From NCBI GenBank assembly GCA_030710605.1, contig CP092886.1, positions 159,138,000-159,201,999 of the forward strand: 64,000 nt of DNA, in the 5' to 3' direction. Made by a program: the position numbers and the translations under genes. Positions within the stretch are counted from its first letter, which is position 1. Each line of letters opens with the position of its first letter. This DNA is from Cordylochernes scorpioides (lineage: Eukaryota; Arthropoda; Arachnida; Pseudoscorpiones; Chernetidae). Positions 1-64,000 of the stretch are shown here, piece by piece. Below the pieces are notes generated by a model. It had not been told where the DNA came from. It searched no databases and was given only the letters and a program-made list of their open reading frames with translations.

Positions 1-1400
1 AAAACAATATAAAAAATTATTTTCATAAATTTTTGTTGTTTATATTAATTTGAAACAATTATTTATTTTAATGATTAATTTAGTTTATCCATAATATATT
101 GCCATTAATTGATGAGTGTTTGTATCCATAAAGAAGTCTTACCAAGAATCTCATCGGAGTAAAACAAAAATAAAAGTTCAAATTTAATAGCGGCCCTTAT
201 ATACATTTATTATAAACAATCAATTATTCCCAAACACAATTAGAAAAATCTTCATACAATCGGCCATAAATAATCCAATGAAAATAAACATGAAAGAGAG
301 AAAGTAAATGACTTGAAGCAAGTAACGTGTCATTAGAGAGAAAACAGCGATATTAAGTTATTCCGTTACTTTCAAATTACCCGCCACCGCCACCGCCGAG
401 TCTAATTGGAATCGGGCAGGTAGAATTTCCAACAAGGCTCTAATTATGCTTACTTCATTATAGTGAGTTATTCAAACGTCCAATACTACACACATAATTG
501 AACTCCAATTATTTTCACATAAATATATTTATTCTACTTGACCTACCTATTTAAATTAACCGCAATTCTCTCACGGTGACCGCCTTCACATGAGTCGAAG
601 CTGACTGCGGAGCTTCTAATGTTTCCCATCAGAATGGGCGGGGTCACTTTAAAAATTTGAGTACTTCACGGCTCTAAATAACTTCTAAATAATACAATCA
701 TGATTAAATGAATCGAAACAATATATTCCAAATAAAATTTCAGGTATCTTGTGAGGCGATAATTTCGCGTTTGTATTTGTATTATATTTTATCTTTAGAT
801 CACATCAAAACTATTTGCGCAATTTAAAAGCAATTATAGAGCACGACTAGATAAATCTCTAAGAAAGGATTATGTCGCTATTGATTAACATTGCCGAGGT
901 TTCGCCCATTTATAATAAACATATAATAAACAAATAAACAGAAAGCTCTGCTCCCTCAGGAAACAAACAGTGAAACGCCAAAATGGCACGGTCCTAAGAT
1001 CTCGAGTCGTCTTGATATGGTATTCTGAAATTGATCCTGTCGGTCTTGATGGTCCTGTGGTGTAAGGCGAGACAGCCCCGACCTTGACAGTGCCGATGTC
1101 TCTTGGTTCACTGTCTCTTTCCTAACTTTCATCCAAATAGTCTGCTTATTATTTTGTTTTGTCAATCAGGATACTCTGTAGAAACGGGATTTCCCTTCGA
1201 CTAAAAATTACAATTCCCCTATTATTTTGAAGGAGACAGAAGTAATTTTGTTCGCACTTGGTTATCTCTTGTGTCTTCAATAAAAATCACTGTGTATCAA
1301 ATATCATTTTTTAGTTATTGTCTGAATTCCGATATACATGATAAATATAGTACAACTTATTTTAATTTAGTTAATGAGTATATATATATATACTGTATGC
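1..1400. other. Non-coding AT-rich stretch with GC islands
   Basis: I see no gene here. Two patches stand out from the AT-rich background: about 360-420, with a short CCGCCAC repeat, and about 570-660, with GGGCGGGGTCACTTT. Both are embedded in homeodomain-type TAAT/AATTA sites and could be cis-regulatory, which is inference only. At 1217-1340 a diverged fragment begins TTGAAGGAGACAGAAGTAAT. It is related to the segment at 51405-51545 and, inverted, to parts of the Tc1-like MITE at 35.2 kb. The open frame at 956-1165 (-) has no recognisable product. Confidence 0.5.
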
Positions 1401-1462
1401 GCGTTTAATGCGAACATTTTATTATAGCTATACTCACTGCCATTAATTTGATTATTGTAACT

Positions 1463-1832
1463 TTAATAAGTATTTCGTATATGCCATTCTAAAATAAATA
1501 ACAACATATTAAGAGTATGAAGATAAGGGAGCTGTGGGAACGGCATGCGTTTTCCCTTATTTTCTCCGGGAGTGAGCCGATGGAAGTCTGCCCCCAATTT
1601 GTCGAAGGACATAATTCCGAAGAAGGATGTTTGCTGTATCACCCACACCGCTAGGATTATGGCCCTCGTAGTTATTATGCAACGAACCTCTTTGACGAGG
1701 ATATTGGGTGAGGTGGCATTTACCCTCTCATCGATTGGCGCCCATCGATTCCATTCCAAACAGTTTGGGGACCGGCTCTACATGCTAATCGCGGCCGGAT
1801 CGATTCTCTCCTCGCTACATTATCGGCATTGA
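1463..1832 (-). other. Open GC-rich block, unassigned (possible coding remnant)
   Basis: This block is clearly richer in G+C than its surroundings and is open for nearly 100 codons on both strands. The minus-strand reading contains a hydrophobic run (TTRAIILAVWVIQQTSFFGI) preceded by basic and aspartate/arginine-containing residues. That layout faintly recalls the second intracellular loop and fourth membrane segment of a rhodopsin-family receptor. The upstream frame is stopped, no splice pair is convincing, and the resemblance may be chance. I do not recognise a gene; it may be a decayed transposon or host fragment. Confidence 0.2.
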
Positions 1833-1856
1833 TCCTTCTAATGAACCCTCCGGATT

Positions 1857-2382
1857 TGGCCAGCTGCAGGAGTTAATGTTTATCATGCGATGTTTGGCTC
1901 TCTACTCTGTTATATTCTAAGCTGGCCAGCTGCAGGAGTTAATGTTTATCATGCGATGTTTGGCTCTCTACTCTGTTATATTCTAAGCTGGCCAACTGCA
2001 GGAGTTAATGTTTATCATGCGATGTTTGGCTCTCTACTCTGTTATATTCTAAGCTGGCCAGCTGCAGGAGTTAATGTTTATCATGCGATGTTTGGCTCTC
2101 TACTCTGTTATATTCTAAGCTGGCCAACTGCAGGAGTTAATGTTTATCATGCGATGTTTGGCTCTCTACTCTGTTATATTCTAAGCTGGCCAGCTGCAGG
2201 AGTTAATGTTTATCATGCGATGTTTGGCTCTCTACTCAGTTATATTCTAAGCTGGCCAGCTGCAGGAGTCAATGTTTATCATGCGATGTTTGGCTCTCTA
2301 CTCTGTTATATTCTGAGCTGGCCAGCTGCAGGAGTTAATGTTTATCATGCGATGTTTGGCTCTCTACTCTTTTATATTCTAA
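1857..2382. repeat. Minisatellite, 66-bp unit, about 8 copies
   Basis: The unit begins GGCCAGCTGCAGGAGTTAAT. Copies start at 1861, 1927, 1993, 2059, 2125, 2191, 2257 and 2323 (counted from the C of CAGCTGCAGG), exactly 66 bp apart. A single base separates CAGCTG from CAACTG copies, and the third and fifth copies carry the A variant, hinting at a partial 132-bp dimer. Because 66 is divisible by three the array is one open frame on the plus strand (22-residue repeat MFGSLLCYILSWPAAGVNVY..), which I regard as a by-product rather than a gene. Confidence 0.95.
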
Positions 2383-2981
2383 GTTGGTTGACCTGCGATA
2401 TCCTCACATCTAGTCTAGGGAATTTATAACGTTGGTTGACCTGCGATATCTTCACATCTAGTCTAGGGAAGCTATAACGTTGGTTGACCTGCGATATCTT
2501 CACATCTAGTCTAGCGAAGCTATAACGTTGGTTGACCTGCGATATCCTCACATCTAGTCTAGGGAAGCTATAACGTTGGTTGACCAGCGATATCCTCACA
2601 TCTAGTCTAGGGAAGCTATAACTTTGGTTGACCTGCGATATCCTCACATCTAGTCTAGGTAAGCTATAACGTTGGTTGACCTGCGATATCCTCACATCTA
2701 GTCTAGGGAAGCTATAACTTTGGTTGACCTGCGATATCCTCACATCTAGTCTAGGGAGGCTATAACGGTGGTTAACCTGCGATATCCTCACATCTAGTCT
2801 ATGGAAGCTATACCGTTGGTTGACCTGCGATATCCTCACATCTAGTCTAGGGAAGCTATAACGTTGGTTGACCTGCGATATCCTCACATCTAGTCTAAGG
2901 AAGCTATAACTTTGGTTGACCTGCGATTTCGTCCCATTTAGTCTAGGGAAGCTATAACGTTAGTTGACCTGCGATATCCTC
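2383..2981. repeat. Minisatellite, 48-bp unit, about 12 copies
   Basis: The unit begins GTTGGTTGACCTGCGATATC and recurs every 48 bp with scattered substitutions, becoming more diverged at the right edge. It directly abuts the 66-bp array without a spacer. The unit length again keeps a frame open, this time on the minus strand (16-residue repeat RLDVRISQVNQRYSFP). No start context, splice sites or known fold support a protein. Confidence 0.95.
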
Positions 2982-5842
2982 AACTTTCAACCCAATCGAG
3001 CAATTTAGGGATGCTTTGGAAAGGCGGAGAGTATTTTTCAATCTTTGTCTTAGGAACGCAAATGAACTTAGGGCTGCCATAATATAGGAACCGCCATCGG
3101 AGGTATTTTATAGCAGGTTGACAAATTGAGACGGGTTTGTGGGTTATGCCTATGCTCCAAGGATTAACATGTGCTTTATTGAAGGAGTTTTCACAATTTT
3201 GTTTTCTAAGACATATTTATAAGTGATTCCTCTACAACGTGATCTCTAGAAAAAAATCTGTGATGTATAATAGGTACAATACTTGTAAAGCTATTGATCT
3301 TGAATATCTGAAACTTGGAAATGATTTGAATTTTCATTTGATTGAAAATGGTTCATAAAAGAAGGGAAATATTTTGTGATGTCAATTGTGCACTGTTGTT
3401 AAACATTTAATGTTTTCCTGGTATCAAGAACTAATATGTATTATTTATAAAGAATGGAATACTTATAAAGAAATTTCTGTTTTTTCTGAGTCTGGGTTTG
3501 AATCACAATCGAGGATTTGAGGTTCTATCGAGAACCTTTCCATTGGTCTTTTTCAATTCTTATTTGAATTCCTCTGAAAGTTTCAACAATGAATTCTGTT
3601 ACAGCTCTTGCATGGATGCTAGAAACAACATTTAAAATAGAGTTTATCAAAAGATTTGTTTTGGATTTATAAAATAAGTAGCATTTAATGGTCTCTTTTG
3701 GAAATGTTCTTATCACAAATTTCCTTTTTCGGAATAACTATTGTAAAGTTTGAGTAATAAATAGATTAAAAAGTGGTTATATATATAAAGTACTGAAAGT
3801 AGATTTTTTTTAGTTCATTAAATTGATAAACCCAAGTCAATTCAAGCGTTTAGGATATCTGTGGCCAATATTTTATCATGCATTCCTACAGATTAGAGCT
3901 CCCCCCTCTCTCTCTACAAACAATTTTAAATTATATTTTCAAATTTGATATCTAATTTTCCTAACGATTCTCTCCATGCAAACTCAACAAACATAATATT
4001 TATTTCTTTACTTCAGTTGTCCATCGAGCTGGGAAGAGATTGCCCGATTAGTTTCCATTCACATTATCGCTGAATGTTTAATTCAATTCAATATGAAGAT
4101 ATATTGGGTGAAAGAAGTGTAAATTTAAACGCATTTTATTGAGACTCACAATCCCTATTTGAAAATGTATTTTATTTAGATTTCACACAAAACCCCTTCT
4201 AGCCTTTAATTATGGTTTACGAAAATATAAAACTCCCTTTTAAAAAACTCCCAATAATAGATCTGAATTGAAATCCAAAGGCTCATTTACATTTAAGAAA
4301 GTGGAACCTTTTTGTTTCCTAAACCCTTTTCAAAATGCATTTTTAATATCAATTCAAATTCTTTGATTAAAGGAATACGATATTCGGGATTCGAATAATT
4401 AAAATAGGCCTTTCTTAATTGAATTAATGTTTATTTTTATAAAGAGGTATATATCGGTTTATTGGGATTTACAATTGATTATTTATTCTTTCTCTCTCAC
4501 GACTCTTACAATCCGGGTGGCATAAAGTTGAGGCAAATTAATTAACTCACCAGCCCTATTTGATTCTTAAATGTATTCACTCGAAATTGGGTTTAAAATG
4601 GAAGCAATATCGCACCTCGGGGGGGATTCTGCTTTTATTATCTCAACAGAAGATCATGTTAAGAAAGTGGATTTCTTCTGTCTCCAATAAAAGGTGTCCT
4701 GGTATTTCAATGGGGAGATTCACAAATTCGGCAAATGCAATTTATGCTCGAGATTACAACAGCGCCAATTATATTATCGGATCAAATTTATAATACCAAT
4801 ATATGAAAAGCTTTTACAAATTATTTATCTGTTTTTATTATATGGATTAAGATAAATATCTTCAAACTATTCCCAACATTCACAATTCCAGCATATATAT
4901 AAATGCAAATATATTCATTCCTTTGTTCTATTGTATAAAATAATTTCTTGAGTTTTGCTTTTGCCTTAATTTGGTTAAAATATTGAAGTAGGAATCTCCA
5001 TATAATTTTATATTTGTAAAGAACACGATATGTGAGAAGGTAATAAAGATTTCAGTAACATCTTTGTATATTAATTTAATTGTTGTGTTTTGTTAACCAG
5101 GGGAGCCTCTCTCTCTGGAAAGGTTTTCATTGTTACATAAAGAATCCTCAGTTTGTATGCTATTGAGAGGTCCTTGGTTCCAGCGGCACCTTTTTTTTTT
5201 TTTTTTGAGTTTTCATTTCTTCATAGCCTCTTATTCAGACCATCAGCCTAATTCTTTGTTTACTATTCCCATTTACTCTCTAGAAATTTCTTCGTCGATC
5301 CAAAATAAATAGCGATGAAAATGGACAACGTCAAAGGGAAAATTCGGTGTATTTTCGTGAACGGTATGCTGCCACAGCTGCTGGGCAAATGGCTTGGGGA
5401 ACCTCAGTGTAAGGAAAATATATAAATTCAGTAGAAAACATACAAGACAGTCATATATGTAAAAAACATAAATAAAATACACAAGCCATCTAAGTCCAAA
5501 TATACATTTTGATCTTGGACAAAAGGCCGAAAAGCGATATATAGTTTCATAAGGTTTTAATAGCGCAAACAAGATATCAGGAGAAAAATTATAAGGCGAG
5601 AATTTTCTTCAATTATAAATCATTTCAGATGCCTTCGAAACTTTTGGTCCATCAAATGGTGTAAAATTACAAGAAACGCTGGTACAAAGATTCTTATAAA
5701 CAGGCCGTAGTAATTTTTTTGGAAAGATTATATATCATATTATCTAGATGAAATTCATGTAGCACTTCAATGGAAACAAATCTCTTTAAAAATGCCTTTA
5801 AATAAACGAATACCGTATTATGTAATAATAAAAATGTATATA
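2982..5842. other. Non-coding stretch, no supported gene
   Basis: The sequence is AT-rich with a CT microsatellite near 3901 and a T-run at 5191-5206. A regulatory-looking island (CCATCGAGCTGGGAAGAGAT, then CCCGATTAG) lies near 4020-4080. A 36-codon ORF starting at 5315 (MKMDNVKGKIRCIFVNGMLP...) runs to a stop at about 5425 and is followed by nothing recognisable. It may be a TE remnant. Otherwise I see nothing. Confidence 0.5.
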
Positions 5843-5846
5843 ATAT

Positions 5847-6308
5847 TGTAACGTGGATGACAAGGCCAAGGTACCAGAGTAAAGTTGGGGAAAGACGGGT
5901 GGACTCCAGCGGCTCCTGTTGCCATGTGGCAGGCGCCAAAAACAGCATTCCTTTGTGGGGGAGGACAGAGTCTGGTTACATCTGCCACAAGGAGAAGACG
6001 TGGCGACTTGCCTCCGGGCGTGTGGATGATCCTGTAAGGAGAGCCTGACATCGGAGCGGTCTACAAGACGGTGTAGTCCTGGCTGGACGTGTATTGTGTG
6101 GAGTGGAACGCTTCACAAGAGTGACATCCACGGCGCCAAGGATTCTTCTGCCGGGGAGGTTAAAGGCAAGTCCAACAGATTGTTCTCCTTCTGTTTAGAG
6201 CCATAATAAATCGCTAACTTTAGCTGTATCCCTTCGAATTCACGTGTGTATCTTTGTGGCATTCTGAGTAGACAAGGTACACGAAGAGCGTCTGGGTACG
6301 ACCTAACA
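5847..6308 (+). mobile_element. Solo LTR (462 bp) of an LTR retrotransposon
   Basis: The segment begins TGTAACGTGG and ends GACCTAACA, the TG...CA termini of a Ty3/gypsy-like long terminal repeat. It is flanked by a direct 4-bp duplication, ATAT at 5843-5846 and 6309-6312. It is far more GC-rich than its surroundings and has an AATAAA at about 6205, in the place expected for the poly(A) signal in R. No internal retroviral region lies next to it, so it is best read as a solo LTR left by recombination. A stretch of about 30 bp near 6105-6140 (CTTCACAAGAGTGACATCCA...) reappears inside the Helitron at about 28485-28515. Confidence 0.7.
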
Positions 6309-6419
6309 ATATATATGCAAGGAATTATATATGTGCGAATTCAATAAAGTATGGTCAGCAAGAGAGCAATAAATACAAATGGTGCTAATTAAAAAACAAC
6401 TATCAACTAGGCGAGGCTG

Positions 6420-6655
6420 AAATATTGTAGTAAAGGTCAATAAGGTTTATTGTCCAGTTTATGATATTGAGTTTTTGGGAAACCAAGGCTTCCTTTGGTG
6501 CTTTTTCCGCACGTTGTTGCGATGAACTCTTGCTTGATTTAGGTTGAAGTTTTTCATGCATCTCCGATGCTCAGTGAGAAATATGCCTACTGTTCTCACC
6601 CACGTCATCGCATCCACTGCATGGGACAGAGTAGACAGCATTGGGGGGGGAGAAG
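6420..6655 (-). pseudogene. Penelope-like element, GIY-YIG endonuclease fragment (frameshifted)
   Basis: On the minus strand two overlapping frames read AVYSVPCSGCDDVGENSRHI and then EHRRCMKNFNLNQARVHRNN. They match in order the VY.VPC..C...GE..R motif and the later EH+...K.FNL.....VH block typical of the C-terminal GIY-YIG endonuclease of Penelope-like retroelements. A frameshift and a stop separate them, so the gene is dead. Known of the family: the GIY-YIG nuclease nicks target DNA for insertion. The neighbouring reverse transcriptase piece lies on the other strand, so these are two fragments or an inverted rearrangement. Confidence 0.5.
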
Positions 6656-6776
6656 GGGGTCCATTGTTGCGTTATTGTGGCGAAATGTCTGTGGCCTAGG
6701 TCAGGGATACTGCTGAAATATATGTTGATTCCAAATTTAAGTAAGGTGCGAGCTATGGAGTTGGATATGGGAGAGT

Positions 6777-7450
6777 ATGGAATTACATAAGTGGTTTTAT
6801 AAACTCTTCGTTTTCGGGGTTCTTTGTAACTTTACACCAGTTGATGGCACGAAATGTTCGAGAAGGAATGTGAATGATTTACAATTAAACAAACCTTTAC
6901 CTTTTCGTTTTTTATCGAGATATATCTTCTCGGCGTTTATAAATTTATCAAAGCAACTGTTCAAGCAGATCCGAGTCTCCCCAATGGGCAGCTGCCTATC
7001 GACCATTGCGGCAGCCATGTCCTGGATCAACTCCAATCATCGCTCCGATATCTTTCTCTGGCATCGATACATTGATGACGTCCCGTGAATCTGCCCAATA
7101 AATCATCCCGACCTCATCATAGACACCTCGAACCCCTACAGCACAAGCATTTCATTCTATCTCGAAATTGAATATAATCACATATCATTCTCAGATTTTA
7201 TATATTCAAAAATACAAACCAGCGCCAAATTGGATATAACTGTATTTTATAAAAATAACATCACCCAACATAAACTCATTTCTCTTCTCCATGTCCCAAC
7301 AACTTTAAAACCAACGTTGTAGGAACGCCCTCAAAATAAACACCCACCCACTATTCCCTAGGATATTAGGGGATTATGTAAAACAAACATCATCAGACAT
7401 ATCAATGCATCAGGGGCTCTATCCCCTCAATCCATAATACATAAAATTGA
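6777..7450 (+). pseudogene. Penelope-like element, reverse transcriptase fragment
   Basis: One reading frame shows, in order, a Q/R-x-x-x-PMGSCLS motif (family: G.PMGSPLS), then FLWHRYIDDV containing the YxDD catalytic box, a TGA stop at 7086-7088, and further in the same frame SFYLEIEYNHISFSDFIY...LDITVFYKN. This follows the Penelope-like RT layout (..F..E.E....FLD......T.VYRK). More in-frame stops follow from about 7320. The N-terminal RT motifs are missing. It is a degenerate partial copy. Confidence 0.6.
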
Positions 7451-8935
7451 ATATATATATATATATTGAAGAGATTTGGGAATTCTATATTTTATATATA
7501 AATATATAGGGTATATATTTGTTTTTTTCATTGTAAAAAAATATATATCTCCAAATTCAGAGGTTATTTGTACTGCGTGGAACAGAAGCAGGTGTTGCTG
7601 AGCTTAAACATCTAAATGGTTTATATGCCTGGAGGGGATATCTAATTTCCTATATTTCTCTGCACTGTTGAGATCAATTGAAGAGGTCTAGCTCTGCAAA
7701 CAAGAGTTAGGTAGGGATAGTTTATTAAGCGATTTTGTCTAGGCCTATGATTGATCCATATTGCATCCTTGACATAGAGAAATGCTCAATATTGGTTTCT
7801 ATGTTATTTAAGCCTTCTTTATGTCTCTATAATATATGTAGTTAACCCTGGTTCCAGATGTCTATATATCGTATATAGTGGCAGTTGTACCAGATTTGAC
7901 TATATTAGAGAGACAGGAAGGACGTTTGAAGGACGAATATAAAACAATATAGAGCATCTCTCTATGTAGAGGATGCAATAAGGAATAATCATTGACCTAA
8001 ACAAAATCGCTTACTACGCTATCCCTACCTGAATTTTATATATAGTTAAACACACGAAACGCAATACGTTTAAAAAGGTTTGAAAAAATAGTTTCAAATT
8101 GCAAACTAATAAATATTTGTCAAATTTTCAAATGACTAAAAATTAGAAACACGGATACAATTAACAATAAATACTCATTCAATTTCTCTAGTAGTTTTAA
8201 GAAAAAATGTTCCTCACATTTTTCCTGATGGATATTCTGTAATGTGAAGAGAGTTGAATTTTTGAAAGATTTGAATGTGCTGCGCCATTCATTTTGTTGT
8301 TCGAGCGGTCGTACAGAACTTCCAATTCTCAGGACGTTTTTTTTTTTTTTGCTTCGAATATTGAGGCAACGGCTGTCACTTTATTATATTCTCCACCAGT
8401 AGATGAACAGTAACAGGAATTATAAACATTAAAAGCTCTTTGTTGAATTGAGTTTCTACATAATGTATAGCTGCAAGATGCTAGAAACAAAGAATGGATA
8501 GATCCTTTCAATTAAAAATAAATATTGAGGGAAAATATAAACAATCACTAGAATATATGACAAGACTTTTAATTTGTGTTTCTGTTTTATTAATCTAAAT
8601 TCTAAAATTTCAGAAAGGCCCGTGTGTTGAGGTGGAGCGAAGGTAAATAATGGACCACCTCGAGTAAGCCAAAGATTGAATAGCGCCCCCATTCCTAGAG
8701 ATCTCAGATAAGCCTCTGCTCTTCATTATGGATCAGAGCTTCCAAGCCAAACCACTTTATATCGATAGAAATCACTAAATCTCTACTTTTAGATATTTCA
8801 AAATACCTTTTGTGTTTCTCTTAACCAAAAATAAATCTAATAAAAAAATTGCAACTATTTTCAACTTTAAAAATGTATCTCTCTAATTGTAACTTTCGTT
8901 TTAAAAAAAGGAAAGGGATTGAAAGAGTTTCAACA
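7451..8935. other. Non-coding, AT-rich, probable old TE debris
   Basis: I find no gene. A TA microsatellite lies at 7451-7505 and a T-run at 8338-8350. Segments near 7560-8040 contain short inverted pieces (AAGCGATTTTGTCTAGGCCT near 7728-7748 and an inverse resembling it near 8000), suggesting a decayed foldback element. There is nothing else to report. Confidence 0.4.
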
Positions 8936-9100
8936 TCTATATATATATAGATGAATGTATGTCTGACTTAGCTTTATGCCTGACCAAACTACTCATCTGA
9001 TTGCAATGAAACTTTGGAAAGCTGTTTATTATACAACCGAGAAGGTTTCTGGTTTGAATTTCATTTGAAATAAATTTTATTTGCAATTTTATTTGCAAAT
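8936..9100 (+). mobile_element. Helitron-like 5' terminus (partial)
   Basis: TCTATATATATATAGATGAA at 8936, preceded by A, followed by TGTATGTCTG, resembles the 5' ends of the Helitron-like elements at 10164, 27888 and 50548 (minus). I could not identify a matching hairpin-CTAG 3' end on this strand, so only the terminus is called. Confidence 0.45.
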
Positions 9101-9769
9101 TTGTCAATTTCACTCGCTAGTAGTCCTCTCGCAAAATCTGGCGAAATTGCATTTGTAAATTTCTAAAATTCTAAATATGGGTTCTAAATATAATAATTTT
9201 TCAAGTATTCAATATATTTATAATAGCGATTATTTCTGAGAAAGGATTTAATGATACAATTTTCGAGAATATCGTTGTAAAACTTTCTATATTTTATATT
9301 TTAACACATCTTATAGTGTATTTAAAATATAATACATGTTTTAAAATTACTTTTAGAACTATTTTTATTTTAAATACTTTAAAATAAAATTAAAAAAATA
9401 TATTAAACCTTTTTTAAAATACAGATTAGAGAATTATTTTAAAAGTGTTGGGAGAGGAGATAAATTCAGTGGTGGAGAAAGGTTACAAACATCAATTTAT
9501 CCTGACAAGAATAGATTCAGTAGGGAGTGGATGTTTGCCCCGAAAATATTGTTTACCAAACGTTCGTTAGGCTTCGCTCGGGTAACAACCATGCGAAAAT
9601 ATAAAAAGCCAAATTTTGACTCTAGATGTGCGGCATATATTTATAAACCAACTAGAGTGAGAGGTGTCAGGATTTGGCATTTTATTTTAAATAATAACAC
9701 CTTATTTCTGGTCTTTGAGGTAGAACCTACATCACGCTGACGAGGACCAACAACCCGAAACACGTAGGT

Positions 9770-9925
9770 GGTTGTCTTTTCTTGATTTATCAAGAAATTG
9801 GGTTGGCCAAATGCATTATATATTATGGACAAACCTGAATAAAAGTTTAGTTGATATTTGTTCAACTAGATGCACTCTGCGACTTAAAATGCTCATGTGT
9901 GCGGTCAGGATATGCATTTTCAATT
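9770..9925 (-). mobile_element. Half copy of the palindromic MITE family
   Basis: The segment runs from CAAGAAATTGGGTTGGCCAA to GCTCATGTGTGCGGTCAGGA. It matches one arm of the foldback MITE at 27549-27788 (CAATTTCTCGATAAATC... GCTCATGGGAGCGGTCAGGG). It ends just before the tRNA-carrying Helitron. The core where other copies carry GCGCCATCTAGTGG is degenerate here. Confidence 0.5.
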
Positions 9926-10390
9926 CCAATATATATATTATAGACGTATGACCCGGCTTCGCCCGAGAATTCCCCCGATTGCAATTTCCTTCATACTGAA
10001 AGTACATCAATAATAAATATTAGACGTGCCATAAAATAGCAAAACAGAAGTAACACATAAACTACAGGAAAAAAGTGTAAATGATGGCAAAAATTGTATT
10101 ATATTAGTGTTTAGGTATTTGATTTAATTAATATAGTTGATATAATAATATATATTTATATTATCTCTATATATATAAAAGTCAATGTCTGTCTGTTTCG
10201 CGATAAACTCAAAAACTACTGAACCAATTAGTACCAAATTTTGCATGTCGCTTTTTATAAACCTGAGGAAAATTTTCGGCTACATTTTGATTAGTATTTT
10301 TGGCTATTTCTTTTTTTCATTTGAAGAACTTTTTTTTACGCGGAGTAATCCGGAATGGAATGAATACCCAAATATGGCCATTTTTTATAA

Positions 10391-10461
10391 GCATCGGTGG
10401 TTCAGTGGTAGAATGCTCGCCTGCCACGCGGGCGGCCCGGGTTCGATTCCCGGCCGATGCA
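10391..10461 (+). tRNA. trnG(GCC): tRNA-Gly (anticodon GCC)
   Basis: This is a full cloverleaf. The acceptor stem GCATCGG/CCGATGC pairs perfectly with discriminator A. The D-arm contains GGTTCAGTGGTAGAA. The anticodon stem CTCGC/GCGGG flanks loop CTGCCAC with anticodon GCC. The T-arm CCGGG-TTCGATT-CCCGG is intact. Box A (TGGTTCAGTGGT) and box B (GGTTCGATTCC) match Pol III consensus. A run of T begins directly after the discriminator base and can terminate Pol III. The gene looks functional by sequence. It is unusual in lying inside a Helitron-like element rather than in ordinary flanks. Confidence 0.97.
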
Positions 10462-10471
10462 TTTTTTTTTT
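10462..10471 (+). terminator. Pol III T-run terminator of the inner tRNA-Gly
   Basis: An uninterrupted T-run follows the last tRNA base. The equivalent run is present, as A's on the plus strand (10756-10764), downstream of the minus-strand tRNA copy, so the element mobilised the gene together with its terminator. Confidence 0.85.
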
Positions 10472-10764
10472 TCAATTTTTAAAACTCCTTTATATTATAT
10501 AAAATATAAATATATATTATTTTATCAACTATATTAATTAAATCAAATACCTAAACACTAATATAATACATTTTTTGCCATCACACACACTTTTTCCTGT
10601 AGTTTATGTGTTACTTCTGTATTGCTATTCTATGGCACTTCTAATATTTATTATTGATATACTTTTAGTATGAAGGAAATTACACCCAAGGGATTTCTCG
10701 GGCGAAGCCGGATCATACGTCTAGTATATAATATAAATGAGTTTTAAAAATTGTAAAAAAAAAA

Positions 10765-10835
10765 TGCATCGGCCGGGAATCGTACCCGGGCCGCCCGCGT
10801 GGCAGGCGAGCATTCTACCACTGAACCACCGATGC
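10765..10835 (-). tRNA. trnG(GCC): tRNA-Gly (GCC), outer copy, box B variant
   Basis: It is identical to the inner copy in all stems and the anticodon loop. The one change is in the T-loop, which reads TACGATT instead of TTCGATT: the conserved U at position 55 is replaced by A. This base is part of box B and of the D-loop/T-loop contact, so transcription and folding may be weakened. It is otherwise a complete 71-nt tRNA-Gly(GCC). Confidence 0.9.
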
Positions 10836-11132
10836 TTATAAAAAATGGCCATATTTGGGTATTCGTTCCATTCCGGATTACACCGCGTTAAAAAAAGTTC
10901 TTCAAATAAAAAAAAAAATAGCCAAAAATACTAATCAAAATGTAGCCGAAATTTTTCCTTCGGTTTATAAAAAGCGACATGCAAAATTTGGTACCAATTG
11001 GTTCAGGTGTTTTTGAGTTTATCGCGAAACAGACAGACATTGACTTTTATATATATAGAGATATATGCTATAATATATTTCAATTATATCCCCTTATAGC
11101 TGTAGTATGACAACCACAACTGTAGACGCAAT

Positions 11133-12160
11133 TCAACTTGCCAGTTTGGCCATCATGTAATACCAAAACGAAATAATAAAATTAGATTGAGTGACAGCCG
11201 GCGCCAGACAGGATAAAGGTCTCCGATTACACCCTCGGTCTGAAATACATAGTCGGGTTCCCAGATGTGCCCCCTCTTGCTCAGAAATAGACCAGTCCCT
11301 CTCAGACTCGAGAATAGACAGACTCTCTCGACCGGTGTCCGGCTGCCATCTCTCTGTGTGACATCCAACATGCCTCGTCCTTTTGTGCAATTCATTCACG
11401 CCTGAAATTACTTTGCCATTGTGGCCATCACGACTGTATCTAACCAACCACACCACAGACAGAATAAACACATCACTACATATATATATGTCATAATATA
11501 TACTCTTCCAGGAATAATAAAGCAAACCTACAGTTGACCCAGAGAGAGACGGGAGGATAAGGACCGGTCACTTTAGACATCAGCACATTCCAAGGGGCTC
11601 CTGGGGTCCGTCACTTAACACCTCGGGACTTTGAAGACAGTTGGAGGATTGTATTCGACAAACGGCCGCCCGGCGGACAGCCGGGCCCGCCATCTCCATC
11701 TCTCTCTGGTTGCCTTCCAAATTCATCTACCAAATTGTGGTGTGATTATTTCCCTTTCCCCACCACATTATTATTACTATATTGCCATATTGAGAGTCGA
11801 CAGGATCTTATCACAGAAGAGTCGACAGGATCTTATCACATATATATATTTTAATCTCCAAAATATATCTCTCAATTGGATAGATACCGGTGAAAGACAT
11901 GAACACCCAAAAGGTGATGGTTTGTGTAGTGCTCAGAATATTATCATTCCACATAAAAGTACCGAACGAGCCAGGATTCATCATGAGGCGTGTCGTGCTA
12001 GCCGAACATCAATCGAGCCGATCTGTCATTCAGGCAGGAAAATGAGGTATCGAATATGTCAGGAACTCTTTGACCTCAATTTAGAGGGAAGTGAGTCGAT
12101 AGGAATTGATGAACTAGACTCGTTAACTAGACCCAAGTTAGATGAAAATAGAGTAGGCTA
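11133..12160. other. GC-rich block, unassigned
   Basis: The block at 11150-11460 is open on the minus strand in two frames, after a good acceptor-like site (GTAATTTCAG at about 11402). The next block, 11530-11710, contains CCGCCCGGCGGACAGCCGGG. A 24-bp tandem pair containing GTCGACAGGATCTTATCACA lies at about 11796-11841. The 176-codon plus-strand frame at 11631-12161 crosses these pieces and looks fortuitous. Composition suggests a TE (perhaps an LTR or leader) or a host exon cluster, but I recognise neither. Confidence 0.25.
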
Positions 12161-12169
12161 AGTAATATA

Positions 12170-13480
12170 TTCAAGGTAAGGATTTCCTATCAAGACAGCA
12201 ATATTTGCTAACACTTTATAATATAAGACCTATGTTTGACATATTTATATATATCACTCTCTCTAGTATGTGCTTTTTTATAATTAATTCTTAACAAACA
12301 TTTCGTATACAATATTCCAGAAGAAGTACGACCGTCTTAGGTCTCGAATTGAAAGAATAAAATATTTAATGAAAAAAAAAAACAAAAGAAAAAGCATGAT
12401 ATTTATTTTTCAAAACAATAAAGTTGAAAGGTGTAAAAAAATGTATTTTTCAAAAAAAATATTATTTTGTCTATAGATTATTTTTAAAGTAAAGCCAGTG
12501 ATATTAGAGGAATAATTTGATTAGGTTGTGATCCTTGTTTTAGCGCTCGCAAGTCGGACCAAATAAATATTACTTACTTCTCTCACTTTATTGTTCTATC
12601 GAAACTTGATTTGTAAATCTCCGCGGATGAAGTAATCTACCCAGGGACTACACCTACAATGTTAATTCTAGTATTTCTACGATTTATACTGAAGGTGATC
12701 GTTCATTTGGGACAATTTATTGTATCGATTTTAAAATAATTTGAATTTTTGACATTTCTAAAAAATGATGAAACCTTTCTAACTACTTCTTTTAATAATG
12801 GCTACCCATTTGCAGTATTTAACGGCTATTTTTATTTCGTGTTTGTGTGTTGCTATCAGAGATGGTAATCAAATATTTCAGTACACTACAACAAGGATTA
12901 CCTTATAAAAATGTATATGGAAAATATGGAGTGCTGAGAAATCTCGACGGTCCAATTTAAATAAAACCTAGTGAAGAACTCTATATATAAGACACGTTTT
13001 AAAATAGAGACTAGCCACGCATTATTGCAAACCTGGAAGAATATACTATATTTAAACTGAGATATATATATATATATACATTTTTTTTATTATATTCACA
13101 AATTGTGGGAGGTCATTTTTCTATTTATTATTTCATACATATTCTATATAGGCCAGTTGTCTTCAAAATATTGAGAAAATATATTTTGTTTTGAATCAAT
13201 ATATGCATTTGTTATATGTATTTATGGGCCATATTGACCGCCGACAGCCACGACCCGGGAACGAATCCGGCATTGGGAACTTTTTTTTTTTCAATAAAAG
13301 AAATGATGCAATGGCCCCCAATTCTTGCAATCGTTGAGTGAACGGGGCCCTGGCACGTGTCGACACTTGCAGTAAAATCAGTCGCTTACATTTACTGCAC
13401 ACCTGTATATTTTTTTCAAGAATATAATTCGTAAAAACAATTATTACAATTTAAAAGATTTTATATATTTTACATTATAA
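12170..13480. other. Non-coding AT-rich stretch
   Basis: I find no gene. TA microsatellites are present at about 13066-13078 and T-runs at 13081 and 13281. A small GC-richer block at 13230-13390 is open on the minus strand for 68 codons but is not recognisable. Confidence 0.4.
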
Positions 13481-13499
13481 TTATATATTTAAAAATAAA

Positions 13500-13615
13500 T
13501 AAAGGCATTACCTCACATGAGCATTTCTAGATTGCAGAGCGCAATCTAGTAGAGCAAAATTAAACTGAACCTTGATTAAAGCATGTTCCATGATATATGT
13601 GTAGTACAATCACTG
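13500..13615. mobile_element. Half copy of the palindromic MITE family
   Basis: The stretch from GGCATTACCTCACATGAGCA through GCAGAGCGCAATCTAGTAGA to ATGTTCCATGATATATG matches one arm of the foldback MITE at 27549-27788. The central dyad is changed (GCGCAATCTAGTAG), which breaks the CTCF-like core found in other copies. Confidence 0.55.
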
Positions 13616-13737
13616 CAACACAATATCTAGTGAGCCATTGAGTAGGGATGATGTAGCAAGGTAGGTATATATCACTTCAGGGTGAATATGACAACTCGCT
13701 CCCCAAATTTAATAAAGTCTGGAAACAAAAGCAATAT

Positions 13738-13833
13738 TAGAAAGGCCACACAGTGTGAGTAAAGTTATAGCCACGATACTCGGAAATGACATTTCCAGTA
13801 GAATACGGAGCGGTCATTGGGAGCGGAGACCTC
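13738..13833 (-). CDS. Candidate exon, unassigned
   Basis: On the minus strand a good acceptor (CTATTTTACTTCCAG) precedes a GC-richer open segment. Entering it in the phase left by the exon at 16616-16754 gives an open reading (RSPLPMTAPYSTGNVISEYR...) that ends at a TAA after about 31 codons. It could be an alternative last exon of the minus-strand gene. It does not resemble the next part of DUF7044-type proteins as I know them, and no donor is convincing. The whole island (about 13738-13920) could instead be a conserved non-coding element. Confidence 0.25.
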
Positions 13834-14603
13834 CTGGAAGTAAAATAGGTGGCGTTATAAATCACACTGAGCCGCGGATTATGTGCGCCATCCCTCTATC
13901 TCTCCAAAGGCAACAGGGATAAGGAACTACATTTCTCTCTGTATTTCACCTCTTGTCGAAATATTGATCTTCTTATATATATTCGCGCTCTCCTAATATC
14001 CTGAAACTCTATATATATATATGTACTAAACAAATCCTATTAGTGTCAAGCCGCGCGCGCGAAACATTCTTTTCATCTTATTGATTATCCGTAAACAGCT
14101 CATCAGAACGAAGATTTCTAGTCGTAAATTCCAAACTTGGACCATTCACTTGATGCCATGCCGAGCGAACACAATTTAGGTCATTGTTAGTTTATAAATA
14201 TCTCCGTGCATTACAATGTTGGATGGAACGAATATTGAAAAAAAAAGATAAAATAATGTGTAAATAAATTAATTACAATAAATACAATGCTGAATATTCA
14301 ATTTAAATAGCAAGCTTATGACTCACCCAAGCCGGCTGAGGGAAACGCGGCGTCAAAGCTTCGAACGCGCATCAAATTTCAAGGCTTAGAAAACCAATTA
14401 GAGGATGCCGATACGCAAAATCGTATCACGTAAAAAAGTTTGTGTAAATGTTTATAACCAATGATAATATTTATAAAAATAAGAGTCAGTGAGAAAATTG
14501 TTAAAATGCAATACAATGGGGGTAAGAAATACCATTGTTTTTCAAAAGTGTATTACAATATACTTAAGATATCGAATATCAACTGCGGGATCTAACATTA
14601 AGC

Positions 14604-14900
14604 CAGGAGGGTTCTAACGTTTGCTCAAACATTCCCAATAACAACAATCCGATTGCACATGCCAAATTCACATGGAGCCTGCCCAATAACAACGCTCTGC
14701 CTGCGCATGCCAAATAACAACGCTTTGTTTTGACAACAGCAACGCTCTTGTTGCAGATGCCCAATAACAACGCTCTACTTGTACAACCCAATAAAAACGC
14801 TCTACCTGTAGACGCCCAATAACAACGCTCTGATTTCTCACGCCGAATAACAATGTTCTGTTTGCAAATGTCCAATAACAGCGTTCTGTAAGCAACGTAC
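14604..14900. repeat. Diverged minisatellite, about 28-bp unit
   Basis: CCCAATAACAACGCTCTG and variants recur about every 28 bp (14759, 14787, 14815, 14843, 14871), with irregular spacing on the left. Roughly nine to ten degenerate copies are present. Overlapping minus-strand frames (..RALLLG..) come from the repeat and are not considered genes. Confidence 0.85.
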
Positions 14901-16180
14901 TCATGAGACTCACTGCATGGAAATATTGGAATTATAAAATATAAATAAAATTATATGCATGACTGCTACCCTAGTACATATATTGTTTCAATAAATTTCA
15001 AAAATATTTTGGGTTTAATGCTCTATATATTGAATGACCTAGCATTCTCAGTACATCACCGAGATGCCTCCATGTAATGTTAGATCCTGGTGCTGCTGTG
15101 CACGACAGAAACATATATAGTACAAAACAATTGAAATATCTTTAAATTTAAATATCAAACATTTTTGAATATTTAATTAAGGGCAATTTTCCAAAAGAAA
15201 TAAAAGTACGGTAAATACCTTAGAAAATGTGAAAGTCAGAATGTGCTGTATATCCGTAAAAAAAATGGTTTTACCAATGAAATTCTCATTATGATTACCC
15301 TTCTTGTTTTATTCAAAAGAAACAAGTTAGTTTTAAAGAAAACCTGGATAAGAGAGACGAATCTATTTATTTTACGACACTTCGTTGATTAGCATTCACT
15401 CTAATATTTTCGAAAATAAATAAAACATAAAAAGCAAACAAAAACATTTTGAAGTCCTGTTTCAGGAGAGCTTTTGATGCAATCGTTCTAACGGCCAATA
15501 AGAGCGCCGGGTGATATCCAACAGTAAGGTCGCAGGCTCTCATTACGCGCTGGAGAAATACGATGCTTGTTATGGTGTGAGCATCGTTATTGTCCACTTC
15601 CTCTCTGGACAATTCTCTACAGGGATTCCCTTCCAATCTGATGCCATGGATGGCAAACTTGACCAGCCCCCGGGGCTTCGGCATTTCCTAATTGAATTTT
15701 ATCTTCATCTTGGACGTAGTGTTTCATCAGCTTCTGCTTATTGGCTCACCTCCCCACTTACGTTTGGACGAAGAATTGTTAGCCTTTAATTTATTGGAAT
15801 ACTTTGTCGACATATTGGCTCCAGCTTTATTCTAACACTATATGAAAATAAATGTATATTCCTTTTTTTATCAGGAAAATATCATTGTGCCTACTGAGAT
15901 ATAAATTTATTATACAGAAATATAACATGCGGTTCATAAACTCTCTCTCCATTTCTTCGTTTTAAATATAGACAATTTCGAACCTGTCTTGATATAAAAT
16001 ACTGGAAGTTTCGAGAATCTTATATTATAATACTGCTCTTGCAAGCATCAGATGCTTAAGACTGACGTCATTGAACCTCTTTGTATAGCTTATATATTGT
16101 ATAGTCTGTTTATATATTGCCTATGTAATATCAAATTAAAAGTTACTCCATTAGAGAAATTAGCATCTTCCACCTTTACA
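14901..16180. other. Mostly non-coding; coding-like island at 15480-15790
   Basis: The island is GC-richer and open on both strands. The minus frame contains RLEGNPCRELSREEVDNN and ACDLTVGYHPALLLAVRTIA. It is preceded on that strand by an acceptor-like AATTCAATTAG. I do not recognise the product. It may be a decayed mobile-element gene. The remainder shows nothing. Confidence 0.3.
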
Positions 16181-16250
16181 TACAATATGCACCTTATCCC
16201 AGTACAATATTACATTTGTACTATTTTTTCACCAGTATCATATATAGTTT
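16181..16250. mobile_element. Terminal fragment of the GGCATCTC-type foldback MITE
   Basis: GCACCTTATCCCAGTACAAT followed by ATTACATTTGTACTATTTTT matches the terminal arms of the 290-bp element at 59773-60062. Only one arm is visible here. Confidence 0.55.
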
Positions 16251-16615
16251 AAGAAATATATTTAATTCGTTTGCAACAACGAGATTATTAAATCAAATAA
16301 CAGAATTACCGGCAACAGAATTTCTTATTGTACATAGAATCATTTCTCTTGGCTAAGAAATTCTATGAGAGGACGCTACAAGATTATAAACCTTACATAT
16401 ATTGTTTTACGCTATTCTTTCAGAAAACTGGGAGAGTTCCAGCTGACTGTTTTTGTTAATACTCTAGGAACTCTACGGATAGCTACTACTTTTCCAACGT
16501 TTTCTTTAGAATCCTTTAACGTTGTCCTTATTCTGGATTAGATGAGCAAAGCTGTGGACCTTCTTATATAGCAGGCCATTTAAACCGTAGAGTTGGAGGG
16601 AGCTAAGGTACTTAC

Positions 16616-16754
16616 GGATCCTCGAAAAAGTAGTAGGTGTCCTTCTGTTCGCGGCAGACTCCTTTCGAGGGGATCTTGTTGGGTTCAATGACGAAGGTGT
16701 GGGATCCCATCTGGTACCATTTCCCCTTCCACTCCGGGGGCAGGCGGCAGTTCC
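16616..16754 (-). CDS. Internal exon: DUF7044-like cysteine/tryptophan domain
   Basis: This minus-strand exon of 139 bp is bounded by an acceptor ending CCGTGCAG and a strong donor GTAAGT. It starts with GG (completing a split codon) and ends with CC (phase 2). The reading is NCRLPPEWKGKWYQMGSHTF, then VIEPNKIPSKGVCREQKD and TYYFFEDP. The pattern C-x-LPPxW-x-GxWxQxG ... KGxC...D matches my recollection of the N-terminal domain (DUF7044) of arthropod secreted or membrane proteins that also carry DUF7042/7043 modules. Their function is unknown. The exon is strongly GC-rich with third-position C/G bias, unlike the surroundings. Its entry phase matches the exon at 30455-30535. I could not find the following exons. 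Confidence 0.75.
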
Positions 16755-18423
16755 CTGCACGGAATTTTGATTTCATTTTAAAACATCTAGCAAGGTTTGT
16801 GCCAAATATTAGATATTATATTCACCCGAAATTGGCTCACAAGTTTTCTAAGGACAAAACATATCACGTCGTAGTGGACGGTCTAGCCACTATACTCACT
16901 GCAATGTTGGCAGGAAGTAAAAACCCCATTTAAAACTCAAAAGATCTAAAAAGGATGAAATAAATATTCAACATCCCTCAAATAAATTCATGTAGAATAC
17001 ACAAAGCTAAAGACATACTTAAAGGTATAAATGAAGCAATCTATAGCCTATATGCAGGTTGCCGGCGGATTGAGTAAAGAGGGTTTAAATCCCCCTCTCC
17101 ATCCATTACCGCTGCTAATCCTTAAAAAGTTCCAAAAAGGTTTTATTTCCAGCGATTCCATTTGTGGTGGTTATTATAAACTTCCACTTTATGAATCACA
17201 TGGGAAATATTAAATTGTGAAACATCACCCTAGACTGAAGCCATGGTCGGCAGAAGGGCTCTCCAAGTTTATTAAATCCGGTGCAGCGACTTTGTTACTG
17301 GACGAATCAGTTAATTGCTGAGGTGGTCAACAGATAGAGAATTCCTTGACGTTTATTTTGACCGGAGAGATGTATTTTCCCCCTTTTTTATAACTAGTTA
17401 TTTCCGGGATCATATTTTATGCAAATCAACCAACATGTAACAGATATAACGCCTGTGGAGTAGTGGACATGTTGAAAATGTTGGAAATGTATGAAAATTT
17501 CATAAACATTTCAAATAGAATTTCAAAATTAGAAATAATTTCAGCTGTAATTTTTAGGGATGGCATTGACTATTAGCAAGAAGAACTAAAATGTAATTTT
17601 CGTTAGATTTTGTTACTATATTTTATATATGGGGTGAGAGATATTGTTATTTGTCAATTTTCTACTTGAGAAATATAAGTATATATGTGGGCCTATTTCT
17701 ACAAATAGTATATTTAGATTCAACAATCAATGTGTTTATCTCTTCGGCCTAACGGCAAACATTTATCTTATCTGTTGTCGTGAAGCATGACAACAAACAT
17801 TAAATTATTGTGATAGTCTATTGAAAGCGACTTATATACTTGTATTACTTGCCATTCCAGGATTGAAAACAATGAAAAACACCCGATTGACTTCAAATTT
17901 GGGCCACGAAGCGACGTTGACATGTGAATTATTGGCATTTTATTGGGTTTACCAATCATGAGCGCCACCAGTCACGTCACCTAGAAGAGAACAAAGGGCT
18001 GACAGAAGTATTGGATTTACCGCTGTTACTCAACGTGACAAGCTTTATTATGTCCAAATGAATTTTACAGAAGATATTGGAACATTTTGCTTAGTTTGAC
18101 AGGAAAAATGTGAATTATCGAAACTACGATTTTTCCGTCTAAAAACTGTTCAAGACAAATAAAGCCAAAGTGACAGGACGGTGAAATATGTGGGTGTAGA
18201 AGATCAAGTTTCATCACTTATCTCTTGGACAGGATTTCATGACAACCTTTAACTTTCCAGCTCCGCCACTTTTTCGGCGGAAGCGTGACAAGAAAGAGAG
18301 TGAAAGCAATTGTAGCTTGAAACGTTTTATTGACAGTAACAGTAATGTATTTTTTATCATTTATTTTACAAATAATATTACAAAATAAGGAATTATATAC
18401 AAATCTCTGGAATCTTGGTTGAC
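16755..18423. other. Intronic or non-coding stretch
   Basis: If the two minus-strand exons belong together this is intron. A sequence near 17060-17100 contains GGGTTTAAATCCCCC, a weak box-B-like string in no cloverleaf. I find no supported gene. Confidence 0.4.
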
Positions 18424-18552
18424 ATGAGCGATGTTGCTCCAACTCCTCTGTCCTCAGTATTCCTGTCTACACCTGCGGATGTTTATTTGGAAGACCTGGC
18501 ATGGCCATCCATTGACCTGTTGTCCTTCCTGACACCGTTTGCAGGGCAGTAG
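18424..18552 (+). CDS. Short ORF (42 codons), coding-like
   Basis: An ATG-initiated frame reads MSDVAPTPLSSVFLSTPADV ... LAWPSIDLLSFLTPFAGQ and stops at TAG 18550-18552. The acidic, proline- and leucine-rich composition and local rise in G+C look coding. There is no homologue I recognise, no clear promoter, and an internal AG (TGTCCTCAG) could instead be an acceptor of an exon. This is a candidate only. Confidence 0.25.
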   Translation: MSDVAPTPLSSVFLSTPADVYLEDLAWPSIDLLSFLTPFAGQ

Positions 18553-20384
18553 AGTAAGCCAGTAGTAGTATGGTATAGGAGGGTATTTCAGAAGGTGTCT
18601 AAGTTTGAATTTCCTGACATTTTTCATGCAGCGGTTGAGTTACATTTGATATTTCCTTAGTTTTGTGATGATTCAACATAGTTTGTGGCTTGTCTTTCTT
18701 TCTGCTATTGAGATAAATAGAGAGAGAATGTGATCAATAAAATGTATCCAATCTATCAAACCATATTCTTTTTAAAGTTATATTTCTGTCTTCTCAGAGT
18801 TATAAATAATTACATATACATTCTATGTTAATAACCTCCTGCTCTAGACGTTACATGTTCTTCAAATTAACAGGATTTTAATTGCAACCGTTGTTTATTA
18901 TGACATTTTTCCAATAATTATAGCTTTGTCCTAATGCTATGTGCTGTTGCATTGTGAATGATCAGCAATGTGAAATAAAACTTTACATGCGACACTAGAA
19001 TGTCTTGAAGGCAGCTAAGAAAAGATTTTGTACCTCGACAAGGATATTCTGTACTTAACGTGCGCGAGTAATAAAATTATCTTCTTTAAAGTTTCGTTGT
19101 GTTAAAATGATCTCCACCAAAATCTTGTACTTTTCGCTCTTTGAATGGTATCTTGTGATTGGTTAGCTACTGTCGGAATCTAAATTGAAATAGAGAACTA
19201 TTTTGTTAAAATAAATGTAAAAGGTAAAAAATGGAACACATTGAATGGAATATAAAGCGGTCAATTTCACGCTTGAAGAATCATTCGGATCGAGACTGGA
19301 GATTGGGCAGATGGTGTCAGATCTTATATGCGACACTGATGTAATCAATTATTTTATCGTCTTCCTTACAGTCTCCGTGTATGTAAAACCTTCACTTTAC
19401 ATATTTTCGAAATATTATTGTGAAGTCCGTCATTTCTTTATAACGAACATTTCATAATGAAATATCGCGTCCAATTTAGTACAATTCCTCACTACAATTC
19501 AGCGCTAAAATAGAAGCAGGCATTTAAGGTAAGCATACAGGTGGTTACTTGAATTTCAACACCTTCGGTCCTATTATTCATAGAATAGATGTTATAAAAC
19601 CCGTCTTGGATCTCAAATCATAGTTCTGATAAACTGGAGAAAGTACATAGACACAAGGATGACATTATAGATGACATTCAGAATGAATTACAATGATTAA
19701 TTTTCCTACAGAATTTGTCAAAAGACAATCTCACATATCAACAATATTTCCTCCATTCAATAGCCAAACTCAGTAATCATATTGTACACTTCCACGCAGC
19801 TACGTATTGGAAGAATCAGTAGAACCCTCAAGATGTAAAATTACAAAACAAGATGCCATTCACACACACGCATAACGCACACATTGAATTTAATAACGCT
19901 CCTCCACCATCCTGATATCAAACAATAATCATTTACAGAATTCAATGACAATCATGCCCAGCAACATACATACGTGAAACAGAAAATACCTTAGAAAACG
20001 AACCAACCACCACTGGACAGCCCTAAAAAACTAAAGCTTTCTTTAACTCTTAGTAGATGACGCCCTAAAATTGATCATCTACCAAATATCGATTCAACTG
20101 AAATAGTTTATGATAATATTCAGAACAAAGGTTTTTTTAAAATATAAATCTGGATCTCTCATTGGAAGATAAAAATAGCATAAATAGTAAAATAGACATC
20201 CTTCAAATATACCCGCAATTTAAATCCTCATAGCCCACAATATAGCAATTTGCTGATTCATTTAAATTCTTTGATTTTAAAAATGTCTTTATTAATTTAT
20301 TCTCCTTATTAATATTCTAATATTTTGATTATTTTATTCAAAATTATTATTACTTATATATTATATTTTATTTTAATATATATA
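18553..20384. other. Non-coding AT-rich stretch
   Basis: I see no gene. A short CA-rich microsatellite lies at about 19860-19880. Small open frames at 19163-19457 on both strands are not recognisable. Confidence 0.4.
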
Positions 20385-20810
20385 TATTTTGAAAATAGAG
20401 CAAAATCCATAGATAAATCTTTAATTAAAATGGCATATTTTTGAATTAAAAAAAAAAAATCATTCAAATCACGCCTATTCAATCACGCCAACTGAAATAT
20501 TGGTAAAATAAATGATTTTTTGATTCAAAATATGCCTTTTTAATTAAAAAAATATATATATTTCTATTATTTTTCGCCTATATTATATATTGAAATATTT
20601 ATTTTGTAGGCATGATATGTAAAAATATTTTAAATTTGATAGCAGTTAAATGGGCACGTGAAGCGATAAATAAGTTTTTCTAAACAGTTCCCCGAAGATG
20701 TTTGGCGTGTAGCCACACGAAATATTGGAAAAAATAAAATATATTTGATCCAAAAAGGCATCCTTTTAAATAAATGAATATATGGATTGCTCAATTTTCA
20801 AACATATATT
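20385..20810. mobile_element. Degenerate foldback element (same family as 44.1-45.6 kb palindrome)
   Basis: The left edge TTTTGAAAATAGAGCAAAAT and the right edge ATTGCTCAATTTTCAAACAT are inverted relatives of the sequence at about 44074-44097. Inside are ACTGAAATATTGGTAAAATA and CACGAAATATTGGAAAAAAT, the degenerate forms of the GCCAATATTTCGGCTGGC motif found in the palindrome, and GGCATAT/GGCATCC strings. Confidence 0.55.
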
Positions 20811-21629
20811 AATATATAAATAATTCTGGCTGAAATATTTCCAGTATTTTTGAATATTTTCTCAAAGTTCATATTGGAGGTATACTCAAAGAAGAACGAT
20901 GGTACAAGATGATTCTAATTGCAAATATACGGGTTCCTTATATGTGTGTTGGGCTAGGTTTTTTCTATATATTGTATATATATATATTATTTCCATATAA
21001 CCCAGAGCATTCCGTCAAACTATGAACAAAATAATTTATCAATTTTCTCAACATATAAGACTATAATCAATAAACATTAAAAATCGTCTACTGAAATAAC
21101 ATAGCTTATAGAAAATCCACCAACATATATATGACCTTTAGATCTCTATAAAGGTTTCGATAGATGAGATAGGTTAGGTCTTCTATATAAAAATGGACGA
21201 TCCTTGACCTGGAAGTTGGCCAATCCGAAAGGATTTCGGTCCTAAACTCTAGGTTTCTTGCAATTGAACTGACTGACCAATCTGCGCTAAACGTCGCCTC
21301 CTATACACATAACAAATATTCCACGAGCTCAAAGATATCCCGAGCGATATCACCGCCAATGTAGAATCGCTAATCAGGATGCGTCTAAAGCCATCGACCT
21401 TGCCGGATGTTCTGGCCTGGCCGATCCCCGTTGGTCCCAAAGAGGCGGCAGTTGTATCAACAGCGTCCCTAACGGTATACTCTGATCCCCTTGACGCCGT
21501 AGAGGATGTAGGTGAGCGTCCCTTCGATCTTAAACATGATCATGAACATTAAACATGATGACTAGCCATTCGTTCATGATGAAGCACCCCTGTTGCCGTT
21601 GATCCAGGACTGGTCATCACTGGGATCTA
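20811..21629. other. Non-coding, with a GC-richer block at 21180-21620
   Basis: The block from 21180 to 21620 is GC-richer and adjoins the BEL/Pao-like fragment. It could be decayed downstream sequence of the same element, since its minus-strand frames are interrupted. I recognise no domain in it. Confidence 0.3.
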
Positions 21630-21870
21630 CCTCATATGTTATAGGAATACAACTGTGAAGTAAACCACAGCACCACTATGATTTCTTCGTCCCTGACAGA
21701 ATTTGAGAGATTATTATCTTCGCCCATTTCTACCTGAAAACATTTTAACGAGAGCGTTCTCTCGATAGTGAGGTCATTTATATCCAGTTGCTTTGATTTC
21801 TTGACATTATCCAGTCCAACCAGAATCTGGCCGGACCTCCTGAACAATGTCTTAATGTACTGAACGAGAC
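21630..21870 (-). pseudogene. BEL/Pao-like reverse transcriptase fragment
   Basis: On the minus strand a frame reads LVQYIKTLFRRSGQILVGLD, then NVKKSKQLDINDLTIERTLS and LKC. The spacing of VL...........S..LDI.DL.IERTL.LK matches the end of the RT region of Pao-type polyproteins (VLSSIP...K...LDLD.LP.ERALG..W). The expected next tryptophan is lost and the frame soon fails. This is a partial, inactive copy. The assignment rests on one motif. Confidence 0.4.
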
Positions 21871-23010
21871 TTAAGCTGGAGCAGTACTAGAGGTAGGAGC
21901 ATTGAAAAATTCGTTTGACGTGGCTCTGCTCAGCGCTTGATTCAGAATGACGTTCTTGAGCTGTGTCTAGCATCCTTTATGTCTTTCCACGGTGGTTGAA
22001 ACGACATTGCTGCGACGGACTCATCTCTTGGAATTTTGACTAGAGGGCTAAAATGGCGAAGTCCATTTTTTAATTTTTGGACTTTTTTCAAAGCTCTTTC
22101 TTTTAAAATATTTACAAAATACTAGTCCAAATTTCATGACTGGCGTTAATGTTCTCGCCGGGACCTTTTCATTTCCTCTATCTACAGTAAAAATATTTAA
22201 TGTATAACTCTCCGATGTGGGTTTGTGCCACTCGGTGTCACAGTAGTGTCACTCGCACGGAGTCCTACATCCATTTGGCTGGAGTAACAATATCCCACAA
22301 TCCCATTTTCAAGAAATTCGGTAAACACGCGGCTTGTGGCCGAACACACGACACAAAATAAAATATTATTTTTAACATAAATATAATTTCTATAAGTGAA
22401 CTTTGTAGGCGTAGAGTGTTCAGAGAGTAAAATTAAAATTGCGTTGAAAACTGCAATAAATATTTGGTCTAAATAAAATAATATTTTCAGGTTATAAATT
22501 CTGTTCTAGACAATTTGAGACAAAATTGTGTTTAGAATACCAGAATTCACCAAGGGACCCGTCTCTCGGGTAAAATATCAGCGGGAGAGGGATTGCCTGA
22601 GATATATTTGAAGATCCAAAGCGAATGCTCATTTTGATAAATTTCGCCTCAAATTGTCTGGTCGAATGTTTATAACACACGGAAGCCAACTATTTATTAA
22701 TAAAAAAGAAACTCATCGAGAAAGAGTTTATAAATTTATTTATAATTAGTTAGTTTCCCCGTTGTATAAACATATATATATACTATTCCAATTTTATATA
22801 TATACGATAAAATATATTATGTTTATTTATTATTTCTCTAAATGGTTGTTTATCAATAGTTTTCGCCAAAAATATTATGAAAACCAAATGCTATTTAACT
22901 AGTTAGATTTTGTAGTCATGTTAATTTAGATTTATATGTTTCTCTATCAAGTTCTAAGATAACTATAAAAATTGAGGACTCATTCATCCACGAACATGGC
23001 TATCGCCTAT
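21871..23010. other. Non-coding stretch
   Basis: I find no gene. The minus-strand frame at 22492-22689 contains no recognised motif. TA runs are present near 22775-22805. Confidence 0.4.
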
Positions 23011-23458
23011 CTCACGTCTGTTCAATTCTACCTAAACACCGTTCTAACTCACGTCTGTTCAATTCTACCTAAACACCGTTCTAACTCACGCCTGTTCAAT
23101 TCTACCTAAACACCGTTCTAACTCACGCCTGTTCAATTCTACCTAAACACCGTTCTAACTCACGCCTGTTCAATTCTACCTAAACACCCTTCTAACTCAC
23201 GCCTGTTCAATTCTACCTAAACACCGTTCTAACTCACGCCTGTTCAATTCTACCTAAACACCGTTCTAACTCACGCCTGTTCAATTCTACCTAAACACCG
23301 TTCTAACTCACGCCTGTTCAATTTTACCTAAACACCGTTCTAACTCACGCCTGTTCAATTCTACCTAAACACCGTTCTAACTCACGCCTGTTCAATTCTA
23401 CCTAAACACCCTTCTAACTCACGCCTGTTCAATTCTACCTAAACACCGTTCTAACTCG
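23011..23458. repeat. Minisatellite, 37-bp unit, about 12 copies
   Basis: The unit starts CTCACGCCTGTTCAATTCTA and recurs every 37 bp with very few changes (T for C in the first two copies, CCCTT for CCGTT in two). The low divergence points to recent expansion or homogenisation. Confidence 0.97.
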
Positions 23459-25030
23459 ACGGTTTCCAAGTTAATTTAGCGACAAATCCAAGACACTTAT
23501 CTCTTTGGCAGAATCTTCTAATTATTAAATCTCGAAGTATCTATACATTTAAATTTTTAATTTTTTTATTTTTCTCTCTCTTCTAAAAATAACAATTTTT
23601 TTTTACCTCAAAATTAATTTAAATGTATAATTTTAATTAATTGTTAGATTAAAAGGCTTTTTCATATTCACGATTGTTTGAATTGGTTTTATTTTTTTGG
23701 CGTCTGCTGAATAAATGATTTCAACCGGATAATTAATACAGCAGGCCGCTCTCTAATTGAGGCATCCAGACGTTCTCTCGTCTGTTCCTATTTGGGCTCT
23801 ACACGCGACAAATTGAGTGATCGATGGATTGTAAAATCCCAACAAGATATAACGATGAATGATGATGCATTATAGATCATTTAAATTCCGTTAATATTAA
23901 TGACAAAACGCTAATCTTTTAAAATTAAATTATAGGTTCATTATTTTCTAAAACACTCAAACAAGTGAGGATTGAAACAAATGGTGCTATCTACCTCTAA
24001 AAGCTTGAGTTAATTATTTTATAAGAAATGTTTCGTTATCTCGAGAGGATTATAAAATAACTTTACTAAAAATTGGAGGCCTGAAATATTTAATGAAAAT
24101 ATGGAGTTGTTCAATTAGCTTGCCACAATACTAGCTGGGCAAATTCGACAAAAGCCAACAACCCGCATACAACGCTCTCGTGGTATAGCACATTCATCAT
24201 CACAGGTTAGGATGTTATAACATCAAACGAGAGGAGTTTTTGAAAGGACGATTCTCTCAAGACCATGTTTGAGCTGGCTACGTGGCAGAAACGGTTTTAT
24301 ATAGGCCAGAATACAAATATGAGAGAGATTGGTATTCATGTATCAAATAGGAGTTTTTTCTTCAAAAATGTTTTATGACAAGTTTTGGACAATTCGGGCG
24401 TTTTCATGACTCCCTTTGTTTTAAATCGAAGTCAAAACTGATGAGGGTCATAATTTGAAGCCATAGTATAGAGTTGGCTTTTTGTCAAAGCTGGGGTTGC
24501 GACATATTCACCTATCTGAGTCTAAGCCATTTGAGGAAACTTATCTAGAAATGCGTTGTTTAATGCATTTTAAAGGGAGAAGTTCCTTTTATATAAAAAA
24601 AAAACCCAAAAAATAAGTCGGTTTCCATTTGTTCTCGAGATTTATTTGGTAAATTTGGATCTAGTGTTTTGCTGCAGCCTTACATGGATTTCTGAAATGG
24701 TTTATGAATATTAAATTAACCACTTTGGAGATTGAAAATATTTAAAAAAAATAATAGCACTAACATGGGGAAACTAAACAACAAAGTCTAAGCGAGTTGC
24801 CTAAATATTTTTTCTCACTTCATTTCATTTTGATATACACTTAATTACTTATATTAATATTTTAATATTTTAAATATTTTAATGTTATAATCGGATTATT
24901 GCCAAGAAAAATATATACATTTATTCAATAGTAAGCCTTAGAATGAAAAATGACTTTAAAATATCTCTATATAGAAGGGGCTGTGAAGCATATTAGGCTG
25001 CGGACTCTTTCCGGCTGATGCTTCAAGTTC
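23459..25030. other. Non-coding; regulatory-looking island and a dispersed repeat
   Basis: Near 23700-23840 a GC-richer island contains CCGGATAATTAATACAGCAG and CTCTAATTGAGGCATCCAGA, with homeodomain-type TAAT cores, a candidate enhancer by inference. The segment at about 24115-24240 (ACTAGCTGGGCAAATTCGAC...GCATACAACGCTCTCG) belongs to the dispersed family also seen at about 54160 and 60475-61140. Confidence 0.4.
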
Positions 25031-25033
25031 CAT

Positions 25034-26674
25034 CCTACAATGTGAGTCTACTTTCACTACTTTCTACAATGTGAGTCATCTTTCACTATTTTCTACAATG
25101 TGAGTCTACTTTCACTATTTTCTACAATGTGAGTCTACTTTCACTATTTTCTACAATGTGAGTCTACTTTCACTATTTTCTACAATGTGAGTCCACTTTC
25201 ACTACTTTCTACAATGTGAGTCTACTTTCACTATTTTCTACAATGTGAGTCTACTTTCACTATTTTCTACAATGTGAGTCTACTTTCACTATTTTCTACA
25301 ATGTGAGTCCACTTTCACTACTTTCTACGGTCTACTTTCACTACTTCTACAAGGTGAGTCATCTTTCACTACTTTCTACAATGTGAGTCTACTTTCACTA
25401 TTTTCTACAATGTGAGTCCACTTTCACTTTCACTACGTTCTACAATATAGTTCTACTTTCACTACTTCTACAAGGTGAGTCTACTTTCACTACTTTCTAC
25501 AATGTGAATCTACTTTCACTACTTTCTACAATGTGAGTCTACTTTCACTACTTTCTACAATGTGAGTCTACTTTCACTACTTTCTACAAGGTGAGTCATC
25601 TTTCACTACTTTCTACAACGTGAGTCTACTTTCACTACTTTCTACAATGTGGGTCTACTTTCACTACTTTCTACAATGTGAGTCTACTTTCACTACTTTC
25701 TACAATGTGAGTCTACTTTCACTACTTTCTACAACGTGAGTCCACTTTCACTACTTTCTACAAGATGAGTCATCTTTCACTACTCTTTACAACGTGAGTC
25801 TACTTTTACTACTTTCTACAAAGTGAGTCTACTTTCACTACTTTCCACAATGTGAGTCTACTTTCACTACTTTCTACAACGTGAGTCTACTTTCACTACT
25901 TTCTACAACGTGAGTCTACTTTCACTACTTTCTACAACGTGAGTCCACTTTCACTACTTTCTACAAGGTGAGTCATCTTTCACTACTTCTACAACGTGAG
26001 TCTACTTTTACTACTTTCTACAAAGTGAGTCTACTTTCACTACTTTCTACAATGTGAGTCTACTTTCACTACTTTCCACAATGTGAGTCTACTTTCACTA
26101 CTTTCTACAACGTGAGTCTACTTTCACTACTTTCTACAACGTGAGTCTACTTTCACTACTTTCTACAACGTGAGTCTACTTTCACTACTTTCTACAATGT
26201 GAGTCTATACTTTCACTACTTTCTACAACGTGATTCTACTTTCACTACTTTCTACAACGTGAGTCTACTTTCACTACTTTCTACAATGTGAGTCTACTTT
26301 CACTACTTTCTACAACGTGAGTCTACTCTCACTACTTTCTACAATGTGAGTCATCTTTCACTACTTTCTACAACGTGAGTCTACTTTCACTACTTTCTAC
26401 AACGTGAGTCTACTTTCACTACTTTCTACAACGTGAGGCTACTCTCACTACTTTCTACAATGTGAGTCTACTTTCACTACTTTCTACAACGTGAGTCTAC
26501 TTTCACTACTTTCTACAAAGTGAGTCTACTTTCACTACTTTCTACAACGCGAGTCTACTTTCACTACTTTCTACAACGTGAGTCTACTTTCACTACTTTC
26601 TACAACGTGAGTCTACTTTCACTACTTTCTACAACGTGAGTCTACTTTCACTACTTTCTACAACGTGAGTCTAC
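25034..26674. repeat. Minisatellite, 29-bp unit, about 57 copies
   Basis: The unit is GTGAGTCTACTTTCACTACT followed by TTCTACAAT or ..AAC. It is the largest array in the window at about 1.64 kb. Left copies favour TATTTTCTACAAT and right copies CTACTTTCTACAAC, so the array has two sub-families. Occasional units are 26-28 bp or carry GTGAGTCATC. Every unit carries GTGAGT, a match to the 5' splice site, and a T/C-rich tract. The array edges are TCAAGTTCCATCC on the left and CAGGTTTGAACCCGTC on the right. Confidence 0.97.
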
Positions 26675-26984
26675 AGGTTTGAACCCGTCGAATAACATTT
26701 TATTCATTCAAAAAAATACACTTTAAAAATAAAGAAACTAAATATAAATATTATTTATATCCATATTATATATATATGAGTATATATACAAGAGGTGTCA
26801 AGTTTATGAAAATGTTCAACCCTTGTGGGGCAACAAATGTTTGATCGATCCCAACGCTGTGTCCAGAATTTTTCAAACTACCGAAATAACTGCGGGGTTC
26901 CGCTTTTTATATTATTTATGTATTATTTATATATATAAATATATGACAAAAATGGTACAAAAGTTAAATTTTTCCCAATATACA

Positions 26985-27490
26985 TTTGATACACTAGCGC
27001 GCCACCTGTTATCAGAAATTGAAACTATTTTTGACGCGTACGTTTCTTTACAAAAGAAAATAATTTTCTACTGCCCTTACTGCAGTGATAAAATAATGAG
27101 ACACCTGGCTCATCACTAGTGAACTCTCCCATCGGTTTCTCCAGTTTAATCTATCATACCGCTATGGTATTGCATTTGGCTGTTTTCCTTCTATATATGT
27201 ATTTCGAATGAATTATGGATATAAGGTTTGAGGACAGTAGGAAACCTTATATCCATAATTCATTCAAAATACATTTTCCAAGAGTTCGACATCAGTATCT
27301 GTATAAAAGGAAAACAGTCAAATGCAATATCACAGCGGTATGGTAGATTAAATTTGCGAAACCGCTAGGAGGGCTCACCACTGATGAGTCAGGCTCTTCC
27401 ATTATTTTATCATTGCAGTAAGGGCAGTAGAAATTAATTTTAAATTGAAAAAAATAATACGCGTCAAAAATAGTTGAAATGTCTCTCTCT
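26985..27490. mobile_element. Foldback MITE, arms about 240 bp (CTGATGAG family)
   Basis: The left arm (GCGCCACCTGTTATCAGAAA ... TTATGGATATAAGGTTT) and the right arm (AAACCTTATATCCATAATTC ... ACGCGTCAAAAATAG) are inverted copies with modest divergence, meeting near 27240. Each arm has a CTCACCACTGATGAG-like dyad. Related single or diverged copies lie at 29460-29935, 30000-30130, 47480-47520, 48530-48590 and 62650-62815. Confidence 0.8.
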
Positions 27491-27548
27491 CATCATTAAT
27501 ATGTAATATATATAAAAGGTCAAATGTAGATATTATAAACAAAATTGT

Positions 27549-27788
27549 CATATCCTGACCGCCCAAGTGAGCATATTAGATAGCAGGGCGCCATCTAGTG
27601 GAACAAAAATAAACTAAACGTTAATTTAACTTGTTCCATGATATTTGACCAAACCCAATTAGGATTTATCGAGAAATTGGGTTCCACCAAATATCATGGA
27701 AGAAGTTAAATCAACGTCTATTTGATTTTTGTTCCACTAAATGGCGCTCTGCCATCTAAAGTGCTCATGGGAGCGGTCAGGGTATGCC
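27549..27788. mobile_element. Palindromic MITE (240 bp) with two CTCF-like cores
   Basis: The termini are TATCCTGACCGCCCAAGTGA and its inverse GCTCATGGGAGCGGTCAGGG. The arms (about 115 bp each) meet at AATTAGGATTTATCGAGAAATT. Each arm carries the 14-bp string GCGCCATCTAGTGG or a one-base variant. Partial copies of the arm are at 9770, 13500, 29225, 43934 and 59340. Confidence 0.85.
27588..27601 (-). promoter_or_regulatory. CTCF-like motif in MITE arm
   Basis: On the minus strand this reads CCACTAGATGGCGC, which fits the CTCF core CCAsyAGrkGGCr. Binding is inference. A one-base variant (CCACTAAATGGCGC) lies in the other arm at 27734-27747. Confidence 0.45.
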
Positions 27789-27887
27789 ATTTTTGTGTGT
27801 TTAAAGTATATATATATATATATATTATTTATTCATTATATATATTTTTTAAAACCTTAAGATATTTGGTATATATATTGTGCCTTA

Positions 27888-28594
27888 TCCCTATATATAT
27901 AAAAGTCAGTGTATGTATGTATGTATGTATGTGGGTTTCTATGTCGGCTATACACGTCCACAATACGTAACTAATCTGACTGAAATTTTAACAGTATATT
28001 GAGTAGAATCTGGAAAAACTTATAGTGAAAATTTCAGGTCTCTATCCCGAATATTCTTCGAATAATTGCAAATTTGCCTTTTCGCTCGCAAGCAGCGCCT
28101 CTAGCGGTGAAGATGGGAGGTGATATCAGCTGACCTAATGTACATGTAAAACGTGCTTTGACAGGACATAGAGAAAAATCTGGAAAAGATATTCATCGGA
28201 TTTTTAGCCAATAAAAATAAAATTGACAGGTTCTGGACAAATATAGTTGTTTTTTTTTTAGTCAGAAAATGATGATGACAATATTGCTGTATCATGTTCG
28301 ATTAACAGATACAAAATTATATCGGGAAATATTCCAAAAATCTGAGATCACGGGTGAAGCCAGTTCATTTTTAGTGTGCAGGAACAAAATTCTAACAGAA
28401 AAACATTCATTCGAGCAGAAGACACAAAGCCAGATCATCTCTTTATAAAAATATCGCTTCTCAGACACAAATTTGGAGCGGGACGTTTCACAAGAGTGAC
28501 ATCCACGGCGCCAATTTATATTTGTAACGAATAGTATTTGAATAAAAACATTTAATCGGGTAAAACCTGGGCGTTGCCCGGGTCATTCGGCTAG
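27888..28594 (+). mobile_element. Helitron-like element, 707 bp, non-autonomous
   Basis: It starts TCCCTATATATATAAAAGTC, preceded by A. It ends with hairpin CCTGGGC-GTT-GCCCGGG, then TCATTCGG and CTAG, followed by T. These are the classical Helitron ends with AT target. It has no coding capacity. Inside, GTATGTAT repeats follow the 5' end, and near 28485-28515 about 30 bp are shared with the solo LTR at 5847-6308. Confidence 0.85.
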
Positions 28595-29220
28595 TATAAA
28601 ATAATGTATTTATCAGCCGTATAACTTTGTAAAATATAACCCTTTTATACATTATAAATCTCCATTTCGGAGGATGTGAACACTTTCTAGCAACTTCTTG
28701 AAATACAACGCCATTAACATTCCTTCTCTTTCAAGTATTAAAATTTGAAAATTGTTTCCCTAAAATATGTATAATTTCTGCAAGAACAAAAAAAAAATAA
28801 CAAAAGATGAAGTAAGATGGAATGACTGATGCGGAACAATTCAAAACTATTGTGCCTATTGTGGGGAGTTATTAATTTCTGCTTTGGAGAACTATTCTTG
28901 ATAAGATTGGGGGCGGAGACATATGTCTCTCCAATCAATAGATAATCGATATTTCACATCGTTATTTTCGCCTTGATGAGAAGCTATTTATCAATACATT
29001 AGAGGTGTCTTCTCGCGCGCTAACTATTATTGATTGTTTGTTCCGTCTATTAACTAATTTTGATTCCCGAATTTGCATTCGCTTATAGAAACTCTTCTTT
29101 AGAATATTCTGAGTGAGTGTGATAAACCTTACTGCAGATAAATAATTTTTAAAAAATTACAATAATTATTTTGACAATATGTTTCTTTTGACTTAATATT
29201 TAATAAGATATTAAAAACTA
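28595..29220. other. Non-coding; small regulatory-looking island
   Basis: I find no gene. Near 28965-29070 a mixed-composition island (TTTTCGCCTTGATGAGAAGC, CTCGCGCGCTAACTATTATT) could be cis-regulatory. Otherwise I see nothing. Confidence 0.35.
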
Positions 29221-29221
29221 A

Positions 29222-29365
29222 AAAGGCATCCCTGACAGCTTACACAAGCATTTTTAGATGGCAGAGCGCCATCTAGCGGAATAAAAATCAACTAAACGTT
29301 TATTGAAATATTAAAAACTCACAAAAAAGCATTTCCTAACCGTTCATATGAGCATTTATAAATAA
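29222..29365. mobile_element. Two partial arms of the palindromic MITE family
   Basis: GGCATCCCTGACAGCTTACA through GCAGAGCGCCATCTAGCGGA is one arm. A second terminus (GCATTTCCTAACCGTTCATA, then TGAGCATTTATAA) follows at about 29326. The 14-bp core GCGCCATCTAGCGG is at 29266-29279. Confidence 0.6.
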
Positions 29366-29459
29366 TAATGGTCAAATGATACACATTGCCAAAATAATTT
29401 TCACAATTTATCTTAGCGATAGATATCACACACACAATTGAATTTATAAAATAATTACA

Positions 29460-30135
29460 AATATAAAAGACTATCCTGCCATCTGTATGCAGAATATGAA
29501 ACTATTTAAAGCCATTCTTTTATTTTCTAAATTAAAAAAAAACTTGCCACTGTCTTTACTGTAATGGGAGGACCTGGTTCCTGAGTCATAAAATATTCCT
29601 GAGTTTAATTTAAGGCTTAAATCTTGTTTGAGGGACATTTTTGCTGATATAGCCGAAGGTTTTTAAGGAGACTGTGGAGATATGTTTTAAGGAGTGTAGA
29701 AATGCATAAAAATACATTTTGTAGCATTTATATTTCTCAACCAATTCACTAACAAGCCTAATAGGAGCAACAGTTAAAATATTTAGCAGAGCGGTATGGT
29801 GGATTAAATTGAAGAACCGTTGAGAGGATTCCCTACTGATGAGCCAGGCCCTCCCAATGTTCTCCATTGAAGTGCGGACAGTGGAAAGTTAATTTTTCAT
29901 TTTGAAAAGAAAATGTTCGCGTTGAATAGGTTTTACCTTCTTATAATATTAATGCAATTTGAATGAAGATATTTTGACTAAATATAAACAATATACATTA
30001 GGGCGTCATCTTTTATTGGAAATTTGAAATGTTTATGACGGATATGATATATTTAAATAAAACAATTTTCTACTACTGCAATGATAGAAATAAGGACTCA
30101 TCAATGGGGAACTCTGACTAAACCGCTGAAACCGA
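29460..30135. mobile_element. Diverged copies of the CTGATGAG foldback family
   Basis: Inverted arms are visible as CTGTCTTTACTGTAATGGGA with GGACCTGGTTC near 29550-29582, and GAGCCAGGCCCTCCCAATGT with TGAAGTGCGGACAGTGG near 29838-29885. A second partial copy at about 30000-30130 contains TTTTCTACTACTGCAATGAT and GGACTCATCAATGGGGAACT. Both are old and degenerate. The 85-codon frame at 29610-29867 is a by-product. Confidence 0.55.
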
Positions 30136-30454
30136 TGTGCCTTCCCTTTACACGTCATAAATAGTTCAATTTCTTATAAAGATAATTGTCACCAATATGA
30201 ATGAGAAAATACCATTCGGAGGGTTATATCGACATATGTTATTGAACAATTAATGGCTATATTTCCTAACACAAACAATTTCCCATCGTTTCTGCTGTTA
30301 CGGGGAAAAATAGCGGGGAGAGAGAGAGAAAGAGCCAAGTTTTCAATGCAATTTATATGAGTTGCCTAAGTTTCAAACAGTTTGAAATAAAACGTAAAGT
30401 TCTAATATACAAGAAAAGCTATATATTTAATATTAAATAGAAACCCGGTCTTAC

Positions 30455-30535
30455 CTGTCATGTCTATTCCAGAGCCCCCCACGGTCTTGTGGGCGGCAGA
30501 AGGATAGCTGAAGTGGGGCCGCGTAAACAGGAAGC
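30455..30535 (-). CDS. Internal exon of the minus-strand gene
   Basis: This is an 81-bp minus-strand exon with acceptor ATGTGTTCCAG and donor ATGACAG/GTAAGA. It starts with two bases completing a codon and ends with one base (phase 1). It reads FLFTRPHFSYPSAAHKTVGG then SGIDMTG. It is GC-rich against an AT-rich background. The exit phase fits the DUF7044-like exon at 16616-16754, which begins with two codon bases (G+GG gives glycine). They are probably consecutive or nearby exons of one gene separated by a 13.7-kb intron. I do not recognise this segment itself. The N-terminus and signal peptide would lie at higher coordinates and were not found. Confidence 0.65.
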
Positions 30536-30574
30536 CTGGAACACATGTTTGTGATGAGCGAGATGACACAGGTG

Positions 30575-31345
30575 CCCGGGTTATGACAGACAAAGCAGCG
30601 TAGGCTCAAAGGTATGACAAACAAGGCAATTAATGCGCCCCCCGCAGAGGTTATAACAAACAAGGCAATTGCGCCAGGATATGACAAATAAGACAACGTT
30701 AGAGGCAAGGTTATAACAAACAAGGTAATTAATGCGCCAGGTTATAACAAACAAGGTAATTGGTGTGCCAGGTTATAACAAACAAGGTACTTGATGCGCT
30801 AGTTTATAGCACACAAGGTAATTAATGCGCCAGGTTATAGCACACAAGATATTTAATGCGCCAGGTTATAGCAAACAAGGCAACGAAGGCACAAGGTTAT
30901 AATAAACAAGGCAGCGTAGGCGCCAGGTATGACAAGCAAGGTAAATGAGACCCTAGGTTATGACAAAAAAGGAAATTAATGGACCAGGTTATGACAAATA
31001 AGGAAATTAATGGGCCAGGTTATGACAAACAAAGTAATTAATGCGCCAGGCTATGACAAACAAAGCAATTAATGCGCCAGGTTATAACAAACAAAGCAAT
31101 TAATGCGCCAGGCTATGACAAACAAATTAACTGATATCTCTGGTTGTGGCGAAAAAAAGGTAATTAATGCGCCAGGTTATGAGAAACAGGCAAATAATGC
31201 ACCAGAATGTGAAAAACAAGGTGACGGAGATGCAGTTTATGACAAACAAGGCAATTAAGATCCCAGGATATGACAAACAAAATGACACAGCGACCTGGTT
31301 ATGGCAACAAAGTCAACAATGGGTCCGAGTTATAGCCAACAAAAA
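30575..31345. repeat. Diverged minisatellite, about 31-bp unit, about 24 copies
   Basis: The core is GCGCCAGGTTATAACAAACA followed by AGGTAATTAAT. Spacing varies around 31 bp and substitutions are common, so the array is older than the 37- and 29-bp arrays. It starts within 40 bp of the exon at 30455-30535, on the acceptor side, placing the array at the 3' end of that exon's upstream intron. Some units end in an -AG-like context that could compete as acceptors. Confidence 0.9.
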
Positions 31346-32904
31346 TGTATTTATATTTTTAGAGGTTAGAAAGACAATTTTGTTTTCATACCGTGAAAAT
31401 AAAACAAAGATCTATCTTATGTGATACTATTCGATATCAGAATGACTATTGTTACGTAGAAGTTACAGGCAATGAGAATACGATTCCATAACTTGTGATC
31501 ACAGAGAAGATTTGATAAGAAATATCGATCGGCCGAGTGACATAATGGATGGAGTTGGGATAAAGAATGGCGGATAAATATAGCGTCGCCACACGAAGGT
31601 GGAAAAACCAGAAATCGAACCTATACATAGAGTCCCCACCTCACTGTTTGTTCTCGATGTGTTGGAGTAGGACTGACGCTTTTGAAAATCTTTTAGGTTT
31701 TCAGGAATTGTTCGGGACGTTTCTATTGTGAGGCCTACGGACAAAAATTGCGCAACATATTCTATAGAAATAAAGATGAAAATCTGGGTGTGATCGTCCC
31801 GTTTCCACAATACCTGACCTACCCGGATGGAGTTCTGACTACATATTGAGGTAGTATATGTACAGATGAAGATTTTTCTGTGAAGGTTTCGTTCTATAAA
31901 AGGAAAAGGCATCTTTCCTGTCAAAACATGCGCTAAAAATAAATAGTGCTTAGTTTTACCATTTGTTTTGACGTGAGAGTGTTATTTCGCTTATAGTTCA
32001 CTACACTTCTGTTTTAATTCTAATAAAATTAATGTAAAATACTTTTAAAATAATTTTTAATGCGATATTTTATGGGGACTTTCATTTGGGAAATTACCGG
32101 ACGAAGCCGGATTGTTATTCTTGTACACAATATTCGAGAGTTTTCTCTCTTTATGTTATTGGAAAAATATTCTTTGATTCCACACATGGTTATGTGAATT
32201 TTCAGAAAATTGAAATTAGACTTACCCTTACCAATATTTCATGTTTCAAACAAGATAATGAGGAAACTATGCGTGTTTGGAGAGAGAAGTTCGATCACAC
32301 TCTGTATAAATTCGAGGCAATAAACGAGAGCAATATTTTGTGTTATAGTTTGTCTTCACTAATTTTTGTCTAGAAATGTCACACGAGACATCTACAGTAC
32401 AATTCCAAAATTCGACAATAAGATACAATGATGCACAATATATTATGAGACAGCTCTAACAACCGATGACAAATATACGACGGTGATAGAGATGAATTAA
32501 CGAAACTTACAAAGTCTCTCTCTATCTCTATTTTACATTAATTACATACAATTAAATAACCTTTTAACTCGTTTCCTGAATAAACTTTCCTCTTTAAATT
32601 CCGAATATATATATAGGATATAGAGGAGAAGAGAAGATTATATGAAATACCCCAACGAAACCCATCTCTAGAGTTGGTGGAGAGAGAAACGCTGGAGATT
32701 GCTGAGGAGAAATGTTGTAGAAGCGAGCGACGTAGTAAGGAGGAAGTAAATAAAGCAAAGTCAATAAGGAAAGAAGGAGGCTAAAAGGAAATATTCTCTG
32801 GATCACTTCAGGACAAAGAAAGTTCTCCACGATACCCCTGCCGATATTTTTCCTACAATATATTTCTTCTAGATGACTTTATGTTTACCAAACATCTGTT
32901 GGGA
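31346..32904. other. Non-coding; possible Helitron debris
   Basis: A 141-codon minus frame (31499-31924) lacks recognised motifs. Near 32085-32115 the string ATTACCGGACGAAGCCGGAT resembles a Helitron 3' hairpin, but no CTAG follows. There is no supported gene. Confidence 0.35.
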
Positions 32905-33190
32905 AAGTTCTATTTTAGCTAATGTTTGAGTGCTGGACATATATGATATATGCTCCACTCTTTCCTTTTTCCCCAAATATTCAATCTATTATTCAAGAGA
33001 ATGTAATGAAATATATATATATTCATCTCTCGACAGAGTTTTATCTACAAAGTTCTATTTTAGCTAATGTTTGAGCTCTGGATATATATGATATATGCTC
33101 CACTCTTTCCTTTTTCCCGAAATCTATTATTCAAGAGAATGTAATGAAATAGATATATATATATATTCATCCCTCGACAGAGTTATCTAC
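32905..33190. repeat. Tandem duplication, about 145-bp unit, two copies
   Basis: AAGTTCTATTTTAGCTAATG through CGACAGAGTTTTATCTACA occurs at about 32905 and again at about 33050. The second copy has lost about 20 bp after TTTTTCCC and differs in its TA tract. Confidence 0.85.
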
Positions 33191-34318
33191 AAAATCCTAT
33201 TCGGCGAAATGTCCATATATGGTAATATTGAAATTTATTAAAGATTTGCTATTTATATAGAGATTTTGATTAATATTATTAAAACTATACGAATAGGTGA
33301 TTTAAACCTATAGCGCCTTAGAAAAATAATTATCACATACACACAATCTTTATTTTTAATCTAATTTACAGATTTTTTAAACATCATTTGTAGTTTGAAA
33401 GTTTTTTTTTTACAAAAGATACAGCTACATGTCAACTAATTTTTATTTTCTTCCTGACCTTTGAATGACTTTTGTCACTCTCCTCAGGCGAATAATTATT
33501 TCTGAATCCTATCTTACACACATACACATGTACACGGGTTTCTAAAATACTTGTAAATGTTGATACATGCTAATGGGAACTTAGTCAAATATGTTTATTT
33601 CGGCACAAATGTGAACGGAACACTAAACACATTTTTCTAAGTAATTTAGAAAATGCCGCTTAGGTGCCTATTTGAGCATATTAGCATTTGAATACGTTGT
33701 TGCTAACACTGCACGTAAGTTTGAGTAATCCATCAGTGGTTTCTGAATGGAATTATCGAAGCTAAATTAAAATTGAATGAATCATGTTAAAATTCGAATA
33801 TAACTTAAAGGGCGAAATTAGAGGATATTTAAAACATACAGCCTTAGAACTTTAAATTCCACGAAAAGTATTTTGTATTTGAAACATTTTTTTGGTATTA
33901 AAGAAGCTAAAGTATCTGAGTATGTGAATTCAGAGGGTTGCCGCCTATTCATTCTGACAATTGCCTTCATATTGAACGTGGTCGGTCGCGGATAATCCGT
34001 TTGATTGTCGATGGTCTAATAATTGCTGTCGATAATCTTATTGAAATATGAAGTAGTTTTCTTAACATTATTGACTTGAATTATACGATATTAAGTAAAA
34101 TATGAATAGCGATATCTTTGTATATAAATCAATACAAAATATTTAAAAACTTCTTCAAAATATGGTATGACGAGCTATTCTTAACGCCACGGTTCCAACC
34201 TTTCAACTGACAAAGAATCCCAATCTCTATGCGATATGAAGCTATTTAAAGCGAAGTTTCCTTTTTGAGGCGAAATTTCTTCCTGGAGCATTGATATCAT
34301 CTGCCGCCATAGTTACAG

Positions 34319-34393
34319 TGTCCTAGACGTCCTCACCCAGGAATACGTTGCCGAGAACCTGCCGGTGCCTCTCAGGACTTGGAAAGCAGAAAG
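34319..34393 (+). CDS. Candidate internal exon, plus strand, unassigned
   Basis: Acceptor CATAGTTACAG and donor AAAG/GTAGTG bound a 75-bp GC-rich segment reading VLDVLTQEYVAENLPVPLRT then WKAE. It starts with the last base of a codon and ends with two, a symmetric 2-2 exon. The frame is also open about 14 codons upstream. The composition is strongly protein-like and distinct from the surroundings. I do not recognise the family, the donor is not optimal, and neighbouring exons were not found, so a TE or processed fragment is possible. Confidence 0.35.
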
Positions 34394-35198
34394 GTAGTGT
34401 TTTGAAAATCCATTCCAATATTCTTTAAAACATTTCTCAATTGTGTTCCTCCAAGTGAAAATATTGTTTGAAACATCCTATATATTTTTAAAAGTGATGG
34501 AAAATAATTTGAATAAAACATTTTATTTCTTTAAATTCGATATTTGATAAGCTCTGCGCTTATCTTTTCCCGGGACGGCTTTGTTTACTAAAGTTTTTCT
34601 GATTGAACCACGCGATATCTTCGCGAGACTACGCATAGCAAATTTACAAGTTGAAACTCTGTGGTTCTAACCTTTTGAATAAGTCTCCAAGATATTTTCG
34701 GTGTAAAATCGCTGTAGTTATGTATTTATTTATGCTTTATGTTTCTACAATATATACATCTAAATACATACATCCTTGGAAAATAAATAAAATACGGGAG
34801 GGTATATATTTTCTGAGTTTTTATAACATCAATAAACCAAAATTTGTGTCTATATTAATGAAAAAGTCTTGTATACATAGTCAAAATATTTTATTCTCAG
34901 AGCTTCATTTTGTAAATTCGTTATATGCGGTCACGAGACAATATAGCGTGGTTCAATCAAGACATTTTTAGCAAACAAAAGCGTTCAGGAATAAGATAAA
35001 AGTGCGGAATATCGGATATTGGATTTTAAGAAATAAAATGTTTTATTCAAATTATACACCATCATTTGTTATTTCATATGGATTACTATATACGTATATA
35101 CTATATATTGGACACGTTTAGATATCTGCCCATTTTATATCAAATAGAGAGTATATTTCATTAAGTAGATTGAGCTAATAGTTTCAAATGAAGAAATA
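34394..35198. other. Non-coding stretch
   Basis: I find no gene. The 106-codon frame at 34651-34971 is AT-driven and unrecognised. Confidence 0.4.
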
Positions 35199-35427
35199 CA
35201 CTCATAGACAAAACTTAAGGAAGTTATACCTTTTAGCAAGTATATCGGGATTGAGACAATAACCGTGAAATATATTTATACACAGTGAACTTTATTGAAG
35301 ACACGGTATATTACCAAGCGTGCATAAAATTGCCTCTGAGTCCTTCCAAAAAAAAAAAAACAAAAAAAAAAACAGATGACTAGCCACATTAAAGACTCTA
35401 CATTTTCTTAAATTTTGTCCATGAGTG
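35199..35427. mobile_element. Tc1/mariner-type MITE, 229 bp
   Basis: Terminal inverted repeats are CACTCATAGACAAAACTTAA and, at the right end, TTAAATTTTGTCCATGAGTG. A TA target duplication is present (35197-35198 and 35428-35429). There is no coding capacity. An A-rich run lies near 35349-35372. Related decayed copies are at about 52930-53130 (right end CTTAAATTTTGTTCATGAGT), 51405-51545 and 1217-1340. Confidence 0.85.
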
Positions 35428-35429
35428 TA

Positions 35430-38400
35430 CAAACTGCAAAAAACAATTTTTCACCTGCACATGCGCTGATTTGCATAATGAAATAAAAATTCAAAAGAAT
35501 TTTAAAGCACTCACATTATACTCTGTATTTATATTATCGAAATAGTATTTTATAATTAGAAATGGGGGTATAATAGATGTATATATAAATATTATCTATT
35601 ACTTTATAGGAATAAGGATGACTTGTATGTTAGAGGAATCTATTTATTCCAATGAACTCTGCAGGAAACTCAATTTTCCTGTCCGTATTTCTCCACTAAA
35701 CATTGATAAGCCAGTAGTAGAACGCCAGTGCTCGAAAGCTCGTTTCTCCGATAAAAACTCTACGAATTTTAAAATTTTAAATATCTTAGAACCGTTTAAA
35801 AATTATAAATATTTTTTCAAATAAGAAATAATCCAAACTAAAACGGTGTATATAACCCAAGTGTTGGAATTAAATAATTAGCCTGACGTACGTCCAATAT
35901 TAGACAGAAGTGAAGGGATGAATAAAATTTCAATGAGGAAACCCGCCAAGTCAGGGCTTATTTACCCAATGTATTCAAAATGTAAGCATTTCAAAATATA
36001 CTTGCTCATCTTGATGAATTTTTAAACCCAATTGTCTACTAGGATCTAACAACTCCTCTGGGATTGGCCCGAAAGAAATGTTTGCCAAACAATTTCTGAC
36101 TTCCTAAAACAATCATTTTTTTCTATTGATTTTACTAAGCTCGAATTTTACTAAGTTCAACGAACTTATTTTTGAGAAAGTGAGTGGAAGATACAAAATG
36201 TTTTAAATGCTTTGTTATTGAAACGTATTTTATTATATAGAGGTGTGCGCCTATACATAATTCAAATATATATAATTTCACATTATATTCACCTAAATAA
36301 ATATTTATATATTAGAAAGGCTGTGAAAATATTTTTTTTTGCGTGTGTATATATTTATATATTATTATTCACACGCACATTTAAAAGTAATATTATTTTC
36401 TAAAACAATGGTTTCCATTCTAAAATTCAACTTTAATAAATGCGAGGTCCATCTAACTCGTACCGAGCTAATGTAGACACGAGGTGTATGCCGCCAACAA
36501 TCCTCTCTTGTGAATTGTCGATCATTTTATTAATGTCTATTTTGTTTCTATAGAAATACAAAATGTATTGTTGTAGGTTGTATTTAAATAAACTACAGAT
36601 GGGGAAGCACATTAACCAACTTTATTTCCCAACATTTCGGTGACCTGTCGTCAAGGTTATGTTGTTGTAGGTTGATGAATACAAAGACAGTCGACCCATT
36701 GGGATGTCCAAACGTCAGGAAATGAAATTGAAGAAGATTGATGTGTTTCATATTTTTGTTATTGCTGTTGAATAACTTAGACCCCCGCGCCCCTTCTCAG
36801 CTTAACTGCTCTTTAGCGCTATATAGGGCGGCAATGATGTGTTGAGAATTTTGATCGCAGATATTCCTAATGAAGCCAGCTGTGCACGAGGCTTGGGTTC
36901 TTGAAGGTGATCAACTATCCACAAATAATATTCCATGTCTGGTCGGTATATGGAGATCATTATCGATTGGGGAGGGGTTTATTAAAATTTTATTTCCAAC
37001 CAGAATAAAAAGTTATCTGCTATTTTCTAACGTGAATTTATATTGTCTTATTATCCTAATTGTTTTTGTCTAAAATGAAGCCAAGTGTTATCTTGAAGGT
37101 AGGTGGCCAAAGGTTCCTTTGTAATTGGTAGAAAATTCCACAAAGCAACAAGTACGTTCACGCGAAGTGAATGAACCGCCCGTCGTAAAGAGAGAGAATT
37201 TGGAAATGCACACCCGCCTATTGACTGAGACTAAGGCTGGCCAGTATTCAAACAACCGTAAGACATCTCATCCACGAGATGAAACCAAGCCCTGTCTGGG
37301 GCGAGGTATATCAGAGCCAATATGTGGATAATTAATTAGGAGAGGAAACCAAACACTATAAACTCAAATATTGGCTAACCAAGTGTCAAGAGTTTTGTAA
37401 AATTAGATATAGTATCACTATTTGACACAGACACCCTTTTGCAAAATAAATTATGGTTATTTTGAAAGATCTCCCAAAGATTGATGATGTCTGACCTGTA
37501 GGGTATTAGATTTTTCAAGACTTGGAAGGCATAAATTATACCTTGTGAATACAGCTACGAACAGGTTGTTTATTTTTTTATAATTATGCTTTTTAGCGCA
37601 ATTATTATAACTCCTGAATGAGAAAATTGGATGAAAGAATGACCACTGTCGCTGAACAGACCATTCTGAGATGATCAAGGCTCTGGAATTTTTAATCTGT
37701 CGTGTTGAACGTATTTTACTCCAGAACACATAGCGTCATCTGGATGTTGAGGATGGACTTATTCAGCGCTATTTTCAAAAATCGTTTTGGGGGTATTTCT
37801 CTAATTAGAAAACTGAGGATGAAAAATAATTGAGAAGTCTTGATTATATTTCTAAGTCGTGAGTCTTCCCAGCGATATTTCGCCAATTTAATCCACCAGA
37901 ATGTATTGATCATTCTGCTTATATCTTGCACAAATATCGCTTTAGTGAAGGAATGGCTTATCTGTGGCAAGGAAATTGTCGACACACCAGCCAGGTTAAA
38001 TTTCCACGTCAACAAGTATTACCAAGTGATGTACACACAAAACAACTCTTTGATTTCCTATTGGCATCATTCTCTGTAGGAGAGAGATAATAAAAGCACG
38101 AATGTGTTTTGTTGAGACAATGTGAGAAAGGGTCTGATATTGCTTTAAACCATTTTTTCTCTCGCTTTGAATAGTACTTATCGGCAAACCCTTTGATGAA
38201 AAATATATGTTTTTATGACAAGTTGGATCTTCAGCGTGGTATGTTTCAAAAGAGTTGGGTTTCTACGCAAGGAGTTGACATTTCGTGAATATACCAAGAC
38301 ATCGGCACATAATACATTTATATTAGGAGCACATAAATCGATACTATTTTTAAATTGGGTGTAGCATACGACCGCATATCATCAATTTTTAAAAACATTT

Positions 38401-39240
38401 CAATTGACATTTAAATGAACTATAAAATATTTAAATGTTTTTATATAGAACCTATTTAAGGTTTTTAGGTATTTTACCATTCATCTTTTAAAAACTATTT
38501 GTACGTGAAAACTAATCTACCGTGTTTATTTACCGATGTGTGTTTCCTAATAAAACCTCATAAGTTATCCAACCCCGACATTAGGATGGTATTCATCCCT
38601 TATCACAACACCGAGTCCTATTTAAATAAATCCTGAAAGAAATCGTTCCTTTCCGCTGGGTGTGAACTCGGGTTGACACCGGACACACTTGAATCAACAT
38701 TTAACAGATTAGATTGGAGTCAGATCAATTCCGCGCAATTCTTGTTAATTCCATTAGACGCCAGCTTGAGGAGGTCATGGTCCCCCCTCTTCTCTCTCTG
38801 CTGGGGAATTAATTCAACTGAAATTAAAGTATAAAAGATTTGTTAACTACTTTAAATTAATAAAAAAAACGAAAAATACAATGTTACATAGCGACACACA
38901 AAGTGGGAAGCATGGATTAAATATGAGTGCGGAGAAAATATATGGACACTGACATATGATGAAAATAATTAATTGAAGTGTCAAAAGAATGTATGGGCAT
39001 TAATGCCTATATCATCCTTGGGCACTTGGCCAAATCTTTATTTGGGCAAAGAGCTACATCGTACAATAAATAAAAAATGACGACATTTACATGTGATTTT
39101 TATGAAGTATTTATTAATTATCACAAAATAAGTATGAGTGTATATATAATACAATCAGAAATTAAGAGAAAGTTCCCGAGTGCGCTAAAAACGGCAAATA
39201 GAATGTATTCAAATTGCCGATGGGAAGAAAGGTCACTAAG
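35430..39240. other. Non-coding stretch with scattered TE-like ends
   Basis: No supported gene. At 36600-36670, CTTTATTTCCCAACATTTCG with GTGACCTGTCGTCAAGGTTA belongs to the transposon-end motif class also seen at 42290 and 44150. A GC-richer island at 38690-38830 (CCGCGCAATTCTTGTTAATT, GACGCCAGCTTGAGGAGGTC) looks like a possible conserved non-coding element. The frame at 37125-37331 is unrecognised. Confidence 0.35.
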
Positions 39241-39242
39241 TG

Positions 39243-40440
39243 CATTGCCATTGGAGAGAAATGTCATCAGGTGTCCTATAAACAATATAGAATATATATA
39301 TATAGTGCCGTTGGAGAGAAATGTCACCAGGTGTGCTATAAACAATATAGAATATATATATAGAGTGCCGTTGGAGAGAAATGTTACCAGGTGTGCTATA
39401 AACAATATAGAATCTATATATAGAGTGCCGTTGCAGAGAAATGTTACCAGGTGTGCTATAAACAATATAGAATATATATATATATAGTGCCGTTGGAGAG
39501 AAATGTCACCATGTTTTCTATAAACAATATAGAATATATATATATAGTGCCGTTGGAGAGAAATGTCACCATGTTTTCTATAAACAATATAGAATATATA
39601 TATATATAGTGCCGTTGGAGAGAAATGTCACCAGGTGTGCTATAAACAATATAGAATCTATATATAGAGTGCCGTTGGAGAGAAATGTTACCAGGTGTGC
39701 TATAAACAATATAGAATATATATATATAGTGCCGTTGGAGAGAAATGTCACCATGTTTTCTATAAACAATATAGAATATATATATATAGTGCCGTTGGAG
39801 AGAAATGTCACCATGTTTTCTATAAACAATATAGAATCTATATATATAGTGCCGTTGGAGAGAAATGTCACCAGGTGTGCTATAAACAAGATAGAATATA
39901 TATATATAGTGCCGTTGGAGAGAAATGTCACCATGTTTTCTATAAACAATATAGAATATATATATATAGTGCCGTTGGAGAGAAATGTCACCAGGTGTGC
40001 TATAAACAATATAGAATATATATATATATAGTGCCGTTGGAGAGAAATGTCACCAGGTGTGCTATAAACAATATAGAATCTATATATATATAGTGCCGTT
40101 GGAGAGAAATGTCACCAGGTGTGCTATAAACAAGATAGAATATATATATAGTGCCGTTGGAGAGAAATGTCACCATGTTTTCTATAAACAATATAGAATA
40201 TATATATATAGTGCCGTTGGAGAGAAATGTCACCAGGTGTGCTATAAACAATATAGAATATATATATATAGTGCCGTTGGAGAGAAATGTCACCAGGTGT
40301 GCTATAAGCAATATAGAATCTATATATATAGCGCCGTTGGAGGGAAATGTCACCAGGTGTGCTATAAACAATATAGAATCTATATATATAGTGCCGTTGG
40401 AGAGAAATGTCACCAGGTGTGCTATAAACAAGATAGAAGC
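39243..40440. repeat. Minisatellite, about 60-bp unit, about 20 copies
   Basis: The unit contains GTGCCGTTGGAGAGAAATGT followed by CACC, a variant block, CTATAAACAATATAGAA and a TA tract of variable length. Two variants alternate: AGGTGTGC (A) and ATGTTTTC (B). Around 39.49-39.97 kb the order BBAA'BBA suggests a roughly 240-bp higher-order unit. TA length changes shift the period between 58 and 62 bp. All long frames here on both strands come from the array. Confidence 0.96.
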
Positions 40441-43250
40441 TATTTCCATATTAATGGGCGGGTGGGGACACTGTCGTGCTACAGACCAAATTAACAAACT
40501 TGGGGGGACAATATTTATCACGATATTTCTGGTAGTGTGCCGCCGACTCCACATGTGCATTTGGTGCTCAAATATTTTCTCTAGGGATTTGCGTGCTCCA
40601 CAAATTCTTCGTTTTTATTTCAATCATGTAAAAGAGAAAAACGATTTACCTATTTTACATCTTCAACATCATAAAGGAGAGTAGTTTTGAAACTACACTA
40701 TATATATATGTATATATAAAGTTAGCGCTCAAGATATAAGCAATTAGTGTTAGCGCAATGAGAGTTACGTATGTTCCTCGGTATATTCTGTAGGTGTGAG
40801 TCTAGTGTTAAAAAATATTAACATAAAAAAGGTAAAACATACTCTGGACATGTGTATAATATATATCAATATAATATCATTAATAAGAGAGAGTTATAAA
40901 GGTTCAATGTGTGAAAGAAGCGTCGTGTAATTTCAGCAGAAGAATAACTTGTGCACTTCATATAGCATAGTGACTCGTATAAAGAATATATAAATAAATT
41001 TATAACAACATATATTGTATCGGATATGTTTTCTTGTATTAAAAAGAAATAAATGAAATCTTGAGACATAAAGGTGAAAAATCTTAGCATTGTGTAATAC
41101 ACACAAGACCTTTTGGAGAGTGAAATGAAATTTTAAAAATTGCAATACTTTTATTGCCGAATAATTTAATATTTCCATTAAAACACATTGCATTTTATTT
41201 TCAAATCGACTTCCAATAAATGTTTGCAATATCACCGAAGGAAATACTCAAATCTTTAATAATTTTATTAAAATCTAAAATTGTTGAGATGCTGTGCTTT
41301 TTTACTCTCTCCCTATCACCTCTAATTACAATATCGTCGAAACTGATTATCCAAGATAGAGAACAAGATTTGGCAGTATATAAACAACCACAAATTGCAT
41401 TTTTCTTTTAAAAAATCCTTAAACATAGGGTGGTGGCTCGTCAAGAAAATATTTTTGCTTCTTTCCACGGTTTATTTAAACAGGCGTGAATAATGTTAGG
41501 CGCTGATAAAAAATGCATTTTTTCTAAAATGCTAATAACATGAATTGCTCAGTTCAAATATATGTATCTGGCAATACTCGGTGGTAATGATAGGACTGTG
41601 GGAGGTTTTACACTGGATTTGTGAGCTCTCTCTACTGGCGTCTGTTCAATAAATAAACATCTTCAATAAATACAATTGCAGAGACACAAAAATAGAAGAG
41701 AAATAGCGCATAATTTTTGCGTCTCATTTTGACGGGTGAAGTGTCCTTTCTTTTTGTAGATCAATTTCCTCCGGGAAAAATTCTTAAATCTATGATGATA
41801 TAAACAAGCTCTTTATTTTTGTGAAATAACTAAATTACAATAATTACAATATATATATATATGAATTCGTATAATATTTATATATTAAACAGATGCAATA
41901 TGAAATTCATATATTTTTTTAAACGAATAGATTTTTATAGGGATCGTTAGATTAAACCTTCAAAGCTGAAACTGGAGATTTTTACCAAACTGTCCATTGG
42001 CCACCTGTGATATTAATGCAAAGCATCACCTCGAAGCTAAACAGAGAGTTTATACAGAGAACTTTGCCTTTATAGATAATGGCACAAAACCATGCAAGAA
42101 GGCTGTTCCAGTTCTACCCCTCTTTTTAAAAATCCTAAACATGTAAAAAGTTGTTGTTGTTAGTACTGATGAGTAAAGTTCTCCACTCGTCAGCTTTGGC
42201 ACCAATCCGACCAACTATATTTCCTTATTTAAAACAGACGACTGTTTCTATTATTTCTTGAAAATAAATATACTTCGTCCAGTAAATCTTTTTATTACCT
42301 CGACGTTTCGACAAAAATCTTTTGTCCTCGTCAGGAGCAAACAAAAATTAAACATTTAGCAAGGCGTTAAAATCTTTCTATTATGTTTCCTAATGTGCAG
42401 GTCCATTCTCAGAGTCCTCGCACATGGCGACGGCAACTTTAATAATCGATCTTCTTTCTAGATAACAAACACAACGGGAATTCAGTTAGATAAATCTGTA
42501 CCACTCATCTTTTCCATCCGAAGGAACACATAAATAATCACATATATGAAATTATATGTCGAAGGTATGGAAATCCCACATTATGGATGTGTAGCTCCCG
42601 GGCCGAGTACAGACGGTTCCTCCCGTCACAAGAAGAAATCACACCTGATTGTTCCTCCGGATTTTCGCCAATTTAATTTTATGCCAAGAAGGACTCCCCA
42701 ATTCAATTTGGCCCTAATCAGCTCGCGTCTCTAATTGATTCGCCAACTGCGGCGTCGCCCCAAATTTCGTTAGCGAAAGACAAACACGCCGCGGACCCAA
42801 ACAGAATTACTTACGTGCCGAATATTTAAATTTTAGTCGGAGTTTCTTTGAACTCGTTAGTGCGAAACTTCTTCAGTGGTTGTTGTTAACGTGATTAGCT
42901 ATATTTAAAACAATTAGCTTTAGCCTCTCCAGAAAAACTAAATACTTTCGAAATATTTGTACATTGGAAGACTTGCTAAATGACTCTTCCCCCCCCCTAT
43001 AAATTGACTTTTTTAATTCACTTTTCCCTTCTATAACAGTAAGCAAAATCCGACCTGAATATCCTGATAATTATGACCAGCAGTTTACATTGAGAGAAAT
43101 TGGAAGCCATAATCAATGAACTCTTTCAGTTGAAAACGCAATACTACATAATCATAGCTCAAACTTTAGAAATATTGATATCACATAGCAAGTTATACAA
43201 GCCAAAATTCATTCAACTTTGAGAAATCAGCCAACATCTATAAAAGACAA
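40441..43250. other. Non-coding stretch
   Basis: I find no supported gene. Near 42290-42345, CCTCGACGTTTCGACAAAAA with TCTTTTGTCCTCGTCAGGAG is a transposon-end motif. A GC-richer island at 42580-42830 (GGACTCCCCAATTCAATTTG, GCGTCTCTAATTGATTCGCC) is a candidate conserved regulatory block. A C-run is at 42988-42996. Confidence 0.35.
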
Positions 43251-43286
43251 ATAGCTTCTCGGCTTTTTGGCTAAGAACAAAGTGTA
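43251..43286 (+). pseudogene. U2 snRNA 5'-end fragment
   Basis: ATAGCTTCTCGGCTTTTTGG followed by CTAAGAACAAAGTGTA matches the first 35 or so bases of U2 snRNA with about four differences. After that the similarity stops: the branch-site recognition region and Sm site are absent. It keeps the 5' end and lacks the 3' part, unlike an ordinary 5'-truncated retrocopy, which fits template switching or a chimeric/SINE-like insertion. Confidence 0.75.
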
Positions 43287-43350
43287 CAAAGGACAACGAT
43301 AGAGATCACACAGTTAGATCTCAACTATAAGTCCTCAATAAAAATAGCAC

Positions 43351-43379
43351 ATTATATATATATATATATATATATATAA
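43351..43379. repeat. TA microsatellite
   Basis: About 14 TA dinucleotides immediately precede the MITE terminus. Confidence 0.9.
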
Positions 43380-43380
43380 T

Positions 43381-43458
43381 AAAGAAGGCATCTCCTGACC
43401 ACGAGCACATGTGCTTTTTAAATGGCAAAGAGTCAAAGGTCAGGAGATGCCTTCTTTA
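43381..43458. mobile_element. Short MITE with GGCATCTCCTGACC ends
   Basis: AAAGAAGGCATCTCCTGACC and its inverse GGTCAGGAGATGCCTTCTTT bound a 78-bp element. Its inner part is a shortened form of the element at 43934-44056 (AATGGCAAAGAGTC in place of GATGGCAGAGCGCC). Confidence 0.75.
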
Positions 43459-43990
43459 TTTTTAATATCAACACCTGGCCCACTTATTATTTATTTTTCT
43501 ATTGTTTTTTTCATATATATATAGTATAGTTATGAAAAATTTTAAGATTAATATATTTTTTAAATTTAATTTAAATGTGAGGTTTGTTTTTTATTTTTTT
43601 TTGTAATAAATAATTAGTTAGATTATATTTAAAAAAAAAAAAGTAACACCAGTAACTAATTATTTATTACAAAAAAAATAAAAAAACAAATCTCACATTT
43701 AAATTAAATTTAAAAAAAATTATTAATCTTAAAATTTTTCATAACTATACTATTCGATTCAGAATTAGCTTGCTGTTCTGACTCAAAATTAATTCAAAAT
43801 CTGTTGTTCTTAATAGTTTACTTTTCCTCTATTTTCCAAATATAAAAAAATAACTATAATATATATATATATATATGAAAAACAATATTTTAAAAAATAA
43901 AAGATAGGTGGGTCAGGTGTTGATATAAAAAATAAAGAAGGCATCTCCTGACCACGAGCACATGTGCTTTTCAGATGGCAGAGCGCCATC
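43430..43990. repeat. Nested inverted repeats between two MITEs
   Basis: The sequence GGAGATGCCTTCTTTATTTT...TATCAACACCTGGCCCACTT at 43443-43490 returns inverted at about 43905-43965. Within it the arms 43523-43618 (GTTATGAAAAATTTTAAGAT...) and 43650-43750 are inverted copies around a short AT loop. It looks like one foldback element flanked by, or composed of, MITE ends. Confidence 0.75.
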
Positions 43991-44056
43991 TAGTGGAGCA
44001 AAAATAAACTAAACGTTTAAAAGCACATGTGCTCGTGGTCAGGAGATGCTTTCTTT
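43934..44056. mobile_element. MITE (123 bp) with CTCF-like core
   Basis: The inverted ends are AAAGAAGGCATCTCCTGACC ACGAGCACATGTGC and the mirror GCACATGTGCTCGTGGTCAG. The centre carries GATGGCAGAGCGCCATCTAG, itself a stem-loop, with GCGCCATCTAGTGG at 43983-43996. Confidence 0.85.
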
Positions 44057-44105
44057 ATTTTTAATATATATATGTTTTGAAAATAGAGCAATCCATATTT
44101 AATTC

Positions 44106-45647
44106 ATTAGATAATAAAAGGCATATATTGGATTTTATAAAATATTTATTTTGCCAATATTTCGGCTGGCTGAACGCCAACCTTTATCGAGGCATTACAT
44201 TTTTGTATACACAAACTCAGCGCCGCATAGTGTTATAATATCACAGTTGAAATCAATTAAAATACAGAGTAGGTGGGAGAAATTTGTGCATGAAAAAAAA
44301 TATTATAAAAAATGCAATCAAAAATGTAAAATATCTTAAAATATAAAAGGAAAAAGTTTTATCTTATATTTAAAAAATTGTAAAAAGTATTTTAAAATAA
44401 TTCATTAATAACTCATAAAGAGATAAATGTAAAAATATATGTATATATTAAAACATTTGAAAAATAAATTAAAATAATTTAAATAATAAACTGTAAGAAC
44501 CCCTTATAAAAAGTTTTTAAAAATGTGGGTATTTAAAAAATTCATTTCAAAATTTAGGAGATCGATTTATAAATAAGTAAAAAATATTTTATAAAAATGC
44601 ATTAAAATGGAAGTTAAAACAATTTAGGATGAATAAATGAGAAAATAAATTAAAAAATGGAAACAAAAAAGTTTAAATTATTGCATGTAAAAAGTTATAT
44701 ATTTAATGTATCAATACTTTTGCGTTTTGAAGCGATAAATGTAAAAATAATTAAACAAGTGGTATGTATTAATTACAGGTAATTACTAATGTGTGAAAAT
44801 ATAATTTAAGAAATCGCGGGTATTACAACAAAAAAAAAATTTAGTTATATAATTTAATTTAAGAAATATAATTTAAAATATAATTTAAGAAATCGCGGGT
44901 ATTACAACAAAAAAAAACTTTTGTTGTAATACCCGCGATTTCTTAAATTATATTTTCACACATTAGTAATTACCTGTAATTAATACATACCACTTGTTTA
45001 ATTATTTTTACATTTATCGCTTCAAAACGCAAAAGTATTGATACATTAAATATATAACTTTTTACATGCAATAATTTAAACTTTTTTGTTTCCATTTTTT
45101 AATTTATTTTCTCATTTATTCATCCTAAATTGTTTTAACTTCCATTTTAATGCATTTTTATAAAATATTTTTTACTTATTTATAAATCGATCTCCTAAAT
45201 TTTGAAATGAATTTTTTAAATACCCACATTTTTAAAAACTTTTTATAAGGGGTTCTTACAGTTTATTATTTAAATCATTTTAATTTTTTTTTCAAATGTT
45301 TTAAAATATACATATATTTTTACATTTATCTCTTTATGAGTTATTAATGAATTATTTTTAAATACTTTTTACAATTTTTTAAATATAAGATAGAACTTTT
45401 TCCTTTTATATTTTAAGATATTTTACATTTTTGATTGCATTTTTTATAATATTTTTTTTTCATGCACAAATTTCTCCCACCTACTCTGTATTTTAATTGA
45501 TTTCAACTGTGATATTATAACACTATGCGGCGCTGAGTTTGTGTATACAAAAATGTAATGCCTCGATAAAGGTTGGCGTTCAGCCAGCCGGAATATTGGC
45601 AAAATAAATATTTTATAAAATCCAATATATGCCTTTTATTATCTAAT
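44106..45647. mobile_element. 1.54-kb near-perfect palindrome (foldback element)
   Basis: The left arm starts ATTAGATAATAAAAGGCATA and the right arm ends TATGCCTTTTATTATCTAAT. The arms are about 735 bp, nearly identical, meeting around 44920 after an asymmetric 75-90-bp partial duplication containing AAATCGCGGGTATTACAACA. Near the ends is GCCAATATTTCGGCTGGC, then ACGCCAACCTTTATCGAGG, a transposon-end motif with diverged relatives at 20.5, 57.7 and 59.66 kb. No open reading frame of note is present. Confidence 0.9.
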
Positions 45648-47066
45648 ATATATATATTATACAATTTTTATATTTTCGTATATAATTTATATATATTATA
45701 TTATTTTTCTTTTATTTTGTTTTAATATAATATATATTCTGTCCTTTCCTTTATATATGTATCCTGTGTGAAGAAATATATCTAATGTGTAGATTAGAAT
45801 ATTCAACTTAGTCTTAGATTTAAATCGCCAACATTTGAGAAAATGCACACAATTTCCAGAATGGTAACAAGCTTCTTCTTACAACTATTTGATTTCCACG
45901 TCTGTGTTAACTTCCATGTATCACATAGAAACTAAAAATAGCTATGACCAATTAGTCCTAAAATCTGTGATGACCCCGGGATATTATATAGAATTATTAC
46001 ACATTGGTATGACCCACTCAAGTCTGTCAACAGATGTCGTATTTTACATAGAAATTTACTGGATCGGTGTGATCTTTTGGTCCCTCATAGAGAAGAGTCT
46101 AAATGATAGCGACTTCAAATTGTCGGATATATCAACATATTATTCCAATAGGATTGCCAAAGGTCTGGTAGACTAGTGAAGCCGCTGGGAGAGTTCTGCG
46201 CACCCTTCTAGGAATGTATTATTTTAAACAATACTCTGATAAATAATTAATTCTTTTTATTTGAAAAGTTTACAGTGCACATTGTAACCCTCTTCACACA
46301 TTCGCCCTATTTCACCCAACTTGTCCACTTGTTCATTACATTATAACATATAATGTTAGGAGAAATTGATTTATGTAATCTCTGTGTATATATGTGAAGT
46401 ATTCATTCAAACATCAAACTTTTGAAATATTATTTTATTATAAAATATCACCCTATTCACAGAATTAAAACATCTAAAACGATTTTTACAAATGTATTAC
46501 ACTTAATAAATTAATATATATATAAACACCCATAAAATCAAATTTATTATCTTTTTTAAATCACACAGGGAATGAATTCAAAATATATTATCCATCAAAT
46601 CCCTTCAAATGAAAACAAACGACTATTTTTTAAAGATAAAAAGACTTGAAAATTAACATATTTCAGGCTCAAAGATAATTTCAGAATAAAAAGCGTTTCA
46701 AATTAATTTGGTTATAAAGCTCATTTAATCTCGAAGGGCGGTTTTTAATAAATCAATTCTATTTGCTTTGAGGAATTGAGGCCTGGTGGATGAGACACTC
46801 GTCTGCTGCGATCCAAGTCAACTTGGCTTTGTTCGGCAGCCTTAGTTCCCGTGTTCCCATGGAGCGACATTTACTATGGCAATATTGGTGGGGGAAGAGA
46901 ACTTCAGATCGAATCGCACATTGAATACTTTTTTCTGCTCCATTGGTAGCGATTCTTGCCCAAGTTTTACCCCATCGGTTAACTCAAGTGATAAAACAGA
47001 CTCTTGCACCTTTAGTTCAAAGTTTGAACTACTTCTACATGTGTGTGTAGACATGTGATGCATTTT
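45648..47066. other. Non-coding; two unassigned open frames
   Basis: Frames at 45889-46176 (+) and 46842-47063 (-, with FELKVQESVLSLELTDGVKL) are open but unrecognised. The second lies in a GC-richer island (46770-47060) and could be a host or TE fragment. There is no splice or start evidence. Confidence 0.25.
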
Positions 47067-47376
47067 AAAGTAAAAAAAAATCAGGCCTCTAACGAAAAAT
47101 TTCTTTTTAAAATATTTTAATTGACAAATCTCTAGCTTTCGGGCACGATAGCCCTTCTACAGGAGAACATATTTCACAATAAATCGCCAATAGAATTATA
47201 GTTCAAATAAATGTGTTTATCTTTATAATGTGTATTTTCATCTCTAATTCTATTGGCGATTTAATGTAAAATCTTTTCTCCTCTAGAAGGGCTTCCGTGC
47301 CCGAAAGCTAGAGATTTGTCAATTAAAAGTTTTAAAAATAAACTTTTCCCTTGAGGCCTGATGTTTTTCACTTTAA
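47067..47376. mobile_element. Foldback MITE, 310 bp
   Basis: TCAGGCCTCTAACGAAAAAT and CTCTAGCTTTCGGGCACGAT in the left arm return inverted in the right arm as GTGCCCGAAAGCTAGAGATT and CTTGAGGCCTGA. The arms, about 130 bp, meet near 47220. There is no coding capacity. It is diverged enough that the arms differ at many positions. Confidence 0.8.
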
Positions 47377-47673
47377 TATTGATACAAGGAATTATTTTTT
47401 ATCAAAATTTGATGCATTTTTAAAAATGTAATGGAAAGACGCAGCATCGGTTCAATGATATTGAAACTATTTTTTTTTATCCTGAAACCACGGGGAGGGT
47501 CCACCACTGATGAGCCAGCCACTTTTCTTCGGCTTCTTATAGGGAAAGTGTTCTTACTGAGAACACAATAGTTGCTTGCTGTGGACTTTTGTGATTGGCT
47601 GTTTAGGGGTCTCCAACATTCGATACAGGGCTAACCTGGCAGGGGACATTCTTTAGGAATATTTAACGATTAG

Positions 47674-47809
47674 AACGAAGGCGTACTTCCAAGATATAGA
47701 AATGTGGGTCTGGGGGACATCTACATGTATCACAGTAAACTGGTGTGTCAGCAGACTGCGCCAATGTCACCAGCTACTTTGTCCCCTGTTCAACCACCCA
47801 CTGGTCGCG
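47674..47809 (+). CDS. Candidate exon, plus strand, unassigned
   Basis: A strong donor (CGCG/GTAAGTATG) ends a GC-richer open segment reading VGLGDIYMYHSKLVCQQTAP then MSPATLSPVQPPTGR. The upstream limit could be the AG of an in-frame TAG at 47671-47673 or CATGTATCACAG at about 47735. The serine/proline-rich end looks like a linker in a regulatory protein. I do not recognise it and found no partner exons. It could also be chance. Confidence 0.3.
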
Positions 47810-48099
47810 GTAAGTATGGGTTAAGGAAACCTTTAATTGGAAATTTCCGGGAATATTAAATAGGGGGATAAAAAAGCCACATTATTATATAATGAAATAA
47901 AAAGTTAAATAAATGTTCAGAATACTCACTCAACCATTTTTTATCCAAAGGTAATTTAACTAATAGAATTTCTTTTATAAAACTTATATAGTTTTTCTTT
48001 CAAAATCTTTTTCTCGTGGAGAGATGATAATAAATCTCTTTAAAAGATTCCAATTTCCCCCAGCCAAATCTAAATATTTTACGTCCTAGCGGCCAATGA

Positions 48100-48250
48100 C
48101 AAATAGCCACGTCACCTCGCCCTTGTGACGTCATCAATTTCCACAAAATAGCGCCATCTAGACTGGGGCGGAATTTATTTGAGTTGTCGCCTGCCGGATT
48201 AGAATAATTTATATTAGCCCTTAATTTGTCGCATTCTTGGTGTCGCCCGG
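48100..48250. promoter_or_regulatory. CRE-containing GC-richer island
   Basis: The island holds a CCAAT box (GGCCAATGACAAAT), ACGTCAC and a perfect palindromic CRE, TGACGTCA, at 48126-48133. It then has GCGCCATCTAG at 48151 and a GGGGCGG string. The arrangement is promoter- or enhancer-like, but no gene start is recognisable beside it. The 109-codon minus frame across it is not convincing. Confidence 0.35.
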
Positions 48251-48618
48251 CAAGCTTGGACTCCTGGTCTCTCCTGCCTAGAGAGATGTAGAAGTGCCTC
48301 CCTCCTTCTTTAATGCACATTCTGCTCATCGCTCATGCCACACTAGGTTCGAGAGAACCTCCTGTGTATTTGAGATTGCACTCCTTAGTTAAGAAGTTAG
48401 ATAAAATTACGACTCATATGCATTCAATACATATAAATTCAATTGATATCTATCGTTAAAATCTGTAATTATTATTTTTGACAATGTGTGTTTCTTTTCA
48501 CATATAGCATCAAATATTATCTCTACAGACCTTACTACAATGATAAATATGGCGACACACAGTGGTCACAACTGATGAGCTAAGGCCTCTCATTCAATAT
48601 CCATTATTATATTAATTA

Positions 48619-50548
48619 CTAGCGGATGTGCCCAGCTTCGCCCGGGTTTAACCCGAGTAAAGGTTGTCTAACGAACATTTGTGAAAACATTTCTCTATAA
48701 ACTTATTTAAAAAATAATATATATATTTTGATAATTTGAAACTCGTAAATTTGAATCTCTCGATAAAGTGAACATTTTTCCCAGTCCCTGTGTGCCGTGT
48801 CATCCTGAATTTTGTCTTTCCTAATTTTCTACATTACAAAATCATCGTTTTATCTAGTGAACATTTTTCCCGGTCCCTTGAAAAATACTCGATAAGTTGA
48901 ATAAAATCAATATTAATTGGTTCCCTCGGTAATTGGAAGTTAAAGGAATAGTATCTTTGCCTTGGAATTGTATCATTATTCTTGTCTCAAATAAATTGCC
49001 GTGTCATCCTGAGATAATCTTACTTTTGATAAATAATCTTTAAGATAATAAACTTAGTGATAATTAAACTTATAGATAAAAAAACTTGTTATCGTCGTCG
49101 CAATGGTAGCGCTGCTTGCGAGTTAAATCTACAAATCTGCGAATAATTCTAAGAATATTCAAGAAATTATTTTTCAGAAACCTTCCCAGTACTATACTAA
49201 ATAACTTCCCAAAGGTTCATGGCGTTCCAATGAGTGGTTTGGTCAGGCATAAAGGACAGACACACACACACATACATTCATTTTTATGTACCCGGCTTCG
49301 CCCGGTTTTTACCCGAGTAAAGGTTTGTCTAACGAACATTTGTTAAAACAATTCTCTATAAACTTATAAAAAAAATATATATTTTGATAATTTGAAACTC
49401 GTAAATTTGAATCTCTCGATAAAGTGAACATTTTTTCCCGGTCCCTTGAAAAATACTCGATAAGTTGAATAAAAATCAATATTAATTGGTTCCCTCGGTA
49501 ATTGGAAGTTAAAGGAATAGTATCATGCCTTGGAATTGTATCATTATTCTTGTCTCAAATAAATTGCCGTGTCATCCTGAGATAATCTTACTTTTGATAA
49601 ATAATCTTTAAGATAATAAACTTAGTGATAATTAAACTTATAGATAAAAAAACTTGTTATCGTCGTCGCAATGGTAGCGCTGCTTGCGAGTTAAATCTAC
49701 AAATCTGCGAATAATTCTAAGAATATTCAAGAAATTATTTTTCAGAAACCTTCCCAGTACTATACTAAATAACTTCCCAAAGGTTCATGGCGTTCCAATG
49801 AGTGGTTTGGTCAGGCATAAAGGACAGACACACACACACATACATTCATTTTTATGTACCCGGCTTCGCCCGGTTTTTACCCGAGTAAAGGTTTGTCTAA
49901 CGAACATTTGTTAAAACAATTCTCTATAAACTTATAAAAAATATATATATTTTGATAATTTGAAACTCGTAAATTTGAATCTCTCGATAAAGTGAACATT
50001 TTTTCCCGGTCCCTTGAAAAATACTCGATAAGTTGAATAAAAATCAATATTAATTGGTTCCCTCGGTAATTGGAAGTTAAAGGAATAGTATCATGCCTTG
50101 GAATTGTATCATTATTCTTATCTCAAATAAATTGCCGTGTCATCCTGAATTTTTTCTTTCCTAATTTTCTACATTACAAAATCATCATTTTATCTATTCT
50201 CCCAATATATATATTGTAGATAAATGATAAAACTAACTTTGACTTGTGCGTAATTAATAGGCAGAAAATCTTACTTTCGATAAATAATCTTTAAGATAAT
50301 AAACTTAGTGATAATGAAACTTATAGATAAAAAAAACTTGTTATCCCCCGCTAGGGGGCGCTGCTTGCGAGTTAAATATACAAATCTGCAAATAACTCTA
50401 AGGATATTCGAGATATTCAAGAAATTATGTTTCGAAAACCTTCCCGGAGATATACCTAATAATATCCCAAAATTTCACGGCGATTGGATGTATGGTTTTT
50501 GAATCTATAGAGTACAGACAGACATTCAATTATATATATATATATAGA
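48619..50548 (-). mobile_element. Helitron-like element with head-to-tail internal multimers (1.93 kb)
   Basis: On the minus strand it starts TCTATATATATATATATAAT at 50548 (after A) and ends CCCGGGCGAAGCTGGGCACA TCCG CTAG at 48619 (before T). Internally the 3' hairpin segment (CCGGGCGAAGCCGGGTAC) occurs twice more, near 49858 and 49290, each time followed directly by the 5'-like TGAATGTATGTGTGTGTG segment. The two inner units are nearly identical 568-bp tandem copies. No Rep/helicase is encoded. The identical 76-codon frames at 49116 and 49684 are by-products. Confidence 0.8.
48790..50160. repeat. 568-bp tandem duplication within the Helitron
   Basis: Positions 49116-49346 and 49684-49914 are identical, giving a period of 568 bp. 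A third, more diverged partial unit extends on both sides (48640-49115 and 49915-50520). Confidence 0.9.
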
Positions 50549-52585
50549 TAATATAAAAATTCCAAATTTATATATTTTTACACTGGACAAATGACCTTAG
50601 CTACTATATATTACATTACACTTTTTGTGTGGAAAATGTATTTTTTACTCAATTAATTATATATATATTTGACTTAATTAGCACCTTAATGTCACCTTAA
50701 TTAGCACGTAAAGATGGAAGAATTGTGCTATGTAAAGACGCTACCATTTTCTCTTCGAATTGCTGAAGTAATCATTTCACCTCCCAAACTCAATGCAGAA
50801 GTAAATGTGTATTAACGTCTGAATCAGACATTCTATCAGCTATTGGCGGAGAAAAGAATGGCTCTTTAAACAAATGGCTTGTGTCAACTGGAATCGATAG
50901 TTATTACAGAAATTGGCCGTTGGTGGGGCATATCATTGAGCGGCGGCCACCACACGGCGGTCACTTGCCTTCATAAAGTGCCGGGATTTAAGGGCTCCCA
51001 AAAACCACCTCCCATTCCTGACCTCATAAATTGAACGTAATTACTTCCAGGCAACTTATATTGCTCCCATAAATAATGAGACGTAATTGTAATCTTCAAA
51101 CTATGCTCAAAATCGCGATTCTTTATTTTTTGTTGCTATTGTTTCTGTTTCTTAATTGTTTTAGTAATTCCTTTTTAAGATACTTTCAGGAATTGTTTAA
51201 AATTTCGCTCACTTCCCCCGTTTAAATTCAAGATTGTGATATCGTATCTTTTGTTGTTTGTTTCTAAAAGCAGTTGCTGGAAGGCCGTTTTGTTTTGGAA
51301 TCTGTTAGAGGTGATATTTGTATTGAAATAGTCTGTTCCAACTTCGATATGCTTATATTGGCGACAGCGTCTTACTTTATATTCAAACTCATGGGCAAAA
51401 CCTTTTATTGAAGGAGACAGAGGAAATTTCGTTCACACCTGGTTATCTATTGTATCTTCATTAAAGGTCACTGTGTATTAGATATCTTTCAGAGTTATAA
51501 TCTGAATCCCTATATACATGCCGAAAGGTACAACTTCTTTAAGTCCACGAGTGTAACATCTTTTTAGGAAATCTATATTCAAATGAAATATGATTTTGGA
51601 ATTCTTTTGATCTATTTGTGAGCACTACGAAATTTCAGAAAATCCTCTTCCCCTTACAAATTGGTGATAGAAGATCAAGAAGTAGAATGGAGCGAAGCGG
51701 CAAAGAAACGATTTATTCTCCTTAATGCAGGAGGCAGTTGTTCTCCCCATACTCTCTTCCAACTCCAGAGTTTATACAACAAGGAGCCAAGTTTCTATAC
51801 AGCTGGGGATAATCAGATAAATCTAAATCAAAAGTTAATTAGCATTAGGAGAATAATAAATAAGAAAATTGAATTTCCAGGCGACAACTTTAATGGAAAA
51901 ACTGTATCTGAGAGAGTCCGTGTACTATTTAAACAATATATAACAAATATTCCAACTATTGACTCCCAAATACTTATTAATTAGCTAGCAGCCAAAGTAA
52001 TTTTTACTTTTAAAAAAGGAATATTCCTAAATTAAGAAATAAATTAAACAAAATATATTTTATAAGTTACTTTCTAATTAAGCTTCATAAATAGTTTGGG
52101 AAGTTTGTTAATGTTCAGGACATGGGTGTGATTAGGGGCGGCTATCCATGGAGATCGTCCAAGTTGGCGAAGGGAATATAGATTTTTTCAACGAACAATT
52201 TTATTTCTGCCTTTAATTAGCTTTCTTAGCACTTCGTTATTCCATTTGTTTAACTGTGTGTGCCATTTTAAACAATTCTTTTTCAAAATTAACAACTTTT
52301 AATAGTAACGCCCAAAATTGTTCCAGTATTGAATTTGGAATTTCAACATTTTCTTCGAAAAATGTTTTATTAAAGTTCTTGTGAGCACCGTGTTTCAAAT
52401 TAGAGGTTAGAGCTTCAATCCCGGCTGCTGCCCACAGGACTTTCTGAACGACGTGTGGAATAAAAGTGGAGATTCTGGAATTTCACCTTCCGTCACATGA
52501 CAGCTGGATGGCTTCTTTTGACTTAAATCTCTTTACACATCAATCCCACACGTCCTGGCCCTCAAGCCATTTCTAGGCCTCCCCT
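50549..52585. other. Non-coding, with regulatory-looking island and an unassigned ORF
   Basis: The island at 50910-51080 (GGCCGTTGGTGGGGCATATC, GCGGCGGCCACCACACGGCG) is a candidate conserved element. A plus frame at 51661-51984 reads SEAAKKRFILLNAGGSCSPH and has coding-like composition but no recognised fold. The fragment at 51405-51545 is a decayed relative of the Tc1-like MITE. Confidence 0.3.
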
Positions 52586-52589
52586 CATA

Positions 52590-52725
52590 GAACTGATATT
52601 TATTCCGATAGATGGCACAAGCCAGCAAAAACTTTCAGTTTCCCGATAAGGAGATGAATTTTTCTTAATTTATCCACCTCATCTAAGTACAATTTCAAAT
52701 TTGTAATATTTTTTCACATAGTTAT
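52590..52725. mobile_element. Diverged copy of the GGCATCTC foldback MITE
   Basis: GATATTTATTCCGATAGATG GCACAAGCC...TCCCGATAAGGAGATG matches the right half of the element at 59773-60062, with the terminal TACAATTTCAAATTTGTAAT segment also recognisable. Confidence 0.6.
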
Positions 52726-52929
52726 TTCAGTTTCTACGAAACGATTTTTTAGACAAATAAAAGGCTTACCGATGGGCAACTCTATTTGAGAAGTGTTAGA
52801 AAACATATTCATTAAAACAATTAAATAGATAAAAAGGTTATTCATATCGAAACAAATAAGTTAATTTTTTTATTATGGATTAGATATGCACTCACACATC
52901 TTCTTTCTTTTCACATGGAAAAATTAAAT

Positions 52930-53130
52930 AAGTTGTAATTTTCAGCATATACGTATATCTCGGGATTCAGACAAATAACTTGAAAAGATATTTGATATAC
53001 AGGGACCTTTATTGAAGACACACAAGATAAACTAGTATGAACAAAATTGCCTAGGTCCCTTTGAAAAAAAAAAGAAAAAAAAAAAACATCAAAGACATTC
53101 CACTTCCTTAAATTTTGTTCATGAGTATTT
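52930..53130. mobile_element. Decayed Tc1-like MITE
   Basis: GGGACCTTTATTGAAGACAC, an A-rich run and the end CTTAAATTTTGTTCATGAGT parallel the intact MITE at 35199-35427. The left inverted repeat is eroded. Confidence 0.6.
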
Positions 53131-55810
53131 ATCTATTATCTGAAATTAATAAAAGTTTTCACACTTTTTTTTCACAATTAAAAAGAAAGGCTAATTGAAG
53201 CGTTACATTTATAATTATTTATAATTGCACACACTCCAGTGAAAGCGTTAAATAAATAACTTTGGTGACGTCACATATCGATCTTCATTAGCGACTGATC
53301 ACACAGAATAAACGGCAGCAGTGAGAGATGAGTATCATAGAGCCAATCACAGCCTTCGCTACGCTAGTTCTGGCCACTCCAAAGACATTTATGAATTCGG
53401 AATCTTTCTATTAGAAATAAAACAACAAAATATATTTCATAATAGATTACGTTTTATTTAATATTTTATAATGACTTTATTATATTAAATAAATGCGCGA
53501 AAAGTTTTCTCACAATAAATAAAACAAATTTTATTCCGATAAATATAAAGCTGTCAGTTTCAATACAAATGTTAAAAAAGAAACGATATAAACTCTCTAA
53601 ATATTCTGTATTTTTATTTACAACTATATATATATAGGGTTAGATATATCTTTTATGTAAAATTTCACTATGTTAGAAGAAATCCATTCCATATTTTTAT
53701 ATTTACGTACGCATAAGGATATTTTAATTTCGTAATATTTTCTAAAGGGGGGGGGGGGCAACTTTTTCATTTGACATTTTCTTGTGCTTTGTCTGTCGTC
53801 CGGAGGGCAGAAATAATGAACGGCCGCGGAAACCAGATTTGGCAGACGCCATTAATCTTGCAGGGTAGCGTTGTTAATTCTTTATTTTTGCCGGACTTGG
53901 GTTTAAAAGCTATTTTTAAAAGAAGGAGAAAATGCCTAATTTAAATTAATATTACATAAACATTTATGTTATTCTATTTATAATGATAATTATAAAATAT
54001 AGGATGCATATTCTGTTTATTCTATATATTGGAAATTTAAAAACTTATAAAGTATTAAAATTTAAAAAGGGATAGTGACTACCTCTCCCTTCCAATAGAG
54101 GCATAGCTATTGACCGTCTTTTCAATCTATCATACTCGGGTCTGTGACAAGGCTACAACACCAGCTTTGGTAAACTCAGAACGCCCACGTGGACACCACG
54201 GTTTGGAATAAATGGGTCTCGTCAGTCCAGGGCGGGAATTGATTTCGCGAGATCCACAATAAATTCGTCTGCCAAAGAAGCGTTCAGCTGGTACATGGCT
54301 TGATCAGCCTGTGTCTGGAATCTAAGAGCATAAGAAACTTGAAGGCCGCACCAATGTCGCTGCATGGCGCGTGTGGCAGGCCAGCTACAGAGTAAACGGT
54401 AAACAACACGAACATGTGGTTTTCCCGCATACGTCCGGTTCCATCTTAAGACAAAGCCCGCTTAAGACACGTTTTGGTGTGTAAGATGCCAGGTTGCCCC
54501 TGACCAGCATTCATATTTCTTCAGAATAAATTTAGGTTTTGTTTATCAACGTTTCGATCTGTTGTCTTCGCCAGAATTTAAATAAAAATATATCCATGCA
54601 TCCGGAGCCATGCTGCAAGTTTCTTATATTTATCCCAGACGGATTTTTGTCGAAACGTCGATTAAATACAAAGTTTCTCTGGGCGTCCGCACCCAACATT
54701 CCGCTGGACCTATCACCATTAGCTTAGCGTCATCTTTCGATGAAAAATACAAACATATATTTGTGTCCCGCTACTTTTATTTTGAAATATAAAGGCTGTA
54801 GAGAAATAATTTTAATTATTTATATTTTAAAATAAAAGTATACACTGCGTTAAAAAATAAAATATATTTATAATTTAAGAAACTTATATTTGAGATTAGT
54901 GCGCGCATTCTTGTGCGATATTCAACTTCTCCCCAAAACATCCACATCATGAATCAATTAACAATTATAGTGCTAACTAGCGAATTAGATAAAATAGAAG
55001 ATATTTTTACTATATATAGGTAAGTATTTTCACCAATATTTCCTAGATAATAAAAAATGTGTACATTTGTTCTCTATAAATATTTTCAAACCTAGACTTT
55101 ACTAACTTTTAAATTTTGAAAATTAAAGGAATCGTTGTGTTGGATGTCTTCAAAAATGATAAAAGATCTTTTCCAATTTCTTCCCAATGCCATCTGCCCA
55201 AAATCTTTCTCTTTATGTTCCTTCGAAGAACATCTTAGTGTATTTAAAATCAACAGAATCCGTGCGTCCTAGGCCAAGACATAAAAAAGTGAATCTTGCC
55301 CATATGTGTGTAGGGTGTAAATGAATATGTGCATTTTATTGTTAATTATTAATGGGTCTCCCATAAACAGTTTGCATTATTTACCAGCTTCTTTGATTAT
55401 TCAACAAAACAATCACCCTAATCTCCCTATTAGCGAAACCTCCTCTAGTCCCAGAAAATAATGCATTTTGGGAAATAAAAATTTGGTTCTACAAAAAAAG
55501 GCAAAATTTCTTTTTACGATTTAAACGCCACGGGGGGTTCCACGCTCTACTCGCACGGACTTGTTGAATATTGCATGACGTCATCGATTAGCGTCCCCAC
55601 AATGAAATTAGCGAAGCGCCGTGAATAATTAAACGTCATGCTAGAATCACTCCTGCAAAGAAATTGGCTTTCTCTTTGTTGAAACGTCAGTTGGGGATCA
55701 AGGCCCTCCCTGCGCCTCTCTTTGGATTAAATCCCACTCTCTTTCACTTCATTCATAGGGTAGATCCGTTGTATATGGGAAAGTTCTTTCACCAAATCAC
55801 AAAAGTTTTC
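53131..55810. other. Non-coding; CRE sites and dispersed repeat
   Basis: Perfect TGACGTCA sites are at 53276-53283 and 55576-55583. Each lies in a slightly GC-richer neighbourhood, the second in CATGACGTCATCGATTAGCG. A G-run is at 53751-53759. The segment 54150-54210 (CTACAACACCAGCTTTGGTA, CACGTGGACACCACGG) belongs to the dispersed family also at 24.1 and 60.5 kb. There is no supported gene. Confidence 0.4.
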
Positions 55811-55815
55811 AAATA

Positions 55816-56763
55816 CAGTGGTACCTCGACATACGAGTTTAATTCGTTCCGCAACCTTACTCGTATCTTGAATTACTCGTATCTCGAAGCAAATTTCCCC
55901 ATACAAAACAATTGAACTACCATTAATCCGTTCCAACCTCCAAAATGTCACCCCAGTTATTTTTGTTACGTGGTTTTAAATAATAAAAACGTATTTATAA
56001 ATATCAAATATTTATTGCACAAAAACAAAAAGAGAATGTAAAGAAATAAATTAGATATCCTCACTGGTCTTTACCTTTTTCGCTACATTTTTCTCGCTTT
56101 CACCTGTAGGCCGTTTAGAAAAAAACATGTCCAAGGAGGTTTGTTTCTTCCTCCCTCTTAGAATGTTCCGGAAATGAGTTAGGCAAGTGTCATTAAAAAA
56201 GTCAGATGCACGACCTGTTGCAACTTTTTCTGGGTGTTTTTTTTTTCCACGAACTGTGAAACTCTCTCCCACATTCCTAAGATCTCCTTTATCTCACTCG
56301 TAGAAATAACCTCCTCCTCTGACTCCTCAAAACCAATGTAACTATCGTAAGGCCCTTAGCCGGCGTTACATTCTTTATCGACTCCTTCCGTTTAAGCACA
56401 GAACATATCATGGACGTACTACGGCCATACTGCCTCGACAAGTCAACAACTCGAACAACTTACTCATGTTTTTCTATAATTTCACGTTTTAATTCAATAC
56501 TCATAATCTTTTCTTAGCACTTGAATTTTTACAAACTTTCTTCCGATCCATAGTTATAAAAATAAATGAACTAAAACTGTAAATGTAAACGCAACACAAA
56601 AAGCGAACACAAAACACAACTTATCACAGCGGAAGCACGCTGCTAACTGATCGTGATGGCGCGACTGCGTGTTACTACCGAACCGAACTCGTATCTCGAA
56701 TTTCGCTCGTAACTAAAAGCAAAAAATCACTTGCTCGGGCGCTCGTATGTCGAGGTACCACTG
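55816..56763 (-). mobile_element. Tigger/pogo-type DNA transposon, internally deleted (948 bp)
   Basis: Perfect terminal inverted repeats begin CAGTGGTACCTCGACATACG at each end, with TA duplications at 55814-55815 and 56764-56765. The subterminal repeat CTCGTATCTCGAA occurs on both sides. On the minus strand the transposase start (ATG 56502-56504: MSIELKREIIEKHE, then stop, then VVRVVDLSRQYGRSTSMICS) is followed shortly by the C-terminal part. The centrally encoded DDE catalytic domain is missing, so the copy cannot transpose itself. Confidence 0.92.
56048..56504 (-). pseudogene. Tigger transposase remnant (HTH N-terminus fused to C-terminus)
   Basis: The N-terminal CENP-B/psq helix-turn-helix is visible (IIEKHE...VVDLSRQYGRSTSMICSVL) with an in-frame TAA after the 14th codon. 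After KNV the frame changes and continues as EESEEEVISTSEIKEILGMW, then ASDFFNDTCLTHFRNILRGR and KKQTSLDMFFSKRP. This matches the C-terminal tail of Tigger transposases (..LFND..MSHFR.IL+RR.KQ.SLD.F). The roughly 300 residues with the DDE triad are deleted. It was originally a nuclear cut-and-paste transposase inserting at TA. Confidence 0.88.
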
Positions 56764-57959
56764 TAATAGGTTTTATACGTTAGCCTAGTATATGAATATA
56801 AATGTGCACTACATACATTCGTTTAGCACAGGTACTGATTTATTATCTATACAAAGTGGTATACCTAGTTATGTAGTTAGGAAGTAATTTTGATGAACCT
56901 TGTAAGTTGTCTTACTTCTTTGTAACCTGGCAATAAGGACTTTGTTTCTTGGCTTCTTGCTGGAATCAAGAGTATAAATATAAGATGTTCGACATGAAGG
57001 AAACAAAGTTTCTGCGAGGCTGGCCACTTGATGACGTAAGATTGCGAGCGCTGTCCCGAGACCCGTATCTTGCGGAGATAAATACTCCACTTAATGCTGT
57101 TTCGTTCGGAAGAACCTTCCCGCATTCTTGATGAGTCGCCGGAGACACGAGAAGCAGCGAGAGACTTTGTTTTCTTAGCCAGTTGAGGTTCAAATTAAAT
57201 CAATATCTGATCGAATTAGCTTTCCGGTGTCTTCCACGGGGCGTCGTCGAGAAGTGTCGCCACTGGCTCAATGACATCCTACCAGCCGTGGGTTGTGAGC
57301 CCTCTATTTACCTCGCGTGTTATTTACTATAGCTAATTATCTTCTGATAGTTTTATATAGGATATAACAATATGAGAATAAAATGTAACAATGGTTATTT
57401 CACCGAATGACTTAAATTACAGTAAAAAACATAATACAGGTTTAGCGATAAGAATAAATATTGGATCTTAGAACACACTCGAGGGTGACATAGGCTCCTG
57501 AGCAATGACTCATAATCACACGCTGACGTGTGATCGACAGCTAAAGGGTTGATACTAAAAGCGGTTCAACTCGAAAATGACTCAATTTAAAATATTCACA
57601 ATAGAAAATATTTTAATTGTTTTAAATATAGCATCTATTCCCGTAGGTTTTCAGTTAAATTTGGATTCACCCGATATATATATTTAAAATTTTATAATAC
57701 CTTGATAAAGGTTGGCCTTCAGACAACTGAAAACTCTCGTCCTATAAAGGATTCGCCAGTTTACAGAGTAATTGAAGAGAAGAGAACTAAGAATACAGAG
57801 AGAAACCTATAAGTTAGTAGGTATAGTATAGTATTTTCTACACTGTGACTATATACAACAGCAGTAACAAGCCTTTTAGTGGAATCAAAGTCCCATACAG
57901 GATTCGTCATTCTAATCCTGACAAAGATTATTTACATAGGATTATTTACATCAATTAGA
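56764..57959. other. GC-richer LTR-like block and flanks, unassigned
   Basis: 56880-57310 is markedly GC-richer, with a TATA-like AGTATAAATATAAG at about 56971. The minus strand begins TGTTATATCC at 57369, as an LTR might. I could not establish paired TG/CA ends or a target duplication. A weak relative of the foldback end motif (CCTTGATAAAGGTTGGCCTT) is at about 57701. Confidence 0.3.
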
Positions 57960-58690
57960 TTATGTATATAGCTTTCTTTTCTCTTCAGCCGTCTTCCAAA
58001 ATTTGAACAACGCAAACGCTCCAGCTCTGTTTCTCACCACTTCATTCAACAGGAGCTCCAAAGAGAGTCCCTCAAGGCCTATTTCACTGAGGAGCACTTC
58101 TCGTTCGTCTTTCAGCCCCATACATGAGAGTATATGGTGATGTAGACCCGGCTCCATTCTTGTCCCGCAAATCTCGCATGTCCATCCGTCTGTTTTAAAT
58201 ATTCTGGGGCGATCATCAGTAAAGAGCACCGAGAAGATTCTCAGTCCGGCAATACACCGTTTGACCCGGAGCGGGAAATCGCTGGACAGATAGTGTTCCG
58301 GTAACGGAGTTGAGCAGATGTTTTTATAGTGGGGGTATAGTCTTGAATTTATTATTCTTGTGTGATCCTTTTGCAGAGATTGATCTATTGCAGTCCTGAT
58401 TATGTAGGGAATTTCTCTTTGTGATGTTCTATAGTCTGTGCAGAAATTCAGCCATTGAAATCCGCTGGTGTTTAAAATATTATCTATACTTCCTGTGAAA
58501 CCTATATATTTTTTCGTTACGTTTGAGATTTTCCACAGCTGGGACAAGCAGAGCAGCGGCAATCTAGTTTCACCCATTCCCAGCATTCTCAACCAGAACT
58601 TTAAGGTAAGTTTCAAGACTGTAACGCTGAGTGACACTCTTTCCAATTCTATCCTGAGCATGTATCCGGGGGTGTATCTTGGTAAATTAT
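57960..58690 (-). pseudogene. Non-LTR retrotransposon ORF2 C-terminus (5'-truncated LINE)
   Basis: An open minus-strand frame from about TPGYMLRIELERVSLSVTVL (58690) to a stop at 57960 follows the post-reverse-transcriptase part of arthropod LINE ORF2 (YTP.Y..R.E......TLKL.LKFW.R.L.M.E.RLP). It ends with a zinc-knuckle-like CEICGTRMEPGLHHHILSC (C-x2-C-x9-H-x4-C type), then a leucine-rich tail. The 285-codon frame extends further upstream through a TA microsatellite, but that part looks unrelated. The RT and endonuclease are missing, as in a typical 5'-truncated insertion. The frame has no stop, so the insertion is fairly young. Confidence 0.75.
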
Positions 58691-59038
58691 TTAATATATA
58701 TATATATATATGTACACGTGAAACTTCAAAATTATTTTTCACCTTAAATATATTGTCTTGATAAAGCAAAAATGTTTCCAAACCAAAGGAAATTAATGAA
58801 ATGATGATAGAGCTCACAGATTCTGTAGAGCATCATCAGAAGACCACAAGTGGAGTGGCGTGGAGAGACATTACGGCGCTCGTGACCCGCCGCTAATCCC
58901 GCCGGTGATGTCGCTCCCATCAGGAGCCTTACACCGCACATGGAACCAAATAGCTTCGTTTTTAAGTTTTAATTTTTATTGAATTTTCAAAGTCCAATAA
59001 GTTTTACACTTCTATTCGAAGTACTTCATTCCAATCAT
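58691..59038. other. Non-coding flank with a GC-richer patch
   Basis: 58840-58950 is GC-richer (GTGGCGTGGAGAGACATTAC, CGCCGCTAATCCCGCCGGTG) and open on the minus strand for 65 codons, without any recognised product. Confidence 0.3.
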
Positions 59039-59285
59039 TGTTACACCAGGTTGCGGTCTGGCAGACTTGTCAGCCTTCAATTTCTCCTCAAACATGTCCT
59101 GCATCTTCCATTGGGCGTCTTTCAACTATCATACCAGGTTAGAGAAGTGAATAATGAGACAACTATATTTGAAGTAGCACTCAGAATTTTTAAAATTTCA
59201 TTTATCATATCAAAGTTTAGAGTTGTGTAGTCCTAGTGTTTCACAATACAAATGAGGATTTATAGCACATAATTTGTTTATAAAC
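59039..59285 (-). mobile_element. Diverged, truncated LTR of the gypsy element at 62.8-64 kb
   Basis: TGTTACACCAGGTTGCGGTC and the following roughly 240 bp align in order with 62835-63060 (TGTTGCACCAGGTTGCGGCT), including GACTTGTCAGCC/GACTCTTCAGCC and GAATAATGAGACAA/ATAATGAGATAA. The distal end of the LTR is not recognisable. It is probably interrupted by the MITE at 59340. Confidence 0.8.
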
Positions 59286-59339
59286 AAATTATTTCTCTCT
59301 CTGTTTATGATAATTTAAATAAATAAAAATATAAACAAA

Positions 59340-59435
59340 ATAGGCATTCCCTGATTTCACACATGAGCTTTTTAGATGGCAAAGCGCCATCTAATGGAAC
59401 AAAATTAACTAAAGGTTGATTCAGCTTGTCCCTTG
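59340..59435. mobile_element. Arm of the palindromic MITE family with CTCF-like core
   Basis: GGCATTCCCTGATTTCACAC through GCAAAGCGCCATCTAATGGA to AGCTTGTCCC. The 14-bp core at 59384-59397 has one change (GCGCCATCTAATGG). Confidence 0.6.
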
Positions 59436-59772
59436 AAATTTTCATTATTTTTCACATATAAAATTATAAATTAAAACATATGAAAATTATGATTAGAATT
59501 TATTCATGAAGATAGGCGCATTATACTTAGCCCGACTCAGAACAGAAGATTTCTAAGTAGAGACTTGTGTGACAGAGGTCGGGGAGTGGAGAAATGCCAC
59601 AGATATCGACGAGAAATATCTCATGGCATTCTAAAATTGGTATATATATGGTATATTAGATAGAGTAAAAAGGCATATATTGGATTGTATAAAATATTTA
59701 TTTGTCAAAATATATGGTATATATATATTTTTTTATTATTTTTTTTTTCTATTGTTTTTCATATATATTAGT

Positions 59773-60062
59773 GTGTGAAAAAATAGTACAAATGTGATAT
59801 TGTACTGGGATAAGGTGCATAAATTTAGAAAAAGGCATCTCTTTATCGTGCAACCGTGGTTAGCTTTTCTTGATTAATCAAGAATGGGTATTTGGCCAAT
59901 TCAGGAATAATTAAAAATCAAGGAGAATAGTTGATATTTATTCCGATAGATGGCGCAGGCCATCAGCAACTTTCAGTTGCACGATAAGGAGATGCCTTTT
60001 TTCTAAATTTAGGCACCTTATTCCAGTACAATATCAAATTTGTACTATTTTTTTCACATTGT
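59773..60062. mobile_element. Foldback MITE, about 290 bp
   Basis: The ends GTGAAAAAATAGTACAAATG and CATTTGTACTATTTTTTTCAC-like are inverted over nearly 90 bp each. The arms continue inward through CCTTATCCCAGTACAAT and GGCATCTC...ATCGTGCAAC to the centre, which contains TTGATTAATCAAGAATGGGT and CCGATAGATGGCGCAGGCCA. The middle alone is repeated at 60205-60350, and partial copies are at 16181 and 52590. Confidence 0.85.
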
Positions 60063-60162
60063 GTAGCATTCTCACGCAATTCTGGACTTAACTACCCGTT
60101 TCATGATTTTTCGGGATGCCTTGATGACCAATTTTTTTTTTTTTTTTTGTCGTTGAGGTACA

Positions 60163-60352
60163 GCTTGCACCACGCTAATGAGTGCTAACAACCCGAAACG
60201 CCTCCGTGGTTAGCTTTTCTTGATTAATCAAGAATGGGTATTTGACCAATTCGGGAATAATTAAAAATCAACGAGAATAGTTGGTATTTATTCCGATAGA
60301 TGGCGCAAGCCATCAGCAACTTTCAGTTGAACGATGAGGAGATGCCTTTTTC
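60163..60352. mobile_element. Partial second copy of the 59.8-kb MITE
   Basis: CCGTGGTTAGCTTTTCTTGA TTAATCAAGAATGGG through GATGGCGCAAGCCATC to GAGGAGATGCCTTTT repeats the centre and right inner arm of the preceding element. Its left end carries CACGCTAATGAGTGCTAACAACCCGAAACGC, related to the sequence at 9725-9770. Confidence 0.75.
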
Positions 60353-60429
60353 TGAAAATTCTTATATATATGTACCAACTGTTCCATCTCTTCCTTTAAA
60401 AATGCTTTAAAACAATTCATTTAGGGTTT

Positions 60430-61145
60430 TGACCCCAGTACAAAACGTAATGTTGGTCATAACGCCACAACACCAGTTTCGGCAAATTCCAACTAAAAGC
60501 CAAACTGTAGACCATGGCTTCGGTCTATGGCCCTCATTTGTATAGAGGCGACTTCGATTTCATAACATCCTACGAGAGGAGATATGAAATTGATCAAATT
60601 GGCCAAAAGGTGTTTGAAGGGAGAGGTATCATAATTGGTACGTAATTACCGCCTCCCGCAACTTCATGTTGTATTCTAGCCTGGGTATCGGCCTTAACAC
60701 TTCACCATCCTTTATATAGAATGTATAAAAAGGTGGTAAAAATGACTTCCAAAACCAGCTTCGATAAATTCCGACAACCTGTATACAACGGTCTCGGGCC
60801 ATTAACCCTCATTAGTTTAGGGGGTTTCTTCGCTTTCATAATCTTCTATGAATTTATGAAATTGATCGAATTGGCCAAAAGGTGTTTGAAGGGAGAGGTA
60901 TCATAATTGGTACGTAATTACCGCCTCCCGCAACTTCATGTTGTATTCTAGCCTGGGTATCGGCCTTAACACTTCACCATCCTTTATATAGAATGTATAA
61001 AAAGGTGGTAAAAATGACTTCCAAAACCAGCTTCGATAAATTCCGACAACCTGTATACAACGGTCTCGGGCCATTAACCCTCATTAGTTTAGGGGGTTTC
61101 TTCGCTTTCATAACCTTCTATGAATTTATGATATTGATCGAATTT
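60430..61145. repeat. 272-bp tandem duplication of a dispersed repeat
   Basis: GGCCAAAAGGTGTTTGAAGG starts at 60601 and at 60873. The two units (60601-60872 and 60873-61144) are almost identical. A diverged third copy precedes them (about 60470-60600, ACACCAGTTTCGGCAAATTC). The 61-codon frame at 60721-60906 is not considered a gene. The family is also seen at 24.1 and 54.15 kb. Confidence 0.9.
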
Positions 61146-62640
61146 CCCTAAATATTGTTCAAGCGGCTGAAGTAAAAGAGCCGACATTTTAGACTATATT
61201 ACAATACAATTTTGAGGAAGGAAGTTATTATATATATTGTTTCAAAGCCGGTATGTATTTCAGTATTAAATGTCTATATATATAATGTCATTATTGCACT
61301 TTAATCTGATATTGTATTGATCTGTATTTACCATCATTTGCATCGCTAGCTCCAAGGAGACGTCGCCACCAAACTATTTACATTGACACGCAGAGATGAG
61401 TCTCTACGAATGAATGGAAATAGTTTGGTGACGTTATTTCACGCTGGAAAAGATATCTACTCAAAAATTGTTTTCTATAGAAAAAAATAATTTTATTTTA
61501 AGAATATTTCTAATTTTCGAAGTAATAAAATGGATTTTAAGGTGTGTACAAATATTTTCTTTGCCCTTTTGCCCTTATATGTAATTTTCTATCGTACATT
61601 ATGAGAGAGAGAGAGGAAGAAAGACAATAGTAAAAAGGAGTATTCAAGGTAAGAAGCAGAAGAACTTCTTGGTAAACCTCCCACGTACTCGATAAGGGCT
61701 AGAAAAATGTACAGTTGATCATATTAGTATGGATCACAGCTCCCATGGTTCCATTAGCTTCGCTTGGTGGAGAGATCAAATATTTAAGAATGAATGCGGG
61801 ACTTTTCCCTTCTTTCCGGAGCGCTCAAGTAGATGGCCAAAGATTTATGTATTCCTCTCTGTCCTGGAGAATTCTACTCTGAAAAATTGAAGATTTGATT
61901 AATCACAAGACGTTCAAAACTGGATGGCGCACTTAAAACCTGCCGATTTCTACTTATAATGTATTGATGAGAATTCTGGACAAGTTCTAGAGATACACGC
62001 TACTTGTAGATATCTGGGCGGTAGACATAGCTCCGAGACAATATTAGAGCATTCCAGATTTCTCATGTAAACTCTTTATTCCCGATATCTACTATATACA
62101 GTGTGTATAACATACATATGTATTTTATTGCGGGAGAATATCTAGGTACATATATGCGTGTCTTGGATGAGCCAACTTTATCTTCAATATATTTAAGCTT
62201 TTTGAGCCTTTTAAAAATTTCATTGCAGAAATCTGACATGCTTACAACAATAGTTCACAATACCTTAAAAAAGCTATCTCTTATATAATTAAAATGAACG
62301 TGTTTTTATATATAAAACACACTCTCTCTATATATATATTAATTATCTAATTATCTAATTATTATATAATATTTAGATATATATTAATTGTATAATTTAA
62401 TATAAAACTATTCTGTGAAGTAGCTTGAAATATTTCAGATGCTTGCAAATTTCTATTAGGTATATTTAATTAAAAGAATACACTGCTCAAAAATATGATG
62501 ATTTCAAATAAAATGCACGATAAGTTTCTTCCATTTTTTCTGACGAACCTTCGTGCTACGAGGTCTCCAATGTGAGATTTCTGAGGTGAAGCAGGTTCTA
62601 TAATTTTATAATAAAAGTCATTCTATAAGAAACACAACAA
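61146..62640. other. Non-coding stretch
   Basis: I find no gene. AG and TA microsatellites are at 61602-61616 and 62320-62400. Confidence 0.45.
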
Positions 62641-62649
62641 CATCAGATG

Positions 62650-62815
62650 ACTTCTCTACAAATAAACTTCTACTCTCCTTACTGCGATGAATAGTTGTGA
62701 CTTGGCTCATCAGTGGTGAACCCTCACAGCAGTTTCCACTATATTTCGTCGTACACAGTAAGGACAGTAGAAATTAGAAATTTGTTTATTTGTAAAGGAG
62801 ACCTTCATTTTTGAT
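62650..62815. mobile_element. Short foldback copy of the CTGATGAG family
   Basis: TTCTACTCTCCTTACTGCGA and CAGTAAGGACAGTAGAAATT are inverted ends around GCTCATCAGTGGTGAACCCT. It sits directly beside the gypsy LTR. Confidence 0.65.
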
Positions 62816-62834
62816 GGTTGTATTTGATATATAT

Positions 62835-63170
62835 TGTTGCACCAGGTTGCGGCTTGGCAGACTCTTCAGCCATGATTCTCTCCTGTGCTGGGTCTTGCAT
62901 CTTACCAGAGCGTGTTTCAACCATCCTACAAATTTATATAAGGGAATAATGAGATAAGTCTACTTTAAGTAACCTCCAGAATGATTTATTTATTTTCTCA
63001 CATCAAAGAGAGCAGTGAAGTCACAGTGTACCTAAATACAAATGATGATAATCTAATCTGTTTTAAATAAATATCATAGAATATTTTATATAAAAATAAA
63101 TTATATATAATTTAAATTTCAAATATATTAAAAATAATATAAGAAATACGCCATTAATTATGATGTAACA
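62835..63170 (-). mobile_element. 3' LTR (336 bp) of a Ty3/gypsy element
   Basis: On the minus strand it begins TGTTACATCATAATTAATGG and ends CCTGGTGCAACA, so TG...CA with TGTT/AACA termini. It starts directly after the polypurine tract and overlaps the last five codons of pol. AATAAA occurs on the minus strand at about 62985. The flank beyond it is ATAT (62831-62834). The 5' LTR would be beyond the window. Confidence 0.88.
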
Positions 63171-64000
63171 CTTCCCCCTCTCCAGAGGTCGTCACGTCCT
63201 CGTGATTGACCTCATCAATTCTTTCAAAATAGGGTTTGATTCTTGAGACATGGACAATCAATGGGTCTTGGCCAGGATTATCTTTTGGTTCAATTAAGTA
63301 ATTTACGTTGGACAGCTTCTTTAATATTCTATATGGGCCAAAATATTTTCTCAGTAGTTTCTCACACTTTCCTATTTTCCTAATTGGTGTCCAAACTGCT
63401 ACTAATTCTCCTGGTTCGTAGCTTCTTTCCATGTGTTTCTTGTCATAGTTCTTTTTCATTCTTTCTTGAGTCTTTATTGTGTTGTTAATAACTAATTTTC
63501 TTGTTCTGTTTATTTTGTCTAAGTGATGTTTTATGTATTCATCATAATCATCCTTGTCAATGTCCACCGAGATATTCCTGTCGTCCAAAAGAGACGTGGG
63601 TTCTCTTCCAAACATCAGGAAAAAGGGAGAATATCCTGTGGTTTCCTGAATTGTAGTATTGTAAGCGTGAGTGATGAATGGGAGTATTTCGTCCCAATTC
63701 TTCTGATCAGTGTTCACATACATACTGAGCATATTGATCAATGTTCTATTTAACCGCTCTGTCAATCCATTAGTCTGGGGATGATAACTCGTTGTGAAGC
63801 AATGTTTAATCTTGCACGTTTTCATCACCTCTTTCATTAAATTACTGGTAAATTGAGAGCCTCTGTCACTAATAAGATATTGTGGGGCTCCGTGCCGGAG
63901 AAAAATATCCTCTACTAGAAATTTTGAAACTTCTTTCACTGTTGCTTCCGAGACTGCTTTTGTTTCTGCATATCTAGTGTAGTAGTCCGTCAGCACGATT
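63154..64000 (-). CDS. pol: Ty3/gypsy pol, integrase C-terminal part (runs off window)
   Basis: At least 280 codons are open on the minus strand and the frame continues past the window edge, so the first methionine is not the start. The rve core shows the second catalytic aspartate in LISDRGSQF (residue about 44) and the catalytic glutamate in YHPQTNGLTERLNR (about 80), spaced D-35-E. The first catalytic aspartate lies outside. A GPF/Y module follows (YFGPYRILKKL, about 218-228). Known role: integrating the element's cDNA. The frame has no stop and is followed correctly by PPT and LTR, so the 3' half looks recent and possibly intact. The closest type is the gypsy/mdg lineage common in arthropods. 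Confidence 0.93.
   Translation of the reverse strand, partial: IVLTDYYTRYAETKAVSEATVKEVSKFLVEDIFLRHGAPQYLISDRGSQFTSNLMKEVMKTCKIKHCFTTSYHPQTNGLTERLNRTLINMLSMYVNTDQKNWDEILPFITHAYNTTIQETTGYSPFFLMFGREPTSLLDDRNISVDIDKDDYDEYIKHHLDKINRTRKLVINNTIKTQERMKKNYDKKHMERSYEPGELVAVWTPIRKIGKCEKLLRKYFGPYRILKKLSNVNYLIEPKDNPGQDPLIVHVSRIKPYFERIDEVNHEDVTTSGEGEVLHHN
63171..63184 (-). other. Polypurine tract of the gypsy element
   Basis: On the minus strand TGGAGAGGGGGAAG immediately precedes the LTR's TGTTAC, the expected primer site for plus-strand DNA synthesis. Confidence 0.88.

Follow-up and report, generated by a model that had tools for sequence, protein, structure and literature searches.

A Helitron family carrying a complete tRNA-Gly(GCC) gene at high copy number in a pseudoscorpion genome

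Why would a short repeat with the ends of a rolling-circle transposon contain a whole tRNA gene, and is that gene cargo of the transposon or a host locus in which transposon ends have come to lie? The question is raised by positions 9940 to 11061 of a 64-kb stretch of Cordylochernes scorpioides DNA (here called the window), where a first-pass annotation had described a Helitron-like transposon, present in two copies, with a tRNA-Gly(GCC) gene in each. The reading that we favor, at a probability of roughly 0.88 and on the evidence of sequence comparison, is that both copies belong to a young, high-copy, non-autonomous Helitron family (F1) that captured a tRNA-Gly(GCC) gene and was amplified by rolling-circle transposition.

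Two nested copies, each with a tRNA gene

Over the whole window, ARAGORN predicts two tRNAs, both tRNA-Gly(GCC), at 10391–10461 on the plus strand and at 10835–10765 on the minus strand. Rfam scores them at 66.7 bits (E 2.6e-12) and 63.0 bits (E 2.7e-11), respectively, and the two programs agree with the earlier claim of two full-length genes with intact or nearly intact boxes. The plus-strand gene is identical to the family consensus, begins at base 228 of its element (copy A) and is followed by a T-run resembling a Pol III terminator, just as had been annotated. The minus-strand gene (in copy B) differs from it by a single base, a T-to-A change at position 53 of 71, which lies in the T-loop and in what we take to be the B box.

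Alignment and the family search described below identify copy A as a complete 561-bp non-autonomous Helitron (10164–10724, plus strand; A|TCTC...CTAG|T), which starts at A|TCTCTATATATATAAAAG and ends at CTAG|T after a weak hairpin region (10696–10724, plus strand). It lies in inverted orientation within copy B, which runs on the minus strand from 11061 to 9940 and is split by it into a 5' part (10725–11061; element bases 1 to 337/338, opening A|TCTC at 11061) and a 3' part (9940–10163) that ends in CTAT instead of CTAG. The two copies are identical at 528 of 560 aligned bases. The interval 9940–11061 was correct as the outer ends of copy B, and copy A is a separate element nested inside it. 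The Helitron termini attributed to both copies are present at both 5' starts and at the 3' end of copy A, but not at the 3' end of copy B.

Copy A sits between an A and a T without target duplication, and because its flanks, when joined computationally, read as unbroken family sequence, we regard it as a clean A/T insertion. Its insertion site in copy B corresponds to the position of an AT palindrome (consensus 328–351), of which copy A itself has an imperfect version at 10488–10511 (plus strand), 27–50 bp 3' of the tRNA. Together with flanks of about 36 bp on its upstream and about 34 bp on its downstream side, the tRNA of copy A forms a module (10355–10495, plus strand) that recurs in a second short family (F2) and at Rep/helicase loci.

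A dispersed family with Helitron ends

The genome of origin comprises 2.62 Gb in 24 contigs. A search with the 561-bp copy A gave 45 matches from the 40 scored of 1,343 first-look candidates, and 40 of these matches are near full length at 94–100% identity. Pooled with further searches using the tRNA-free 3' part alone and the 5' part alone (40 candidates scored each), they define 105 distinct places on 22 of the 24 contigs, at which the termini recur; the family is multicopy, as had been proposed, and its ends are not peculiar to the window. The first-look candidate counts (1,343, 1,173, 178, and 894) are mutually inconsistent and are not taken as copy numbers. Plasmid records searched with copy A gave no match. 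Several F1 places are clustered on contig C6 at 51.87–52.05 Mb and 55.44–55.47 Mb.

We read 80 copies, namely 40 from the copy-A search, 20 of the 27 new places from the 3'-part search and 20 of the 38 new places from the 5'-part search; the F1 consensus is 564 bp long. ARAGORN predicts a tRNA in 74 of the 80 (70 Gly(GCC), two Gly(TCC), and two Ser(GCT)), a share that leans toward tRNA-bearing copies because copy A or a part of it served as the query for all of them. The gene is nevertheless not confined to the window pair, and other copies do not generally lack it: predictions were obtained in 40 of 40 copies from the copy-A search, 17 of 20 from the 3'-part search, whose query was blind to the tRNA, and 17 of 20 from the 5'-part search. 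A tRNA or tRNA remnant is present in 79 of the 80 copies, as five of the six without a prediction keep part of the tRNA, among them all three from the 3'-part search. L066, L071, and L097 have 18-, 24-, and 35-nt deletions within it, L065 and L089 break inside it, and L099 is without consensus 189–451. The deletions and breaks in the first five may indicate that a folded tRNA is prone to deletion.

The ends of F1 are those of Helitrons. Most of the 40 listed copies have the termini TCTC... and ...CTAG, which agree with the Helitron 5' TC and 3' CTRR; 5' ends are degenerate in L026, L029, L031, and L038, and 3' ends in L013, L032, and L040. Of the first 30 copies, 26 have an A immediately to the left and 28 a T immediately to the right (four without the A, two without the T), in line with the A/T insertion that the annotation had anticipated, and the nested case in the window adds insertion between A and T without target duplication, as in Helitrons. 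Chance resemblance of the ends was considered and rejected. Two subfamilies are set apart by their 3' ends, CATACGTCTAG and CATTCGCCTAG. The annotated 3' hairpin is weak. Its stem is only 5 bp (CTCGG/CCGGG) in the common form, one pair is lost in copy A, and for neither of the two is folding better than that of shuffled sequence (z 0.46 and -0.04 for the TACGTCTAG ends); the TTCGCCTAG end reaches z -1.69 with a different fold.

With termini and insertion site in agreement and the hairpin weak, we file F1 as a probable Helitron of very high copy number whose cargo is a complete tRNA gene. Its 5' TC, its 3' CTAG (CTRR), its insertion between A and T (free of target duplication in the nested case), the co-occurrence of Rep/PIF1-helicase genes in the genome and its head-to-tail neighbors are shared with other non-autonomous Helitrons; it differs from them in its weak 3' hairpin and in its cargo, a whole Pol III gene with flanks instead of a gene fragment. 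The head-to-tail neighbors are a partial second copy that begins 2 bp past the end of L026 and a copy minus its first 4 bases that directly adjoins L061, and they fit either rolling-circle products or neighboring insertions. Helentrons (Helitron2) insert at T-T and have an endonuclease domain. F1 was not assigned to them, given its insertion between A and T and a Pfam scan that found no endonuclease in two frames of the Rep/helicase locus L056, at most a putative partner of F1.

A tRNA module in several contexts: passenger or working part

The locus L056 contains four tRNA copies with the same flanks as in F1, three of them Gly(GCC) and one Ser(GCT). Used as a query, its module gave 894 candidates, of which 40 were scored and five (L104–L108) represent the F2 context. 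A tRNA is predicted in all five, four as Gly(GCC) and one, in L107, as Cys(GCA). An end ...CATTCGGCTAG|T comes after the module in L105, L106, and L107, and a hairpin CCCGGGC-GTT-GCCCGGG was seen by inspection in L106 and L107; in L104 and L108 another Helitron-like element follows the module instead. Comparison of the F1 and F2 modules shows 3 differences in the 36 upstream bases, 2 in the 71 tRNA bases, and 3 in the 42 downstream bases, where all of them lie at consensus 336–342; beyond the module no alignment between F1 and F2 was seen. The apparent 5' start of F2 is TATTAA, unlike the usual TC.

The third context is that of the Rep/helicase genes. At L056 the Ser-read tRNA ends 222 bp before the ATG of a Helitron-type N-terminal frame, and later frames, split by stops or shifts, match Helitron_like_N and PIF1. 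In L101 and L102, a pair with 99.9% identity, a tRNA-Gly(GCC) is predicted at the same place upstream of a similar frame; the corresponding tRNA of L103 has lost bases and gives no prediction, and three other tRNAs are predicted in the locus. The module is evidently common to F1, to F2 (a second short family, its 3' end of the Helitron kind) and to sites upstream of Rep/helicase frames. In L056 and L101–L103 a tandem peptide repeat of 23 residues is present in the N-terminal frame that lies near the Rep/helicase gene.

Genes with a Helitron_like_N domain are common in this genome: all 150 scored of 1,987 candidates are above the Pfam cut-off, with many frames of 1,384–1,386 codons, compared with 0 of 14 control genomes. 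Five of the seven Rep-gene loci read (L053, L054, L055, L057, and L059) have readable 5' ends and start with TCTATATAGATAATACCG after differing flanks, which is unlike the F1 start, and no Rep/helicase element with the termini of F1 was found among the seven. At L058, another Rep-gene locus, ARAGORN predicts a tRNA-Thr(GGT) at 8786–8861 (minus strand), about 1.9 kb beyond a 1,468-codon frame.

The recurrence of the module in otherwise different contexts, including upstream of Rep/helicase frames, is what commends an alternative that we hold to be rather unlikely, namely that the module is a working Helitron part selected at the level of the element, such that lineages with an intact module spread better. 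Its roles may include Pol III/TFIIIC recruitment, chromatin opening, or service as a landing pad. Tested for selection, the 60 copies compared gave no signal. With 15 sites dropped at which one variant occurs in at least 10% of copies, substitution is about equally fast in the tRNA and in the remainder of the element: rates were 1.97% in the tRNA and 1.71% outside at GC non-CpG sites (p 0.48), 3.19% and 2.25% at CpG sites (p 0.20), and 1.03% and 0.91% at AT sites (p 0.66), slightly higher inside each time with no difference significant. Without the site drop, and with the variable 3' end excluded, the rates are 1.56% in the tRNA and 1.81% outside at non-CpG sites, and 3.19% and 1.85% at CpG sites. 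Of 59 fully aligned tRNAs, 11 equal the consensus and 32 depart from it by one change at most; in two, the differences number 19 and 26. None of the 15 widely shared variant sites falls in the tRNA, which would suit a selected part, but only about two would be expected there (71 of 564 bases). Also contrary to a selected part, the first tRNA base is changed in all five fetched F2 copies, L107 reads Cys(GCA), the tRNA beside the L056 Rep frames reads Ser(GCT), and at L103 the tRNA in that place is not predicted. Because the tRNA changes as fast as the remainder of the element, in single copies it looks like a passenger that is not under visible selection.

The distribution of breaks bears on the same alternative. 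The 80 copies contain 33 alignment breaks in 28 copies, and 23 of these breaks, in 19 copies, fall at consensus 331–357, at or beside the AT palindrome (consensus 328–351, 27–50 bp downstream of the tRNA). Various Helitron-like 5' ends, or another F1 copy, adjoin the breaks; the nest in the window is one such case, and similar inverted joins occur in L083 and L087. The cluster may reflect target choice for AT palindromes, or it may hint that a Pol III site attracts insertions. It favors a working module to the extent that several breaks join Helitron-like 5' ends next to the tRNA, but the hotspot is the palindrome itself, and 14 of the 19 hotspot copies belong to the 20 obtained with the 5' part, a search that may favor them, against five among the other 60. 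The hotspot copies also include four C6 copies that look like segmental duplicates. The insert at the palindrome of L095 contains a B-box-like stretch, GGTTCAAATCC, noticed by eye, which may be a further remnant of a tRNA within a Helitron.

How many intact genes the module has produced can be judged from exact matches. The exact 70-nt tRNA occurs 893 times on the forward and 899 times on the reverse strand (1,792 in all; reversed-letter control 0), and an independent 35-nt sequence that spans the join between the module and the head of the tRNA has 1,529 perfect matches in the genome (control 0). Of the 80 fetched stretches, 15 contain the exact tRNA and 26 the strict 35-nt junction, and scaling the genome matches by these shares gives a total of roughly 5,000 to 10,000 modules, a rough estimate as the copies are non-random and some stretches hold more than one module. 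A tRNA-Asp pattern meant for comparison had 0 genome matches, a result that is uninformative as a yardstick. With a cloverleaf, A and B boxes, a T-run, the Rfam score of 66.7 bits for copy A, and an exact sequence repeated 1,792 times, the family tRNA is canonical in its consensus and a candidate for the functional gene that the annotation had envisaged, with more than 1,000 letter-perfect gene copies in the genome. That so many perfect genes remain would follow from recent amplification and from founding copies with a canonical tRNA.

These numbers invite two broader readings. The first, which seems to us doubtful, is that the tRNA gene is a standing part of several Helitron lineages (in no fewer than two short families, as well as ahead of Rep/helicase frames), that it forms a Pol III site beside the insertion palindrome, and that the tRNA-Gly(GCC) supply of the genome is in effect held in transposons. 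The second, which we consider improbable, is that module-borne genes are now the main or only host source of tRNA-Gly(GCC). The 40 bases upstream were read for 20 perfect tRNAs (every fifth of the first 100 places, all on contig C1), and the module upstream flank, which indicates the module and not a whole element, was present in all 20; 17 are of the F1 kind and three are close to GTGAATGGAATAAATACC, the kind found in F2 and L056. Although a count of 20 of 20 speaks for such a supply, in a sample restricted to C1 it allows up to about 14% of genes (one-sided 95%), or up to about 250, to lie outside modules.

Origin, precedents and other repeats of the window

The favored reading, a Helitron family with a captured gene, implies the following course. 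The F1 ancestor would have captured a tRNA-Gly(GCC) gene, presumably from a host locus, along with flanking sequence of about 36 bp upstream and about 34 bp downstream. At each transposition the tRNA would then be copied as internal cargo and the element inserted between A and T, probably mobilized in trans by a Rep/helicase protein of the kind encoded in the genome, although among the seven loci read none was found with the ends of F1.

tRNA-derived SINEs start with a tRNA head and move by reverse transcription. F1 resembles them in that a tRNA with an internal promoter, its A and B boxes in place, is part of a short multicopy repeat. A SINE, or a SINE inserted in a Helitron, is nonetheless a very improbable origin: the element does not begin with a tRNA head, its tRNA is internal (base 228 in copy A, and base 226–242 among the displayed copies with both ends), full length and provided with its own T-run, fixed Helitron ends with a spacing of about 561 bp surround it, insertion is between A and T, and F2 has the same tRNA flanks with no SINE body or tail seen. 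The annotation of the tRNA as internal cargo of a rolling-circle element was, on these grounds, well founded. Least probable of all is a host tRNA locus with unrelated Helitron ends that then spread by segmental duplication, for although some copies do look like segmental duplicates (L093, L094, L096, and L097 on C6, which have their left flank and insert in common), the element boundaries are identical across different contigs with unrelated flanks, at 105 places on 22 of 24 contigs.

Fragments of protein-coding genes are well-known cargo of Helitrons, and miRNA genes linked to bat Helitrons have reportedly been found; in F1 the cargo is an entire canonical Pol III gene, of which 1,792 perfect copies are present. 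Such a family is a natural experiment in which the effects of transposon-driven tRNA amplification on tRNA dosage, Pol III/TFIIIC sites, and genome architecture can be followed. It also allows a test of whether Helitrons spread better with a captured non-coding gene, and it advises caution when tRNA genes are counted in large genomes.

The annotation knew of no described family of this kind, and the open-access PMC full texts yielded no closer precedent for a tRNA-carrying Helitron family than one partial and unconfirmed case. A tRNA-Cys(GCA) cluster on chromosome 5 of Arabidopsis thaliana is annotated over ATREP5/HELITRONY1D/ATREP10B (PMC10701932). The likeness is that tRNA genes overlap Helitron annotations; the cluster, however, is described there as a local tandem array for which three tools gave no reliable Helitron prediction (PMC10701932), whereas F1 is scattered through the genome and has demonstrated termini and insertion sites. 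The available part of PMC10294476 contains nothing on tRNA-carrying Helitrons. Dada elements are also DNA transposons associated with tRNA genes, but they reportedly target tRNA and snRNA genes for insertion (PMC3706591, PMC8869645), whereas F1 carries a tRNA gene with it.

The window holds further repeats. A Helitron-like element without a tRNA lies at 27888–28579 and starts at A|TCCCTATATATATAAAAG; by inspection, its relatives stand directly 3' of the tRNA module in L104 and L108. A second tRNA-free Helitron-like element, TCTATATATATATATATAATTGAATGTCTGTCTG ... CATCCGCTAG|T, occupies 50548–48620 on the minus strand and has internal repeats of about 568 bp. Long minisatellite arrays are found at 39246–40438 (60-bp units), 25035–26674 (29 bp), 1857–2387 (66 bp), 2383–2982 (48 bp), and 23007–23457 (37 bp).
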